From NCBI GenBank assembly GCA_905147135.1, contig LR990060.1, positions 8,572,001-8,636,000 on the forward strand: DNA of 64,000 nucleotides, read 5' to 3'. Shown in pieces: positions 1-64,000 of this stretch (positions are counted from its first letter, which is position 1; every line of letters begins with the position of its first letter). The position numbers and the translations under genes are program-made. The stretch comes from Blastobasis lacticolella (lineage: Eukaryota; Arthropoda; Insecta; Lepidoptera; Blastobasidae). The notes below the pieces were generated by a model. It worked only from the letters and a program-made list of their open reading frames with translations. It had not been told where the DNA came from and did not search any database.

Positions 1-117
1 AATTTAATTGCAGGCAACAGGCTGAATATCATGGGGCGATTATAGCTTGAGACGTTTTGACTTTATAGATCTTCAGTTTAAAATTACGTAAAGAATTTAA
101 TTTTGAATTATTAACAA

Positions 118-345
118 CTAGTATCCCGGCGCGACTTCGTTTGCGTACACCTACTTTAGTCCTACCTTCCTTTATTTTCTTGCTTATAAACCATTATTTT
201 GAATCACTTTATCTACTGATGAAAACCGCACTAAAATCCGTTGATCAGTTTAAAAGATCTAAGCGTACATAGATACATAAGGACAGACGGCGGGGAGCGA
301 ATTCGTTTTATACTATGTATAGAAATATATTGTAAATGGTAAAAG
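118..345 (+). mobile_element. dispersed repeat family H, CTAG-starting
   Basis: This copy starts CTAG, then has a CCCGGCGCGACTTCGT motif and a later AGATCTAAGCGTACATA block. The same order of motifs recurs at 49031-49245, and a related copy lies reversed at 54641-54826. Repeats starting this way are very common in insect genomes and are usually non-autonomous. I cannot assign the class: a LINE 3' end and a Helitron-like element are both possible. No coding capacity. Confidence 0.6.
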
Positions 346-469
346 TACGTTTCGATAGCAAAAAAGACAAAAATAGAACCCGATAACAATAAGTTTTATC
401 CAAAGAAAGTTGTTGAGTTATTTAAATAAATATAGATTTTTCGTTAATAAATAAGTTGTTTATTTAGAA

Positions 470-640
470 CTAGAAACCCGCCCAGGGTTCGCACGGGTAA
501 CCTTAACAAAAATACATCTAAACCTTCCGCATTAATCACTTTGTCTATTGGTGAAAACTGCATGAAAATCCGTTCAGTAGTTTTAGAGTTTATCGCAAAC
601 AGACAGACTGTTATTCAGGTCACAGTTTCACAGCATTTAA
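470..640 (+). mobile_element. diverged family H copy
   Basis: Begins CTAGAAACCCGCCCAGGG and continues with the family-typical stretch in which an AATCACTTTGTCTATTGGTG block is followed by AAAATCCGTTCAGTAG. More diverged from the copy at 118 than the 49031 copy is. It lies about 125 bases from the first copy in the same orientation. Confidence 0.45.
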
Positions 641-645
641 ATTAT

Positions 646-2424
646 GTTTAAAATATGCGGTGGTTATAACTTACCCTCAGGCTCTCAAGTAAAGAACACT
701 ATTTTTAGTGATCTTACAATTCGATTAGATCGATAGATTACGACGGCATAAACCTGCGTATTCTGGGTATTCTGCAAAAATTTGGAGGTAAACGCATTTG
801 TTGTAATCGAATCGACTCTCAAATGAGGCTCTATTTGCTTTTGCCAATCTATCAACCAAGAGACAGTACAAATGAAAGTGAAATTTGCACGATTGATTTG
901 CCTTAATTTATTTAATTTTCTTCTTTTTAATTTGTGTAAATTTAGTTGTCCGCAATGAAGACCCTTGTCACGTAAGAGGAGAATACCGTTTTATCATTCA
1001 ATCGAATCGAGCTACGATTGTAACACCAATCGAAAAATAATCGAATTTGATTGGTCTTTTATTAGTAGCAGAATACCAAAAGCTTATGAAACTGCGATTG
1101 AGCTAAGGTTGCGACTCAATTACTATTCGAGGCCTCACTCTATTATATAAAAAAATTATATGCAGTGTTAAATTAATAATATAATACAGATATCCCACAT
1201 TGTACATCGTTACAAATGGGATGAAGTAGATAACTTTTTTAAATAATCATTATTTTTTAATGCAATGTCGTTTTTCTTTTAAAAGTAACAAAGATATTCT
1301 GGTGCAAGGTGTCAGTAATTAATGTAACTTTTTATTTAAAATTTAAGTGGAAATACAGGCAAATTAAGCAATTTCAAAACCAAAACTTTCATTTATTAAG
1401 TAACGTAAAATCTGGGCGCCAAAGAAGAGCTTTTTGTGCCTACGTGCTCCGAATAGCCTGCTTATTTCTATAGCTGATGATAAAGTGTTAATGCACTATA
1501 TGCTCTTGTATTATAACTTATACAAAAGTGCATCTATTTTCTAAAGCTCTATGCAAAAGGGCTTTGTTTCTTTTTAATAGAGGTTTATAGACCAAATCGT
1601 GACAATAGAACTAGTCCAGAAAATACCTCGTAATTGTAAAATACACACTCCATACGAGTTTCCAGAAGAGACTGAAGTATCCCCGCAAATTCACGCAAAA
1701 ATCCACCTACAATGTACAGCCCCTTTCTCCTCTCCCGCTAACCGAATACCGTAACTCGTGCGTACAAGTTCGTGCCTTCATACGTTGTATTATTAAAATA
1801 ACAAAGAATTCTGTTGAATTGAATAAGTCGCACACAATGTGTACTAGACTGAAAAAATATGTATTCCATACATTCCCGCAGGCTCTCAAATTAGGGCTCT
1901 GTTAGCTTGGTTGGGTGGTCCAAGTTGTGACAGACAGAGGGAAGCATGTCTGAATGTCACATGGTCACACGGTTCATCTGATGAAAGGCTACCACAGTCG
2001 ATATCAGCAAAGGGGAGAAGATGCGGTGCCGGCGGTAAAGGTAGACATAGACATAATTTATTTTGACATTACAAAAATTCATAAGCGTTTACATATTAAG
2101 GTAATTTTAGAACACTTCAATGCTAAACTAAATCAAAGTATGTACAGACACAAATACAATAATCATGGATCAAATGACTCCAGCTCAACTTAAGCAACAG
2201 AAACTGATTTTTATTGGAATCTGGAAGGACATAGTACATCTTGAACAAGCACGTTATAATGGCTCACAATGTTCGTACGGTAGTTGTATGCCAGGCTTCT
2301 AGTTGACGTAAATAAAATAAGTAAAGCAGAGACAAATCGATGGAAAAAGATACTCTAATCTCGTTACCTGTGCCATTTGGAGAATGCAACGGGGTCTCAC
2401 TCAGCATATACCACGACTGTCGCC
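646..2424. other. AT-rich DNA with no recognised feature
   Basis: The short open frames here (for example 965-1150 and 1954-2193) have no recognisable motif, no codon bias and no splice or promoter context. I see nothing that supports a gene. Confidence 0.5.
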
Positions 2425-2521
2425 GTGATGCTGGTTTTCAGTGGGCCGCCAATGTCTATAGGCGGCGGTAACCACTTTCCATCAGGTGGCCCGCTTGCCT
2501 GTTTGTCTGCTGTATAACATA
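2425..2521 (+). mobile_element. LINE-A 3' end fragment
   Basis: Contains ACCACTTTCCATCAGGTGGC followed by CCGCTTGCCTGTTTGTC and ends TATAACAT, the 3' terminal signature of LINE-A. The same signature follows a reverse-transcriptase tail at 35793-36290, which identifies it as a LINE 3' UTR. It stops exactly where a full S1 SINE starts. Confidence 0.65.
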
Positions 2522-2881
2522 AGAGCGTCGGTAGCCAAGGAGTTGAGTATCCCACTCGAAAGCGAGAGGTACCGGGTTCGAATCCCGCTGTGGCCATGTA
2601 CCAATGACTCTTTTCTGAGTTATGTACATTAGTTGAATACTAACCGATGCTCTTGCGGTGAGGGAAAACATCGTGTTGAAACCTGCATTCAGGCAACTGA
2701 ATTTGTAACCATGATCCAATCTGGTCATGTTCCCCTGGTAGCAGACGGAGGTTAGATAGCAGTTTATCCACTGTAATTACCTGACCCGTCCAATTCTGGA
2801 TCATGGTCAAGGCAGACGCCGGGCCCTCGTTCTCGAGAGCACAACCAGGACATTAACGCCAAGATGATTATTATTATTATA
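2522..2881 (+). mobile_element. S1 SINE, near full length
   Basis: The tRNA-like head has a pol III A-box-like TAGCCAAGGAG and a perfect B box GGTTCGAATCC about 40 bases later. A conserved 250-base body follows (CGGTGAGGGAAAACATCG, then ATGATCCAATCTGGTCA, then GGGCCCTCG) and a GATGATTATTATTATTAT tail. Order of head, body and short-unit tail is that of a tRNA-derived SINE. It is the most complete S1 copy in the window. Confidence 0.8.
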
Positions 2882-3059
2882 ACATAAAAAAATCCAAATA
2901 ACGCCTTCAGCCCCCAACCTGGAGCACCGCGTGAGACAGTGCGATGTTCCGACACAGAGCGCGGATACTGGAGCGGCGCCAATCCACATAAACTGTTATT
3001 TCGTTACACAGCGGCCGCCGGGAGGCTGCTAGCGGTATTGGAGGGTGCGGACAGTGACA

Positions 3060-3252
3060 CTGTTAAACTGCTTTTTTTCTCTTCTTAAAATTCTGGATTT
3101 GGGAATTTTGGGAAGTATGGGGTGGCCGTTCTGGGCTATGGTTCTGCGCAGCGTTGAATATGTACCGTCGACTCTGTTAAACTGCTTTTTCCCTTCTTAA
3201 AATTCTGGATTTGAAATTTTGGGATGTATGGGGTGGCCGTTCCTGGGCTATA
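3060..3252 (+). repeat. tandem duplication, period about 114 bp
   Basis: Two direct copies share CTGTTAAACTGCTTTTT, CTTCTTAAAATTCTGGATTT and GTATGGGGTGGCCGTT in the same order, starting near 3060 and 3174. The copies differ by small indels and substitutions. I do not recognise the unit. Confidence 0.75.
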
Positions 3253-3397
3253 GATCGGCGCTGCGCTAAATTTGTCGCCGTCCGCGTCGGTTTGACGAAC
3301 ACTTGTGCGTGTCTTCTAACTGCTATGCAGCTTTTCTGATATTAATGTGTACTGGTAGTTGGACGTTTCTTTTCCATCCCATTTCTATAGTCATTGG

Positions 3398-3602
3398 TAT
3401 GTCATCATCATCATCATCATATCAGCCGGAAGACGCTTACTGCTGCCCAGCAGACCCATAGACCTCCCCCTGCCGTCCGCATCCTGCTGGTACCTGCAAT
3501 CTCCTGAGGCCTACCAACGTTGCATCTTCCGGTACGTGTTCGCCACTCGAGAACTTTATGCCCCATCGGCCATCCTGTTCTGCTAGCTTCATATTGCGAG
3601 TT
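3398..3602 (-). mobile_element. decayed LINE-D 3' end
   Basis: On the minus strand this is the carboxyl end and tail of the same non-LTR element as at 55945-56200. It shares the CATCATCATATCAGCC tail, ATAGACCTCCCCCTG, the CCTACCAACGTTGCATCTTC stretch and CGCCACTCGAGAACTTTATG. Small deletions break the reading frame. Confidence 0.6.
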
Positions 3603-4788
3603 TCCATGTCTGTTTATTTCATAAACAAAAGTGGCCTCCTAAATACAATTGCGCCGTCACAGTTAAGATGTTTATCACTATATTATATCATGTACTTGAC
3701 CTTCTTGACAGAAATAAAACCAGATCTAGTTGTATCGTAATATGGAGTTCTGGAGGATGCATAAAAAATCTTCACCAACAATAGAACCTCCGCGTCACAG
3801 ACAGAAGGGCCCACATAAACACAATTTATATGCTTTTTATGGAAATCACTCCGCACAATAGTACAAGGGATATTAGGAATAGAAATGCGGGGAAAGAAAG
3901 CAACAATAGGAAAAACATCAAAAATATACCTATTCATATTCACGCCGTAGGTAGGTCGATCTTCGTATAATGTACAATAATATTTTGCTAGCAACTTCCT
4001 CTGAGTATTGTAAAAAGTAGCTATCTCATTCTCCGTTCCATAAACTATGTGTGCAAAAATGAATGGCCATCAATATGTCATTTGTACCTATATTATAACC
4101 GCCAACACAAAAAGAGAAATTATAACTTAAAGTTTATATAGTTTGTTTAATTGGGGCATTGTACTTGTGTAGCTTTTTTCATTTTTAATATCTGTTGCTA
4201 TGGCTTTAATGTTGGAAGATAGTTTGAATTGTGGTGATTTTTTAATACAGTCAACCTGATGATAAGCGGTAACTGTCCCTCATAACATCTACGATTCATG
4301 GTGATGGTATTTTACAGAATCTGTCCCGCAAAACATGACTGCAGAAATGTTAAGATATCCTATCGATAAGTAGGCCTAGAGATAACTAATACAAAATAGT
4401 GGTCATTTCAACCTTTATAAAAAAGCTGGTAGTAGCAGTAAGAACCAACATAGATCCAATACCCGTTTGTAGCCTACGTTGATTTGAAATAAAAACGACA
4501 CTTCGAGTTCGATATAGGATTACAGTAAGTGGTTGGCTGTTTTACGTAGCATTGTACACCTGTCTATTATAGTAGGAGTCAATGTGGAAGGAAGGGAGGC
4601 CTATGTTTATCAGGTCTTAAAATATTATTTTGTTGTGTGGCTCACTTTAGGGATTACAGTGTTCCTTAAAGTGAAAAGAATAAATAATCATAAGATTAAG
4701 AGGATTGTCCCACGATCGCGCTCCATAAAAGTTAAGTTTGATTTTGATCTAACCAATCAAAGTTAATGAAATTTAGAAAAGAATATAT
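3603..4788. other. no gene seen; one R4 scrap at 4245-4325
   Basis: Mostly unique-looking AT-rich DNA. Around 4245-4325 there is a short minus-strand R4 remnant (CTGATGATAAGCGGTAACTG followed by CATAACATCTACGATTCAT). The 103-codon minus frame at 3683-3994 has no recognisable motif. Confidence 0.4.
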
Positions 4789-4905
4789 ATGTCTGTGGTT
4801 TGTCTGATTTTCGTAAAAATATATTGTTTCAAAATTGCACGTGATTTAAAACCAGTGCACTTTGAATCGATGTACTTGAACGAAAATCTGAAAAATCACA
4901 GACAT
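4789..4905. mobile_element. small inverted-repeat element (MITE-like)
   Basis: The ends are inverted copies of about 25 bases: ATGTCTGTGGTTTGTCTGAT at the left, and the complement of AATCTGAAAAATCACAGACAT at the right. The 117-base unit has no coding capacity. No certain target duplication is visible, so the superfamily cannot be assigned. Confidence 0.55.
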
Positions 4906-5426
4906 AGGGAGGGTATTGCTTTCTAAATTGCATGTACACCATTACATTGGCTTTGATTTTTGAAGTAAATATTGAATCTCGAATTTTTTTTTAATTGAAT
5001 GAAAAAATTGAATCTCCGTTTGTATGGAGCGCGCTCAGGGTATAATATCGCCTGGTAAATTCTGGAAAAAAATCCTCTCTATAAAGTTATAAGTACTTCC
5101 TACCTTTGATTTTGGAGCAAACATTACCGCGAACGTCCCAAAATCAGTCGCACCAAAGATAATCACGTGAATAATTAATACCAATGCAGGCTAACCGTCA
5201 AAACCTATGCGCAATCCATTCACTGACTGTCCAGCATAAAGTGAGCGTTACGGAGCGCATCCGACATATTAACGAGGCAATGTCCTGTTCAAAATGCAAA
5301 TTAGCTAACCAAAAACAAAAGTTGCGCGTTTGCCGACCACGACGCGTAGCCTGATAAGTGGGGTTGGGTGTTGGTTGGGACCAAGACTGGGTTTCATCAT
5401 CAGACAGTCATCATCATCATCATCAT

Positions 5427-5690
5427 CTCACGCAACTTGAACGGTTCAGTTTGTTAACTAGCCCGTCTGCTACGCAGATGTCGATTCCTGCCAGGCAGAA
5501 ATGTTGAATTTTAATTTCTGTTACGGACTAGGTGTTTTGTGTAGTAAGGAATATAATATTTAAAAAAACATGTAAGTAGTTTATAAGTTTTTTGGCACCC
5601 ATAACACAAGCTTTGCTTAGTTTTTGGCTAGATGGGGCTGTGGCTCGTCCAAGCATATTTTATTGTTATTTAGTAATTTATCTCAGTTGC
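5427..5690 (+). mobile_element. S2 SINE, diverged
   Basis: A tRNA-like head (GAACGGTTCAGTTTGTTAAC, then a worn B box GTCGATTCCTG) leads into TTGAATTTTAATTTCTGTTA and the S2 3' block CACCCATAACACAAGCTTTG followed by GGCTAGATGGGGCTGTG. A CAT microsatellite (about 5410-5427) lies directly upstream. Confidence 0.6.
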
Positions 5691-5849
5691 ATTAGTTTCG
5701 ATAAGAGAAACAGGCCTATTAATGAAAATGTCTTCCATCGACACCAGTTACAAAACTGTTGTTCGTAGATAAGGGATATCTTGCGGGATTGCATTCCCTA
5801 TTCATAGACAACCGAAATGCCCCGAGCTAAACAGCTTTTTGATGTAACA

Positions 5850-5984
5850 GGGTCACGGAGGTCAGATGGCAGTCCCATCACTGTAATTACCTGATCTGCC
5901 AAATCCTGAATTATTGTCCAGGCAGATCCCGGGCCCTTGTGCGTGAGAATACAATCGGGGCATTAACGCCAACATGATTAATAA
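5850..5984 (+). mobile_element. S1 3' half
   Basis: 5'-truncated S1 body: GGTCACGGAGGTCAGATGGC, CTGTAATTACCTGATCTGCC, CCCGGGCCCTTGTGCGTGAG and CATTAACGCCAACATGATTA. 5' truncation is usual for retroposed copies. Confidence 0.65.
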
Positions 5985-6194
5985 CCTATAGTTAGTCTTA
6001 GAAGAAGTTTAAGTCCAGCAAAGGGCTCAAATTTGGGTTGTTGAGTACAACCAATCAATCAATAGGCGTTATATCCATATTATTATTCAGAAACGTTACT
6101 ATGAGGTCGTAAAATGCATGCAAACGCATTGGGTTTCAATTGACAATTCTTGAGTAGCGATCGCATTGAACGTAAAATGAGTATTTGCACAGTA

Positions 6195-6400
6195 CAGTGC
6201 TCCATGGGGTGGGGATTTGGGGAACCGTGGCGTTGGCAGTGGAGTAGCATTTGCCTTTTTGCTGCCAGAGCGACGTGTTATAGAGGTAGGCAACGCATTG
6301 GCGATACACTTGGCGTTGCAAATGTCTATAGGCAGTGGTGACAATTTTCCATCAGGTGGCCCGCTTGTCTGTTTGCCTAACGTATGACATAAAAAAAAAA
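6195..6400 (+). mobile_element. LINE-A 3' UTR copy
   Basis: Shares the block GGGGATTTGGGGAACCGTGG, the CAGAGCGACGTGTTATAG region and the terminal CATCAGGTGGCCCGCTTG signature with the copies inside the inverted duplication. It ends in a poly-A run after CGTATGACAT, as expected at a LINE 3' end. Confidence 0.65.
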
Positions 6401-6919
6401 ATTTAACGCAGTGCGTTCGTTTAGGAATGAGCCGCTGACTAGCACTGTGAGAATGCATTTAGGAACGTTATTTTAAACAATTATTGTTTATGAATACGGC
6501 TGTTCTAGTATCCGAGTGACCGAAACCAAAACCCGCTGGCCACTAGCGTACAGATAACATGCGGTTTCCGATTAATATCCACAACAGGCCTGTATTTTCA
6601 GGCGCGATTTACAGGCCGTCACACCGCACCACTATCGAGCCAGGCCAATTAAGATAGTGTTTGCACACAAGACAATGTTTATGGTGAAACCATTGGATGA
6701 GAGAACGTGCGTATCAGATAATTAGGAATGGCGTGGTGGTAGAACTACGTATACGCTCGTTTGCATATTTTCATGCGGTGATGGGTGGGATTTTCTACTG
6801 AATAGTACCTTTACAATCTGTAACAAAAATCTTAGAAAAAAGCATTATCGGTATTGCTTTGGAGCATTTCTACTTTTCAGAAAATTCGAGCCCCAGTACT
6901 TGCCTCTTGTCTCTTGATA

Positions 6920-7178
6920 TGTCTCTTTTCTGAATTAGGTATGTAGGTTAGTTGAACGCTAATCGATGTACTTACGGTGAAGGCAATATCGTGATGAAAC
7001 CTGCACATTCAGGCGACTGAATGTGTAACCATGATCCAATCTGGTCAGGCGCCCCTGTCAACAGGGTTACGGAGGTCAGATGGCAGTCGCTCCACTGTAA
7101 TTACCTGATCAAGGTGAACCCAGTCCTTCCTATGCGAGAGCACAACCGGGACATTAACGCCATGATGATAAATTTATT
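6920..7178 (+). mobile_element. S1 SINE, head truncated
   Basis: Begins at CTCTTTTCTGAATTAGGTAT and follows the S1 body to ACATTAACGCCATGATGAT. The tRNA-like head is missing and there is a small internal deletion before AGGTGAACCCAGTCC. Confidence 0.65.
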
Positions 7179-7250
7179 ATTTCTCCTTTCCAGAAAACAA
7201 AAAAAATGTGATTAAGATCGGCATAAACATTTTTCGAGGCAAAACAAACA

Positions 7251-7545
7251 TCCGTGGAAGCAGCATAGCTACGACGTCACCGTCCGTAGAAGCGGCGTAG
7301 CTTCGTTGTCCGTAGAATAAGCATAGCTAGTTGGCCTATCACATACCTTATGATAGGCCATTATTATGTCCATACATTCAGCTTGGAAGACCATGTTATA
7401 CTTACTAAGTAGAGTGTTTAGATAAATGTTTAGTCATCAGAAATGCCATCCGCAGAATAAGCTTAGAACTACGCTATGCGTAGAACTGGCGTAGCAACGC
7501 TCTCGAGGTCACGAGCTACGAGTACGTAGAAGCGGCGTAGCGTAT
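7251..7545. repeat. irregular short-unit repeat, GTAGAAGCGGCGTAGC motif
   Basis: GTAGAAGCGGCGTAGC occurs at about 7286-7301 and again at 7526-7541. Between them are many variants (GGAAGCAGCATAGCTAC, CGTAGAATAAGCATAGC, CGTAGAACTGGCGTAGC). Spacing is irregular and a roughly 120-base unrelated block sits in the middle. This looks like a degenerate minisatellite or an array of a short binding-site-like motif. Confidence 0.55.
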
Positions 7546-8227
7546 GAAAACGAAAAATTAATTATGATTCAGTTTGAACATTTAGGGTAATCTCCGAATC
7601 TACATAGATTTTGAAACCTCTTTAGAATTTATTCAGAGTGTCATAAGGGTATTTTAAGCCCCGGAAAAATAAAACGACCTCGAGGAACAGTCGAATGTTA
7701 CCAGATTTTTGAACTGTAATCGGCCAACATCTGCGAGGGATCGCTAGTATGACCATAAAGATAAAGAATCTGTAGGTCACTTTTGTCACTTTAAGTCCAG
7801 TACTTATATTGCCAAGGTAAGGGCAATATGATGAATTAAACGAAAACGCGATAAGCCAAAAACACAAATGAAACTCCGAAAACAGATAAAACTGTTAACT
7901 TTTCCGTTAATCCTTCTTAACGGACTTGGGGCTGAATAAACGAAACTTTCAAAGCTTCAAAGTCAAAGAGTTGTCTATAACATTAACGGCCTGTTTCCAA
8001 CCTACTGATAAGTTCCAGATATCTGTGATGCTGTCCACCTCTTCCTAGTACAAAATAAAAGATACAGCATCACATACATATGTGAGATAAGATATCGGGA
8101 ACGTATCAGAGGTGATGAAACAGGCATTAAGTATTATAAATTATGTCGGTTGTTTACCGATTTCATGAATCGAATTGTCATTTACAAAAATATGCTCTAC
8201 TCTTTGCCCGCGTCTTTGTTAGCGAAC
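7546..8227. other. no feature recognised
   Basis: AT-rich DNA. The 81-codon minus frame at 7622-7867 has no recognisable motif and no supporting context. Confidence 0.4.
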
Positions 8228-8700
8228 AAAATATATGTTGCAGATAACAAAAATGCAGAACTGCAGCTGCGATGTTACTATGAGGTCTAAGATAAAATGC
8301 CTCAACCTGTAATTTTGTTGGGTAGCTTATCCTTCAAACCTGAACCAACAATGCAAACATTGTTGCTTAGCCGCAGAAATAGATAAGGCTTTCATACTCA
8401 CACAGACGATGCTCCGCTGCTCTTACGGTGAGGGAAAACATCGTGATGAAACCTGCACATTCAGGCGACTGAATGTGTAAACATGATCCCCAATCTGGTC
8501 AGGTTCCCCTGCTAACAGGGTCATAGAGGTCAGATGGCAGTCGCTCCACTGTAATTACCTGACCTGCCAATTCCTGGATCATAGTCAAGACAGACCCCGG
8601 GCACTCGTGCGTGAGAGCACAACCGGGACATTAACGCCAAGATAATTACTCATACAGACGGACTCCTCAGGCTAGACAGAGACCTATCACCAGTTTATAT
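8228..8700 (-). mobile_element. R4 repeat, interrupted by S1
   Basis: On the minus strand this follows the R4 order seen intact at 8990-9335. Its two halves (8228-8408 and 8648-8700) are separated by an S1 copy. The join is marked by a 13-base direct repeat with one mismatch, so R4 was here before S1 arrived. Confidence 0.7.
8409..8647 (+). mobile_element. S1 SINE nested in R4, with target duplication
   Basis: 5'-truncated S1 (starts ATGCTCCGCTGCTCTTACGG, ends AACGCCAAGATAATT). It is flanked by ACTCACACAGACG at 8396-8408 and ACTCATACAGACG at 8648-8660. A 13-base target duplication plus 5' truncation is what LINE-driven retroposition leaves, so this supports S1 being a retroposon. Confidence 0.8.
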
Positions 8701-8989
8701 TATTTATATGCTTCCCTAAATAAAAGTCAGTTACCTAATAACAATATTTACGCTTAGTAACCCTTTACTGAGAATTAACAATTACGAACTAAGCGATTAA
8801 CGGAGCCAGGCAGCCCTTTAAGCATCACATTGAAAAGTTTTTCAATAAGAGTCTAAAGGTAAATAGTAGGCGGATCCAAGCATCCGATCCAATGCTTCGC
8901 TAAGGGAATGTGAGTTAGGCTTTGAATACAATGAGATCAAAACAGAAAAAATATATTTTTATCAGGTGCCTACCACAGGTGTCAGGGGT

Positions 8990-9335
8990 CATGGGCTACG
9001 AAAGTTAGTGAGATAGACGATACGATAACAGTTGTTTTATCAGGTGGTAGGACTCTGTCAAGCCTGAGGAGTCTGGGTGAATACCACTGCCTTATCTATT
9101 TCTGCCGCCAAGCAACAATGCTTGCATTGTTGTGTTCAAGTTTAGAGGATAGGCTTCCCAGTGAAATTACAAGCATGAGGCATTTCATTCTAGTCATCAC
9201 AGTTACAATGCACCTGCGGTTCTGAATTTTCGTTGCCTGCAACCTAAATGTATGAATTGTAAATATTATGGGCTACTATTACCACTTAGCCGCAGGTGGG
9301 CTCTCTGATCGTCTATTGCTGAATAGCATAAAAAA
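8990..9335 (+). mobile_element. R4 repeat, near full length
   Basis: Reads GGCTACGAAAGTTAGTGAG, GGTGGTAGGACTCTGTCAAG, GCAACAATGCTTGCATTGTT, ATTACAAGCATGAGGCATTT, CACCTGCGGTTCTG and GCTGAATAGCATAAAA in order. The same order recurs at 11905, 36756 and, inverted, at 19178 and 20955. A frequent non-coding lepidopteran-type repeat; class unknown. Confidence 0.65.
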
Positions 9336-9379
9336 GAACACGAAAGAGCAATTCCTAAACCAAGTAAAACAAGTAATCC

Positions 9380-9453
9380 ATTGTGACCACAAGATGAGAT
9401 GGCGACAATGCGGCCGAAGAAGGTGCAAGCCTGTCTAGAAACAGCCTATTCCT
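9380..9453. mobile_element. LINE-E fragment
   Basis: Contains GATGAGATGGCGACAATGCG followed by GCAAGCCTGTCTAGAAACAG. Related blocks occur at about 37081-37180 and 49905-50055, where a T run precedes them. The T run suggests a retroelement 3' end read on the opposite strand. Confidence 0.45.
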
Positions 9454-9690
9454 ACGACCTGAGTGGTTCATATGGTTAACATGATTTGGTCTGCCACGCA
9501 GAGGTCCCGGCTGAACAGAAATTGAAATGATGTATTTTAATTTCTGTTACGGTTCTGGGTGTAGTACGAGTATGTATAATAAATATGTATTTAATAAAAG
9601 TATATAAGTAGTTTATCAGTTCTCTAGCACCCATAAGAGCTAGAGCTCGTCACTAGGGCTTTATACAAAAGTTATGATGTATTTTGACTT
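9454..9690 (+). mobile_element. S2 SINE
   Basis: Head ACGACCTGAGTGGTTCATAT, then TCTGCCACGCAGAGGTCCCG with a damaged B box, then the ATTGAAATGATGTATTTTAA body and TATAAGTAGTTTATCAGTTC. The 3' block is partly scrambled: a TAGAGCTCGTCACTAG or TAGAGCTTGTCACTAG unit occurs twice just downstream. Confidence 0.65.
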
Positions 9691-10083
9691 TTATTACTTG
9701 CTCTGCTGGCCTCTAGGTCCTCTCTTGCTCAACTAGAGCTTGTCACTAGTGGTTTATACAAAAATTACACCTAAACATCGCTTGCCTACCGCGTCCACTG
9801 TGCCCCGCCCCTAAGACAAGCGAAGAAGGCACGGCCCTCAGTAATTATTTGTGTAAATGTGAAAACTTGGCAACGCTAACCCTTGACGATTAGCGTTCAG
9901 AAGTTACGCGGTAATAGCTCTGGCTCTCTCTTGATTGCGTTTCAGAATTGGGCCGGTTAGATTAAAACGCTACGTGAGAGCGCCAAGGTTCTATCTGAGG
10001 TGGGAGATAAGGAGGGAGGTGTAAGAAATTTCGATTGTAGTAGCGTTAGCACAGCACACGCTGAGTACTATTTATGTCCACCG

Positions 10084-10128
10084 TCCGACAGTGGCGTGGG
10101 AAGCTACCCATTGTTACAAATGTTTTTC
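10084..10128 (+). repeat. 45-bp segment repeated at 10953-10998
   Basis: CGACAGTGGCGTGGGAAGCT here corresponds to CGACAGTGGCTTGGGAGGCT at about 10956, each followed by a TT-rich AATGTTTTT stretch. Two remnants of an unrecognised dispersed repeat. Confidence 0.45.
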
Positions 10129-10246
10129 ATTTTGTAATATACAAAATAAACCTAATTTAACACTAAGCTAAAGAAATATATACACATATTTTACATCAGT
10201 CAACAAATAGCAACCTCAAGGTGCCCATCACGCTCGCGGCATTACC

Positions 10247-10420
10247 ACGTTTTTTTTATGTTATTCGGCAGACAAACAGGCAAGCGGGCCACCTGATGGA
10301 AAGTGGTCACCGCCGCCTTAGGACATCAGCAACACCAGGGGGGTCACCAATGCGTTGCCCGCCTCTGAAGACTATGGCTTACCATTGCACCAGGTACGAG
10401 CTAGAGCGGGAGTCACAAGA
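10247..10420 (-). mobile_element. LINE-A 3' UTR
   Basis: Starts with a T run (poly-A of the element on the minus strand), then CAAACAGGCAAGCGGGCCAC, ACATCAGCAACACCAGGG and CAATGCGTTGCCCGCCTCTG, in the same order as at 35793. The longer frames across it (10221-10514 and 10355-10702) are not genes. Confidence 0.65.
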
Positions 10421-11904
10421 TTGTTCACTCAACCTTCTCCCTATCTCGCACACCAACGCATTTGCCTCAGAGCCCCAATTGCTCATGGTCTCCACAGTGA
10501 TGGGCACAAAATAATATTGTGCATCCAACGCATACATTTAATATTTTTTACGCGCAGGGTCCTCCGCTGCTGCTGCTGGAGAGAGAACGGTATGACTCAG
10601 GTGACTCGGGGCAACAGTGCTGACTTTTTTCTTTGTCAATTATGTTATTGTTATTGTGTCGTAGTGTGTTTTCTTTGCTTTCTGTCTTGCTTTCAAATGT
10701 AAAAGCGTAAAAACCTCATACGGGCTGTAAACCTAACATCCATAAACTTAACTTTTTAATGTTATTGGGGAAACGGAATAACGAAGTAAAATGGGTATCT
10801 CTCGGTACGTGCTTTGGCTACGGAACCCTAAATATTGTAATACCTGCCCGTGCCGTACCTTAAAATGGGCCCACAAAATACCAGCGCTGTGAGACGCTTC
10901 TTGCGCCTCACAGAACATGCTGAGTGGGTACCAATTATACTGGCCGCTGCGGAACCGACAGTGGCTTGGGAGGCTACACATTATTTTGAATGTTTTTTCT
11001 TTGGTAATTTATTATTTGTCAATTATGTAATTACGACACAATTGTCGTGGTGGGCTATGTGTAATAAATGTCTTCCTCATTTCTTAATAACTAATAATAT
11101 ACTGCAAGAAGATATACGAGTCCTAGTATATATTATTTGACTACGGAACATCCTCCACATCCGTGAAGAGTTTCGTTATTGTCTCGAAGCGTGGCAGGCG
11201 GGTTGGAGATCGTAGTGCTGAATTCGGGTTGCATTCGTGAGATTTGGACGACCCCTAACATAAAGCAATAAACGCAGCTACCATTCTGCTCTATGGAGGC
11301 CCTAATTGGTAGGGCTCTAAGACAACAGTCGACTTTTACGATACACGTAAATCCAAGAGATTGGTTCGATATCTTAAACTGAACTTCTGCTGGACGCCAC
11401 AAAACATACAAGTGTATTCTAAAATAAATTCTTTTGTCTTTTTTTCGTTCTTACGATGTTTCGGATGACTTAACACTTTCTACTTTATTTCTTTGTATCT
11501 ACAGGTAGATATTACTTTTTACAGCATAAGCATTACTCACGTTCAGAAATAAGTAAACATGCATTTTGAGTTTAAATTTCTCGTTTAAACATCGACGTAG
11601 TCGGTACGTTCACGCCGCTTATTTGACAAGGCCGAAAATACGGCAAATAACAAATAACTCGCGAAAAGCCTCATCCAATTGTATAGGAACCCACAAATTG
11701 CGGTGAAATCCCATAAATGAATAACATCAAAGCTACACAAAGCAAAAAGTAATAATTGAATGAAGCGCGTTGAATCGCGCTCAATCTATCCAATCACAGG
11801 TATCTATCTAGATACCTTTGTATTGTATGGTATAGAGATACCATAACAAATAACAATAAGAAGCAACATTGTTTTCAGTTGTCTATTTATTAATCGTATG
11901 GCTT
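10421..11904. other. no gene recognised; S3-like scrap near 11188
   Basis: A short S3-like piece (GTGGCAGGCGGGTTGGAGAT) lies near 11188. Otherwise unrecognised AT-rich DNA. Frames on both strands at 10748-11140 overlap each other and show no family motif. Confidence 0.4.
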
Positions 11905-12222
11905 TTTATTAGATGGTAGGACTTTGTCAAGCCTGACGACTCCGCCTGGGTGAGTACCTGGGTGAGTACCACGGCCTTTTCTATTTTTGCCGCCAAGCAA
12001 CAATACTTGCATTGTTGTGTTCCGGTTTGAAGGATAAACTGGCCAACGAAATTACAGGCATGAGGCATTTCATCTTAGTCCTCACAGTGACAATTCACCT
12101 GCGGTTCTGTATTTTTGTTACCTGCAACCTAAATGGGTGAATTGTAGATGTTATGGGCGACAGTTACCACTTACCATCAGGTGAGTTGTCTGCTCATTTG
12201 TCACTGAATAGCATATAAAACT
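11905..12222 (+). mobile_element. R4 repeat
   Basis: Full-order R4 copy with a 12-base internal duplication (GGGTGAGTACCT twice near 11947-11970), ending TCACTGAATAGCATATAAAA. Minus frame 11883-12068 lies inside it and is not a gene. Confidence 0.65.
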
Positions 12223-12299
12223 ATTTTTAATCAATTACGTGGCAGTATTTATTTTACTAATCTTGTGTCTTATAGTGGTTTAAAATGGAGAAAGCTGGT

Positions 12300-12420
12300 C
12301 AATGTAGCGCTAGGCTAGGGTACCGTAGAGCCCAAGGTGAAGGTAGGGTAGGGTACAGGTAGTTTAGGGCAGAATAGGGTAGGGTATGGTAGCGTAGGTT
12401 AGCACACCACGCGCACGAAT
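12300..12420 (+). repeat. degenerate GGTAG/AGGGT repeat
   Basis: AGGTAGGGTAGGGTACAGGT and GAATAGGGTAGGGTATGGTA dominate about 110 bases, always with the G-rich strand on top. The units are irregular (5-6 bases), so this is a simple-sequence tract rather than a true TTAGG telomere array. Confidence 0.6.
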
Positions 12421-15282
12421 CGGTCGGTCTTGGTTATTATCAGACATTTTTTGCAGCATGGGTTAATAAAACTGGGAAATACTTGGCCTGCTTCGTTTTT
12501 AATGGTTCATTATTCATATAATATAGTTTATTCATATGTTAAATTCATAGTATATTTCGCACTAAATTCATACATAAATTAGCCTCAACAATAAATAATG
12601 ATTCGAATAACCACTTCCCTACACGATAAGTCATATCTAATCGCAGGGCTGTACTCAGGAAATCACTTATGCCCCTAGTCCTACAAAGTAACACAGCTAA
12701 AAGAATTTAACAATGGCAACATTTTCCTCGATAATGTGACTTTCACGTGGAAGAGCGCGATTCCGTAACGGGTTCCGTAATGGTTATGAGAATGGCCCAC
12801 TCGTCAACGGTATTGCCTCTCTAAGGGCCTCAGGTGGCGCTCCGATGGCGTTTTTGTTTTCATACAGTTTTTTGGTAAGTGTGTAGGAATTGACCGTGAG
12901 AAGAACGGTTTTTTTTATTTGTAAGTTAGATTGTAGCCGACTTCTTTGACATTTATAAATAGATTTAGGATTTGGTTTCTTGTCAAAAAATTAAAAAATA
13001 TGTTAGTCATTTCTCTTCCGCTTGAAGTTAGACATCAGATGTTCGGCAGAGCAGATTAATACAATTGCTTATATTTAAAGGAGTTAAAAGGCAAATCTTT
13101 TGTGAATTTTCAGCTCTGGGATCTGCTAACCGCTCGGCAATCGTAGAGATTACTATACTTTTCAGAAGTTTTGAAGATATGTTTACTATAAACATATAGT
13201 AAAACTCCTGTAAACCCTTGGAGTGTTATCTTGGATAGTCCGGATAGAATCATTAATATTACTATCAACAATTATATTAAAAAATAAAGCTAAGTTAATT
13301 TAATCCCAGTAAAAAATACGTAGTGTAACTTCTCAGTCACGCTAATACCTATCTGTCTGTATAAATACACACATACGAGTCTACCTATAAAGAGTAGACA
13401 TAACATAATAAATATCATTTCACATATTGTGATTTGGCCGTAAGCAAGTGATCGTCTAGTTATTGATTTAAATTTTCAGACCTATTACGTTGTGTACACA
13501 TTTTGAAAAACGTTCCAAAGAATATGTAAGTTTTCTAGCAATTCTCTGTAATTCAACCGCACGGATTTTCGGAAGATATTCGCAAATAAATAAAATTTAG
13601 TTCACATAAATAAAAGTAAAGTTATATCTATGTTATATCTCTGTATTTCTTTATTGTGTGCAATAAATTGTTAAATAAATAAATAAATAAATAAAGTCAA
13701 ATATCAAAATCCTTAAAAAATGAAACGAATGAAACATAAATCCGCGTAAATAAGATGATTTAAATGTAATCCACGCAAATCGAAATAGTCAAACAATTTA
13801 TAAAATCCGTACAAAAAATCAAACAAAGTATAAAGTAAACATGCAACTTAGCTTTGACAGCACTCGAAACGGCAACGGATTCTTCTTTCTTCTGTGGCCA
13901 CTCTAACCCTATGATTGCGAAACCCTAACGTTATCCTCACTTAAATAATATAGAATAGAGGCCATTAGGTCTCGGAAAACCTACCTAATCGATAAGGAAC
14001 TGAGACTCCCATCACACCTCATATCTCAGCCAACCAGCAAAGCCTTCGACATCAAACGAACCAGTGACCTATTGTCTACTTCGCTCAAACCGTCACACAT
14101 ATTCCGATCATCTCGTCAGGCATTATTAAGGTCCTACCTATCGACTCACAAGTCAAAGGAGCGACTATTATTTAAATTTTATTTACTTCGCGTGTGTAAG
14201 TTGTGTGCCTAGTGTGAGGGACGATAACGACTCGGGCCAGGTTTCGATCCAAACTCGAGATTCATGTCCGTAGGAAAATGTCATTAAAGCTTTAAAAGCA
14301 CAAAGGGTATTAAACGGAACATGGGCCAAAATCGTACCAGAAATCGGCGGCAAACCTAGGTGTAGACTTAGTTAGAGCGCCTAGGCCATCGAAGACCAAG
14401 TCGGGATTCTTGCCGGACACATTCTCTTAGAGTGTATTCGATGTCACATCCGAAACTGTATCCCAGGTTAGTTTTACAGTTTTTTATTCAATGAGGGTGA
14501 GTCTGATGATATTTAATTTTGTAATATTTTCCTCAAAATTTGTGTTTTAATCACCTTTCACACTTATGTTGAAATTTCTAAGAGCCCTAATAAATACTCT
14601 TAACTACCATAAAAGTAATGAGAATGTAACTTACGCTTTCGAAACTTAGAAACAAAGACAAATGTAAAACAAACCAAATCACTGACACTACGTAGATTAA
14701 GAAATAGATAGAGAACGAAAGAAACGACACAAAGCTGAAAAATAACACAAAAAAATGAAGCACTAATTAATTTAACAAACTATTCCTATGAAGCAAATCC
14801 ATTTGAGTCATCAAACAAGTAGATTAAAATTAAATTCTAGAATCGTTTAATATTTAGGTGTGCTTTTATTCAATTATTTATTTTGATATTTCGTTGGAAC
14901 GTATTTGTATGAATTTCACATCACTATCACTTGTGAGTATTTTTCTTGAGTCCCATACTTGACGCCAAACATTTAAGATATTCACGATATTTCGCCTGTC
15001 GTCCAACCAATCAATAGCGTAAATTTATTACGGGATTTTGAAGTAAAATATTTCTCTTATCGTCAAATAAATTGTTTAAGTTTATTACAAAACCAAGTTT
15101 TGGTTAAGTATTTGAGAGCATTTGTTAAAAGAAATCATGATAAGCAAACTATTTTTAACCACACACTGCTCTGTGTATGATATGCGTATTCATTTCCAAG
15201 TCCATCAACTACAACCATATGATATATAAATAAATTGTACGGTGACGAGCTCATTATACATAGTGACCGTTACAGTAGGTAT
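12421..15282. other. long stretch without recognised features; (AAAT)n at 13672-13695
   Basis: Six near-perfect AAAT units occur at 13672-13695. The rest is AT-rich DNA with no frame above 60 codons, the longest such gap in the window. I see no conserved motif. Confidence 0.5.
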
Positions 15283-15385
15283 ATAAGTAATTTATCAGTT
15301 ATCTAACACCCGTAACACAAGCTTTGCTTACTTTCGGGCTAGATAACGCTGTGTGAATTTGTCCAAGCATATTTAGTCCAAGACT
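15283..15385 (+). mobile_element. S2 3' end
   Basis: Only the 3' block remains: TATAAGTAATTTATCAGTTA, CACCCGTAACACAAGCTTTG, GGGCTAGATAACGCTGTGTG and TTGTCCAAGCATATTTA. Confidence 0.65.
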
Positions 15386-15944
15386 ATTATAAAGAGAAAA
15401 TAATTGTATTGAACTATAATGTATCACTGTTCGATGCATAGTAGCTTCGCAGGTAATATCTATTGCCATAACGTGCATAGCAATCTTGTAACATAGTGGT
15501 AGCATTGATCGATGTTGTGATTATCGAGATAATGGACTACTCTCGTATCTTAGAGATGCCGTAATAATGATACATACATATCTACGCCCTTTTCCTCATA
15601 AAATGTTAGTCGATGTTCCCAGGTATTTATACCACTAAGGTGGCAAAAAAGAGTACGTAATTAAGTCGAGTAATCGTAATACTGTTAGTACATGGCTAAT
15701 TAGTTATTTTTTTTTATCTAAAAAATAGTTCTGTTCCAATCCACACTTCTACCCATCATAAGCCCGTCACAGTACATCGCTACCCACTTCCTGGTATACA
15801 GAGGAGTACCGCGATGCATCGACCGGATGGGCCAGTTTTCCTAATGGAGTTATGGCTTGAAATAATATGTCGGTCGAGCTGCCGGACTAAATTGAGCCTT
15901 AGAGCATTTTTATAATAGAGGGAGGCAAATGAGCAAGAAGGTCA

Positions 15945-16110
15945 CCTGATGAAGCATTTCACCTTAGTCCTTACAGTGATAACGCACCTGTGGTTCTGCA
16001 TTTTTTGTTGCCTGCAAAATAAATGTATGAATCGTAGATGTTATGGGCGACTGCTACCGTTTACGACCAGGTGGGCTGTCTGCTCGTTTTTCACTGCGTA
16101 ACCTAAAACT
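15945..16110 (+). mobile_element. R4 3' half
   Basis: Starts at the CATTTCACCTTAGTCCTTAC block and follows R4 through ATGTTATGGGCGACTGCTAC and GGTGGGCTGTCTGCTCG. A GGCAAATGAGCAAGAAGGTC piece directly upstream resembles another retroelement end. A LINE-B scrap (TATACCACTAAGGTGGCAAA) lies near 15628. Confidence 0.6.
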
Positions 16111-17791
16111 AGTGATCACTGCAATCTACGTACATCCCCATTTTCCGACAAATCTCCAAACATACTATTTAATGAAGCCGTTTTGCTATCGCACTATATA
16201 AACCCATATTATATAAAAAAGAGTTGAAACATCCTTCTTCTAAACAGCATAGAAATAAAAAAATACGCGAACCCGATATTGTTTTTTGTTCAAAGTCAGG
16301 GCTGAAGTTAGAAGTTTATTAAATCACCCCTCGGAACAATAGCCACCTGCCCTCGGCCCCGGAAATACTTGTGATTTATTCTAGATACGGCACAGAGTAG
16401 AAAGTATAAAGTTTCCAAAGTGAGATGTCGCGTATATTTTACGTCAGAGGCCCTTGTTTTGGCAAAAATTTGAGCGTGCGAAGTTAACGCATGGCTGGTT
16501 ACTGCCAGAGAGGTATTTGGAGGAAAACAGATGAGTAGTTTTGAAATCTTATTAAGGGCCCAATTGTTACTAGAATTTCTTGAATTTACGAATGTTGTAA
16601 AAGGCGACAAATGTCATAAAGGTTATCTTATTACCATCGTAAACAGGAAAATGGGCAGCAGTGTTTTCTTTTGATTTATATCAATACTGCAATCTCCAAC
16701 CTTCTCTAGCTTCTTCTAAAAATCTTCAGCAGTAGACTAATGGGCTTTTAACAAACCTGGCAGATTTTATTGTTTTAGCATTTTAGCATTTATTAGTTGT
16801 TTGGTTAGACGGTTAGTTTTTACACTAATTTAATACATTTTTTTATAGTGTATTTTAATTTCTTAAATGGCTCATAATAATTGAGTTATATGTCCTCTGC
16901 TCCACGACGTTCGCTAAATTAAGGAGAAAAATAAAAAAAGCCGACCCTAACAGAAGCTGGTAGGGGCTACTAGGATTACGATAATTATGTATCCAAGGGC
17001 ACAGCGCACTGCTGTGATATTCTGTTGATACTCAGAGATATTTAGTTGTAATAGCATTTGATATCAATTGTTCTTCATTTGCATTAACATTTATTATTGT
17101 GATCAATAATGAGATTATAATTTATCTTCGCCAAAGCGTGATATGGTCTCTGCCTACCACTATGTGACGTTAAATGTATATACGTAGCCAGAGCGTTCGA
17201 ACTACGATCCTTCACACGTCTGTATTTCGAACGTAACTTATTCCTATCATAGCCCCGGAGCCCCCAGTGAGGGCCATGGGATCACTGCCCCCTCCTGGAT
17301 CCGACCCTGGCTACTAGGAAGTTGTCGGCCTGAACTCGAAGTCGAGCCGTCACAGCACTCGTTACAGCGAAGTGTCTCTTTAGAGTTTGTTCAAACTTCA
17401 TCACGTATAAATTATGGCAGCCGAGTCACATTTACAAGTTGGACTTTTTCGACAAATCGAGCCGACATGTTGGTGTTATGGCGACACCATGACGTAGTGC
17501 AAAGTGGTATTTCGTCGAAACTCGGCCAAGCGTCGGCGTAGGGTTGCGCGTTTATCGGTATTCTACATGTGCATTTCGGAGAGTGTGCAAAGCAGTTGCA
17601 CGACCTCTTTGTTCCTGCTGCATATGAACACACTGTGGAATCATCCTACAGCGGTGTTCCCTAGTTCATACCCACATTGTTCTTTACACACCCCAATATT
17701 TTTATTTTTAGACTCCCCAGACACAACGGAATTGAATGGAGAAAACAGCCTCGATTTACATTCGGGAAGGTTTTTAATGTCATTCATATTT
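16111..17791. other. no feature recognised
   Basis: The 100-codon minus frame 16308-16610 and the overlapping frames at 17412-17794 carry no recognisable family motif. A GC-richer patch at 17250-17350 is not obviously coding. Confidence 0.4.
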
Positions 17792-18345
17792 TAGATAAAC
17801 AGGCCAGCGGGCCACCTGTTGAAAAGTGTTCACCATAAACATAACCTCACGCCTTTTTCCCGCGAAGGTAGGCAGGGACCACATTCTTCCAATTGCGACG
17901 GTCCTGGACAAATCTCTTACGCTACTTCCATATTCATCACCCTCATCAATGCCCCTAGTCTAGACATTATAGATCGACAACATGAAGCGTGGTGCGGGGC
18001 GCGGGGTATTGTCATCAAGTGGCGTTTCACGGAAAAATACTTGAGCTCCCTGCCCCGCGCTTCCGCTTTCGGCCTCGAAATAACCACACAACTCCCGTCT
18101 ACCTCACCGCGGGCGAACACCAGTTGTGTTTTTGGTCTCCCGGTTTCGCCAATGCGTTGTCCACTACTAAGCCCCGGAACACGTTGCTGTTGCCGCCAAG
18201 TAGCCAATGGCAACTGGCACTGGCACCCCGAATCCCCACCCCAAGGAACACTACAGACTTTACTCATCGACAGGAACACAATACTATGTAAAATAGTATT
18301 GTTTGGCTGAGCTATTCTGTAAGGTAGAGCAGATAGTTTTTAAAG
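17792..18345 (-). mobile_element. LINE-A 3' UTR split by a family F piece
   Basis: The minus-strand LINE-A end begins at 17792 (CAGCGGGCCACCTGTTGAAA), breaks at about 17836 and resumes at about 18150 (GCCAATGCGTTGTCCACTAC, later CCCGAATCCCCACCCCAAGG) up to 18345. The intervening 300 bases include a family F block (TAGGCAGGGACCACATTC) also found at 21795 and 52607. The 163-codon frame across this region is a by-product. Confidence 0.55.
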
Positions 18346-19177
18346 ATCTTAATTTACAACTTTTTTCATTTATTTGAGCAGTCAAGTCTAGTAGGTTCGA
18401 GTAATCATCGAGTTTAACCACTGCCAGAGAAACATAAGAACATCTTATGATAGTCTACACCTTTGGACTGTTGACAAAAACAGTTATAAATAAATAAATA
18501 CCATCACAGGGCCCTCAACTATTAAAACACAATTCACTGGCGGAAGGCCTGAACCTTAAACCTTACTGTTGATAAAATCGAACTAACTTGGAGATTAAAA
18601 CATACGCATGAACATTTCTATTAAGTGTGGGAAAACCGCCACGAGCCCGCCGCCAAATGATCCCCAAATCTCCCAATGAAGTATTAATAATCTCCATATT
18701 TTAAATCGAATAATACGAAATGAGGGAATCTCCCTAAACCAACAAAGGCTTAGGGATCCCGACCTCGCAGGGTGCGGTGTGAAGGGTCTCATCAACCTCT
18801 CTTTCACACTAATTGAACCCCCATTTGCTAGACAAAGAATGAAATACGGTCGGTTATCACGTGGCTTATCCAAGCTTTCACGTTTATTGCGTGAAGAGAA
18901 CTCCCCAGAGTAGATTTCTTTATTCCGGCCATCTGTCAATTTGCCCAGATGGATAAGTTTGCTGTGTATATTTTGCTTTTGATGTATATTAAACTTTTCT
19001 TTGTATTGTTCGCAGTGACAGACGAGCAGATAGCCATCTAGGGGCCTGATTTTTGACACGTTCGCATCTCGCATTTAATGCGTGTCTTTTTTATCTCTAG
19101 TAACATAAAACGAATGTGAAATAGGTATAGGTAGCGCAATCGAGCGCTCGCGTGGAGACGAGCGATTAAAAAATAAG
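18346..19177. other. no feature recognised; 159-codon minus frame
   Basis: The minus frame 18595-19074 is among the longer frames in the window but has no signal peptide, no domain signature and biased, basic composition. I cannot support it as a gene, though I do not see a repeat here either. Confidence 0.3.
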
Positions 19178-19440
19178 GCTCCTATTGGTAAATGGTGACG
19201 TCGCCCATAACATCTACGATGTATCGTATCGCATTTAGGTTCCAAGCAACAAAGATGCAGAGCCGCAGATGCGTTGTCACTGTGAGAACTAAATGTCTCA
19301 TGCCTATAATGCGCTGGCTACCTTATCCTTTAAACCGGACCACAACAACGTAAACATCGTTGCTTGGTGGGTGAAATATATAAGACATTGGTACTCATCC
19401 AGGCGGACACCCCAGGCTTGACCGAGTCCTACCTGTACCT
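19178..19440 (-). mobile_element. R4 repeat
   Basis: On the minus strand it carries the R4 motifs in order: GTAGGACTCGGTCAAGCCTG near 19430, the CAATG/CATTG core near 19350, CACAGTGACAACGCATCTGC, and the ATGTTATGGGCGACGTCACC end. Confidence 0.65.
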
Positions 19441-19544
19441 TGAATTGACGAGGCGTTCTTTAGAAAACGAATGTCTCAGAGAAGGGTACAACTAAAACTG
19501 AATAAATAATATAGAATAAGTTATTATGCCGTTTGTGCTCAAGG

Positions 19545-19860
19545 GCACGACGACCCGGTGTCCACCTTGACAATGATCCAGGATTTAGAAGATCAGTTAA
19601 TTACAGCGGAGCGACTGCTATCTGACCTTCTTGACTCTGCTACTAGGGGAATCTGACCAGATTGCATTATGGTTTTATATTCAGTCACTTGAATGTTTAA
19701 GTTTCATCACGATGTTTCCCTCACCGTCAAGAGCATCAGTGAGTATTAAACTAATGTACATAACTAAGAAAAGAGTCATTGTTAATTGACTGCAGTGGAA
19801 TTCGAACCCGGTACCTCGCGCTTATAAGTCGGATACCCACTCAGCCCCCGACGCTCCCAT
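19545..19860 (-). mobile_element. S1 SINE, full body and head
   Basis: Read on the minus strand: a tRNA-like head with a B-box-like GGGTTCGAATTCCACTGCAG, then GGTGAGGGAAACATCGTG, AATCTGGTCAGATTCCCC and GATCATTGTCAAGGTGGAC. The GAT/ATT tail has decayed. Confidence 0.7.
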
Positions 19861-20188
19861 TGTAACGTTTCTGGGTACTGGTGTTTAAAAACGAAATAAA
19901 ATTCATATATTAGACGTCCTTAGTTATGAGAAAAGTAGCGTAATTGCTTTCATATTCGATTAGCACACAAAAATAACTTCCGTAGAAAATCTTTCTGTGA
20001 ATTTTTACACCGACTGCTGGGGAAATTTACATAATGTTTTCAGCGGGAATAATCGCGAGTTGGCGTTTTCAGTCATTCGTGAAAATGGCGAGAGTGAGTG
20101 CATTTTAAAAGGCACAAAGGTTCCGTACACTTGCATTAAAAACGGACTATATTATGAAGCCATCAAATAGCACATACATACATAACCT

Positions 20189-20345
20189 GACGACCTGAGT
20201 GGTGCAATGGTCAACATGCCGGTCTGCCACGCAAGAGGTCCCGTGTTCGATTCCCGGCTGGGCAGAAATTGAAATGATGAATTTTAATTTCTGTGACGGG
20301 TCTGGGTGTTCTATGTATAATTAGTATGTATTTAAAAGTATTATA
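20189..20345 (+). mobile_element. S2 SINE 5' part
   Basis: Head GACGACCTGAGTGGTGCAAT, B box GTGTTCGATTCCCGG, body TTGAAATGATGAATTTTAAT. The copy ends in the middle of the body, so the 3' block is lost here. Confidence 0.7.
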
Positions 20346-20837
20346 TCGCACGTTAGAACAAGCAATAACTTTATATATTTTTAGGGATTAAGTAGGTAAT
20401 TATGAATTATTATTGTTTCTACAGTACATATTACTGAGCTCGGCGTATTAATTCAGTCAGAAAATTACTAATACTTTGAGATATTTTGAAAAAGCTCATA
20501 AAACAAGAATCTTTAACACGCATTTATTTCACATACTATACACATTCTACAATCGATAATCAACGAGATTTAATATACATAAATGGTAGTGGTCCAAAGC
20601 GCTTCATTAATTTAATAAAATTACAAAGCCTATAACACAAAATATAAAAATATTTTACCAATAAATAAATTGAAATTGTTTGTTTACAATTGCGTCTGAC
20701 AAGTAAAATGATTGTCAAACTGACGGGTAGCATGCATTTTACCATAGCCTCCTTCATCTTACGGAGGCTATGATTTTACCCTTCAGGGCCACTCTTCTAT
20801 AACCATGAAGGTCGCTAATATTTCAATCTCTTTGGCA
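20346..20837. other. no feature recognised
   Basis: AT-rich. An inverted pair TTACGGAGGCTATG / CATAGCCTCCTTCATC sits at about 20743-20774 as a short hairpin. The minus frame 20560-20757 has no motif. Confidence 0.35.
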
Positions 20838-20882
20838 AGCTGTGCTTAGTTTGGGGCTAGATGGCGCTGTGTGAATTTGTCA
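20838..20882 (+). mobile_element. S2 3' scrap
   Basis: GCTGTGCTTAGTTTGGGGCT followed by AGATGGCGCTGTGTGAATTT is the S2 3' block. A family G scrap (ATCTGTTCGGGAGTTACAAT) follows at about 20921. Confidence 0.55.
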
Positions 20883-20954
20883 AAAAACAAAACTAAAGGA
20901 GAACACGTCGTAATCCATTTATCTGTTCGGGAGTTACAATGCCACAGACACGCA

Positions 20955-21165
20955 CCTCATCATCTGATAGTTTGTGGTAATTGTCGCCCATAACATCTAC
21001 AATTCATACATTTAGGTTGCAAGTCACAAAAATGCAGAACCGCAGGTGCGTTGTCACTATGAGGTTTAAGATGCCTCATGCTTGTAATTTTGCTGGCTAC
21101 TTTTTCCTCAAACTGGAACACAACTACATTGTTTTTTGGCGGCAGAAATAGATAAGGATAAAAAT
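20955..21165 (-). mobile_element. R4 3' half
   Basis: The minus-strand R4 order is present from ATAACATCTACAATTCATAC through CCGCAGGTGCGTTGTCAC to a worn CAATG core and GGCAGAAATAGATAAGG. Confidence 0.65.
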
Positions 21166-21619
21166 AACTAATTTACATTATACAACGCCTTCGCATTCAC
21201 TGAACCCCAAAATAATATTACGAAATAGTTTTGCACGGTGCCAGTGGAAAGAAAAGCGGATTTGTTAAAATTTAAAATTCAAGCTTTATTTACAGTTTCT
21301 CTCGCGTTTTTATGGAAATAATCGTTTAACAAGCTCTTTAATTTGTGTACGAATATTCACGGAGTATCGGCTACTTACAATGTTCTTCTCTATTTTTTGC
21401 GATACTTATAATATGCAAATTGAAATTCACTGTTGCAACGAACTTGCGACGCACAATTTAAAATATAATGAGAGCTTACCTTTGCTACAGATAGATGGTC
21501 TTCAGTCTTCCTTTTTAATTTTTGAATGATTTTTAACGTTCACGTGAGATGATGGCGGGGTCCATCCATCAATAATATAACCGACAGCAATTTCGGATAA
21601 ACTCCGGCCAAGTTAACTT

Positions 21620-21750
21620 AAACTCAATTCTTTTTTAAACAGATTTTAATGAAAGAAAGCTAAGAACGATTAAACTCGTTTTCCAATAGAGAAAACCACA
21701 TCCAAATCGGTTCATCCTCTATTTTCGTAGCGTTTCAAAAGTACTCAACA
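21620..21750 (+). mobile_element. family G repeat fragment
   Basis: AAGAAAGCTAAGAACGATTA then AGAGAAAACCACATCCAAAT and CGGTTCATCCTCTATTTTCG. The matching order appears at 54240-54365. Class unknown. Confidence 0.45.
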
Positions 21751-21789
21751 CTAACCGTTGAACAAATATGGCTTTGGAAAATATACCTA

Positions 21790-21930
21790 ACGTCACGGCT
21801 TTTCTTGTAGGGGTAGGCAGAGATCACATGTGCGTTTCACTTGCTACGGTTCTGACAGATTTCCCTCGCTTCTTGCACAATCATTAGCCTTTTCATATAG
21901 GAACGTCGGTTTAGGATCGATACTCGTGAC
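21790..21930 (+). mobile_element. family F repeat fragment
   Basis: GTAGGGGTAGGCAGAGATCA, CACTTGCTACGGTTCTGACA and CCTCGCTTCTTGCACAATCA are shared with 52607-52735 and, more distantly, about 17866. Likely part of a LINE; clade not assignable by eye. Confidence 0.5.
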
Positions 21931-22022
21931 TCTGACCTTTCTTTAAAATATTATCGATTTGATCTTAAGTCGATTTTTGTAATTACGAGAAATATCAAGA
22001 GATTTTAACTGAAATCGAAAGT

Positions 22023-22298
22023 ATGTTGTCTAATGAGTATAGAACAAGTAATAAAGATAATGAGGGTAATAAAGATATTAACGTCAAAGAAATGGGAAAA
22101 GAAAAACCAGAAACAAAACCATAATAATCTGCATAAGTCACAAGACAATTCGAATAGCCAAACGAAAATTAATAAAAATAGTAATAAAGTAGCCCCAATA
22201 GAATTACTCAATAAACGAACTCCATTCCATCCCGGACGAAGCAATTATAAAAACACAATAAAAAGAGGGTCCTTCAAAAAAAGGTTTAAAATGTAGGT
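22023..22298 (+). other. overlapping lysine/asparagine-rich frames at the outer edge of the inverted duplication
   Basis: A 33-codon frame (22023-22125, starting MLSNEYRTSNKDNEG) is overlapped by an 87-codon frame at 22033-22296. Both are very rich in Lys and Asn, which AT-rich DNA gives by chance. The left edge of the inverted repeat, 22107, falls inside both, so the mirror copy lacks the starts. A decayed retroelement gag is possible but unsupported. Confidence 0.2.
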
Positions 22299-22534
22299 TG
22301 ATGCTCATAAAACTGACACTTAACCGGAGTTGAAAGCGTCTGAAAAAAATGTTAAGTAAAACTGAAAGAGGCAAAGAAATTCATTTGGATTATGAACTAA
22401 ATCCTGTGTGCATGCCCCTTACCGCGGAGGGTTCTAAATTTAATTTAATTCTACTTTATTTTACGTCGCCGTTGGTTAGATTTAAAAGGCCAAGTTGCTT
22501 TGTATGTTATGTACTGTGCTTCTTTGGTAAAAAT

Positions 22535-22845
22535 AATAATGATCTTAGCAGTAACGTCTTCGTTGTGCTCTCGCGCTTGAGGGCCCGGGGTCCGACTTGA
22601 CTATGATCCAGGATTTGGCAGATCAGGTAATTGTGGTGGAGCGACTGCCGTCTGGTTTCCGTGACCCTGTTACCAGGGGATCCTGACCAGGTTGGATAAT
22701 GTGTAGATTTCATTACGATGTTTTCCCTCATCGTTAGTATTAGTATTCAACTAATATACATAACTCAGAAAAGTGACATGGGTACATGCCAGCAGTAAGA
22801 TTCGTACCCGGTACGTCTCGCTTTCGAGTACCGACATGACGGTAG
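22535..22845 (-). mobile_element. S1 SINE in left arm
   Basis: Minus-strand S1: head at about 22790-22845 (B box damaged to GGGTACGAATCTTACTGC), body and an ATTATTATTTTT tail at the low-coordinate end. Its mirror copy is at 32944-33254. Confidence 0.7.
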
Positions 22846-24164
22846 GGTTGAATGGAAGAAAGAGACATGTTGGCCGAGTATAAGGGCAGATGACGGTGAT
22901 GATGATCTTCTTCTTAACGAGTCGATGGACTTAACACAGCCTTACACTTCGTTCGCCCAGTATTCGGCGACGCATACAGCATTTGGACTGGTCTCGAACA
23001 AGTCCTCCATTGTGCAAGTTTTAGAACATGCAAAGCATGAGACGAGGTGGTCCATAGTTACTTATATAGTCTATAGTTAGACGATGCACCTAAACGTGAG
23101 GGTAAGCGATTATCCCCATATATCCTATTTCACAAATATTAAGATCATATTCTGGCATTGTTTTGTGGCAGTAATTTTCGCGTATTTCAAACGAAAATTG
23201 CGAAACAACGGCCCTATCCAGGAAGCAGTAAGGGGCCATTACTTCAGAATTTTCACTGCACAGGCTACATTTTGCGTGGGCGCTTTTTATTTACAGCTTC
23301 CTTTTAAAGCTGTACAAAAGTAGGGCTCGCGATTCGTCAGTTCCATTTGGGTGAAAGAGAACATTTTAATAGTTTATGTTAAGATAAATAGTTTCTTCAG
23401 CAAATTTTTAACTTTAGATTTGTGTATTTTCCTTTTATGTAAAAATACTGGTAATTATATTTTTGTATTTAATAAATATTGTCTGTTTTAGTGTAAATTA
23501 TAATAATTCGGCACCTTCTCTTTCACCGAACTAATATCTAAGTTTCCTTCGAGATTTGTAAGTCAGCAACCGTGATAATACTATATTGCAGCAAACTAGC
23601 TTCAGTTAAACTAGAATCAGTATTAGGACACATATATGAGATTATCAGGATGGTGGTAGGAAATTACACGATCTTATAAGCGAAATGACGACTGGCCACA
23701 ACGACTCTGCCAAGACCAAGAAGAAGGCTACATTCATAAGGTAATAAGAATAAAATAAAATAAATAAAATGTGCTTGGACATTAATTACACATAGCCTAT
23801 AGCCCCAAAGTAAGCAAAGCCTGTGTTATGGGCAAACATACGACAAGCAAGAAATAGTGATAAAGATATCTTTAGCATAAGCATATAAATGAAGCACAAC
23901 CCCAGAAATTCCCAAACAAAAGCCTGGACTATACGACAAAAAGCCAAACGAAGTAGCGACGCTAAGTTTCTGTGAATAGTTACGAAAACAATCCACCGAG
24001 GAGATAGAAGAGCTTCAGAATAAAATGTGTTGGACAGTTTTGAAATCGAGCCGACAACTTTAAGTGCCGTACTTAGCCGACTGAGGTTGATGCAGAAACG
24101 GACGAGATGTGTGTTCATGTGAGATACTCGTATCTGGGGCCTAATTTTCGCGCATATACTTCCA

Positions 24165-24367
24165 TTAATAATGACATTGAAATGTCTTTTGCAGCCAAAA
24201 TATTTTCTTAACTATCTTCAACAGTCGTATATTGTCGAAGATCAATTTCAGTGGCGTTTTAGTATGCTTTTTTGGTATTTAAATGTCACTGAGATTGATT
24301 TTCAAAAATGTAAGACAGTTGAGATAATATATTTTGGCAGCAATAGACATTTCAATGTCAATATTAA
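24165..24367. mobile_element. MITE-like element with about 60-bp inverted ends
   Basis: The left end TTAATAATGACATTGAAATG and the right end (complement of CATTTCAATGTCAATATTAA) are inverted copies, and similarity continues inward for about 60 bases. Present in all three copies (28588-28790 and 31422-31624), so it predates the duplication. It creates the 106-codon frame seen three times, which is therefore not a gene. Confidence 0.65.
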
Positions 24368-24409
24368 TAAAGATATGTGGCTAGAAAAATTTGAACGAAT
24401 TGAATATTT

Positions 24410-24575
24410 ATCCTCGAAACAAACGGTTTTCAATTTTAATTTTCAGAAAGAGTACCGTTTAAAAATAGCGAAAATCAGCATCATGCATTAAAATATCTAA
24501 TTTTTTATGGATAAAATCTAAATTGAAAACCGGTCCAATCGAGGCGAGTGATAAAAAAATAGGGCTGTGTGTAAA
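24410..24575 (-). mobile_element. copy of the MITE family at 37468-37703
   Basis: On the minus strand the segment reads CCCTATTTTTTTATCACTCG, then GGTTTTCAATTTAGATTTTA, then ATGCTGATTTTCGCTATTTT, the order seen in the 37468 element. Mirrored in A' and B. Confidence 0.5.
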
Positions 24576-25332
24576 GATAGATTGTACCTCAATATACCCA
24601 TTTTCGAAATAAAGGTCTTAAATTGATTTACATACTTTGACACAGTTTTACATTCATTGCACTTTGCTCTTTGATACATAACTTTTTATAGATTTAGGTC
24701 AATAACAATGATTATTATTGGGCCTTTGCCCAGCAGTGGGATGATTCAGCCCGATATAAATAAATAAAATGTTTCAATAGGTACAATTAAGTGTCAGATT
24801 AGTCTCATGTAACAAAAAAAGTCATCGTTACGTCTGTGTATGTACCTGAAAGTTTCGTATATTTTTTTATATGTGGAGAACCCCCACTGTATGTGGTCCC
24901 AATTTCGACAATAACGACCTACTTACAACTTACAATTGCCTTCAATTTATATAACAATGTATAACTATATATATTATAATTCTTGATATTTATTCAATTT
25001 GAAGAAATGAAAAAAGAAGTGGTGGTTCACCGAGTGTTCCATCTATACATCTTACAATTTCTATCATTCATATTGTGTTGTTGTTGTGATCTCAGTCTTA
25101 TATCTGTCCTTATATCTTTAGAAAGCACATTAGGCATTGTATTTTGAGGTGAGTGTGCAGTCCATGCCGAAGTTGGGTTGTTTTTGTGAAAATTCCGCCA
25201 ACTTTACCACAAGTGGCAGTTTAAAAGATAAAACTAGTTTCTTGAATTAAAAACTTTATACTGAATCCTCTTTTTTAGTCACAGAACGGAGTCTGCAGAG
25301 ACCGAACTCGCATTAAAGTATAATAAATCTTA

Positions 25333-25532
25333 AGGCCTTGCCACATATAAAGCTCGGCGCGAGCGCGGCGCGTTATTTGCTAGGCAACCATCGCGCGGCG
25401 CGATAGTTGCTAGGCAACCATCGCGCCGCGCGATGGTTGCCTAGCAAATAACGCGCCGCGCGATGGTTGCCTAGCAAATATCGCACCGCGCTCACGCCGC
25501 GCTCGCGCCGAGCTTTGTATGTGGCAAGGCCT
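25333..25532. mobile_element. 200-bp GC-rich MITE with TTA target duplication
   Basis: Ends AGGCCTTGCCACATA and TATGTGGCAAGGCCT are inverted and flanked by TTA at 25330-25332 and 25533-25535. The third copy of this DNA (30457-30459) has the undisturbed single site. The interior is built of inverted units around GGTTGCCTAGCAA and CGCGCCGCGCG, so the whole element can fold on itself. A 3-bp TTA/TAA duplication is typical of the PIF/Harbinger superfamily; the assignment is inference. The open frame through it is a by-product. Confidence 0.85.
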
Positions 25533-26204
25533 TTAATACTTACTTGTTCTGTTTGATGAAATATACGTATTATCATTATTTCTTTTTATTGTGATTTTTG
25601 TGTTGTCTTAGTTTCTACTTTCCTTTTTTGTCATTTAAAATTATTATGGTGTTGTTGTTTGTGTATAAATGTTATTCTTTTCTATATATGTAAGCTATGT
25701 AAACTGCAACCGGAGAGTGGAGAGAAACTAACGAATGGATTTATGTAATTTAATTTAAAGAAAAAATAATACACACGATAAGTTACATACATCATTACAT
25801 TAAAAGAGATATTTACAATATTAACAGAAGATATATAAAGAATAGACAAAACTCAACTTATTTAAAGATAAAAAATTTGCCCAAATTTCCCCGAGTAACC
25901 GGATAAGTGCCCAGAAGAATATTTAATTAGAATAACCAACTAACTAAGCTAACCTAGCGTTACTAGATTATGGACTGCTTACCTAAATAGATGAAAACCT
26001 ATATTTTTTACGAGACTCATCTCATGACACTACGTGGTGATCACATAAATACTTGATGCGATACACGTATCGCAGAGTTTGGTATTTCGTGATATTGAAG
26101 CGTATGTACAGTACAAGACCAACAGAAGTTCGAATTGGAGCCGCCCGACTGGGGAAGACCTCCACCTTACAGAATATCACAGCTAAATAATATATTTTTT
26201 AATA

Positions 26205-26448
26205 GTATTGTGTTTCTGCCGGTGAGTATGGTTTCCAGTGCTCCATAGGATGGGGATTTGGGGAACCGTGGCTTTGGCAGTGGAGTGGCAATTGCCTTTT
26301 GCTGCCAGAGCAACGTGTTATAAAAGTAGGCAACGCATTAGCGATACTCTTGGTGTTGCTAATGTGTATAGGCAGTGGTGACCACTTTCCATCAGGTGGC
26401 CCGCTTGCCTGTTTGCCTACCGTATGAAATTTAAAAAAAAACGGAATT
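26205..26448 (+). mobile_element. LINE-A 3' UTR in left arm
   Basis: Runs from TTTCTGCCGGTGAGTATGG through GGATTTGGGGAACCGTGGC and CATCAGGTGGCCCGCTTGC to CCTACCGTATGAAAT and an A run. Copies with the same start and end occur at 26507-26750, 29544-29790 and 33683-33913, always beside the AATTCCG junction motif. Confidence 0.7.
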
Positions 26449-26506
26449 ATTTTATTTTTTAATTTCAATTGTTTTTTTCAATTGTTAATTTCAATTTAAT
26501 TTCAAT
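26449..26506. repeat. 58-bp spacer at palindrome centre (junction J1)
   Basis: AT-rich and internally repetitive: CAATTG at 26466-26471 and 26479-26484 around a T run, plus several AATTTCAATT variants. It is flanked by CGGAATT (26442) and AATTCCG (26507). Its complement reappears at 29481-29550. Confidence 0.85.
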
Positions 26507-29476
26507 AATTCCGTTTTTTTTTTAATTTCATACGGTAGGCAAACAGGCAAGCGGGCCACCTGATGGAAAGTGGTCACCACTGCCTATACACATTAGCAAC
26601 ACCAAGAGTATCGCTAATGCGTTGCCTACTTTTATAACACGTTGCTCTGGCAGCAAAAGGCAATTGCCACTCCACTGCCAAAGCCACGGTTCCCCAAATC
26701 CCCACCCTATGGAGCACTGGAAACCATACTCACCGGCAGAAACACAATACTATTAAAAAATATATTATTTAGCTGTGATATTCTGTAAGGTGGAGGTCTT
26801 CCCCAGTCGGGCGGCTCCAATTCGAACTTCTGTTGGTCTTGTACTGTACATACGCTTCAATATCACGAAATACCAAACTCTGCGATACGTGTATCGCATC
26901 AAGTATTTATGTGATCACCACGTAGTGTCATGAGATGAGTCTCGTAAAAAATATAGGTTTTCATCTATTTAGGTAAGCAGTCCATAATCTAGTAACGCTA
27001 GGTTAGCTTAGTTAGTTGGTTATTCTAATTAAATATTCTTCTGGGCACTTATCCGGTTACTCGGGGAAATTTGGGCAAATTTTTTATCTTTAAATAAGTT
27101 GAGTTTTGTCTATTCTTTATATATCTTCTGTTAATATTGTAAATATCTCTTTTAATGTAATGATGTATGTAACTTATCGTGTGTATTATTTTTTCTTTAA
27201 ATTAAATTACATAAATCCATTCGTTAGTTTCTCTCCACTCTCCGGTTGCAGTTTACATAGCTTACATATATAGAAAAGAATAACATTTATACACAAACAA
27301 CAACACCATAATAATTTTAAATGACAAAAAAGGAAAGTAGAAACTAAGACAACACAAAAATCACAATAAAAAGAAATAATGATAATACGTATATTTCATC
27401 AAACAGAACAAGTAAGTATTAAAGGCCTTGCCACATACAAAGCTCGGCGCGAGCGCGGCGTGAGCGCGGTGCGATATTTGCTAGGCAACCATCGCGCGGC
27501 GCGTTATTTGCTAGGCAACCATCGCGCGGCGCGATGGTTGCCTAGCAACTATCGCGCCGCGCGATGGTTGCCTAGCAAATAACGCGCCGCGCTCGCGCCG
27601 AGCTTTATATGTGGCAAGGCCTTAAGATTTATTATACTTTAATGCGAGTTCGGTCTCTGCAGACTCCGTTCTGTGACTAAAAAAGAGGATTCAGTATAAA
27701 GTTTTTAATTCAAGAAACTAGTTTTATCTTTTAAACTGCCACTTGTGGTAAAGTTGGCGGAATTTTCACAAAAACAACCCAACTTCGGCATGGACTGCAC
27801 ACTCACCTCAAAATACAATGCCTAATGTGCTTTCTAAAGATATAAGGACAGATATAAGACTGAGATCACAACAACAACACAATATGAATGATAGAAATTG
27901 TAAGATGTATAGATGGAACACTCGGTGAACCACCACTTCTTTTTTCATTTCTTCAAATTGAATAAATATCAAGAATTATAATATATATAGTTATACATTG
28001 TTATATAAATTGAAGGCAATTGTAAGTTGTAAGTAGGTCGTTATTGTCGAAATTGGGACCACATACAGTGGGGGTTCTCCACATATAAAAAAATATACGA
28101 AACTTTCAGGTACATACACAGACGTAACGATGACTTTTTTTGTTACATGAGACTAATCTGACACTTAATTGTACCTATTGAAACATTTTATTTATTTATA
28201 TCGGGCTGAATCATCCCACTGCTGGGCAAAGGCCCAATAATAATCATTGTTATTGACCTAAATCTATAAAAAGTTATGTATCAAAGAGCAAAGTGCAATG
28301 AATGTAAAACTGTGTCAAAGTATGTAAATCAATTTAAGACCTTTATTTCGAAAATGGGTATATTGAGGTACAATCTATCTTTACACACAGCCCTATTTTT
28401 TTATCACTCGCCTCGATTGGACCGGTTTTCAATTTAGATTTTATCCATAAAAAATTAGATATTTTAATGCATGATGCTGATTTTCGCTATTTTTAAACGG
28501 TACTCTTTCTGAAAATTAAAATTGAAAACCGTTTGTTTCGAGGATAAATATTCAATTCGTTCAAATTTTTCTAGCCACATATCTTTATTAATATTGACAT
28601 TGAAATGTCTATTGCTGCCAAAATATATTATCTCAACTGTCTTACATTTTTGAAAATCAATCTCAGTGACATTTAAATACCAAAAAAGCATACTAAAACG
28701 CCACTGAAATTGATCTTCGACAATATACGACTGTTGAAGATAGTTAAGAAAATATTTTGGCTGCAAAAGACATTTCAATGTCATTATTAATGGAAGTATA
28801 TGCGCGAAAATTAGGCCCCAGATACGAGTATCTCACATGAACACACATCTCGTCCGTTTCTGCATCAACCTCAGTCGGCTAAGTACGGCACTTAAAGTTG
28901 TCGGCTCGATTTCAAAACTGTCCAACACATTTTATTCTGAAGCTCTTCTATCTCCTCGGTGGATTGTTTTCGTAACTATTCACAGAAACTTAGCGTCGCT
29001 ACTTCGTTTGGCTTTTTGTCGTATAGTCCAGGCTTTTGTTTGGGAATTTCTGGGGTTGTGCTTCATTTATATGCTTATGCTAAAGATATCTTTATCACTA
29101 TTTCTTGCTTGTCGTATGTTTGCCCATAACACAGGCTTTGCTTACTTTGGGGCTATAGGCTATGTGTAATTAATGTCCAAGCACATTTTATTTATTTTAT
29201 TTTATTCTTATTACCTTATGAATGTAGCCTTCTTCTTGGTCTTGGCAGAGTCGTTGTGGCCAGTCGTCATTTCGCTTATAAGATCGTGTAATTTCCTACC
29301 ACCATCCTGATAATCTCATATATGTGTCCTAATACTGATTCTAGTTTAACTGAAGCTAGTTTGCTGCAATATAGTATTATCACGGTTGCTGACTTACAAA
29401 TCTCGAAGGAAACTTAGATATTAGTTCGGTGAAAGAGAAGGTGCCGAATTATTATAATTTACACTAAAACAGACAA
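26507..29476 (-). repeat. inverted partial copy A'
   Basis: Reverse complement of 23479-26448. It stops abruptly at ACAGACAA (29476), whereas L and B continue with TATTTATTAAATAC. It carries the GC-rich MITE and matches L against B at the three substitutions I noted (B positions about 30171, 31026 and 31256). It is therefore a younger copy of L, or an artefact derived from L. Confidence 0.95.
27423..27622. mobile_element. mirror copy of the 200-bp GC-rich MITE
   Basis: Same element as at 25333-25532 in opposite orientation, flanked by TAA at 27420-27422 and 27623-27625. Its encoded frame is identical to that of the other copy. Confidence 0.85.
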
Positions 29477-30456
29477 CATTGAATTATTGAAATTAAATTG
29501 AAATTAACAATTGAAAAAAACAATTGAAATTAAAAAATAAAATAATTCCGTTTTTTTTTTAATTTCATACGGTAGGCAAACAGGCAAGCGGGCCACCTGA
29601 TGGAAAGTGGTCACCACTGCCTATACACATTAGCAACACCAAGAGTATCGCTAATGCGTTGCCTGCTTTTATAACACGTTGCTCTGGCAGCAAAAGGCAA
29701 ATGCCACTCCACTGCCAAAGCCACGGTTCCCCAAATCCCCACCCTATGGAGCACTGGAAACCATACTCACCGGCAGAAACACAATACTATTAAAAAATAT
29801 ATTATTTAGCTGTGATATTCTGTAAGGTGGAGGTCTTCCCCAGTCGGGCGGCTCCAATTCGAACTTCTGTTGGTCTTGTACTGTACATACGCTTCAATAT
29901 CACGAAATACCAAACTCTGCGATACGTGTATCGCATCAAGTATTTATGTGATCACCACGTAGTGTCATGAGATGAGTCTCGTAAAAAATATAGGTTTTCA
30001 TCTATTTAGGTAAGCAGTCCATAATCTAGTAACGCTAGGTTAGCTTAGTTAGTTGGTTATTCTAATTAAATATTCTTCTGGGCACTTATCCGGTTACTCG
30101 GGGAAATTTGGGCAAATTTTTTATCTTTAAATAAGTTGAGTTTTGTCTATTCTTTATATATCTTCTGTTATTATTGTAAATATCTCTTTTAATGTAATGA
30201 TGTATGTAACTTATCGTGTGTATTATTTTTTCTTTAAATTAAATTACATAAATCCATTCGTTAGTTTCTCTCCACTCTCCGGTTGCAGTTTACATAGCTT
30301 ACATATATAGAAAAGAATAACATTTATACACAAACAACAACACCATAATAATTTTAAATGACAAAAAAGGAAAGTAGAAACTAAGACAACACAAAAATCA
30401 CAATAAAAAGAAATAATGATAATACGTATATTTCATCAAACAGAACAAGTAAGTAT

Positions 30457-30459
30457 TAA
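30457..30459. other. empty target site of the 200-bp MITE
   Basis: AAGTATTAAGATTT here aligns to AAGTATTAA...TAAGATTT in A'. The single TAA shows the state before insertion, which fixes the element ends and the 3-base duplication. Confidence 0.9.
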
Positions 30460-32943
30460 GATTTATTATACTTTAATGCGAGTTCGGTCTCTGCAGACTC
30501 CGTTCTGTGACTAAAAAAGAGGATTCAGTATAAAGTTTTTAATTCAAGAAACTAGTTTTATCTTTTAAACTGCCACTTGTGGTAAAGTTGGCGGAATTTT
30601 CACAAAAACAACCCAACTTCGGCATGGACTGCACACTCACCTCAAAATACAATGCCTAATGTGCTTTCTAAAGATATAAGGACAGATATAAGACTGAGAT
30701 CACAACAACAACACAATATGAATGATAGAAATTGTAAGATGTATAGATGGAACACTCGGTGAACCACCACTTCTTTTTTCATTTCTTCAAATTGAATAAA
30801 TATCAAGAATTATAATATATATAGTTATACATTGTTATATAAATTGAAGGCAATTGTAAGTTGTAAGTAGGTCGTTATTGTCGAAATTGGGACCACATAC
30901 AGTGGGGGTTCTCCACATATAAAAAAATATACGAAACTTTCAGGTACATACACAGACGTAACGATGACTTTTTTTGTTACATGAGACTAATCTGACACTT
31001 AATTGTACCTATTGAAACATTTTATATATTTATATCGGGCTGAATCATCCCACTGCTGGGCAAAGGCCCAATAATAATCATTGTTATTGACCTAAATCTA
31101 TAAAAAGTTATGTATCAAAGAGCAAAGTGCAATGAATGTAAAACTGTGTCAAAGTATGTAAATCAATTTAAGACCTTTATTTCGAAAATGGGTATATTGA
31201 GGTACAATCTATCTTTACACACAGCCCTATTTTTTTATCACTCGCCTCGATTGGATCGGTTTTCAATTTAGATTTTATCCATAAAAAATTAGATATTTTA
31301 ATGCATGATGCTGATTTTCGCTATTTTTAAACGGTACTCTTTCTGAAAATTAAAATTGAAAACCGTTTGTTTCGAGGATAAATATTCAATTCGTTCAAAT
31401 TTTTCTAGCCACATATCTTTATTAATATTGACATTGAAATGTCTATTGCTGCCAAAATATATTATCTCAACTGTCTTACATTTTTGAAAATCAATCTCAG
31501 TGACATTTAAATACCAAAAAAGCATACTAAAACGCCACTGAAATTGATCTTCGACAATATACGACTGTTGAAGATAGTTAAGAAAATATTTTGGCTGCAA
31601 AAGACATTTCAATGTCATTATTAATGGAAGTATATGCGCGAAAATTAGGCCCCAGATACGAGTATCTCACATGAACACACATCTCGTCCGTTTCTGCATC
31701 AACCTCAGTCGGCTAAGTACGGCACTTAAAGTTGTCGGCTCGATTTCAAAACTGTCCAACACATTTTATTCTGAAGCTCTTCTATCTCCTCGGTGGATTG
31801 TTTTCGTAACTATTCACAGAAACTTAGCGTCGCTACTTCGTTTGGCTTTTTGTCGTATAGTCCAGGCTTTTGTTTGGGAATTTCTGGGGTTGTGCTTCAT
31901 TTATATGCTTATGCTAAAGATATCTTTATCACTATTTCTTGCTTGTCGTATGTTTGCCCATAACACAGGCTTTGCTTACTTTGGGGCTATAGGCTATGTG
32001 TAATTAATGTCCAAGCACATTTTATTTATTTTATTTTATTCTTATTACCTTATGAATGTAGCCTTCTTCTTGGTCTTGGCAGAGTCGTTGTGGCCAGTCG
32101 TCATTTCGCTTATAAGATCGTGTAATTTCCTACCACCATCCTGATAATCTCATATATGTGTCCTAATACTGATTCTAGTTTAACTGAAGCTAGTTTGCTG
32201 CAATATAGTATTATCACGGTTGCTGACTTACAAATCTCGAAGGAAACTTAGATATTAGTTCGGTGAAAGAGAAGGTGCCGAATTATTATAATTTACACTA
32301 AAACAGACAATATTTATTAAATACAAAAATATAATTACCAGTATTTTTACATAAAAGGAAAATACACAAATCTAAAGTTAAAAATTTGCTGAAGAAACTA
32401 TTTATCTTAACATAAACTATTAAAATGTTCTCTTTCACCCAAATGGAACTGACGAATCGCGAGCCCTACTTTTGTACAGCTTTAAAAGGAAGCTGTAAAT
32501 AAAAAGCGCCCACGCAAAATGTAGCCTGTGCAGTGAAAATTCTGAAGTAATGGCCCCTTACTGCTTCCTGGATAGGGCCGTTGTTTCGCAATTTTCGTTT
32601 GAAATACGCGAAAATTACTGCCACAAAACAATGCCAGAATATGATCTTAATATTTGTGAAATAGGATATATGGGGATAATCGCTTACCCTCACGTTTAGG
32701 TGCATCGTCTAACTATAGACTATATAAGTAACTATGGACCACCTCGTCTCATGCTTTGCATGTTCTAAAACTTGCACAATGGAGGACTTGTTCGAGACCA
32801 GTCCAAATGCTGTATGCGTCGCCGAATACTGGGCGAACGAAGTGTAAGGCTGTGTTAAGTCCATCGACTCGTTAAGAAGAAGATCATCATCACCGTCATC
32901 TGCCCTTATACTCGGCCAACATGTCTCTTTCTTCCATTCAACC

Positions 32944-33254
32944 CTACCGTCATGTCGGTACTCGAAAGCGAGACGTACCGGGTACGAATCTTACTGCTGG
33001 CATGTACCCATGTCACTTTTCTGAGTTATGTATATTAGTTGAATACTAATACTAACGATGAGGGAAAACATCGTAATGAAATCTACACATTATCCAACCT
33101 GGTCAGGATCCCCTGGTAACAGGGTCACGGAAACCAGACGGCAGTCGCTCCACCACAATTACCTGATCTGCCAAATCCTGGATCATAGTCAAGTCGGACC
33201 CCGGGCCCTCAAGCGCGAGAGCACAACGAAGACGTTACTGCTAAGATCATTATT
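32944..33254 (+). mobile_element. S1 SINE in copy B
   Basis: Mirror image of 22535-22845, including the damaged B box, so it was carried along by the duplication rather than inserted independently. Confidence 0.75.
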
Positions 33255-33682
33255 ATTTTTACCAAAGAAGCACAGTACATAACATACAAAGCAACTTGGC
33301 CTTTTAAATCTAACCAACGGCGACGTAAAATAAAGTAGAATTAAATTAAATTTAGAACCCTCCGCGGTAAGGGGCATGCACACAGGATTTAGTTCATAAT
33401 CCAAATGAATTTCTTTGCCTCTTTCAGTTTTACTTAACATTTTTTTCAGACGCTTTCAACTCCGGTTAAGTGTCAGTTTTATGAGCATCAACCTACATTT
33501 TAAACCTTTTTTTGAAGGACCCTCTTTTTATTGTGTTTTTATAATTGCTTCGTCCGGGATGGAATGGAGTTCGTTTATTGAGTAATTCTATTGGGGCTAC
33601 TTTATTACTATTTTTATTAATTTTCGTTTGGCTATTCGAATTGTCTTGTGACTTATGCAGATTATTATGGTTTTGTTTCTGG

Positions 33683-33913
33683 TGTTTCTGCCGGTGAGTA
33701 TGGTTTCCAGTGCTCCATAGGGTGGGGATTTGGGGAACCGTGGCTTTGGCAGTGGAGTGGCATTTGCCTTTTGCTGCCAGAGCAACGTGTTATAAAAGTA
33801 GGCAACGCATTAGCGATACTCTTGGTGTTGCTAATGTGTATAGGCAGTGGTGACCACTTTCCATCAGGTGGCCCGCTTGCCTGTTTGCCTACCGTATGAA
33901 ATTAAAAAAAAAA
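33683..33913 (+). mobile_element. LINE-A 3' UTR next to copy B, out of context
   Basis: In the same orientation as 26205-26448 but attached to the end of B. It has GGCATTTGCC like B, and GGGTGGGGATT unlike L, so it is not a simple copy of L's LINE-A. It ends in an A run that is part of the palindrome at 33909-33982. Confidence 0.75.
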
Positions 33914-33982
33914 CGGAATTATTTTATTTTTTAATTTCAAATTTATAAATTTGAAATTAAAAAATAAAATAATTCCGTTTTT
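33909..33982. repeat. 74-bp perfect palindrome (junction J3)
   Basis: A perfect reverse-complement pair centred at 33945.5 on ATTTATAAAT. Each arm carries CGGAATTATTTTATTTTTTA or its complement, the same AT-rich stretch found at J1 and J2. To the right the sequence becomes unrelated (AATTACATTTACTTAATA). Confidence 0.95.
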
Positions 33983-34490
33983 AATTACATTTACTTAATA
34001 ATCAGGGCACTTCAAGAACATTTTCCTTTGCAGCTACAGCAACATCATAAGGTATTTGAATTGCTAAAAGAAATAAGTTCGCTAAAATAAGGGGGCATTA
34101 GGGGTCCCTTAAGCCTAAATAACTCGTTTTTGACCCCCAGGGTTTATTTTATAACATTATAAAATAAAATTTAACTTATGACCGCTTCAAAACCTCTTCA
34201 CAACTGCATAGGAAAATGATTCTTAAGGTGGTCATGTACTTATGCCCTTATACTGTACGTACAGCTTCCGCTATCTTGGTATCGTCTAACATGGCATGTA
34301 AAAAGCAAATCCAAGCATATCCAGCCCGCCTGCCATGCGTAAAGATTATGACAATGCCCAGTGGACTGAGTTAAGGGCTATATATCTACATAATCATCTT
34401 TACACATGTAAAGGTGAGCTGTAGGTCCACTGTTGAACCGATTTTTGTCCCATTAAATAGGCTATTATAGTCCAGTCAGCGTCAGAGTGT
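33983..34490. other. no gene; decayed S3 piece at about 34335-34400
   Basis: CCAGCCCGCCTGCCATGCGT followed by AAAGATTATGACAATG and CCAGTGGACTGAGTTAAGGG resembles the S3 3' region. Nothing else recognised. Confidence 0.4.
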
Positions 34491-34593
34491 AGTGAACCTC
34501 CTATTTAAAATTGTCCTGTCTTCGTCTCAAGATTTAATCACGTGTGTGATTTACTTCGTTACGAAGACAGGACAATTTGGATCGAACTTCACT
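34491..34593. mobile_element. 103-bp inverted-repeat element
   Basis: An 18-base perfect inverted pair (AAATTGTCCTGTCTTCGT at 34508-34525 and its complement at 34561-34578) sits inside looser inverted ends AGTGAAC...GTTCGAT...CACT. Likely a very short MITE or a stem-loop; no target duplication seen. Confidence 0.55.
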
Positions 34594-34983
34594 TGGTAAG
34601 TTCATTTGATCCTTCAATATTAATATAGAGTATGCTAACAACGTAGTGAATAGCGTACCCTTATTTTATGAAATTATTGTGACCTACACGATTTCTCATA
34701 AACATTTACGGAAACGGATTGTAGTTGGTTTGTAACAGCTTAATAGCAGCGAATCTCGACTTGAGATTCCTTCTCCTTTACTTATTTAAAAAATAGAGGT
34801 CACCACTTACTGCAGCTGTGTGTACAACACATCCGTGCTTTCTAAGCACCGTCGCCAAACGGCTGTCATAAGTTTGACGTATGTATCTGTCCGTAGCAGG
34901 TCCCGAACGGACGAATCGATTTCGTTGCGGTTTTCATTATTTGGCAGGTTAACAGCTAATATATGGATCGATCGATCAAGTAC

Positions 34984-35270
34984 GTAACGAGTACATCCGT
35001 GGTTGCCTTGGCGTGAGAGATATCGCCGATAAGACCAAGGAAGGTCCCTTGGACTGGTTTGGTCACGTGTTGCGTAAGCCTCGGGATACGTGGGGAATAA
35101 GTGCCTTAACCTGCCGGTTAAGGAAAGAGAGAATTAACATTGTTGAGTCGGATGCGAGAGACAATGGCTTACACCGCGTGGATGCCGAAGACCGGGGGAA
35201 AAGAAGAAGAATGAGTAGGAAAGCGGACCCTGGCAGAGGCCGGTATAAGCGCTAGGACATGGATGATGAT
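34984..35270 (+). pseudogene. RTE-like LINE ORF2 carboxyl end
   Basis: In frame from about 34989: NEYIRGCLGVRDIADKTKEG, then PLDWFGHVLRKP, then ESDARDNGLHRVDAEDRG and KADPGRGRYKR before a TAG stop at 35253. N-x-Y-I-R-G followed by W-x-GHV is the usual tail of insect non-LTR reverse transcriptases. A GATGATGATGACAT tail follows. The upstream domains are absent, so this is a 5'-truncated insertion. The RGRPKKRW segment kept at 51066-51242 is degraded here. Confidence 0.75.
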
Positions 35271-35599
35271 GACATGCAAATACATTTTTCATAACTATTC
35301 TTACTAGCTTTTACAAAAGACAACAGATAAAAAGTAACGTAGCCTAAAGTAACCACCACGTTTAATTGAAAAGGATTTTAGCGTTGATTAATTATAATCG
35401 GTTCAGTTCTTGCGGAATTACATTATGAGTAATGTACAATACCTAAGAGGAATCTCCCACTGTTATTAAAAAAAATTCAATATAAATTAACTAGCCAGTC
35501 CGAAATATTTGTTCGTAATTTGAATGCAAACTCACTTTGCCATATTGCCTCGCATCAGTCTCTGTATCCTTTAAATCAGTCGTGGTTGCGTTTCAGTAC

Positions 35600-36661
35600 T
35601 AGTGTTGTAAAAACATTGGAGTTCGAAGGCCTGAAAATAAACTCGACTAAATATTCCAGGGCTCAGTAAATACTTAACGAGTCGAGCGCGAGTCATCAGA
35701 GCACGGATCCGAGTTTAAAAAGAACTCGAGTCGTAAACAAAACTCGAGGTTGTACAAAAGCGAGTACGAAAACTTGAGTCGAAGTGACTACTACATTTTT
35801 TTTATGTTATACGGCAGACAAACAGGCAAGCGGGCCACCTGATGGAAAGTGGTCACCGCCGCCTATGGACATCAGCAACACCAGGGGAGTCACTAATGCA
35901 TTGCCCGCCTCTGAAGAGACCTCTAATATACCACTTGAACGATCCCATGTCATAGTCCAAAGGAAGCACTGTGGCTGGGAGCTCATTCCACATCCGAATC
36001 GTACGAGCGAGAAACGTTCTTTCGAACCTTCGCGTCGTGACCAACAGAGGGTCTACGTAGTGAAATTGAGTACCAAGCCCACGGCGGGTGGTCGATGGCG
36101 GAATTGTGCTGTGGGCACCAGATCGAAAAGTTCCTCGGAACACTCCCCATTGTACAGCCGATAGAACACACACAGGGAGCCAAAGTCCCTTCGGTTTGCC
36201 AGTGGTTCCAACTTGCGTGTTTGTAGGGTACTACTTGATCTTTTGAGTACCACAAGCCTAATAAGACACCACAGCAAATAATAATATAGTTTAAAACTAA
36301 ATACCATATCACCGCTCAGTAGATACTTAAAGATTCGAGCGAGACTTGTTGCATGAAAGGACTCGAAATCATAATAGACTTGAGCACTAATCTCAAACTC
36401 GAGTAACGTAAGTAAGTAAAACACGTTTATTCCACTCTGACATGCGACACAAAATTCAAAAATATCTTGTTACCTGTGCCATGGGGGGAGTGCAATAGAG
36501 TCTATTCTATCTGGGTCTATTCTTGAGTCTATTCGGAAATTCGAAACGCTCATAATACAGCAGCTCATTGAGCAGTAGCGTCTCTGTCATAATGAGTCGA
36601 GTCGTGATCCTGAGTCGAGTCCTAAAATATTGACTCCCGGACTCGGTTTTTTACATCACTA
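35600..36661. mobile_element. non-autonomous hAT-like element, 8-bp target duplication
   Basis: The ends are inverted: TAGTGTTGTAAAAAC at the left and the complement of GGTTTTTTACATCACTA at the right. They are flanked by TTCAGTAC (35592-35599) and TTCAGTAT (36662-36669), an 8-bp duplication with one mismatch. Terminal YAGTGNTG and 8-bp duplications are hallmarks of hAT transposons. The interior is packed with ACTCGAG/GAGTCGAG-type motifs on both sides and has no transposase frame. A LINE-A copy (35793-36290) is inserted in it. Confidence 0.8.
35793..36290 (-). pseudogene. LINE-A (Jockey/CR1-like) 3' end with reverse-transcriptase tail
   Basis: The minus frame 36173-35853 contains RRFERTFLARTIRMWNEL followed by PATVLPLDYDMGSF, a pattern at the carboxyl end of Jockey/CR1-type reverse transcriptases. 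Downstream on the same strand come TCCATCAGGTGGCCCGCTTG and TATAACATAAAAAAAA, the LINE-A 3' UTR and poly-A. This links the many LINE-A scraps in the window to a reverse transcriptase. It is 5'-truncated and nested in the hAT-like element. Confidence 0.75.
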
Positions 36662-36755
36662 TTCAGTATGCACTCTTTGCCAGAATTTTAAATTCTGAAC
36701 CCGTCGAGTGCGCCGTGTGCGATAAACCTTTATCGGGTGTATTCGTCTCTGTCTT

Positions 36756-37200
36756 GGGCTACGAATGTGAGTGAGATAAACGACGCGATAACAATTGTTT
36801 TATCAGGTAGTAAGACTCTGCCAAGCCCGAGGAATCTGCCTGGGTGAGTACCGTCTTATCTAACTCTGCCGCCAAGCAACAATGCTTGCATTGCTGTGTT
36901 CCGGTTTGATGGATAAAGCAGCTAGCTAAATTACAAGTATGAGGTATTACATCTCAGTCCTTACAGTGACAACGGACATACGGTTTTGTATTTTTTTACC
37001 TGCAACCTAAATGTATGAATTGTAGATGATATGAGTGACAGTTACCATTTACCATCAGGTGGGCTGTCTGCTCATTTTTTTTTTTTTTTTAATTGTCCAG
37101 CCGGGTATTTGACCGTCACCTCACCTGGTGGTAAGTGACGATGCGGCCGATGATGGAGCATGCCTGTCTAGGAACAGCATTTTTCACTGAATAGCATAAA
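36756..37200 (+). mobile_element. R4 repeat with an inserted LINE-E end
   Basis: R4 order from GGGCTACGAATGTGAGTGAG to GGTGGGCTGTCTGCTCAT. A T run and a LINE-E block then intervene (CAGCCGGGTATTTGACCG, GGCCGATGATGGAGCATG, at about 37074-37180), after which R4 ends with TTTTTCACTGAATAGCATAA. The inserted piece lies with its poly-A to the left. Confidence 0.65.
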
Positions 37201-37467
37201 AAAGCTTTATTTGGATGTGTTCCCAAAAGAGATACGGAATAATCTACAAGTGTGTAGTTGTTCATGTTACCAGCGCCTAATTGAAAGGTAAATGTATGTT
37301 TAAACAGTTTGTGCTAGTATTTATCATTTTCGCCCAGTTCTGCGAATTCACGTTTACCGTTTATCTCTTAGTTTGCTCTTGAAGTTTGAAATTTGTTATT
37401 TTTACACACGATAGAATGGAGATGGTATATGAGTTTAGAGTGAGAGGTTGTGTATTTTGGGTTTCAT

Positions 37468-37703
37468 CGTTTATCTCCAGGAACCCTATTTTTTAATCGG
37501 TCGCCGAGATTAGAACTGTTTTCAATTTGGATTTTCGCTATGAAAAATTTAGCTTTTGATTCGTGATGCTGATTTTTTCTATTATTGAAGCGTACTTTAT
37601 CGGTGTTGTCAATATGATTAAAAAATATATTGAAGTATTCATGCTGAAAATCAAAACTGAAAACCGTTCGGGGCGAGCGATTATGAAAAAGAGCCCCTAA
37701 ACG
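37468..37703. mobile_element. 236-bp MITE-like element
   Basis: Left end CGTTTATCTCCAGGAACCCT pairs loosely with the complement of AGAGCCCCTAAACG. Inward similarity includes TTTTCAATTTGGATTTTC and the complement of GAAAATCAAAACTGAAAAC. A related copy lies in the inverted duplication at 24410-24575. Confidence 0.55.
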
Positions 37704-38324
37704 TCTTGACCGATTTAAATACGGTTCTCGATTATGGATTTGTGATTGATCAGCGATGGTTCTTAAGTAGGTGTTATGGTTTTAACTGCTCCGGAGGCGC
37801 TATAATAGCCTTTTTTTAATTTATGATCTTTTAATTAGAAAGTTATCATCCTTTTTCCATGACAATAATTTCAGACGTCAGAGTATGTCTTTTTCAATTT
37901 TTTTTTTCATATTTTTCAGGTAGTTTGTCATTAACATGGCTCTATGTGGACATTAATAAGAATTGGATTAAATTTTTTGATAGCACATTTGTGGTTTATT
38001 ATCCCTTTTATATAAGTACCAGCCTGTTATATTTGCTTTTCATATGTAATGACTGACGATCAATTGATTAATTTCCCAGGTAATTTCCTAGGTACGAGCA
38101 CGTAAAGTAAATTCCAATATTGAATTATCCACGAATTAATTCGCGTTAACTGCTACGCGTTTGTGAATCAAATCAAATCAACACATTCCACTTGAACAAC
38201 AATATAACTCTTGTGTTTGTTGTTTGGAACTAGTTTGAAGCGGTTCCGTGTAGACGTCTATACCTATTTGAATTTCGATGAACCCCCAAATTGAGTTACG
38301 TACTTATTAGGTGTGAGTGTGATT
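37704..38324. other. no feature recognised
   Basis: AT-rich. The 65-codon frame 37859-38056 is hydrophobic (it encodes a TFVVYYPFYISTSLLYLLF stretch), as AT-rich DNA often is. Nothing supports a gene. Confidence 0.4.
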
Positions 38325-38640
38325 AGTTGCTGGCTCGAATTCCTTGGTATTATGACATTACTTTTGTCGTGTGGTGTCCGGCAGAGTAGAATAGCACCAA
38401 CCTTTTACACTCGTATGTGTCGTACGAGACAACTAATGTTTTCGAGGCAAGAAATGTACAGTCTCCTTAGGGTGGACAATGGGCACCAGCGTTTTTCATT
38501 GTTATATTTATAACACTTTTATCTCCAACCCGCCTGTCAAGCATGGATATCATGGCAATTACCTCCCCTTTTGAGGGAGAGCCCTAAGTCCTGCAGTGGA
38601 CTGTTATGGGCTGTGGTGTGGTGATGACATGTCATTACTA
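38325..38640 (+). mobile_element. S3 retroposon, near full length
   Basis: Plus-strand order: GTGTGGTGTCCGGCAGAGTA, GAATAGCACCAACC, CGTACGAGACAACTAATG, CAATGGGCACCAGCGTTTTT, CCGCCTGTCAAGCATGGATA, GTCCTGCAGTGGACTGTTAT and a short GATGA tail. It corresponds block for block to the S3 with target duplication at 59790-60048. Confidence 0.7.
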
Positions 38641-38727
38641 GAGGGTGTCTAGCTAAATATGGGCTAAAGAGGTTTTGAAAGTCGAACTCTGTGCTATCCA
38701 ATAGTTCCCTATACTACAAATAAAAAC

Positions 38728-39052
38728 AATCATCTTGGCGTCAATGTCAAGCTTGTGGTCTCAAGTACGAGAGCCCGGTATCCAGAATTTGCCAGATTAG
38801 GGAATTACAGTGGATCTACTGCTATCTGACCTCCGCGACTCTGCTACCAGGAGAACCTGACAGGATTGGATCATTCAGTCGCCTGAGTGTGCAGGTTTCA
38901 TCACAATGTTTTCCCTTACCGTAATAGCATTAGTGTTTAACTAATGTACATAACTCAGCAAGGAGTCATTGGCACATGGCCGCAGTGGGGATCTAACTCG
39001 GTACCTCTCGCTTACGAGGCCAATCCGCTAGTCACAACGCCACCGACGCTCT
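38728..39052 (-). mobile_element. S1 SINE with head
   Basis: On the minus strand the head region carries GTAAGCGAGAGGTACCGAGT, with the B box decayed; the body includes CGGTAAGGGAAAACATTG and CAATCCTGTCAGGTTCTCC. It lies about 90 bases downstream of S3. Confidence 0.7.
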
Positions 39053-39111
39053 AGCTAGATGAACCGCGAGTGATAGTGCAGAGGAAAGACCTCGAAGAAG
39101 ATAAAAAAATA

Positions 39112-39240
39112 GTTTTTTTTATACCACTAAGGTGGCAAACAAGCTTACGGCCTGCCTAATGATAAGCTGTCACCGCAGCCTACGGAACGTTGGCAATACC
39201 AGGGGCATCATCCACGCGTTACCGACCCCGTAAAAACCTT
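39112..39240 (-). mobile_element. LINE-B 3' end
   Basis: A T run, then ATACCACTAAGGTGGCAAAC, CTGTCACCGCAGCCTACGG, CAATACCAGGGGCATCATCC and GCGTTACCGACCCCGTAAAA, all shared with 43317-43545. The leading T run is the poly-A of an element on the minus strand. The long 191-codon minus frame over 39170-39745 is an accident spanning this and the R1-like piece. Confidence 0.65.
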
Positions 39241-39395
39241 GAAATTTTATTGAATATGGAGTTTGAGTTTCGTGATTTCGCAGTTCAAGATGCAGTAGCT
39301 TCTTTTCCACCAAATTCCTACCTTCACAGGCGTATATCCATAATTGAACCAGATATGATAATGATACATATTGAATTAAGAAAATATTAGTATCG

Positions 39396-39773
39396 TTAAA
39401 CCACTGCGGGGCTGCCGAAGACTCGGCACAGCACACCCTAGAGGTGTGCGCTGCCTGGGAGTCAGAGCGGCGTGCGGTCCTAGCCATCAGCGGAGATCTC
39501 TCACTCGCAGCGGTTGTAAGGGCCATGCTTGATAGTGCAGCAAATTGGCAAACGGTAGCCAACTTCTGCGAAGAAGTGATGATGCAGAAGGCTGCTGAGC
39601 GAATCAGGGAAAAAGATGCATCCACCAATGTAATCAGACGTAGACGCACGGGACCAAGGCGAAGGCGATACAACCGTCTCCTTCCTATTTTCAAGTGGAA
39701 CCAGCGGGGAAGAGACGGGGGTCTCTTTTCCCGCATGCATTGCATGGTACCACATGACTGGGAGACGTCCTAG
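39396..39773 (+). pseudogene. R1-like non-LTR retrotransposon ORF2 carboxyl end
   Basis: From 39402 the frame reads HCGAAEDSAQHTLEVCAAWE, then SERRAVLAISGDLSLAAVVR, then a region with NFCEEVMMQKAAERIRE, a basic RRRRTGPRRRR run and a TAG at 39771. The spaced H-C...H...C motif followed by a W-x-x-x-R block and FCxxVM is the typical end of R1-clade ORF2 proteins in arthropods. Upstream the frame is lost at 39390, next to unrelated sequence. True R1 inserts in 28S rDNA; no rDNA is seen here, so this is a relative or a displaced copy. Confidence 0.8.
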
Positions 39774-40825
39774 TATATCAGGACGTTTCCTGTATGTGTT
39801 GACTGACCCAAAATTGCTTGGGTTAACGCTGGAACACCATAGCGAAAACTATCTATGAGGTCCTGTGGTGTTCCGATAAGAAGCGGCTGTGGATACATAG
39901 AGGGGTTTTAGTGGATAGGGTCCATTTTCGACATGCACATCGACATTTCGACTATCCCGCATGTCTACGACATTCCCCTAGATGACGTGGTATATTTCGA
40001 AGATTTCCCCTCTCAAGAAAAAGGTATAATTAAATAAAATTTAAATTTATTTATTTATTTCAGACGAAGTAGTCCATATTACATATTAAACCAAGTCACA
40101 CAAAAAATCTGTAATCTGGATTCTAGCTGACGTGAATATAATTTATGTCATCCTTGGAAGGTATGAATCTAAGCAGTTCCTCGAAACATTCTCCGTAGTA
40201 AATATGGTATAGAATGCATAGAGAGTCAACGTTTCTCCGTTGGGTTAAGAGATTCAAACCTATATGTATGATGTTTTTTATTTGTAATCAATAATTCCAA
40301 GTTTGAAACATACTTAATCAAAAGCCAGAACCATCCACGCATACTCACCTCAGACAGAATAGATCATTTATGTTCAACATAGCAAGGTATAAAGTCACCA
40401 GAAAGTTTTCAAAGTTGCCTTATCTTCAGCTATGTACTAACTGAGTACTAAGTATAAAGTAGGTACTTCGAAAAAGGCGGTGCGACTCCATTAGCATTCA
40501 CATCGTGTCTATTGGATGAAATTTCGTACTTAATGTTGTGATAAGTAAATTCTCAGGTCTCTGAAATATTCATTGTAAATTTGGAGTTGAAAACCAATAG
40601 CTAATACGCTTATAGAAGAATTCAGTTTGATTTGAGAATTTTATTATGTTTGACTAGGACTTTTTATATTGAACTACTTAGGTACCTACGTATACTTTTA
40701 AATAGACTCTTTGTTTTTGACATATAAAATATTAACAATTGAAGACGTTTTATTTTAATTTCATTATTTTTATTTATTTTATTACACCCAGATCCACTAA
40801 TGATATTAATTATTCCTAATCATTA
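39774..40825. other. possible R1-like 3' UTR, then nothing recognised
   Basis: The first 230 bases after the stop are less AT-rich than the surroundings and may be the retroelement 3' UTR (inference). From about 40025 on there is AT-rich DNA with no gene signal. Confidence 0.35.
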
Positions 40826-41185
40826 ATAATGATAAAAAGTCTGGTTGTACTCTCGCGCAGGGCCCGGGGTCCACCTGGACCATGATCCAGTATTAGGCAG
40901 ATCAGATAATTACAGTGGAGCGACTGCCATCTGACCTCCGTGACCCTGCTACCAGGGGAACCTGATTGGATCATGGTTACATATTCAGTCGCCTGAATGC
41001 AGATTTCATCTCGATGTTTTCCCTCATATTAACATTTAACATTTTTTAACATGGTTAACATTCAACTCTTGTACATAACTCATAAAAGAGTCATTAGTGA
41101 CTCTTTGACCAGTGACTCTTTTCGACCATGTGGCCGCAGTGGGATCGGAACCTGGTACCTCTTGCTTACGAGTCGGATTCCTAAT
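40826..41185 (-). mobile_element. S1 SINE with head
   Basis: Minus strand: head with GTAAGCAAGAGGTACCAGG, body CCATGATCCAATCAGG and GGTCAGATGGCAGTCGCTCC, and 3' GGGCCCTGCGCGAGAG. A partial internal duplication of the GACTCTTTT block occurs at about 41090-41125. Confidence 0.7.
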
Positions 41186-41402
41186 CATTAATACATACAT
41201 TGAATCACGTTTGTTCATAGTAAACTATTTCTTACATAACTTACGGTGCAATATTGGTTAGTATCCGAGATATAGGTAGTGTTAGATGATACTTGCGAGA
41301 CTGCGGTTACTATCGACCAAGACACATGTTGTGGTTTGTGCGACGAGCCGGAAGCTGTATATATTTCTCTATAGCCATATATTAACTGTTAAGAGGATAA
41401 GA

Positions 41403-41475
41403 TGAAGCTGTAGTCAAGTGCTCAGACCGCCCGCCTAGTAAGCGGACGGTCCTGATTCGAAACGAAATGAGGTGC
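41403..41475 (+). other. degenerate tRNA-like sequence, possible SINE head
   Basis: An A-box-like TAGTCAAGTGCTCAG, a stem with loop (ACCGCCCGCCTAGTAAGCGG) and a B-box-like GATTCGAAAC stand at roughly tRNA spacing. The B box departs from consensus and the acceptor ends do not pair, so it is not a working tRNA gene. Confidence 0.35.
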
Positions 41476-41479
41476 TTCT

Positions 41480-43316
41480 CTCGTAAAGGCATATTGAAGA
41501 TGAACAGTGCTGTCTTGCGGAGACAGTGAACTTTTAATATCATAAAATATCATCGCCCTGAAATATTTTCGCGTTAATTCCATTTTTGCCACCGACGACG
41601 ACGAACTTCAACTTGTGATAAAAAACAATTGACACGCGATTTCGAGCCATTTTTTAAATCAGGGTTTAACACACAAAATAGAAAACTAACTGAAGGTCCA
41701 CTCTCGTCGTCTTCGAAAATTATTACCTAAACTTGCCGACTCACTCTAGGGTCGTATTTATTCTGAATTTTGGAAAGATTTTAAAGATCGTTCACAATAA
41801 CATGTCCCTTGCAAAGGACCAATATCTAATCCTTGCTATAATGTGATCATAATTGCTTCCCAAGCTGTTTAGATTGTGTTCAAGGATATTAGATTTTCCA
41901 TACCAGCTTCAGACATTATACCTTTAGTAGGTGTAATAATAATCTACTGCTTTCACTTTCTTTTTAAGTATCGCCGCTTGATTATATTATCAGACCCTGA
42001 GCATAACCTTTACCTGACCTGGGATTTGACCCACTTCTCGGTAATTAATTGAATTGATAATTTCATACACATGTGAATTGATGAAAATGCAATATTATGG
42101 CATTAGTCAGTTGATCTAATGATGGAGAAGGAAGGTGGTCAGCGGTTTTTTATATACTAGACTAGACAGGCATTTACGACTAGAAACCATTAAGGTGGCC
42201 ATTACGGTTTCTTATTCTGTTAAAAACTGTCACGTGATGCCTGAAACTGTTAAACTAGTTCTAGGAATTCTAGCTGAAGACCTTGGTCAACCTCGCTTCA
42301 CCATCGACATTAGAACTCGTAGCGGTGCTGAAGTTCCACTAGCCTCAGTCTGAAATGGTCACCCATCAGTTCTTGGACTCTGCGTGCGTTACTTGTATGA
42401 TATTGAGTAATCTTAGTTACGTACAAGTATTTTATTAATAATAATATCGTTTAATTAAATAATATTCAATTTAAGTCGACACTACAACGAATTCTCGCGT
42501 TAACAATCGCGACTGAGCACTGCGTGAAACTGCTTGAAAATGCCTGTAAACGTAACGTCAATGTGTGCGTGACGGAAATGGCGCATTTTGTCTAGTGGAC
42601 CTTCTATTTTGGGGCGGGCCATTCTATTATATTTTACATTCTTTATTTTGTGGTATAAGTGTCTCATGTTTAAAAAAACAGAACTTACAGATGTTGTCTT
42701 TTCGAAAATGAAGCTTTACTTTAAACAAGGATTCGAACCTGTTATTTTCATACAAGCGGAAGGCATCTATAGCACTTTACTTAACCAAACTCCCGGACAC
42801 AATGTAAGCACAAAGCTCCTCCTTGAATCGATAAGCTTACGAACTTAATACCGAGATAATGAGAGAACCAGAACTTGTTAAGAAGATCATCTCAGCGTTG
42901 AATTTTTCATTTATTTCCCGCCATGAAGGATTAAGCGGGGAACACATTTTAATAGAAAAGGACTGCTTTTATACGTGCATTTGTGGAAGGAAAAAGACAC
43001 AGATAATATGGTCTTCATCTCTCGGAGTCGCAAATCGCTTGGCCGCAAAGAGATTGGATAAGCTACCTTTACGGTATTAGCTTTTAGCGCAATTTTTTGA
43101 CGTGAAAATCTTTCGTCTTTAAAGCAACACTGAGTACTAGAGAGAAAACTGAACCTTAACGAACCTGAACCTAAACTGACTATTATCTCACTATGAGCTC
43201 TTTTTCTCTCTGAAATATAGAACAGCAATCTTAGCCTATAACATAATCGATTTAGGTTCTTTGCAATAAAAATTCAGAACTCAGGTGCGATGTCACCGTG
43301 AGGATGGCTTAATACT
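41480..43316. other. no gene recognised
   Basis: Frames at 42135-42353, 42588-42848 and 42859-43080 lie one after another on the plus strand. They have no family motif, no signal peptide and no obvious splice sites joining them. Weak hint only; I would not call them coding. An R4 scrap sits at about 43262-43320. Confidence 0.35.
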
Positions 43317-43545
43317 CCTTTTTTTACCACTTAGGTGGCAAACAAGATCACGGCCTGCCTGATGGTAAACAGTTACCGCAGCCTATGGACATTTGCAATA
43401 CCAGGGGCATCACCCACGCGTTGCCGACCCCGTAAAAATTTTTTTACCCCTTTCTTGAAGAACTCCATGTTATACTCTCCAGGGAAACCTCTGCAGGTAG
43501 TTTATTCCACAACCTTAGTGTGCGTGCGAAAAAGCTGAACTACTT
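43317..43545 (-). mobile_element. LINE-B 3' end, longer copy
   Basis: A T run and ACCACTTAGGTGGCAAACAA, then CCTGCCTGATGGTAAACAGT, GGGGCATCACCCACGCGTTG, and further CTCCAGGGAAACCTCTGCAG and ATTCCACAACCTTAGTGTGC. The last blocks resemble the complement of a reverse-transcriptase carboxyl end, but the frame is broken. A second, weaker scrap lies at about 43590-43690. Confidence 0.6.
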
Positions 43546-43699
43546 ATATAATAGCTAGCTTACCTAACCTCTCATATCTCATGGTTATTTATTAATGCCA
43601 CCAAGGTAGCATAAAGCCTATCCCGCCGACCCCAAAAACCTGTTCACACTCTTCTTTGAAGAAATACATTTGAAACTGAATTGGCCCTAGACATAGTTA

Positions 43700-44108
43700 G
43701 TTGCCTTGAACGAGGGTGATACTTGATACGTAAGGGTGCGTCCAGATCTCGCAAACGCGTAGTAAGTGATATACTAAGTTATTTTATATGGCATGATGTA
43801 AACACTACGTGTTGTCCAGCAAACATCACATTACCAGTAAAGTTTTTTGTGTAAGGAAAATTCTATACAAAAAGCTTTTAAAAAGGTTCGAGCAAATAAA
43901 ATTACCTTCACATATAAAGCCAAAACTAGTGTACACGGCTTTGCAATCGTTGTAATGGGACGATTAAAAATACGGACTTTTCGGTGTCGAACGTATTTGG
44001 CAAATATAGCTCTACCAATAAACGAATCACAATCGAGTTCCGCTTCGTAACGCCGTTTTTGGTATGAAAATCCCACGCAATTGGACTCCTCAGTGTTGAT
44101 AGGATTGT
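43700..44108. other. no feature recognised
   Basis: Opposed frames at 43831-44076 and 43847-44050 cover the same DNA. They have no motif and the pattern fits chance. Confidence 0.35.
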
Positions 44109-44114
44109 ATAAAT

Positions 44115-44503
44115 GTCGCAGCCGGATGGTTAAATTAGCCGGTTAATTAAATGGCTAGCTTTTTAAGCAATTATTTAATTTAATATTTGCCAAATTCATA
44201 AACTTTGAAAGTTACATCTAACGAACGATATTGCCCCGAGTTTACGGAGCTCCTCCATACATTGTCACAACAATAACCTAACCCAACCGAATTAAAACGT
44301 AATGCAAACTATTGTTATTGTTGGAGATTATTGTGATTAAGTTAGCATTGTGACAATATTTTGAGGAGCTCCGTAAACTCGGGTTAATTTTTTCCTTTAA
44401 ATATTGCATTAAAAAAAATTGAAATTAGCAAATTTTCTATTAAATAATAGCATAAAAAGCTAGCCGTTTAATTAACTGGCTAATTTAACCATCCGGCTGC
44501 GAC
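44115..44503. mobile_element. 389-bp foldback element with 6-bp target duplication
   Basis: Ends GTCGCAGCCGGATGGTTAAA and its near-complement at the right pair over about 60 bases, including TTAATTAAATGGCTAGCTTT against AAAGCTAGCCGTTTAATTAA. ATAAAT flanks both sides (44109-44114 and 44504-44509). No coding capacity. A second inverted-repeat unit sits in its centre. Confidence 0.8.
44235..44383. mobile_element. inner inverted-repeat unit nested in the foldback element
   Basis: CCCGAGTTTACGGAGCTCCT at 44235 pairs with its complement ending at 44383. A second inner pair, ATTGTCACAA and TTGTGACAAT, lies just inside. It may be an independent 149-bp MITE or simply the inner stem of the larger element. 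Confidence 0.65.
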
Positions 44504-44639
44504 ATAAATAAACTCAGCAGGGATAAACATAAAAAACCGGTTATCACACCTATCTCACACATGGCAGAGTACATTTGAGCACAATACATGGCATAATATA
44601 GCATACAAGAAACGATGGGAAAGGGGCAATGCTATCGTT

Positions 44640-44875
44640 ACTTGGTTACCTGTGCCATAAGGAGGAACATGGCGGTGGTACACATCTAGGAGGGCTCCAC
44701 AGAAACATTGTCCTACCACCAGTATTCCGATTTCTCACAGCCTTAACGTCAAAGCTGGTCGACGTCGTGGGTCCCAGTCTCTGTAATAAACTACCACCAG
44801 ACGTCGTTGACGCTCCGAACATCATTCAAAGAGAGATTACGTCGATAGCTCGTCAAGAGTTCCTTTTATAATTAT
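44640..44875 (+). pseudogene. LINE reverse-transcriptase carboxyl end (CR1/Jockey-like)
   Basis: The frame ending at 44871 reads NIVLPPVFRFLTALTSKLVD, then VVGPSLCNKLPPDVVDAPNI and ends ARQEFLL. The V-x-GP-S-L-x-N-x-LP-x-x-V pattern is the usual end of CR1/Jockey-type proteins, where the position after L is normally Trp and here is Cys. Only the last 70 codons remain. Confidence 0.55.
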
Positions 44876-45079
44876 ATTGACTTTTAAATCTTGATATCTC
44901 GAATAAATTTGTATCGACATCCGAATGATTATCATAATGATTGAAATATTATTTATTTTGTTAACATTTGATTATCTGATAATTTTATTTAATATCGTGA
45001 TATTTTTACACTTAAATTTACACTACTACTGACTACTGAATGAGTGCAAGTAGTGAATATTGAGTTACTACTTAGTTCG

Positions 45080-45190
45080 CTACCTTCGGATAGCGGTAGC
45101 GAAGATCGGGCAAAGTGGAGAAAGCAAAGCAGGAAAGCGGACCCTGGCAGTAACCGGGATTGACCGCTCAGATGATGATGAAGATGACTT
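45080..45190 (+). mobile_element. RTE-like LINE tail
   Basis: GCAAAGTGGAGAAAGCAAAG followed by AAGCGGACCCTGGCAGTAAC matches the AKWRR...RKADPG end encoded at 35210-35250 and on the minus strand at 51066-51242. A GATGATGATGAAGATGA tail follows. Confidence 0.6.
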
Positions 45191-45616
45191 AGTCCGCTAC
45201 CTTAACTACCCAAAGGGGATTTTGACCCTCGATAGAAGATCCCAACACTTGCTTTTATCTTGCGCAGGTTCTCATCAATCGATAGTAGCGAGGATCGGAA
45301 GATTGACGTGCATATTGTTTTGATTGAGTAAGTTTAATTGAATTGGATTTATACCTAGGACGACGCACAGGGAGTCACCTAAAAGGCTATCCTCAATAGT
45401 GGGCATGCGGCAGTTGAGATGATTATGTATTTAAAGGTTAAGGAAACAAATCAGTGGCGATACCTCTAAGTTAACGAGATAATGAACAAAACAATTAAAT
45501 TATTTTGTCAATATAAAATAAAGTTCGCTAAACAAACATACCATTTGTAGTAAATTATTAAGTAACTCGTATTTAAATTAACCGCAAACGGCGCACCGCG
45601 CACAATCTTTTCGCAT

Positions 45617-45865
45617 ATGCATTTGGCGACTGCGGCCAGTGCAATCAAAATCTTGTTTTTATTGCCTATTATTTTAATTACACGGACTGTACCTACCACC
45701 ACCGCAACCTCACACCAACCCAAGACAAACCACCAAGAATCGCCACTGAACCAAATTCTAAACAAACTTCTCTACCCTGGCCAAGCCATACAAACTGAAG
45801 ACAGATCGCTTCAAGAGCGCGCTTCCCAGATAAACATCGTCCAGAACTTGCAGTTGGTTGAATAA
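45617..45865 (+). CDS. hypothetical small secreted protein, tentative
   Basis: 82 codons from an ATG at 45617 to TAA. The N-terminus MHLATAASAIK is followed by a hydrophobic core ILFLLPIILI and a Thr/Pro-rich stretch (TVPTTTATS), resembling a signal peptide. The remainder is hydrophilic and Gln/Asn-rich. Third positions are C-rich (ACC, AAC, CAA, GCC, CTC), unlike the AT-rich surroundings. A TATA-like ATAAAATAAAG lies about 105 bases upstream. I recognise no family and see no polyadenylation signal nearby. An 85-codon frame on the other strand overlaps it. It could be an exon of a larger gene, a retroelement remnant, or chance. Confidence 0.35.
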   Translation: MHLATAASAIKILFLLPIILITRTVPTTTATSHQPKTNHQESPLNQILNKLLYPGQAIQTEDRSLQERASQINIVQNLQLVE

Positions 45866-47404
45866 TTGAAGGACAAAGAGATAGAACAAACTAGGAAACA
45901 CTAACTCGAGCTCGTTGCCCGAGTCAACTGTGACTGCGGTCGCGACTCCCTTGGCTCTGAAAAACTTGAGATAGTGACGCGGGTTTCATTCACTTTGGCT
46001 TCGGTCTCTGTTTAGAGACTGGAACAGGTGAAGTAAACTGTCCACAGGTGGACAAACTGATGTTTTTGACGTTTTTCTACATACGATTATTATCATGAAG
46101 CAGTCCATATTAATTTGACGTATCCTAAGACTATCGTAGGCCTAAGAGATTGAGTGGACATGATGTACTGGCACTTAAAATCCGGATTGATTACACGGCG
46201 CGGGCTGTGTGAATGGTTAAAAAATGAGGTAGAGTAGCAAGTTCGAATATTTATGGTACCTATAGGGTCCCGCGGGATAGTTGAATATTTACATAACAGG
46301 CGCAGGTGAAAACTGCGGGGCAATGCTACGGGAACTGAGCTAAATACGAGGGTGTCATCACTGATTTAGCGGCTTTGTACGACAGCCATAGTGGAATGGG
46401 TTGCGCTCTGTCGGTCAACACACGGCTATGGCCACACGGTTATTGCAACGCGGCCTACATCAACATGAAACATCTTTCTATTTACTGAAAAGTGACAAGA
46501 GTAAATATGGTTTTGGTATCAATTACACACATTAAACACATCTCTTCTTAAACTCGCTAAACAAGATACATTGCTGTTTGCCAACTATTGGACTCCTAGA
46601 TTAAGTGATCATTTTCTTTTCACCAAGTTTCAAAGCAAAACTGTAAGAATGCAGTGAAGTATCAACAATTTTCAATGTAAACACGCATTCAGACAACACT
46701 AATTCATATCAGAAGTGCAGAAGTTGAACTTTAAACAATTTACTGTCCGGCTACGTGCTTCGCTCTAACTGTTTAACTGTATAGGTTTTATGAAGGTTGG
46801 CTATTCTTTTATATCTTTTTGAGCTTACTCCTTCCTATTTATTCTATAACCCGAAGACTGTGAGGGCGATATGGGTTATCCGACGTCACCGAGTACAAAA
46901 CAATTCGAGAACAAAAAAATCTTAGTAAAAAACCGTTTGTTTTTCCGAGAGCCGATTAAAAAGAATATATAGTTCAAATAATGTGATTCGTTCACGATGC
47001 TCAAAAATAAATCAAAACGAGACCGTTAGATGAATAAAAATGTTGCGCATTTTGCGCTTTCTTTTTAAAAAGGTACTAAAACCAAGTCTCTACATTTCTT
47101 TTCACGAAATACCTTTCCGAGTAACTTCGGTTATACTTGAGAATTCTATCTAAGCAGCGCCATCTAGTGAGGCACGGCGTACTACAATTTTTACTTTTAA
47201 AAGTGGTTGTCTGAAAATCCTCCATTAGCCTTATCAGTTAAAATTAAGGGCGCTTACGCACTGAGTCCGATCCGAGATCTATTGTCCGTCCAGTTTAAAT
47301 TAGCCTTGGAATCTAACTTGGCACGAAATACTTTGTCTGAAATCTGAGGGCTTATTTTGCTAAATCGCCGTGTTCCTGAATCGATCGCAGACAGCATTTT
47401 TTGT
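45866..47404. other. no gene; S3 head piece at about 46372-46440
   Basis: GCGGCTTTGTACGACAGCCA followed by GGAATGGGTTGCGCTCTGTC and CAACACACGGC is the minus-strand head of S3. The remainder has no recognised feature. Confidence 0.4.
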
Positions 47405-47515
47405 ATCATCATCACAGCTGTAATAGTCCACTGCAGGACTTAGGGCCTCTCCCATCGAAAGGGGAGGTTATTGCCATAATCTCCATGCTTGGCAGGCGGA
47501 TTGGCCACCGCCATT
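47405..47515 (-). mobile_element. S3 3' part
   Basis: The CATCATCACAGC tail, AGTCCACTGCAGGACTTAGG, GGAGGTTATTGCCATAATCT and GCTTGGCAGGCGGATTGG match S3 at 59790. The copy then stops. Confidence 0.65.
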
Positions 47516-47779
47516 GTATATCAGTAATACTAGGAGCATCATTTGTATCGTAGAAACGATCGATAACTCAAATGATGCTTTGGTATAATAATAAGTTTAA
47601 AACCCGATTTACACATAATAAGTTGTTAAGTGCTTAACTGAATATTAACTTTATATAAAGCCACCTAGGGCAGGTTTTACCAAATAAACTTAAATCCTCC
47701 CTAAACGTATTTAACTAAATACGTATAAAGTAATATTTAGTTAACTACTTGACAACTTAATACGTGTAAATCGGGCATT
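47516..47779. other. no feature recognised
   Basis: AT-rich. ACTAAATACGTATAAAG and nearby TTAGTTAACTACTTG form loose inverted patterns. No gene signal. Confidence 0.3.
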
Positions 47780-48045
47780 AGTGTGTTACAACAGCCAGTG
47801 CGAGTCAGGCGGACCCTGGGCCCTCACGCAGCGGGACAACCGGGACATAACGCCAAGATGATGATGATGATGAACAGCCAGTGCGAGTCAAGTGCCTCGC
47901 GGGGATTGTCCAGGCGCGCGAGGGGTGCACTTGCTGCTTGTAAGGCAGTTGGACTGTTGTGGGCTGTGATGATGATGATGATAATGAATGGCGGCGGCGA
48001 CCATTTTCCATTAGGTGGCCCGCTTGCCTGATTGCTTACATAAAA
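47780..48045 (+). mobile_element. mosaic of three retroelement 3' ends
   Basis: Three pieces follow each other. The first is an S1 end (GGCGGACCCTGGGCCCTCAC to ACGCCAAGATGATGATGATG). The second is a retroposon end (GTAAGGCAGTTGGACTGTTG, GGGCTGTGATGATGATGATG). The third is a LINE-A end (GACCATTTTCCATTAGGTGG, CCCGCTTGCCTGATTGC) with a short A run. ACAGCCAGTGCGAGTCA occurs at both 47790 and 47875, flanking the S1 piece like a target duplication. Confidence 0.65.
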
Positions 48046-49030
48046 AATTCTTCATTGAAAGTTTATTATCAAACCAAAATTAGTTAAATATATGCAAAGG
48101 TCTTATAAGACAAATTTCCGCCACAGCGAAAATACAATATCACAATGCCTATATGAAAACTGGCTGTATACGCCAGGCCTTGCTTAGACCGAAAACTTTG
48201 GCAGTTGTAAAATTTCGTAACCCTCATCCATAATGAATTGGAACCGGCACAGCACCGGGGGGGCTTTGACTGATGAATTAGTAATAAACGGAGATTCGTT
48301 GTTAATATTTCAACTTAGCGGGTGGACCTTCTCAATGAGGTACGCATTTATATTACTTTGCCGTTTTGGGTAAAGGGATAAGCTTTGGAAGGTTCCCGGC
48401 TAATTTTGGAGGAGGCGTTCGTGAGCTATATTTTTGCGCATTTAAGATAAATTTTATAAGCCTTTTTTATCTTGAACTGTTCGTAAGTAAGTTGTCCGTC
48501 AAAGCAAACCATTTTTCGCGCCGGAAGCGACCTGTACGCGTTTTGTTAGTGTAGACGTATGAAGCGGACCTCAACTCTACCGAACCCACAGATACAGTAC
48601 TACACTACTCTCAGAGCCCTACTACTACTTCAATGCTTTGGACTTTGCCCGGATTTGGAGAAGTCGTGTCCGGATACTTATGTAATACGTAAATAATCCA
48701 TCAGATGTCCGAAACTGGTTAAACAATTTCGCGTGCCCGAACAACCTTTAGCGGTATATACCTATGGGAAAGACAAGCCACCAACATTGGCAATGGAAGA
48801 TATTCAGATGAAGAAACACTTTTCCATCTCATTTACGCGCTGGCCGAATTGCTCTAAACAGGAGATTGGAGTTCTTGAATGATATTTTACGTGTCGTAAC
48901 AGAAACATTCTGTTAGTGCGATGTAGCTTTGACAACTGTCTATTGCCGTAGTGTATATTAAGCTAGCTTGTAGAGATTGAGATCAAACCTAATGTTACAG
49001 GCTACAGACCTTATACATAATTATAATACA
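48046..49030. other. no feature recognised
   Basis: The 62-codon frame 48366-48554 has no motif. Nothing else stands out. Confidence 0.4.
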
Positions 49031-49245
49031 CTAGTGACCCGGCGCGACTTCGTTCGTGTACACCTAGTTTGCCCCTATCTACCCTCTTTTTCTTGCTTTT
49101 ACACCTTCCTCTTGAATCACTCTATCCATTGTTAAAACCGCTTTAAAATCCATCGCGTAGTTTAAAAGATCTAAGCGTACATAGGTACATACATTCAAAC
49201 AGACGGCGAAAAGCGACTTTGTTTAATACTATGTATACAAGACAA
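49031..49245 (+). mobile_element. family H repeat, best copy
   Basis: CTAGTGACCCGGCGCGACTT at the start, CTTTAAAATCCATCGCGTAG inside, then AGATCTAAGCGTACATAGGT and AATACTATGTATAC at the end, parallel to 118-345. Confidence 0.65.
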
Positions 49246-49904
49246 TGTGTTGATGAAGACTATGCGTTGGTTACATCTTTCTTAATTTAATTTTTCTTAA
49301 CACTCTCTTTCCCATCGTCTCTACTCAAGGTACGCAGTAATCTCTCAGCCGCCAGCGAAAATGTGTAAGTAACAAAATGCAGAAACTAAATTAAATACGA
49401 GAAGGCTTCCTCGAAAATCCACTGGAAGGCATGTTAACCCGCAAATAAAGTTATTTCAAGTTGCGAAGTTAAAAGTACCCGCGCTGGCGCCTTCGCAAAA
49501 TATGCAAAGTACCGCCATAGGGTTATGAAACGAAACGGAATTAATTAAAAGTAACATGAAAAATACTCCGTGGATTTGACGTGGAGATGTTGTTGCGTTC
49601 TCGTGATTAGGGGAAACGCTGTCTTGAAATTGGTAGTACTGCGCAGCTAGTTCGAAGATTTTGTCCGTATTGTGGGTATAGCATCAACCCCTTCGACTTT
49701 TTAGGCGACTGCGCGACACAAAAGATGGTAATGTGGGAGATACATTTAAAATTTCTTTATATCTTTTATTAATATGAAAATGGTTCCCCGCCTGCTTTCA
49801 AGTTTAAATTAAACTAAACTTTACGTATTTTTTTACACCATTCAGCTTGTTTCTAACTTTTAAGTTTTTTATAGCAATTGGGGTTTTTAGTTTTTGTACT
49901 ACTT
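49246..49904. other. no feature recognised
   Basis: A T-rich tract precedes the LINE-E scrap at 49905. No gene signal in between. Confidence 0.35.
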
Positions 49905-50055
49905 TTTTTTTTAATATTCTAGACACACATTTGACCGCCATCTCACTTGTTGAGAAGCGACGATTAGCCGAAGGTGAAGCATGCTTGTCTCGAAATAGCC
50001 TCTCTCAATATAGTTTCGAAATAGTCACTCTGGCCTTGAAGAACTTCAGGTTATA
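49905..50055 (-). mobile_element. LINE-E 3' fragment
   Basis: A T run, then CACATTTGACCGCCATCTCA, GAAGCGACGATTAGCCGAAG and GAAGCATGCTTGTCTCGAAA, related to 9380 and 37081. CCTTGAAGAACTTCAGGTTA at the right end resembles the corresponding position in LINE-B. Confidence 0.45.
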
Positions 50056-50443
50056 CTGACTTACGGCTGTCGTAGCAGACTAAACCCATTTATCTTCAGT
50101 GAGCTGATTTATTTATCACCTTGACTCACAGAACTGAATGTAGACCTGGACCTGGTCCTGATTCTGTTCATTAATCAGATCCTGAATCCTTTTATGAATT
50201 ACGTGAATGTAAAATTGAAATAACGATTCTGGAACCGTACGTAATTTCATAGATCCTGACTAAAATACCATTTGGTATGGAAAGCGACTAAGACTCTACG
50301 AGCTTGTGGATAAAAACTTTAAAGAAAGTTCCCGCATAGTAAAAAGAAAGGATGGAGAGAAAAAAGCGGATGGAAATAAAGATACTAAGTAAATGAAAAA
50401 GGTAATAAAAATTTCGAAGAATGGAACGCCAGCTTGATACTTT

Positions 50444-50790
50444 GGCGACCTTAGTGGTTCAGTGGTTAACGTGCCGGTCTACCACGCAGAGGTCCCGGCA
50501 TCGATTCCCGGCCGAGCAGAAATTGAAATGATGAATTTTAATTTCTGCTACGGGTCTGGGTGTTATATATACGAGTATAATAAGTAAATAAGTACTTTAT
50601 CAGTAGTCTAGCACCCATAACAAAAGCTTTGAAGCTAGATGGCGCTGTGTGAATTAGCCAAGCAATTTTATTTATTTATTTATTTAATGTAGTTTATCAG
50701 CTGTCTTGTACCCATAACACAAGCTCTACTTACTTTGGGGCTAGATGGCGCTGTGTGAATTGCCACGCATATTTACTTATTTATTTATTC
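50444..50790 (+). mobile_element. S2 SINE followed by a second S2 3' end
   Basis: A complete S2 runs from GGCGACCTTAGTGGTTCAGT (A-box region), with B box CATCGATTCCCGG, through TCTAGCACCCATAACA to a TTTA tail at about 50689. A second 3' block (TAGTTTATCAGCTGTCTTGT to ATTTACTTATTTATTTATTC) follows head-to-tail at 50690-50790. Confidence 0.75.
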
Positions 50791-51065
50791 CCTAATCAGC
50801 TATAAATCTCCAACCGTGTACTCTGATATAATACAAATGTTATAACTTCGTAAGCCGCAACATTGAAATGCAAATTAAATATTATGTGCAACCGGCATGC
50901 CTTTGTGCTAGAATGAAATACAGCCGTTCTTGGAATTACGGCGTACTGTTCGGAATAGGTGAATGGTTCACCGTAAACTCGTGTACGATACTAATATTGG
51001 TAGGTTGATATTCTATCGGGTATTGTTGCAACTTTATAAAATGCGGATACTGAATCAATGAATAT

Positions 51066-51242
51066 CATCAATATCGTCCTAGCGCTTATCCCGGCCTCTG
51101 CCAGGGTCCGCTTTCCTACCCATTCTTCTCCACTTCGCCCGGTCTTCGGCATCCTCGCGTCGTAAGCCGTTGGTTCTCGCATCCGATTCAGCGATGTCAA
51201 TCCATCGCTTCTTGGGTCGCCCACGGGATCCGGGACGGGGCC
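51066..51242 (-). mobile_element. RTE-like LINE 3' end with 17-bp target duplication
   Basis: The minus strand reads RGRPKKRWIDIAESDART, then NGLRREDAEDRAKWRRMG and RKADPGRGRDKR, with a TAG at 51079-51081 and a GATAT-type tail. ACTGAATCAATGAATAT flanks it perfectly at 51049-51065 and 51243-51259. A 5'-truncated, intact-frame end with a perfect duplication means a young insertion made by target-primed reverse transcription. Same family as 34984-35270. Confidence 0.85.
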
Positions 51243-51559
51243 ACTGAATCAATGAATATGTATGTTAATATTAATGCAAGTGTTCAGAAGATGTCATTCA
51301 AAAAGTACGAAAAATGTAGAAAGTTCCTGACTATAAACTGAAAACGCTTCATCCTGATTTTTTTGTATTATCGCAGCAACGCTATACAAGCAAGATTTCA
51401 ATTAAAAGCATAGAAAAGCTAGATTTTCAGGTTTCAAGCTCAACCCTAGTGATTTTTGTATTGTACGACGTATAAGTAGCAAGCGTCCTAATAAAAAAAT
51501 TCAGAACAGTGATGAGCACTGTCGAAATTGCTACCATAACTTTGTTTTTTAAATTCTAC

Positions 51560-51745
51560 GCAGTTACAAAGAAGCAGACAGCCCACCTGATGGTAAGCGG
51601 TATCTGTCGCCCATAATATCTACAATTCATGCATTTATTCAGGCATCAAAAATGCGGAACCGCAGGTGCGATGTCACTATGAGGACTAAGATGAAATTGC
51701 GCTGGCTACCTTATCCGTCAAGCGTGAACATATTTCCACTGCTGT
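51560..51745 (-). mobile_element. R4 3' half
   Basis: Starts CAGACAGCCCACCTGATGGT and follows the complement of R4 through CGCCCATAATATCTACAATT and CCGCAGGTGCGATGTCACTA to GGCTACCTTATCCGTCAA. Confidence 0.65.
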
Positions 51746-52606
51746 TTTGCGACTCTGGAACCTATTTCCGGTGACATTAGTCCTCCTACAGATATCCTCC
51801 TTTGGGTAATGTTTTAGTCTTCGGATAGTTCGGCGCGGTCAAATCACACATAAGCTAGTAGGCCACACGTAATTCGTCCTTAGTTTCGTTGAGAGTGATG
51901 AACTGCTTCACTAATCGCACGGCCAACTGAGGTCAAATTCGTGTAATTTACCGAAAGGCATCCCACTAAATCCTTTCCATGAAATATATTGTAATGAAAC
52001 GCAAAATGGCTGGTACGAGACTGACTTTTTATTAATATAAATATACCCGCAAATACATCATAGTATTACTAAATACAATAAAGCCAACGGCTCTGACCCG
52101 CCCCAACGCTTCAAATTTCCACTTAATTATTCTAATCTTGACCGGGTGTAGCGCAAATTAAAATGACTGCGGAAAAAATTCCTGTCTCCCGAAGTAAAAG
52201 GCTATGAATATTTTAATGCCATCATATTTATCTGTCTGAGAATTTAATTTGGAGCGATAAGGGCGGCGGCCGACTACTAATTTCAACCCATTTGCATGCC
52301 CCCAGTTTTAATGTTCGCGGTATTTTTGGTATTTTTTGCGGAAGGGTACGCAGTGCATTGAGAGTTGGGTTCATTAAATTGATCTTAGTGTACTTCGACC
52401 TCATCGTAGCATGCACGGAGCAAAAAAAAGAAATCTTTTAGTCTTAGGTAGCAAACTTTCCAATATTTTTGGTAGTATGTCTCGTTTAGTCCTACCACAG
52501 CGTGATATAGGTACACCTACTTTTGCTTTGAAGTAAAGTAAAAACTAGCGGCGCGCCACTTTGGCAACTAGGGCCTCCATACATACATATACATACTCGT
52601 ACATAA
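51746..52606. other. no feature recognised
   Basis: A slightly GC-richer patch at 52245-52420 gives a 62-codon minus frame with no motif. Confidence 0.35.
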
Positions 52607-52735
52607 CGGTACGGCTTACGTAGGCAGGACCACATTCCACTTGCTACAGTTCTGACAAACCTTTCTCGCTTCTTCCACATTCATCAATGGTTTCATAAAT
52701 GCTCGTCTGTTTAGGGTACTCTTGACGTAACCATT
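52607..52735 (+). mobile_element. family F repeat fragment
   Basis: ACGTAGGCAGGACCACATTC, CACTTGCTACAGTTCTGACA and TCTCGCTTCTTCCACATTCA align with 21790-21930. Confidence 0.5.
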
Positions 52736-53540
52736 TTTGCCATGCAATTTTGTGCTTTATTTGCCATAGACCAGAAAATGATCACCAACATTTTTGCATG
52801 TGCGCTAAATGTGCAAAAAACAACCTGCAATTCCGCATTTTCGTAACTCATGACGAATCGGATCCTAGGTGTAATGGACAACAGTTCCCGCTCTCCGATA
52901 GTATCAGACACTGCTCGTTTGTCACTATTTATACTGATATAAAATATGGCTGCCAATATTACAAATATAACAGCAATAGTGCCACCACGAAAAGCCAATA
53001 AAAAGCTGACAACAGACCATATATCATCACGCACGGGTCGTTTCTTTTCAACCCGAATGACATTAAACACCTGAATATTCCATACACTTGCGTACAATAG
53101 GTCATTGTGTGCACCGATAGGGCTAGTTCAAAAGCTACTTTGTTGGCAAATGATAAATTGTCACGGAATGAGACGCCATTTCCGTATTGGAGACGGCTTA
53201 TAGCTCGAGTCTTTTATGCTAGGAGATCGATTTATGGGGGCTATGCTTAAGTAATGGAATTAAAACGAATACAGAGTGTTATAAATATAATAGAATCCAT
53301 TTATTTACACACAACAACACCACAAACACATAACATGATGGCTAAAAAACGATTTGAATCACTGACCTCCAACAAAACAGGTATTATTTGAGGTCAACGT
53401 CTCGAATCCAATCCGTGAAAGAAATTTAAAAAAGTAAATAGCAAAAACATTACATAAAATTGCACAAACAAAACCATTTAAAAACAAACAATATGAAATG
53501 ATGAAACAACAACATAGACAAACGTACATGAATAGAAGAA
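52736..53540. other. unrecognised region with a 128-codon minus frame
   Basis: The minus frame 52711-53097 includes a single hydrophobic span (TIAVIFVILAAIFYISIN) that could cross a membrane, with a hydrophilic continuation. No homologous family comes to mind, it overlaps the family F repeat at its end, and there is no promoter or polyadenylation context. I would not call it a gene without transcript evidence. Confidence 0.25.
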
Positions 53541-54235
53541 AAATGAAGAACAGAGCCGTTGCATGTAGTATGGTGTGTCTTTACACAGCTGGGTAGTCAC
53601 TCAGCTTCATGCCCTGTCGGAGACTAGGGCGCAGGTTTTCAGTGAGATATGCTGAGAGATTCCACAATACACTCCGCTGAGGAATATAATTACCAACATG
53701 ACGTTTTCCATAGAGAGTAGACCATATATAGATTTCTTCCAGAAAAGGGTGATCAAGTTTTCATGGGTATACCCCTTGTATACCCCTGTTACTAAACGTC
53801 CTTAAGCTGCTGTTCAAGCCCATTACAATGTATGTAGAATGCTTTAAATATTACAAGTGTTTTTAGTTTATGTTTCGGTCACTAGATGTCGCTAACGGTA
53901 TTTTACATCGCGGTAGCGACCCCGCCTAACCATATTTATAAGATTCTTGACTGATTTGTATTAAACCTCTCCGTGTTTAAGGTGTTATGTTTTTTATTTC
54001 GACACCGTGGGATTTGGGCCCTTGTTACTTGAAAAGCTGCTGTAAATGCTTACTAGCCGGCGGACCATTGGCTTCTTCTATGCCGCCTTAGTGGTATACT
54101 ATACTGAACTTATGCTAACTATCGATAGCAAGGCTGATATTTACATACATTGAAGTATGGGCAGTACAAATGTCAGCGGCACGAAACTTACAGAAAAATT
54201 ACTGGAATCCCCCGACAAAGTTTACAACTCAAATG
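53541..54235. other. possible solo LTR-like tract, unproven
   Basis: A segment from TGTTCAAGCCC (near 53811) to TTTATTTCGACA (near 54004) starts TGT and ends ACA. It is followed by GTGGGATTTGGGCCC, which resembles the complement of a tRNA T-arm and could be a primer site or a decayed SINE head. No second LTR, no gag or pol frame. Confidence 0.2.
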
Positions 54236-54239
54236 ATTT

Positions 54240-54365
54240 TCATGAAACAAAGCTAAGAGCCATTTCAATTAAACTGGCTATCGGGTAGAGAAAACCGCAT
54301 CCAAATCGGTTCATCTGTTCGGGCGCTACGATGCCACATAAGCACACCTCACACAGATTCATACA
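54240..54365 (+). mobile_element. family G repeat fragment
   Basis: AAACAAAGCTAAGAGCCATT, AGAGAAAACCGCATCCAAAT and CGGTTCATCTGTTCGGGCGC follow the order seen at 21620-21750. Confidence 0.45.
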
Positions 54366-54484
54366 CACACAGATACAAACATCAAACTTGTAGCACTCCA
54401 ATTTTTGTCGTAGGTTAAAATCTGACGATATTCGTGGGCGACGTAAAAATAAATTCCTTTACTATAATAAATTTTTCTTATCTA

Positions 54485-54631
54485 AACACAGGATCTCCCA
54501 CACCGTCTAGACAGGGCAAGGATCTACGCAAAATGTCTGGCTGTGAATCGAAGCGCAAAACTGAGGACCGATTTTAGCGAGCTATGTCCAGCAGTGGACT
54601 GCGATAGGGTGATGATGATGATGATGATGAT
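54485..54631 (+). mobile_element. LINE tail ending in a GAT microsatellite
   Basis: GCTATGTCCAGCAGTGGACT followed by GCGATAGGGTGATGATGATG is a typical insect non-LTR 3' end. The GAT run at about 54608-54631 is its tail. The short upstream part is too decayed to assign to a clade. Confidence 0.6.
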
Positions 54632-54640
54632 GTATCATTC

Positions 54641-54826
54641 TATGCTACTAATATTATAAATGTGAAAGTTAGTAACAATGGACGTTTAGATGGAAAACTA
54701 CTGATCGGATTTCAATGAAATTTGGTTGTAATTAATTTCGATGCAAATCAATGTGGTTATCACGGAAACGGGTCCGGAATGTAAAAACAAAATTTAACGC
54801 GGACAAAGTCAAAGGCAACAGCTAGT
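54641..54826 (-). mobile_element. family H-related repeat, reversed
   Basis: On the minus strand it begins CTAGCTGTTGCCTTTGACTT, continues GTCCGCG, contains AAATCCGATCAGTAGTTTTC and ends with an ATTTATAATATTAGTAG terminus. It sits immediately after the LINE tail. Confidence 0.55.
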
Positions 54827-55662
54827 TTTTATTATACGATCGACAGCTGTACCTACAACCACTAGCGCACTTTCGTATTTATTGTCCGACTACACAAGAA
54901 CGTTTTCTTTTCCTTCTAGTAACAAAAAATACTTTTTAAGGTTATTTTCTGGCTACAAAATCTAACTGAGGTCACGCCTCTATTTGGACCTCGGTTGGTT
55001 TGATAATTTTTCTATCTGTTTCATTATACTTGTATCTAAAAACATCAGTTTTCGTTTTTTATGCTTATATTAAGAATATTTAAATATTTTAGAATATAAT
55101 TACAAACGATAGTTGTAGTAGGCGCTGAAGTTTGCATTTAGAACTTAGCAAAATATTTTAGGAGTTCACAATCATTAGATCTTCAATTCTACATAAGAAG
55201 AAAGAAAGTATATTTATTCGACGACACAATATAACAAAAACGTTGTTAAAAAAGACATCATAATTATTACTTAATACCTACATGTTTCCATTTGATACAA
55301 AATGTTAGTCTAGATCTAGTCAGATGCACACTAAATCTGTTTGCCGACTTTACATACCTGGATTTAAGACGTAAACCTAAAAATAGGTACTTAATGCTTA
55401 GGTGTGTATTTTCTACTAAAAGAGTCTCAAGTTAAAAATCGATGTATTTATTTTAAACAGAAACAATACAATATGCATGAAACTGGAAACTATAACCGTA
55501 TGTCTATCGTCAAGAAGTCGATAAGACTTTGGGCTTTGAATTATTGCTCTTTCCTTTAGCGCGGCGCCATGGGATAAGGAATAGCCACCTCGTACTATTG
55601 GAGAGACGACTAGTCGACCATCTATATTTGTCCAATGGGGGTTGATGTATTTTTTCCCACAA
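54827..55662. other. no feature recognised
   Basis: AT-rich DNA without an open frame above 60 codons and without repeats that I recognise. Confidence 0.4.
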
Positions 55663-55871
55663 GGGGGTCTAAAAAGGTCACATTAGCGTTCCATATTATG
55701 ACTCATATTATTTTGTCCCAAACTTATTTGCAGCGTCGCTTTTATTAAAATTGACATAACAACTCAAAATGGCGTTACATAGTTCCAGTTTTGGCCACCG
55801 ATTCAAATAAGTTTCTATCACTGTAATGTGAATCATAATATGATACGCTAATGTGGCCTTTTTAGACCCCC
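55663..55871. mobile_element. 209-bp MITE with about 43-bp inverted ends
   Basis: GGGGGTCTAAAAAGGTCACA at the left pairs with the complement of TGTGGCCTTTTTAGACCCCC at the right. Pairing continues through ATTAGCGTTCCATATTATGA. The interior shares a conserved block with the element at 63426-63523. Flanking bases show no clear duplication. Confidence 0.75.
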
Positions 55872-55944
55872 AGATGGCAACACATTTGGTGTCAAAATAA
55901 CACCGTTTCATTGGTGAAAATAATGTGTAAAGAATGCTAGTTTC

Positions 55945-56200
55945 ATCATCATCATATCAGCCAGAAGACGCCCACCGCTGGGCATAGACCTCCCCCAGAG
56001 ATGTCCACAAAGGCCGATCCTGTGCTTTCCGCATCCAGCTGATCCTTACCAGGTCGTCGGTCCACCTTGTGGGAGGCCTACCCACGCTGCGTCTTCCGGT
56101 ACGTGGTCGCCACTCGAGAACTATACTGCCCCATCGGCCATCTGTTCTTCGAGGTATATGCCCTGCCCATTGCCACTTCAGTCTGGAAATCTTGCGAGTT
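55945..56200 (-). pseudogene. LINE-D non-LTR ORF2 carboxyl end, frame intact
   Basis: From about 56199 down to a TGA at 55957-55959 the minus strand is open. It reads RKISRLKWQWAGHIPRRTDG, then SIVLEWRPRTGRRSVGRPP, then RWTDDLVRISW and LWTSLGEVYAQRWASSG. WAGH-x-x-R-x-x-D-x-RW and RSVGRPPxRW are the standard end of a large class of insect non-LTR reverse transcriptases. The CATCATCATAT run beyond the stop is the GAT-type tail. Everything upstream is truncated away. Confidence 0.8.
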
Positions 56201-57624
56201 TAGTTTGAAACAAATATGAAAATACAACTTTCAACTTTGAACGTTTGATTCTGACCAATAGCATTTTGACAACTCGACCTCATGCGACACCTAGTGGAAT
56301 TTTGATACGTATTAGCATTCATTCAGTTTAAATAGATCAACTGCGAGTCTGTATTAGCACACCGTATACGCCACACGATACGTTCTGAGTAGACACATGT
56401 ATTCTGAAATCTTATATATAATTACAATTTAGACTACTTTTAAAAAGGTAAGGTACATGATTATTATCGCTTAGACTCTAATAAATGTTTGCAAAGGTAC
56501 AGTAGTGTTTGTTATTTTAAACTGAATTCTATATATTTATAGTATGTCTGTCTATTTTTTTAAACTCATTCGTTAAACCTTATTTTTCTCTTCCATATTA
56601 AAATTTGCTCTTACACTACTACCAGCTCACGTGAAACATTCCCTATTCCCAAAGGTTGCCTAGAAGACATCACTTAAAGCGATAAGGCCGCATTTGAGCG
56701 CATGTATATTATCATAACTATGTGTGCAATAGTTGTACAATAGTTGTATAGTTAGTGCTACAGATAAATTGAGAGGTTATTTTAGCCACCACACTAGGGC
56801 AGGCCTGTATCGTGGGGCCGGAATATATTTATGGATTCATCTATGCTTAGGAAAACTATACTTTGGGCAACATAACAATTTCATATTGGGTTACATTCAA
56901 GTAATTGAGTGAGTTGTAGTGTAAGTGTTTTACTTACTTGCTTAGACAATACAATATGAACGTAAAGTCTTTTGCTCCATTTGTCGCGACAAAATCATTC
57001 GTTTAGTCGATCTCAATCACAACCTCAGGCTTGACAGTATCCTACCACCTGAAAACCACACACGTTGTTCTACAAACGAATACTGTGTCCCATAGACCGA
57101 TTGTCCCCCACAATCTTACCGGTAGATTGTTTTACCCTTCCTTTGATATATACTCCTTTATATTGGTGTGGGATTCTTTGTGATTTATCGCCCGACGCGA
57201 CCTCTCGAGACCTTTTTGAGAAGTCAAAAAGATGTTTATAATTTTTGGATCACCGCCCGTAGGCACGCCGCGGGGGCCTCGCATGTTTTCTGCATTCCTT
57301 TGACGGTTATTTGGGAATAAAATAGTACGATGACGCAACAAAATGGCGACCGTTTGATCCTTGCCGTAAACGAGGTGAGGGGATTTGTGGAGCCTTATAG
57401 AGCGCGTATGTGAAGACCGTTTTGCAACGTAGCTACGAGCGCAAGGTTGTAGTAATATGGCGCGGAATAGTTGGAAAACGGAGTCGTTTTATTTATTTAC
57501 ATCGGTTCGAAATTCTGTCTGAAATTGTTTCTATGATTTAATTGCAATTTTCGGTGGGTAATGAAGTCTGCACAAACTAAACGTACGAACATTACATTAA
57601 ATTCAAGTGATTACGAAATTAAAG
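56201..57624. other. no gene recognised
   Basis: An R4-like scrap (CTCAGGCTTGACAGTATCCT) lies near 57026. The minus frame 57132-57341 has no motif. Confidence 0.4.
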
Positions 57625-57945
57625 GTATCCGACTCGTAAGCGAGAGGTACCGGTTTCGAATCCCACTGCGGCTATGAACCAATGACTCTTTTATGAGTTA
57701 GGTATGTACTTTAGTTGAAAGCTAACCGATGCTCTCACGGTGAGGGAAAACACCGTGATGAATCGTGCCCAGGCGACTGAATGCGTAACAATGATCTAAT
57801 CTGGTTAGGTTCCCCTGGTAGCAGTAGAGGTCAGATGGCAGTCGCTCCACTGTAATCCGAACTGCCAAATCCTGGATAGTGGTCAAGGCGGACCCCGGGC
57901 CCTCGTGCGCGAGGGCACAACCAGGATATTAACGCCATGATATAT
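57625..57945 (+). mobile_element. S1 SINE
   Basis: GGTATCCGACTCGTAAGCGA, B box GTTTCGAATCCCACTGCGG, body CGGTGAGGGAAAACACCGTG and end CCTCGTGCGCGAGGGCACAA, AACGCCATGATATATTTT. The A-box part of the head is missing. Confidence 0.75.
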
Positions 57946-58665
57946 TTTTTCTTCAGAAATTGTTTCATGAGATTCGATTGCTTCGCTTTGCTTCATTCGG
58001 TGAATAATGAAGTCTGCATTAATTAAGCGCTCGATTATTGCATTAAATTGATGTTGCAACGAAATAAAAATATTTGTGGAATAAAATACGAATACAAAAC
58101 AAACATGAACCATTAGTAGAATGAAACTCTGAAACTACTTATGAAACATATACAAAATCATTCACAAGGATGGAATCAGGCAATCGATTTTCAACTCAAG
58201 AAAAGCATTTGAACAAAGACAAAAGCTCTAAAATATAAAAGCACCCGCCACCCGAATGTGAAAACATTTCATCTGGTTTTTGTCGTCTTATGCAGTTCGC
58301 AGAATGTTAAACTCTTTTGAGTTATGCATCTTCGTCTATGCCAGTGAATAGTGATGGCAAAATACTCTGGTGTTATACTGGGTCATGAAAGAATTTTGTT
58401 ATAAACTATTGTTTACTTCATTGATTAAATTATTTTATTGATATATTGAATCTGAAATATTTTCTACAACTTTTACATATAATTCAGTTCTCACGGGAAT
58501 TATGCTATTTTAACTTTAAGTCCGCTTTTTTACTTTTGGTGCATGAAGTTTAAATAAATAAATAAATGTGTGGAATGTAATAACCGAATATAGCAGCATT
58601 TGTCTACTTTTTAAGAGTATGTTACGGGTTTTCTACCGCGTACCTTTGTGTGTGATAATAACCGC
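57946..58665. other. no feature recognised
   Basis: ATTGTTTC/GAAATTG and TAATGAAGTCTGCA motifs flank the S1 copy on both sides (about 57521-57580 and 57955-58020), suggesting that S1 split or accompanied an older repeat. No gene. Confidence 0.4.
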
Positions 58666-58952
58666 GAAACTAGCTTTACTGAAATGCCATTTATGTTTAG
58701 GCCATTTGGCCACCGCGACTGGCGCGAAAATCTGTATCTGGATGGTCACTTTTCACACACTTTTCGCAGCAAACGGCCGTATTTCGCTAATAACTCGCTG
58801 AATGTTATGTTCCATCGTCTCTGGTTTATCGGCGTAGACATACTCCTATTATCATTTAGACTTTCGGTAGAATAAACACGCGGCGGCCGCTTGTCCGAAA
58901 TCATATTCAAACATAAATGGCATTTCATTATCATTCCAGTAGAGCTAGTTTC
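58666..58952. mobile_element. 287-bp inverted-repeat element
   Basis: GAAACTAGCTTTACTGAAAT at the left pairs with the complement of CCAGTAGAGCTAGTTTC at the right. Pairing continues into GAAATGCCATTTATGTTT after a 10-base gap. The interior is unusually GC-rich near the right (ACACGCGGCGGCCGCTTGTC). No transposase frame. Confidence 0.7.
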
Positions 58953-59662
58953 AATAATAATAAATATATTTTACTTTGTTATATTTCAATTTCAATCCAA
59001 AGGTTTTAAAAAACACCATATAGATGTAGAGAAAACTACAAAAAATATATTGCATTAATACCTTTGAATAAGGTAAAATGAATAAAAACAAACACATGAA
59101 TAACATTCTGAAACGGTTGGGTTTATTGAATGAAAATACAGCTTCCTAATAATATGTGGAAGGAGAATTATATATCAAGACCGGCCAGCTAGATAGCGCG
59201 ATCTTATTCGACCCAAGACTCAAATACGTTTCATTAATTTCAAACGTGCACGTTACGTACACCTTAATTACGTAAATTACGTAGTACTTAAAAACATACC
59301 TCAAACTTATATTCATACCAGTGTATAGCGGGATTCTAGTACAGAAAACACCAAATTAAGCCCCATTCCGGTCCTTATATTCGCAACGCTCCGGATCACT
59401 AACGGCTCTGTATATTTTCATCTGCAGCAATAAAATCTGCATACAAAATACAGTTCGCAGCCAAGCAGCTTCCGCGCTACGTCACTCCAGATATTATTGC
59501 GTTTGCAACAATCTGCACTGATTTATGTGTTTTCCTTAAAACAAAAGTATGGAGTTTCAAGGGATTGCTGGTGCCATTTTTGGTGCACTACGTTGCAGTG
59601 GTGTCGGTTCCAACTACAACATTTTACTGTTTCGGTAAATTATATTTATAGACGACCTTTCT
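58953..59662. other. no feature recognised
   Basis: AT-rich flank without frames above 60 codons outside repeats. Confidence 0.35.
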
Positions 59663-60175
59663 GACGACCTGAGTGGTTCAGTTGGTTAACATGGTCTGCC
59701 ACGCATTGGTCTCGGGTTCGATTCCCGGCCGGGCAGAAATTGAATTGATAAATATGAACTTCTGTTACGGGTCTGGTTGTTATATGAATCATCATCACAG
59801 CCCGTAGCAGTCCACTGCAGGACTTAGGGCCTCTCCCACGAACGAGGAGGTTATTGCCATAATCTTCACGCTTGGCAGGCGGGTTGGAGATCGCAGTGTT
59901 TAAATATAACAATGGAAAACGCTGCTGCCCATTTTCCAGACTACGGAGACTCTTGATCTTTTGCCTCGAAAACATTAGTCGCCTTGTACGACACCCATGA
60001 GTGTAAGGGGTTGGTGCTATTCTACTCTGCCGGACACCACACGGCCAAGTTATATGAATAATAAGTGTGTATTTAAAAATATAAGTAGTTTATCAATTCT
60101 CTGGCACCAATAACATAAGATTAGCTTACTTTGGGACAAGGTGGCGATGTGTGAATTGTCCAAGCATTATTATTA
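59663..60175 (+). mobile_element. S2 SINE split by S3
   Basis: The S2 head (GACGACCTGAGTGGTTCAGT, B box GGGTTCGATTCCCGG) and body run to 59789. The 3' half resumes at 60060 (ATAAGTGTGTATTTAAAAAT to GTGTGAATTGTCCAAGCATT). The S3 copy between the halves carries a target duplication taken from S2 sequence. Confidence 0.8.
59790..60048 (-). mobile_element. S3 retroposon nested in S2, 11-bp target duplication
   Basis: GTTATATGAAT flanks the element at 59779-59789 and 60049-60059. On the minus strand it runs from GGCCGTGTGGTGTCCGGCAG to a GGGCTGTGATGATGAT tail. A perfect duplication, short-unit tail and insertion into another SINE establish S3 as a retroposon younger than this S2. Confidence 0.85.
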
Positions 60176-60240
60176 TTAATTTAGCCTGAATCATCCAACT
60201 GCTGGGCAAACGCCTGTTGTCCAGGCATAATTATTATTAT
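60176..60240 (+). mobile_element. LINE tail scrap
   Basis: GCCTGAATCATCCAACTGCT followed by GGGCAAACGCCTGTTGTCCA is a common LINE 3' terminus. The same kind of tail is found inside the inverted duplication near 24712-24766. Confidence 0.5.
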
Positions 60241-60989
60241 TTTATTTATTTATTTTCCTTTCATTTTTCAAAACTGGTGGAATAGTCTCGTAAACCGATT
60301 GGCACCCCGTGGTGATATATTTCTTTTTATGAAGAATAAATTTTAAAAAACCATAAACTTCGGGAAAGAAACACGTGTCAGATAAGTTAATATTTACTAT
60401 AAAATATAATAGTCCTCTGCTGGACTCGAGCCTTATCCACTTCAGTGGAGGGGTTTGCTGTAATCTTATTACAAGTAAAGTTAAAACAAGTAGTTTTCGG
60501 AGATTCTAGGTTATGTTGTGGGTTGGTGCAAAATTCTGCTCTGCACTCTGTGGCTGTATTATTAAAAAAGACATTATTATAATTGAGTCAGTTAGATTAC
60601 AAGCATACAAATCATAAAAAAATACATTACAGCTTCCATTTGTTTCATAATAGACGATTTTATAACAGGCGGATATTACTCTCTCGATATAATATATCGC
60701 GATACGTAGCGTTGATACGGAACGTGGACTTCTGATTTTCTAGAAATCCTGTGATGCGTAAAACTAGCCTTGAGTCCTACATACTTGATAAATATCGTTA
60801 TCCAGGATCGCAATCCACGTATCAAGGCATCCGCTATAGGATGCCTTTTCCCTGGCAGTTAGTATTATTTGTGACATTTTGTCACAAAATCTTCTCAGAG
60901 CAATTGGTACCTTTTCCGAATGAAAGGTTTGTGCTATCTTCCTATTTGAAATCAGAGGCCTTTTTAATGAGATACCTTACAATAACCTT
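60241..60989. other. no feature recognised
   Basis: AT-rich. The 82-codon frame 60751-60999 runs into the following SINE and has no motif. Confidence 0.35.
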
Positions 60990-61250
60990 GACGACCTGAG
61001 TGGTTCAATGGTCAACAACAACGTCTGCCACGCAAGAGGTACTGGGTTCGATTCCCAGCCGGGCAGAAATTTAAAAATGATGAATTTTTATTTCTGTTGC
61101 GGGTCTGGGTATTCTATGTATAATAAGTATGTACTTAAAAGTATATAAGTAGTATATCAGTTATCTAGGACCCATAGCACAAGCTTAGCTTAGTTTGGGG
61201 CTAGATGGCGCTGTGTGAATTTGTCCACGAATATTTTATTTATATTTTAA
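60990..61250 (+). mobile_element. S2 SINE, full length
   Basis: GACGACCTGAGTGGTTCAAT, B box GGGTTCGATTCCCAG, body AAAATGATGAATTTTTATTT, 3' block TATCTAGGACCCATAGCACA and GGGGCTAGATGGCGCTGTGT, and an ATTTTATTTATATTT tail. Confidence 0.8.
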
Positions 61251-61352
61251 TTAACTCGAAATCGTAATAATGTAAAATCATCAGCTTACGTTACGCCACT
61301 CGTTAGGTGTGCCTCCTAATACCGTTGGCGAAGTGAGATTGGGCAAGATATG

Positions 61353-61554
61353 ATCTTTCCAAACTGACTTGTCTTATTTGGTGAAAAAACAACACCTAAA
61401 ATAACGACTTGCCATATCAATCACGCTACGTACATTGTGTAGCTTGAATTATATAAGAAACATATAGAATGTGAATTTTAACGAGTACTGCTGCAAATTA
61501 TCGACTTAAAGACATAATTTCCATAACCAAATAAGACAAGTCAGTCTGGAAAGA
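61353..61554. mobile_element. 202-bp inverted-repeat element
   Basis: ATCTTTCCAAACTGACTTGT at the left pairs with the complement of ACAAGTCAGTCTGGAAAGAT at the right; pairing extends to CTTATTTGG. A strongly AT-rich middle. Duplicated flanks are not evident. Confidence 0.75.
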
Positions 61555-62274
61555 TTTTAGTCCGCTGGCGAGCTTGAGACTGATTGAACAGACTCAGAAG
61601 CCGCTTAACACGTGACGATATGTAATATAATAAATTTATTTATTCATATGGCATATTAATATGAAAATAAAAACCCATAAGGTATTTTTATAATGAAGTG
61701 GTATCTCACCCACAATTGACTATCTAAATACAATATTGCTGTGGCACCATTCCCACCTATTTTGTGAGCAAACAGACACAATCGAAGCACGGAGCGCCAA
61801 TAAATCGCGGTTTCAACTAAACTGGAAACATTTAAATGGCGAAGTGGCTACCATAAAATACATTTTTAATGGAGCGCAAAGCTTAATATACGAGTCTGTC
61901 GCTACCACCGACAAAATTTCCGACAACCCGACAAAGAAACGCTGTCCACCTGGAAATGAAGAGACAAAATACAGTTTTAAAACTCGAAATGTGTTTCAGA
62001 AATATTATAACCGCATTTGTCATCTGTAATGCGCTGCCGGCATCCGTCCTGGCGCGGATGTACCCCGCCCCGCCTCCCTTCTCTCGCTGCGTTCGCTTGG
62101 CCCCGCAGTACGGGGTAGAAACAGCTATTTCAGTTGACGCAGTAATCCCGAGGAATATATTTATTAGTAAATTATCTATGTAGAGTATAGGTATTCTATC
62201 TATTTACAGAGACGCAAGCGCTGAGTCATAGAGTAGCACGCCGCTACACGCTAGAGTAATAGCGTTGAGGCGCA
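61555..62274. other. unrecognised region with a GC-rich island at 62025-62125
   Basis: Overlapping plus frames 61736-62029 and 61956-62183 cross this region. The island (GCCGGCATCCGTCCTGGCGC to GGCCCCGCAGTACGGGGTAG) interrupts AT-rich DNA and contains a TACCCCG...CGGGGTA inverted pair. The second frame could encode a signal-peptide-like MCFRNIITAFVICNALPASV, but no family is recognised. Confidence 0.25.
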
Positions 62275-62460
62275 AAATGTCCAATTACGAGAATATCCAA
62301 TTTGCAGAATGTCAAATTCTCCAAATGGCCTCAAAGGTCTCCTTATGTTGCAGATGTCCTTAGCGAGTGTGTCTCCCTAGGCAATAAAAAAGTGTCGAAT
62401 TCGCTAATTGTCCAATTGGCTAAATGTCCAATTCGCGAAATGTCCAATTAGCAGAATGCG
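62275..62460 (+). repeat. short-unit minisatellite, ATGTCCAATT motif
   Basis: About ten variants of a 12-16 base unit (ATGTCCAATTACGAGA, ATATCCAATTTGCAGA, ATGTCCAATTCGCGAA, ATGTCCAATTAGCAGA) are strung head to tail. They are broken by a 70-base unrelated block at about 62325-62390. Confidence 0.75.
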
Positions 62461-62734
62461 GAGTACTGTTGCCTAATAACAAAGGATATTGAGGTACTCC
62501 ATCGCATCAGCTGCTGTCATCGGTACCTACAGACGGCCCGAAGAATAATATCTTTTGAAGCACCCGTAGTTAGTTTTTGTGGGAATTATTCCTGGATCCT
62601 ATTTCACTGGAATAGTAACTACGAGAGACTGTTTTAGGTTTTTATGCGACTTTTGAAGCTGACATTAACAGAGATTTGTAAAGTTTAGTTTTTGAAATGA
62701 GGTACCTAATTATCCATCATTTCGATTCGTCTAG

Positions 62735-62905
62735 AGGCATCTCTCTATAGTGGCAGCGTGTTTGCGAGACCGATAACAATAAGGGAAGCAGCGTTCGCAA
62801 ACCGGGAACTGGATGGGTGACCGTTTCGTACTTTGAGGCTAACCGAGTCGTTAGATGTGCCTCCTAGTACTTTCACATCTGCCATTTCATCGCCATCTCC
62901 GCACT
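62735..62905 (+). mobile_element. 5S rRNA-like fragment, possible 5S-derived repeat
   Basis: TGGATGGGTGACCG at 62809-62822 is identical to the conserved internal promoter region of animal 5S rRNA, and the 30 bases before it align loosely with 5S. What follows (TTAGATGTGCCTCCTAGTAC) is not 5S, and a close match to it occurs near 61297. This fits a 5S-derived SINE or a retroposed 5S chimera rather than a 5S gene. Confidence 0.4.
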
Positions 62906-63425
62906 ATTGTTTGGATAAAAAAATGATCATGAGCTATCGGCCTGGTCGGGAGTTAGTGCCACCTCTAAAACTAGTAGAATAGTTTTAGTGGTGGAGGTGA
63001 GGTGGTGAGGTAAAACATAAATTATTATATTATTTGGTTCGTAGATGTAATTGTGACGCTTTTCTTTCGCCGTGTGTTGTTTGTTTCAAATTAGATGGGG
63101 CTACACTTTAAGCTCCACGGCTGAAAATTAAGGTGCAAATTCTCACTTAGTCCGTTCCTAATTTGACTTCCAGAAAACTTCTAAGCTCCTCTAATGTCGG
63201 AATTTCAAGCCCAAAAAACTAACAGAATTAACTAATTTAACACATGTTACAGTCTGTCGTCACAACAATTTTCTCAAATAAAATGGTCTACACCTATTTA
63301 TTGCCTAAGTAAAATTGAAACATCAGGTAAATTGGTAACATACTTGCCACCCTAGACGGAAAACATCGCATACATAAAGGGTTCATGTGGGAGTATTTTG
63401 TCGGAAACATTTACAATAAAACCAT
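62906..63425. other. no feature recognised
   Basis: A short inverted pair (GTGCCACCTCTAAAACTA / TAGTTTTAGTGGTGGAGG) at about 62957-62997 forms a hairpin. No gene. Confidence 0.4.
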
Positions 63426-63523
63426 CTTATCTGACCCGGTGTCCAAAACTGGAACTAAGTGGCACCATTTTGAAATGTCATGTCGAAGTTAACAACAGCG
63501 ACGCTGTCGCCGGATCAGATAAG
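63426..63523. mobile_element. 98-bp MITE related to 55663-55871
   Basis: CTTATCTGACCCGG at the left pairs with CCGGATCAGATAAG at the right. The interior CCAAAACTGGAACTAAGTGG and CAGCGACGCTG match the complement of the 55663 element. Translated by chance, the two share a PKLEL...IL-C-V-N-SDA pattern, which should not be mistaken for a protein family. Confidence 0.65.
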
Positions 63524-64000
63524 CTAGTGATACTCAACGTTCACGACACGTCGCCAGGCGCGTCTCGTAACACCCTTCCCGCCTAAAAAATGTACCAATC
63601 GAGCTAAATAAACGAGTGTATTACGCAACACGTCGTGTCCTAATAGTTTCCCATGAAGCACGGTGTTGCCAGTTTATCTATTTTCCTCTAATTACGGGAA
63701 AACGTAGGCATATGTAGAGCAATTATATTTTAGGCGCAAGTTCATTTTGTGCGGTATTTTAATCTTTGATTCAACCCTTTATATAATTTAATAACTAAGG
63801 GTATTCTGAGAGTATTGAAAGCTTTATGAAAATTTTCAAGTTTTACTTAATAAGTATACCTAAGTTTGTTGGTACAGTATGATGAAAGCACAATGTGCTT
63901 GCGTGAAATTCATTTAGACAAGGGCGAGAATAAAATAAATTCAACATAGGCCTGTGCATACATCATAAAAAAAAGAAGTCTCGAAAGTAGTTTATTTGCT
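63524..64000. other. no feature recognised
   Basis: AT-rich flank to the end of the window. Confidence 0.35.

What the first reader, a model, noticed from the sequence alone, without database searches (positions are those of the whole stretch)
22107..33682. 11.6-kb inverted duplication with three copies of one segment
L, A' and B are copies of one another with only a handful of substitutions. L and B pair over their full length, A' is a truncated middle copy. Mirrored frames encode identical peptides. The event is very recent, or it is created by assembly of two haplotypes plus a palindromic read. It is the dominant unexplained structure of the window and matches no standard transposon: the outer ends show no inverted terminal motif, no target duplication and no transposase.
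Basis: partly seen in the sequence, partly recalled or inferred. Interest (0 to 1): 0.8.

Follow-up and report, generated by a model that had tools for sequence, protein, structure and literature searches.

The report
Inverted segmental duplication beside a SINE
A 4.4-kb piece of an animal chromosome was copied backwards next to itself at least twice, most likely by replication switching templates at a hairpin-forming sequence beside a mobile element, an ordinary kind of mutation whose steps can here be put in a likely order.

Summary
The inverted duplication is real in the assembly, with corrections. A 4.4-kb unit (u22106-26511) lies as L (+), A' (-, truncated) and B (-, full length). A 203-bp TTAA-flanked MITE is in L and A' and cleanly absent from B. 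In the 577-Mb genome the part tested (22100-25333) matches at length only here. The breakpoints sit at the AT-rich tail of a SINE-like element. L-A' joins at an inverted repeat (8 bp safe, 15 bp as read) with a 52-bp spacer, B-T at 2 bp of microhomology: this resembles template-switch inverted triplications (ODIRA, fold-back, MMBIR), not a transposon. Four substitutions polarised with ten SINE copies, plus the MITE, fit one history: B and T first; then MITE and a mutation in L; then A' copied from L. A simple palindromic-read artefact does not predict this. No reads were available, so a collapse of two haplotypes stays possible. New member of a known kind; modest interest.

The parts
22106..26451 (+). 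L: copy of the unit in + orientation; probably the resident copy, since no break is seen with the left flank
   Evidence: an open frame 22009-22296 runs across the left boundary, weak evidence because the frame has no homologue at E <= 0.01
25330..25532 (.). 203 bp = GC-rich palindromic MITE plus one TTAA, in L (second TTAA at 25533-25536)
   Evidence: family genome-wide: the 40 scored of 1061 candidates are 99-100% identical, 2 of them L and A'
26128..26441 (+). E: SINE-like retroelement ending in poly-A, in L (both ends approximate, read by eye)
   Evidence: 40 of 2357 candidates scored; the 37 rows outside this locus match at 94-97% and end at query 228-253 of 329, at the poly-A
26444..26451 (+). 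left arm of the inverted repeat at the SINE tail (GAATTATT; 15 bp if AAAAACG is counted)
26452..26503 (.). 52-bp AT-rich spacer between L and A' (13-bp tandem repeats)
26504..26511 (+). right arm of the inverted repeat (AATAATTC), the L-A' join
26504..29480 (-). A': inverted partial copy of u26451 to about u23476; carries the MITE (27423-27625)
29477..29480 (.). A'-B join: 4 bp between the last exact match of A' and the first of B
29481..33683 (-). B: inverted full-length copy of u26511 to u22106, without the MITE (single TTAA at 30456-30459)
33682..33683 (.). B-T join, 2-bp microhomology GT
33682..33940 (+). T: direct copy of u26210-26468 (3' part of the SINE plus tail)
33909..33982 (.). perfect 74-bp palindrome (two 37-bp arms, no spacer) ending T; the right flank starts at 33983
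   Evidence: (DNA hairpin -33 kcal/mol, z -10.1)

Best explanation
A local inverted segmental duplication made by replication (or break-induced replication) switching templates at a hairpin-forming AT-rich tail behind a SINE. Step 1 (inferred): synthesis through L turned back at the tail and copied the unit in reverse to u22106 (B), then switched back to the forward strand at u26210 through 2 bp of microhomology and went on into the right flank (T). The result is a + - + arrangement. Step 2: a TTAA MITE entered L, and L took at least one further substitution. Step 3 (inferred): at the centre of that palindrome a second fold-back, at an inverted repeat with a 52-bp spacer, copied L in reverse for about 3 kb (A') and returned to the start of B, moving the two long arms apart. 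Shown: the anatomy, the joins, the MITE difference, the polarity of four substitutions. Inferred: the replication mechanism, and that the steps were separate events rather than one event followed by gene conversion. (The second and third rivals below overlap with this reading: they differ only in the number of events or in what started them, so the odds are not exclusive.)
For: Unit and joins. At length the tested part of the unit (22100-25333) matches only at the three places here in 577 Mb; of 45 listed matches the 39 elsewhere are about 150-320 bp at 70-92% identity (40 of 12732 candidates scored). The breakpoint tail is absent from the ten SINE copies fetched, and the best-scored copies stop before it. 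Inverted repeat 8 bp (15 bp as read) with 52-bp spacer; yeast ODIRA junctions use 5-6 bp repeats 40-80 bp apart, and in roughly 5-10% of yeast triplications new microhomology junctions widened the arm spacing to 1.1-34.9 kb (PMC10766186, section 7). Tail hairpins: T z -10.1 and the L-A' join z -5.9, each 0 of 200 shuffles as good; B tail z -2.4, 5 of 200 as good. B-T join 2 bp; the human table gives mostly 0-6 bp where a microhomology is stated, once 47 bp. Polarity by 10 of 10 fetched SINE copies: 26291 derived in L and A', 26250 in L alone, 26327 in B alone; 26432 derived in L by 9 of 10 (at the start of the poly-A, so less sure). MITE in L and A', clean single TTAA in B.
Against: No reads, no second individual, no related genome: the structure rests on one assembly. 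A 2-bp overlap is about what chance gives and proves little alone. Hairpin-forming repeats are not rare nearby: 10 inverted repeats with arms >=15 bp and spacer <=80 bp lie outside the locus in 264 kb, one with 39-bp arms. The order of events rests on the MITE and one polarised shared substitution (26291); 24533, 24763 and 25821 agree but are unpolarised. Gene conversion from L to A' would give the same pattern. L-B differences are unevenly spread (none in u22106-24532, P about 0.002; four in u26210-26441, P about 0.0003; both tests chosen after seeing the data), which a simple clock does not explain. No replication origin was tested. The second repeat arm in L/A' and in T may itself be a product of the fold-back.
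Confidence: 0.62

Rival explanations
1. Assembly artefact: two haplotypes (with and without the MITE) joined in inverted orientation through fold-back or palindromic reads.
For: No read evidence available; L-A' and L-B differ by only 0.07% and 0.17%, as alleles could; one allele with and one without a young MITE is plausible.
Against: A missed-adapter palindrome has one centre and identical arms (recalled). Here there are two long axes, three joins, a fourth fragment T, and substitutions that fit one ordered history when polarised with an outside family. Haplotype duplicates are normally placed in direct, not inverted, order (recalled). The 264-kb neighbourhood has no N.
Confidence: 0.15
2. 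Real, but one event: all copies arose together by serial template switching, and later gene conversion between L and A' (and loss of the MITE from B by precise excision) made A' look younger.
For: Close inverted copies convert one another readily (recalled); TTAA elements of the piggyBac type are known for precise excision (recalled); the zero-difference stretch u22106-24532 between L and B hints at conversion.
Against: Needs extra steps; B and T keep the SINE family's state at 26291 while L and A' share a derived one.
Confidence: 0.22
3. Hairpin-capped double-strand break and palindromic fusion (or fold-back of a resected end), followed by joining to T and the right flank, rather than fork template switching.
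For: Perfect 74-bp palindrome and hairpin-forming tail at the breakpoint; fold-back after a break, with a spacer bounded by short inverted sequences, is reported for human inverted duplications (PMC3907307, abstract), as at L-A' here.
Against: The outcomes named in that abstract are dicentrics, terminal deletions, translocations and rings; this duplication is interstitial and continues into a flank. Sequence alone does not decide.
Confidence: 0.2
4. A composite or giant transposable element with long inverted arms.
For: Long inverted arms; SINE and MITE inside.
Against: No other long copy in 577 Mb for the part tested; no Pfam match above cut-off in the three unit frames and one boundary frame given (7 proteins in all); no target duplication or terminal motif seen by eye at u22106/33683.
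Confidence: 0.03

Closest known systems
Inverted triplication by ODIRA (yeast SUL1; proposed for human inverted CNVs; PMC10766186 abstract, section 5 part 1 of 2 and section 7; PMC4689423 abstract and section 9)
   Same: + - + order, interstitial, inverted join at a short interrupted inverted repeat (52-bp spacer here, 40-80 bp there), secondary rearrangement at the palindromic junction that moves the arms apart
   Different: Only 259 bp is in true + - + triplication; the other join (B-T) is at 2-bp microhomology; the secondary change is an inserted further copy rather than loss of an arm; no origin tested
DUP-TRP/INV-DUP rearrangements (PLP1, MECP2; PMC4352052 abstract, table in PMC10766186 section 5)
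   Same: One join at inverted repeats, the other mostly at a few bp of microhomology; quadruplication also reported
   Different: At the small end of the sizes reported (a few kb to thousands of kb for the duplicated parts); seen in a reference genome, not in a patient
Small inverted triplications linked to FEN1/rad27 (PMC13334657, abstract only)
   Same: + - + with a short spacer (30 bp) and a short breakpoint junction (6 bp)
   Different: 148/160/148 bp on average there; here 259 bp triplicated within a 4.4-kb inverted duplication
Palindrome-associated 16p13.3 triplications (PMC12824621, abstract only)
   Same: Central inverted segment beside a palindrome
   Different: 30-811 kb, beside a 144-kb palindrome, disease cases
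Segmental duplications of Lepidoptera (PMC5499213, abstract only)
   Same: Recent, high-identity, often TE-associated blocks

Membership tests
Template-switch inverted triplication (ODIRA-like) | Middle copy inverted between two direct copies (+ - +) | tested here: met
   L(+), B(-), T(+) over u26210-26468
Template-switch inverted triplication (ODIRA-like) | Inverted join at a pre-existing short interrupted inverted repeat (40-80 bp apart) | tested here: inconclusive
   8-bp arms, 52-bp spacer at L-A' and in B's tail, but whether it pre-existed cannot be shown without an ancestral locus
Template-switch inverted triplication (ODIRA-like) | Both joins palindromic at short inverted repeats | tested here: not met
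   B-T join is a 2-bp overlap between unrelated places; so not filed as unmodified ODIRA
Template-switch inverted triplication (ODIRA-like) | Replication origin inside the amplified segment | not testable with these tools
   no origin data for this genome
MMBIR/FoSTeS complex rearrangement | Serial short-homology joins with copy gain, interstitial | tested here: met
   2-bp join B-T, 8-bp join L-A', unresolved 4 bp at A'-B; copy number 2-3-4. The joins fit, but such short overlaps also arise by chance
DNA transposon or composite element | Target-site duplication, terminal motif or transposase, copies elsewhere | tested here: not met
   none seen by eye at the outer ends, no family match above cut-off in the frames given, no other long copy in the genome for 22100-25333
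TTAA MITE inside the unit | TTAA on both sides, inverted termini, many near-identical copies, empty site with one TTAA | tested here: met
Missed-adapter palindromic read artefact | Single centre, identical arms | tested here: not met
   two long axes, 7 of 4203 substitutions L-B, MITE difference

The most novel reading that the evidence does not exclude
The locus is a natural record of palindrome self-repair in the germline: a near-perfect 4.2-kb-armed palindrome, made by one fork switch at a SINE tail, was later broken up not by losing an arm but by a second switch at its own centre that wrote in a further, 3-kb copy, with a MITE insertion dating the interval between the two steps. SINE tails that happen to form hairpins would then be repeat hot spots for such serial inversions.
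Probability: 0.35. Interest if true: 0.5.

Novelty: new member of a known kind. Interest (0 to 1): 0.33.

Why it matters
The inverted triplications in the papers seen here come from yeast experiments, patients and tumours. A case in a reference genome whose joins are still readable, and whose steps can be ordered with a MITE and a SINE family, shows how such palindromes may arise and be broken up outside the laboratory. It also warns that long near-identical inverted copies in animal assemblies need not be read artefacts. It has no known effect on a gene.

Tried and rejected
Transposon: rejected. Gene content: three frames of the unit and one across its left end gave no Pfam match above cut-off (weak sub-threshold matches only, best E 0.025); the frame across the left boundary (22009-22293) had 11 candidates and no homologue at E <= 0.01, so it supports the continuity of L with its left flank only weakly. 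RNA families: 0 matches in the window at gathering score, 4227 families; tRNA: none. Text search for SINE words in papers: 0 papers. Whole-genome searches of u25534-26215, both flanks and the tail pattern did not complete (server busy), so uniqueness is shown only for 22100-25333. T as an independent SINE insertion: rejected, because T carries the same post-poly-A tail start as L and B, absent from the 10 fetched SINE copies. That the genome is lepidopteran is a recalled impression from repeat style; it was not tested and nothing rests on it. The mutation rates used for a rough age are recalled; they give about 0.1-0.4 million generations for L-B.
Full report
What is there. The window lies at C21:8572001-8636000 of an unnamed 577-Mb, 45-contig genome. 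Self-comparison confirms an inverted duplication. In unit coordinates (u = window position in L) the order is: left flank; L (+, u22106 to u26451); a 52-bp spacer; A' (-, u26451 to about u23476, window 26504-29480); B (-, u26511 to u22106, window 29481-33683); T (+, u26210 to u26468, window 33682-33940), which runs into a perfect 74-bp palindrome (33909-33982); right flank from 33983.

Differences. L-A' 2 substitutions of 2976 compared bases (a third, 23478, lies at the A'-B join and is set aside); L-B 7 of 4203; A'-B 5 of 2773 (a sixth, the same join base, set aside); L-T 3 of 259; A'-T 1 of 242; B-T 1 of 259. The long aligned blocks carry no gaps; the self-alignment 23475-29480 has 10 gap positions, and the pairwise alignment places the only L-A' gap inside the spacer. 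The only long difference is 203 bp present in L and A' and absent in B.

The 203 bp is a MITE. It is a GC-rich palindrome with TTAA on both sides; B has a single clean TTAA. The 40 candidates scored of 1061 are 99-100% identical over at least 206 bp, 38 of them elsewhere in the genome. These are the best of the candidates, so the result shows a young set of copies, not the age of the whole family.

The breakpoint is a SINE tail. The unit ends in a SINE-like element with poly-A. 40 of 2357 candidates were scored; the 37 rows outside the locus match at 94-97% and stop at query position 228-253 of 329, at the poly-A. Ten of them were fetched and aligned: they have variable 5' ends and none carries the tail that follows the poly-A here. 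That tail holds the inverted repeat GAATTATT/AATAATTC (15 bp if AAAAACG and CGTTTTT are counted) around a 52-bp spacer in L/A' and in B (second arm 8 bp in B), and a 44-bp spacer, perfectly palindromic, in T. Folded as DNA, T's tail gives -33 kcal/mol, z -10.1, and the L-A' join z -5.9, each 0 of 200 shuffles as good; B's tail alone gives z -2.4, 5 of 200 as good. Control: in the 264-kb neighbourhood 18 inverted repeats with arms of at least 15 bp and spacer up to 80 bp were listed, eight inside this locus (three in each of the two MITE copies, one at L-A', one in T) and ten outside, one of these with 39-bp arms. Such sites are thus not unique to the locus.

Joins. L-A': the 8-bp repeat. A'-B: A' matches exactly to 29476 and B from 29481, leaving 4 bp. 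B-T: 2-bp overlap GT, in itself no more than chance may give.

History. At four positions inside the SINE the ten fetched copies give polarity: 26250 (10 of 10 G) and 26432 (9 of 10 A; at the start of the poly-A, so less sure) are derived in L alone; 26291 (10 of 10 T) is derived in L and A'; 26327 (10 of 10 T) is derived in B alone. With the MITE this reads: B and T first, then the MITE and 26291 in L, then A' from L, then 26250 and 26432 in L. 24533, 24763 and 25821 (L = A', not B) agree but are unpolarised. None of the seven sites conflicts. Gene conversion from L to A' would also give this pattern. B starts with the spacer in reverse, so before A' came L and B probably met in a nearly perfect palindrome; A' lies at that centre. 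The uneven spread of L-B differences hints at conversion or at mutation near the break, but both tests were chosen after the fact.

Mechanism. Fold-back at an interrupted short inverted repeat, return by a short overlap and an interstitial outcome resemble template-switch inverted triplications: ODIRA in yeast (PMC10766186 abstract, section 5 part 1 of 2 and section 7 read; PMC4689423 abstract and section 9 read), human DUP-TRP/INV-DUP (PMC4352052 abstract), fold-back inverted duplications (PMC3907307 abstract), small inverted triplications (PMC13334657 abstract) and palindrome-associated triplications (PMC12824621 abstract). Brewer and colleagues report junctions at microhomology that widen arm spacing from 40-80 bp to 1.1-34.9 kb in roughly 5-10% of yeast cases; here A' widens the L-B spacing to about 3 kb by insertion instead of deletion. 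That this variant is unreported is not claimed: the searches made were made, seen as listings.

Uniqueness. For 22100-25333 the genome holds three long places, all in this locus. Of the 45 listed matches three more are the unit's own internal near-palindrome, and the 39 elsewhere are dispersed repeats of about 150-320 bp at 70-92% identity (40 of 12732 candidates scored, so counts of repeats are lower bounds). The remaining part of the unit and both flanks could not be searched (server busy).

Artefact. No reads are available. A single missed-adapter palindrome does not fit two axes, substitutions and the MITE. A join of two haplotypes in inverted order remains possible but needs several errors that happen to mimic an ordered history; I give it 0.15.

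Function. None shown. The region is repeat-rich, and the long frames nearby look like non-LTR retrotransposon genes (by eye). A 3-kb inverted pair could yield a long hairpin RNA if transcribed; this was not tested.

Noticed in passing
G000:C21 about 8537088-8544480 (window coordinates -34912 to -27520; loci L015-L016): An exact head-to-tail tandem duplication of about 3.7 kb (100%, no gaps) that ends about 50 kb upstream of the finding, with a retrotransposon-like open frame of about 750 aa in both copies. Very recent or an assembly error.
   Followed up: partly
25330-25532 and 27423-27625: GC-rich palindromic TTAA MITE with 42-bp perfect internal arms, about 200 bp; the 38 best-scored copies elsewhere in the genome are 99-100% identical (1061 candidates): recently active.
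   Followed up: partly
22528-22829, and 2523-2879, 8414-8648, 19498-19856, 38719-39018, 40841-41182, 57623-57956: A dispersed repeat of about 300 bp at roughly 69-85% identity many times in the window, and in the genome.
   Followed up: no
24164-24368: Internal near-palindrome of about 205 bp (73% self-complementary) inside the unit, in all three long copies.
   Followed up: no
26250-26432 (SINE in L, A', B, T): Four of the seven L-B differences fall in the SINE part u26210-26441, and none in u22106-24532; uneven spread, possibly conversion or mutation near the break.
   Followed up: partly
44113-44505 and 34508-34578: Other inverted repeats: 44113-44505 self-complementary at 76%, and an 18-bp-armed repeat in the right flank.
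   Followed up: no
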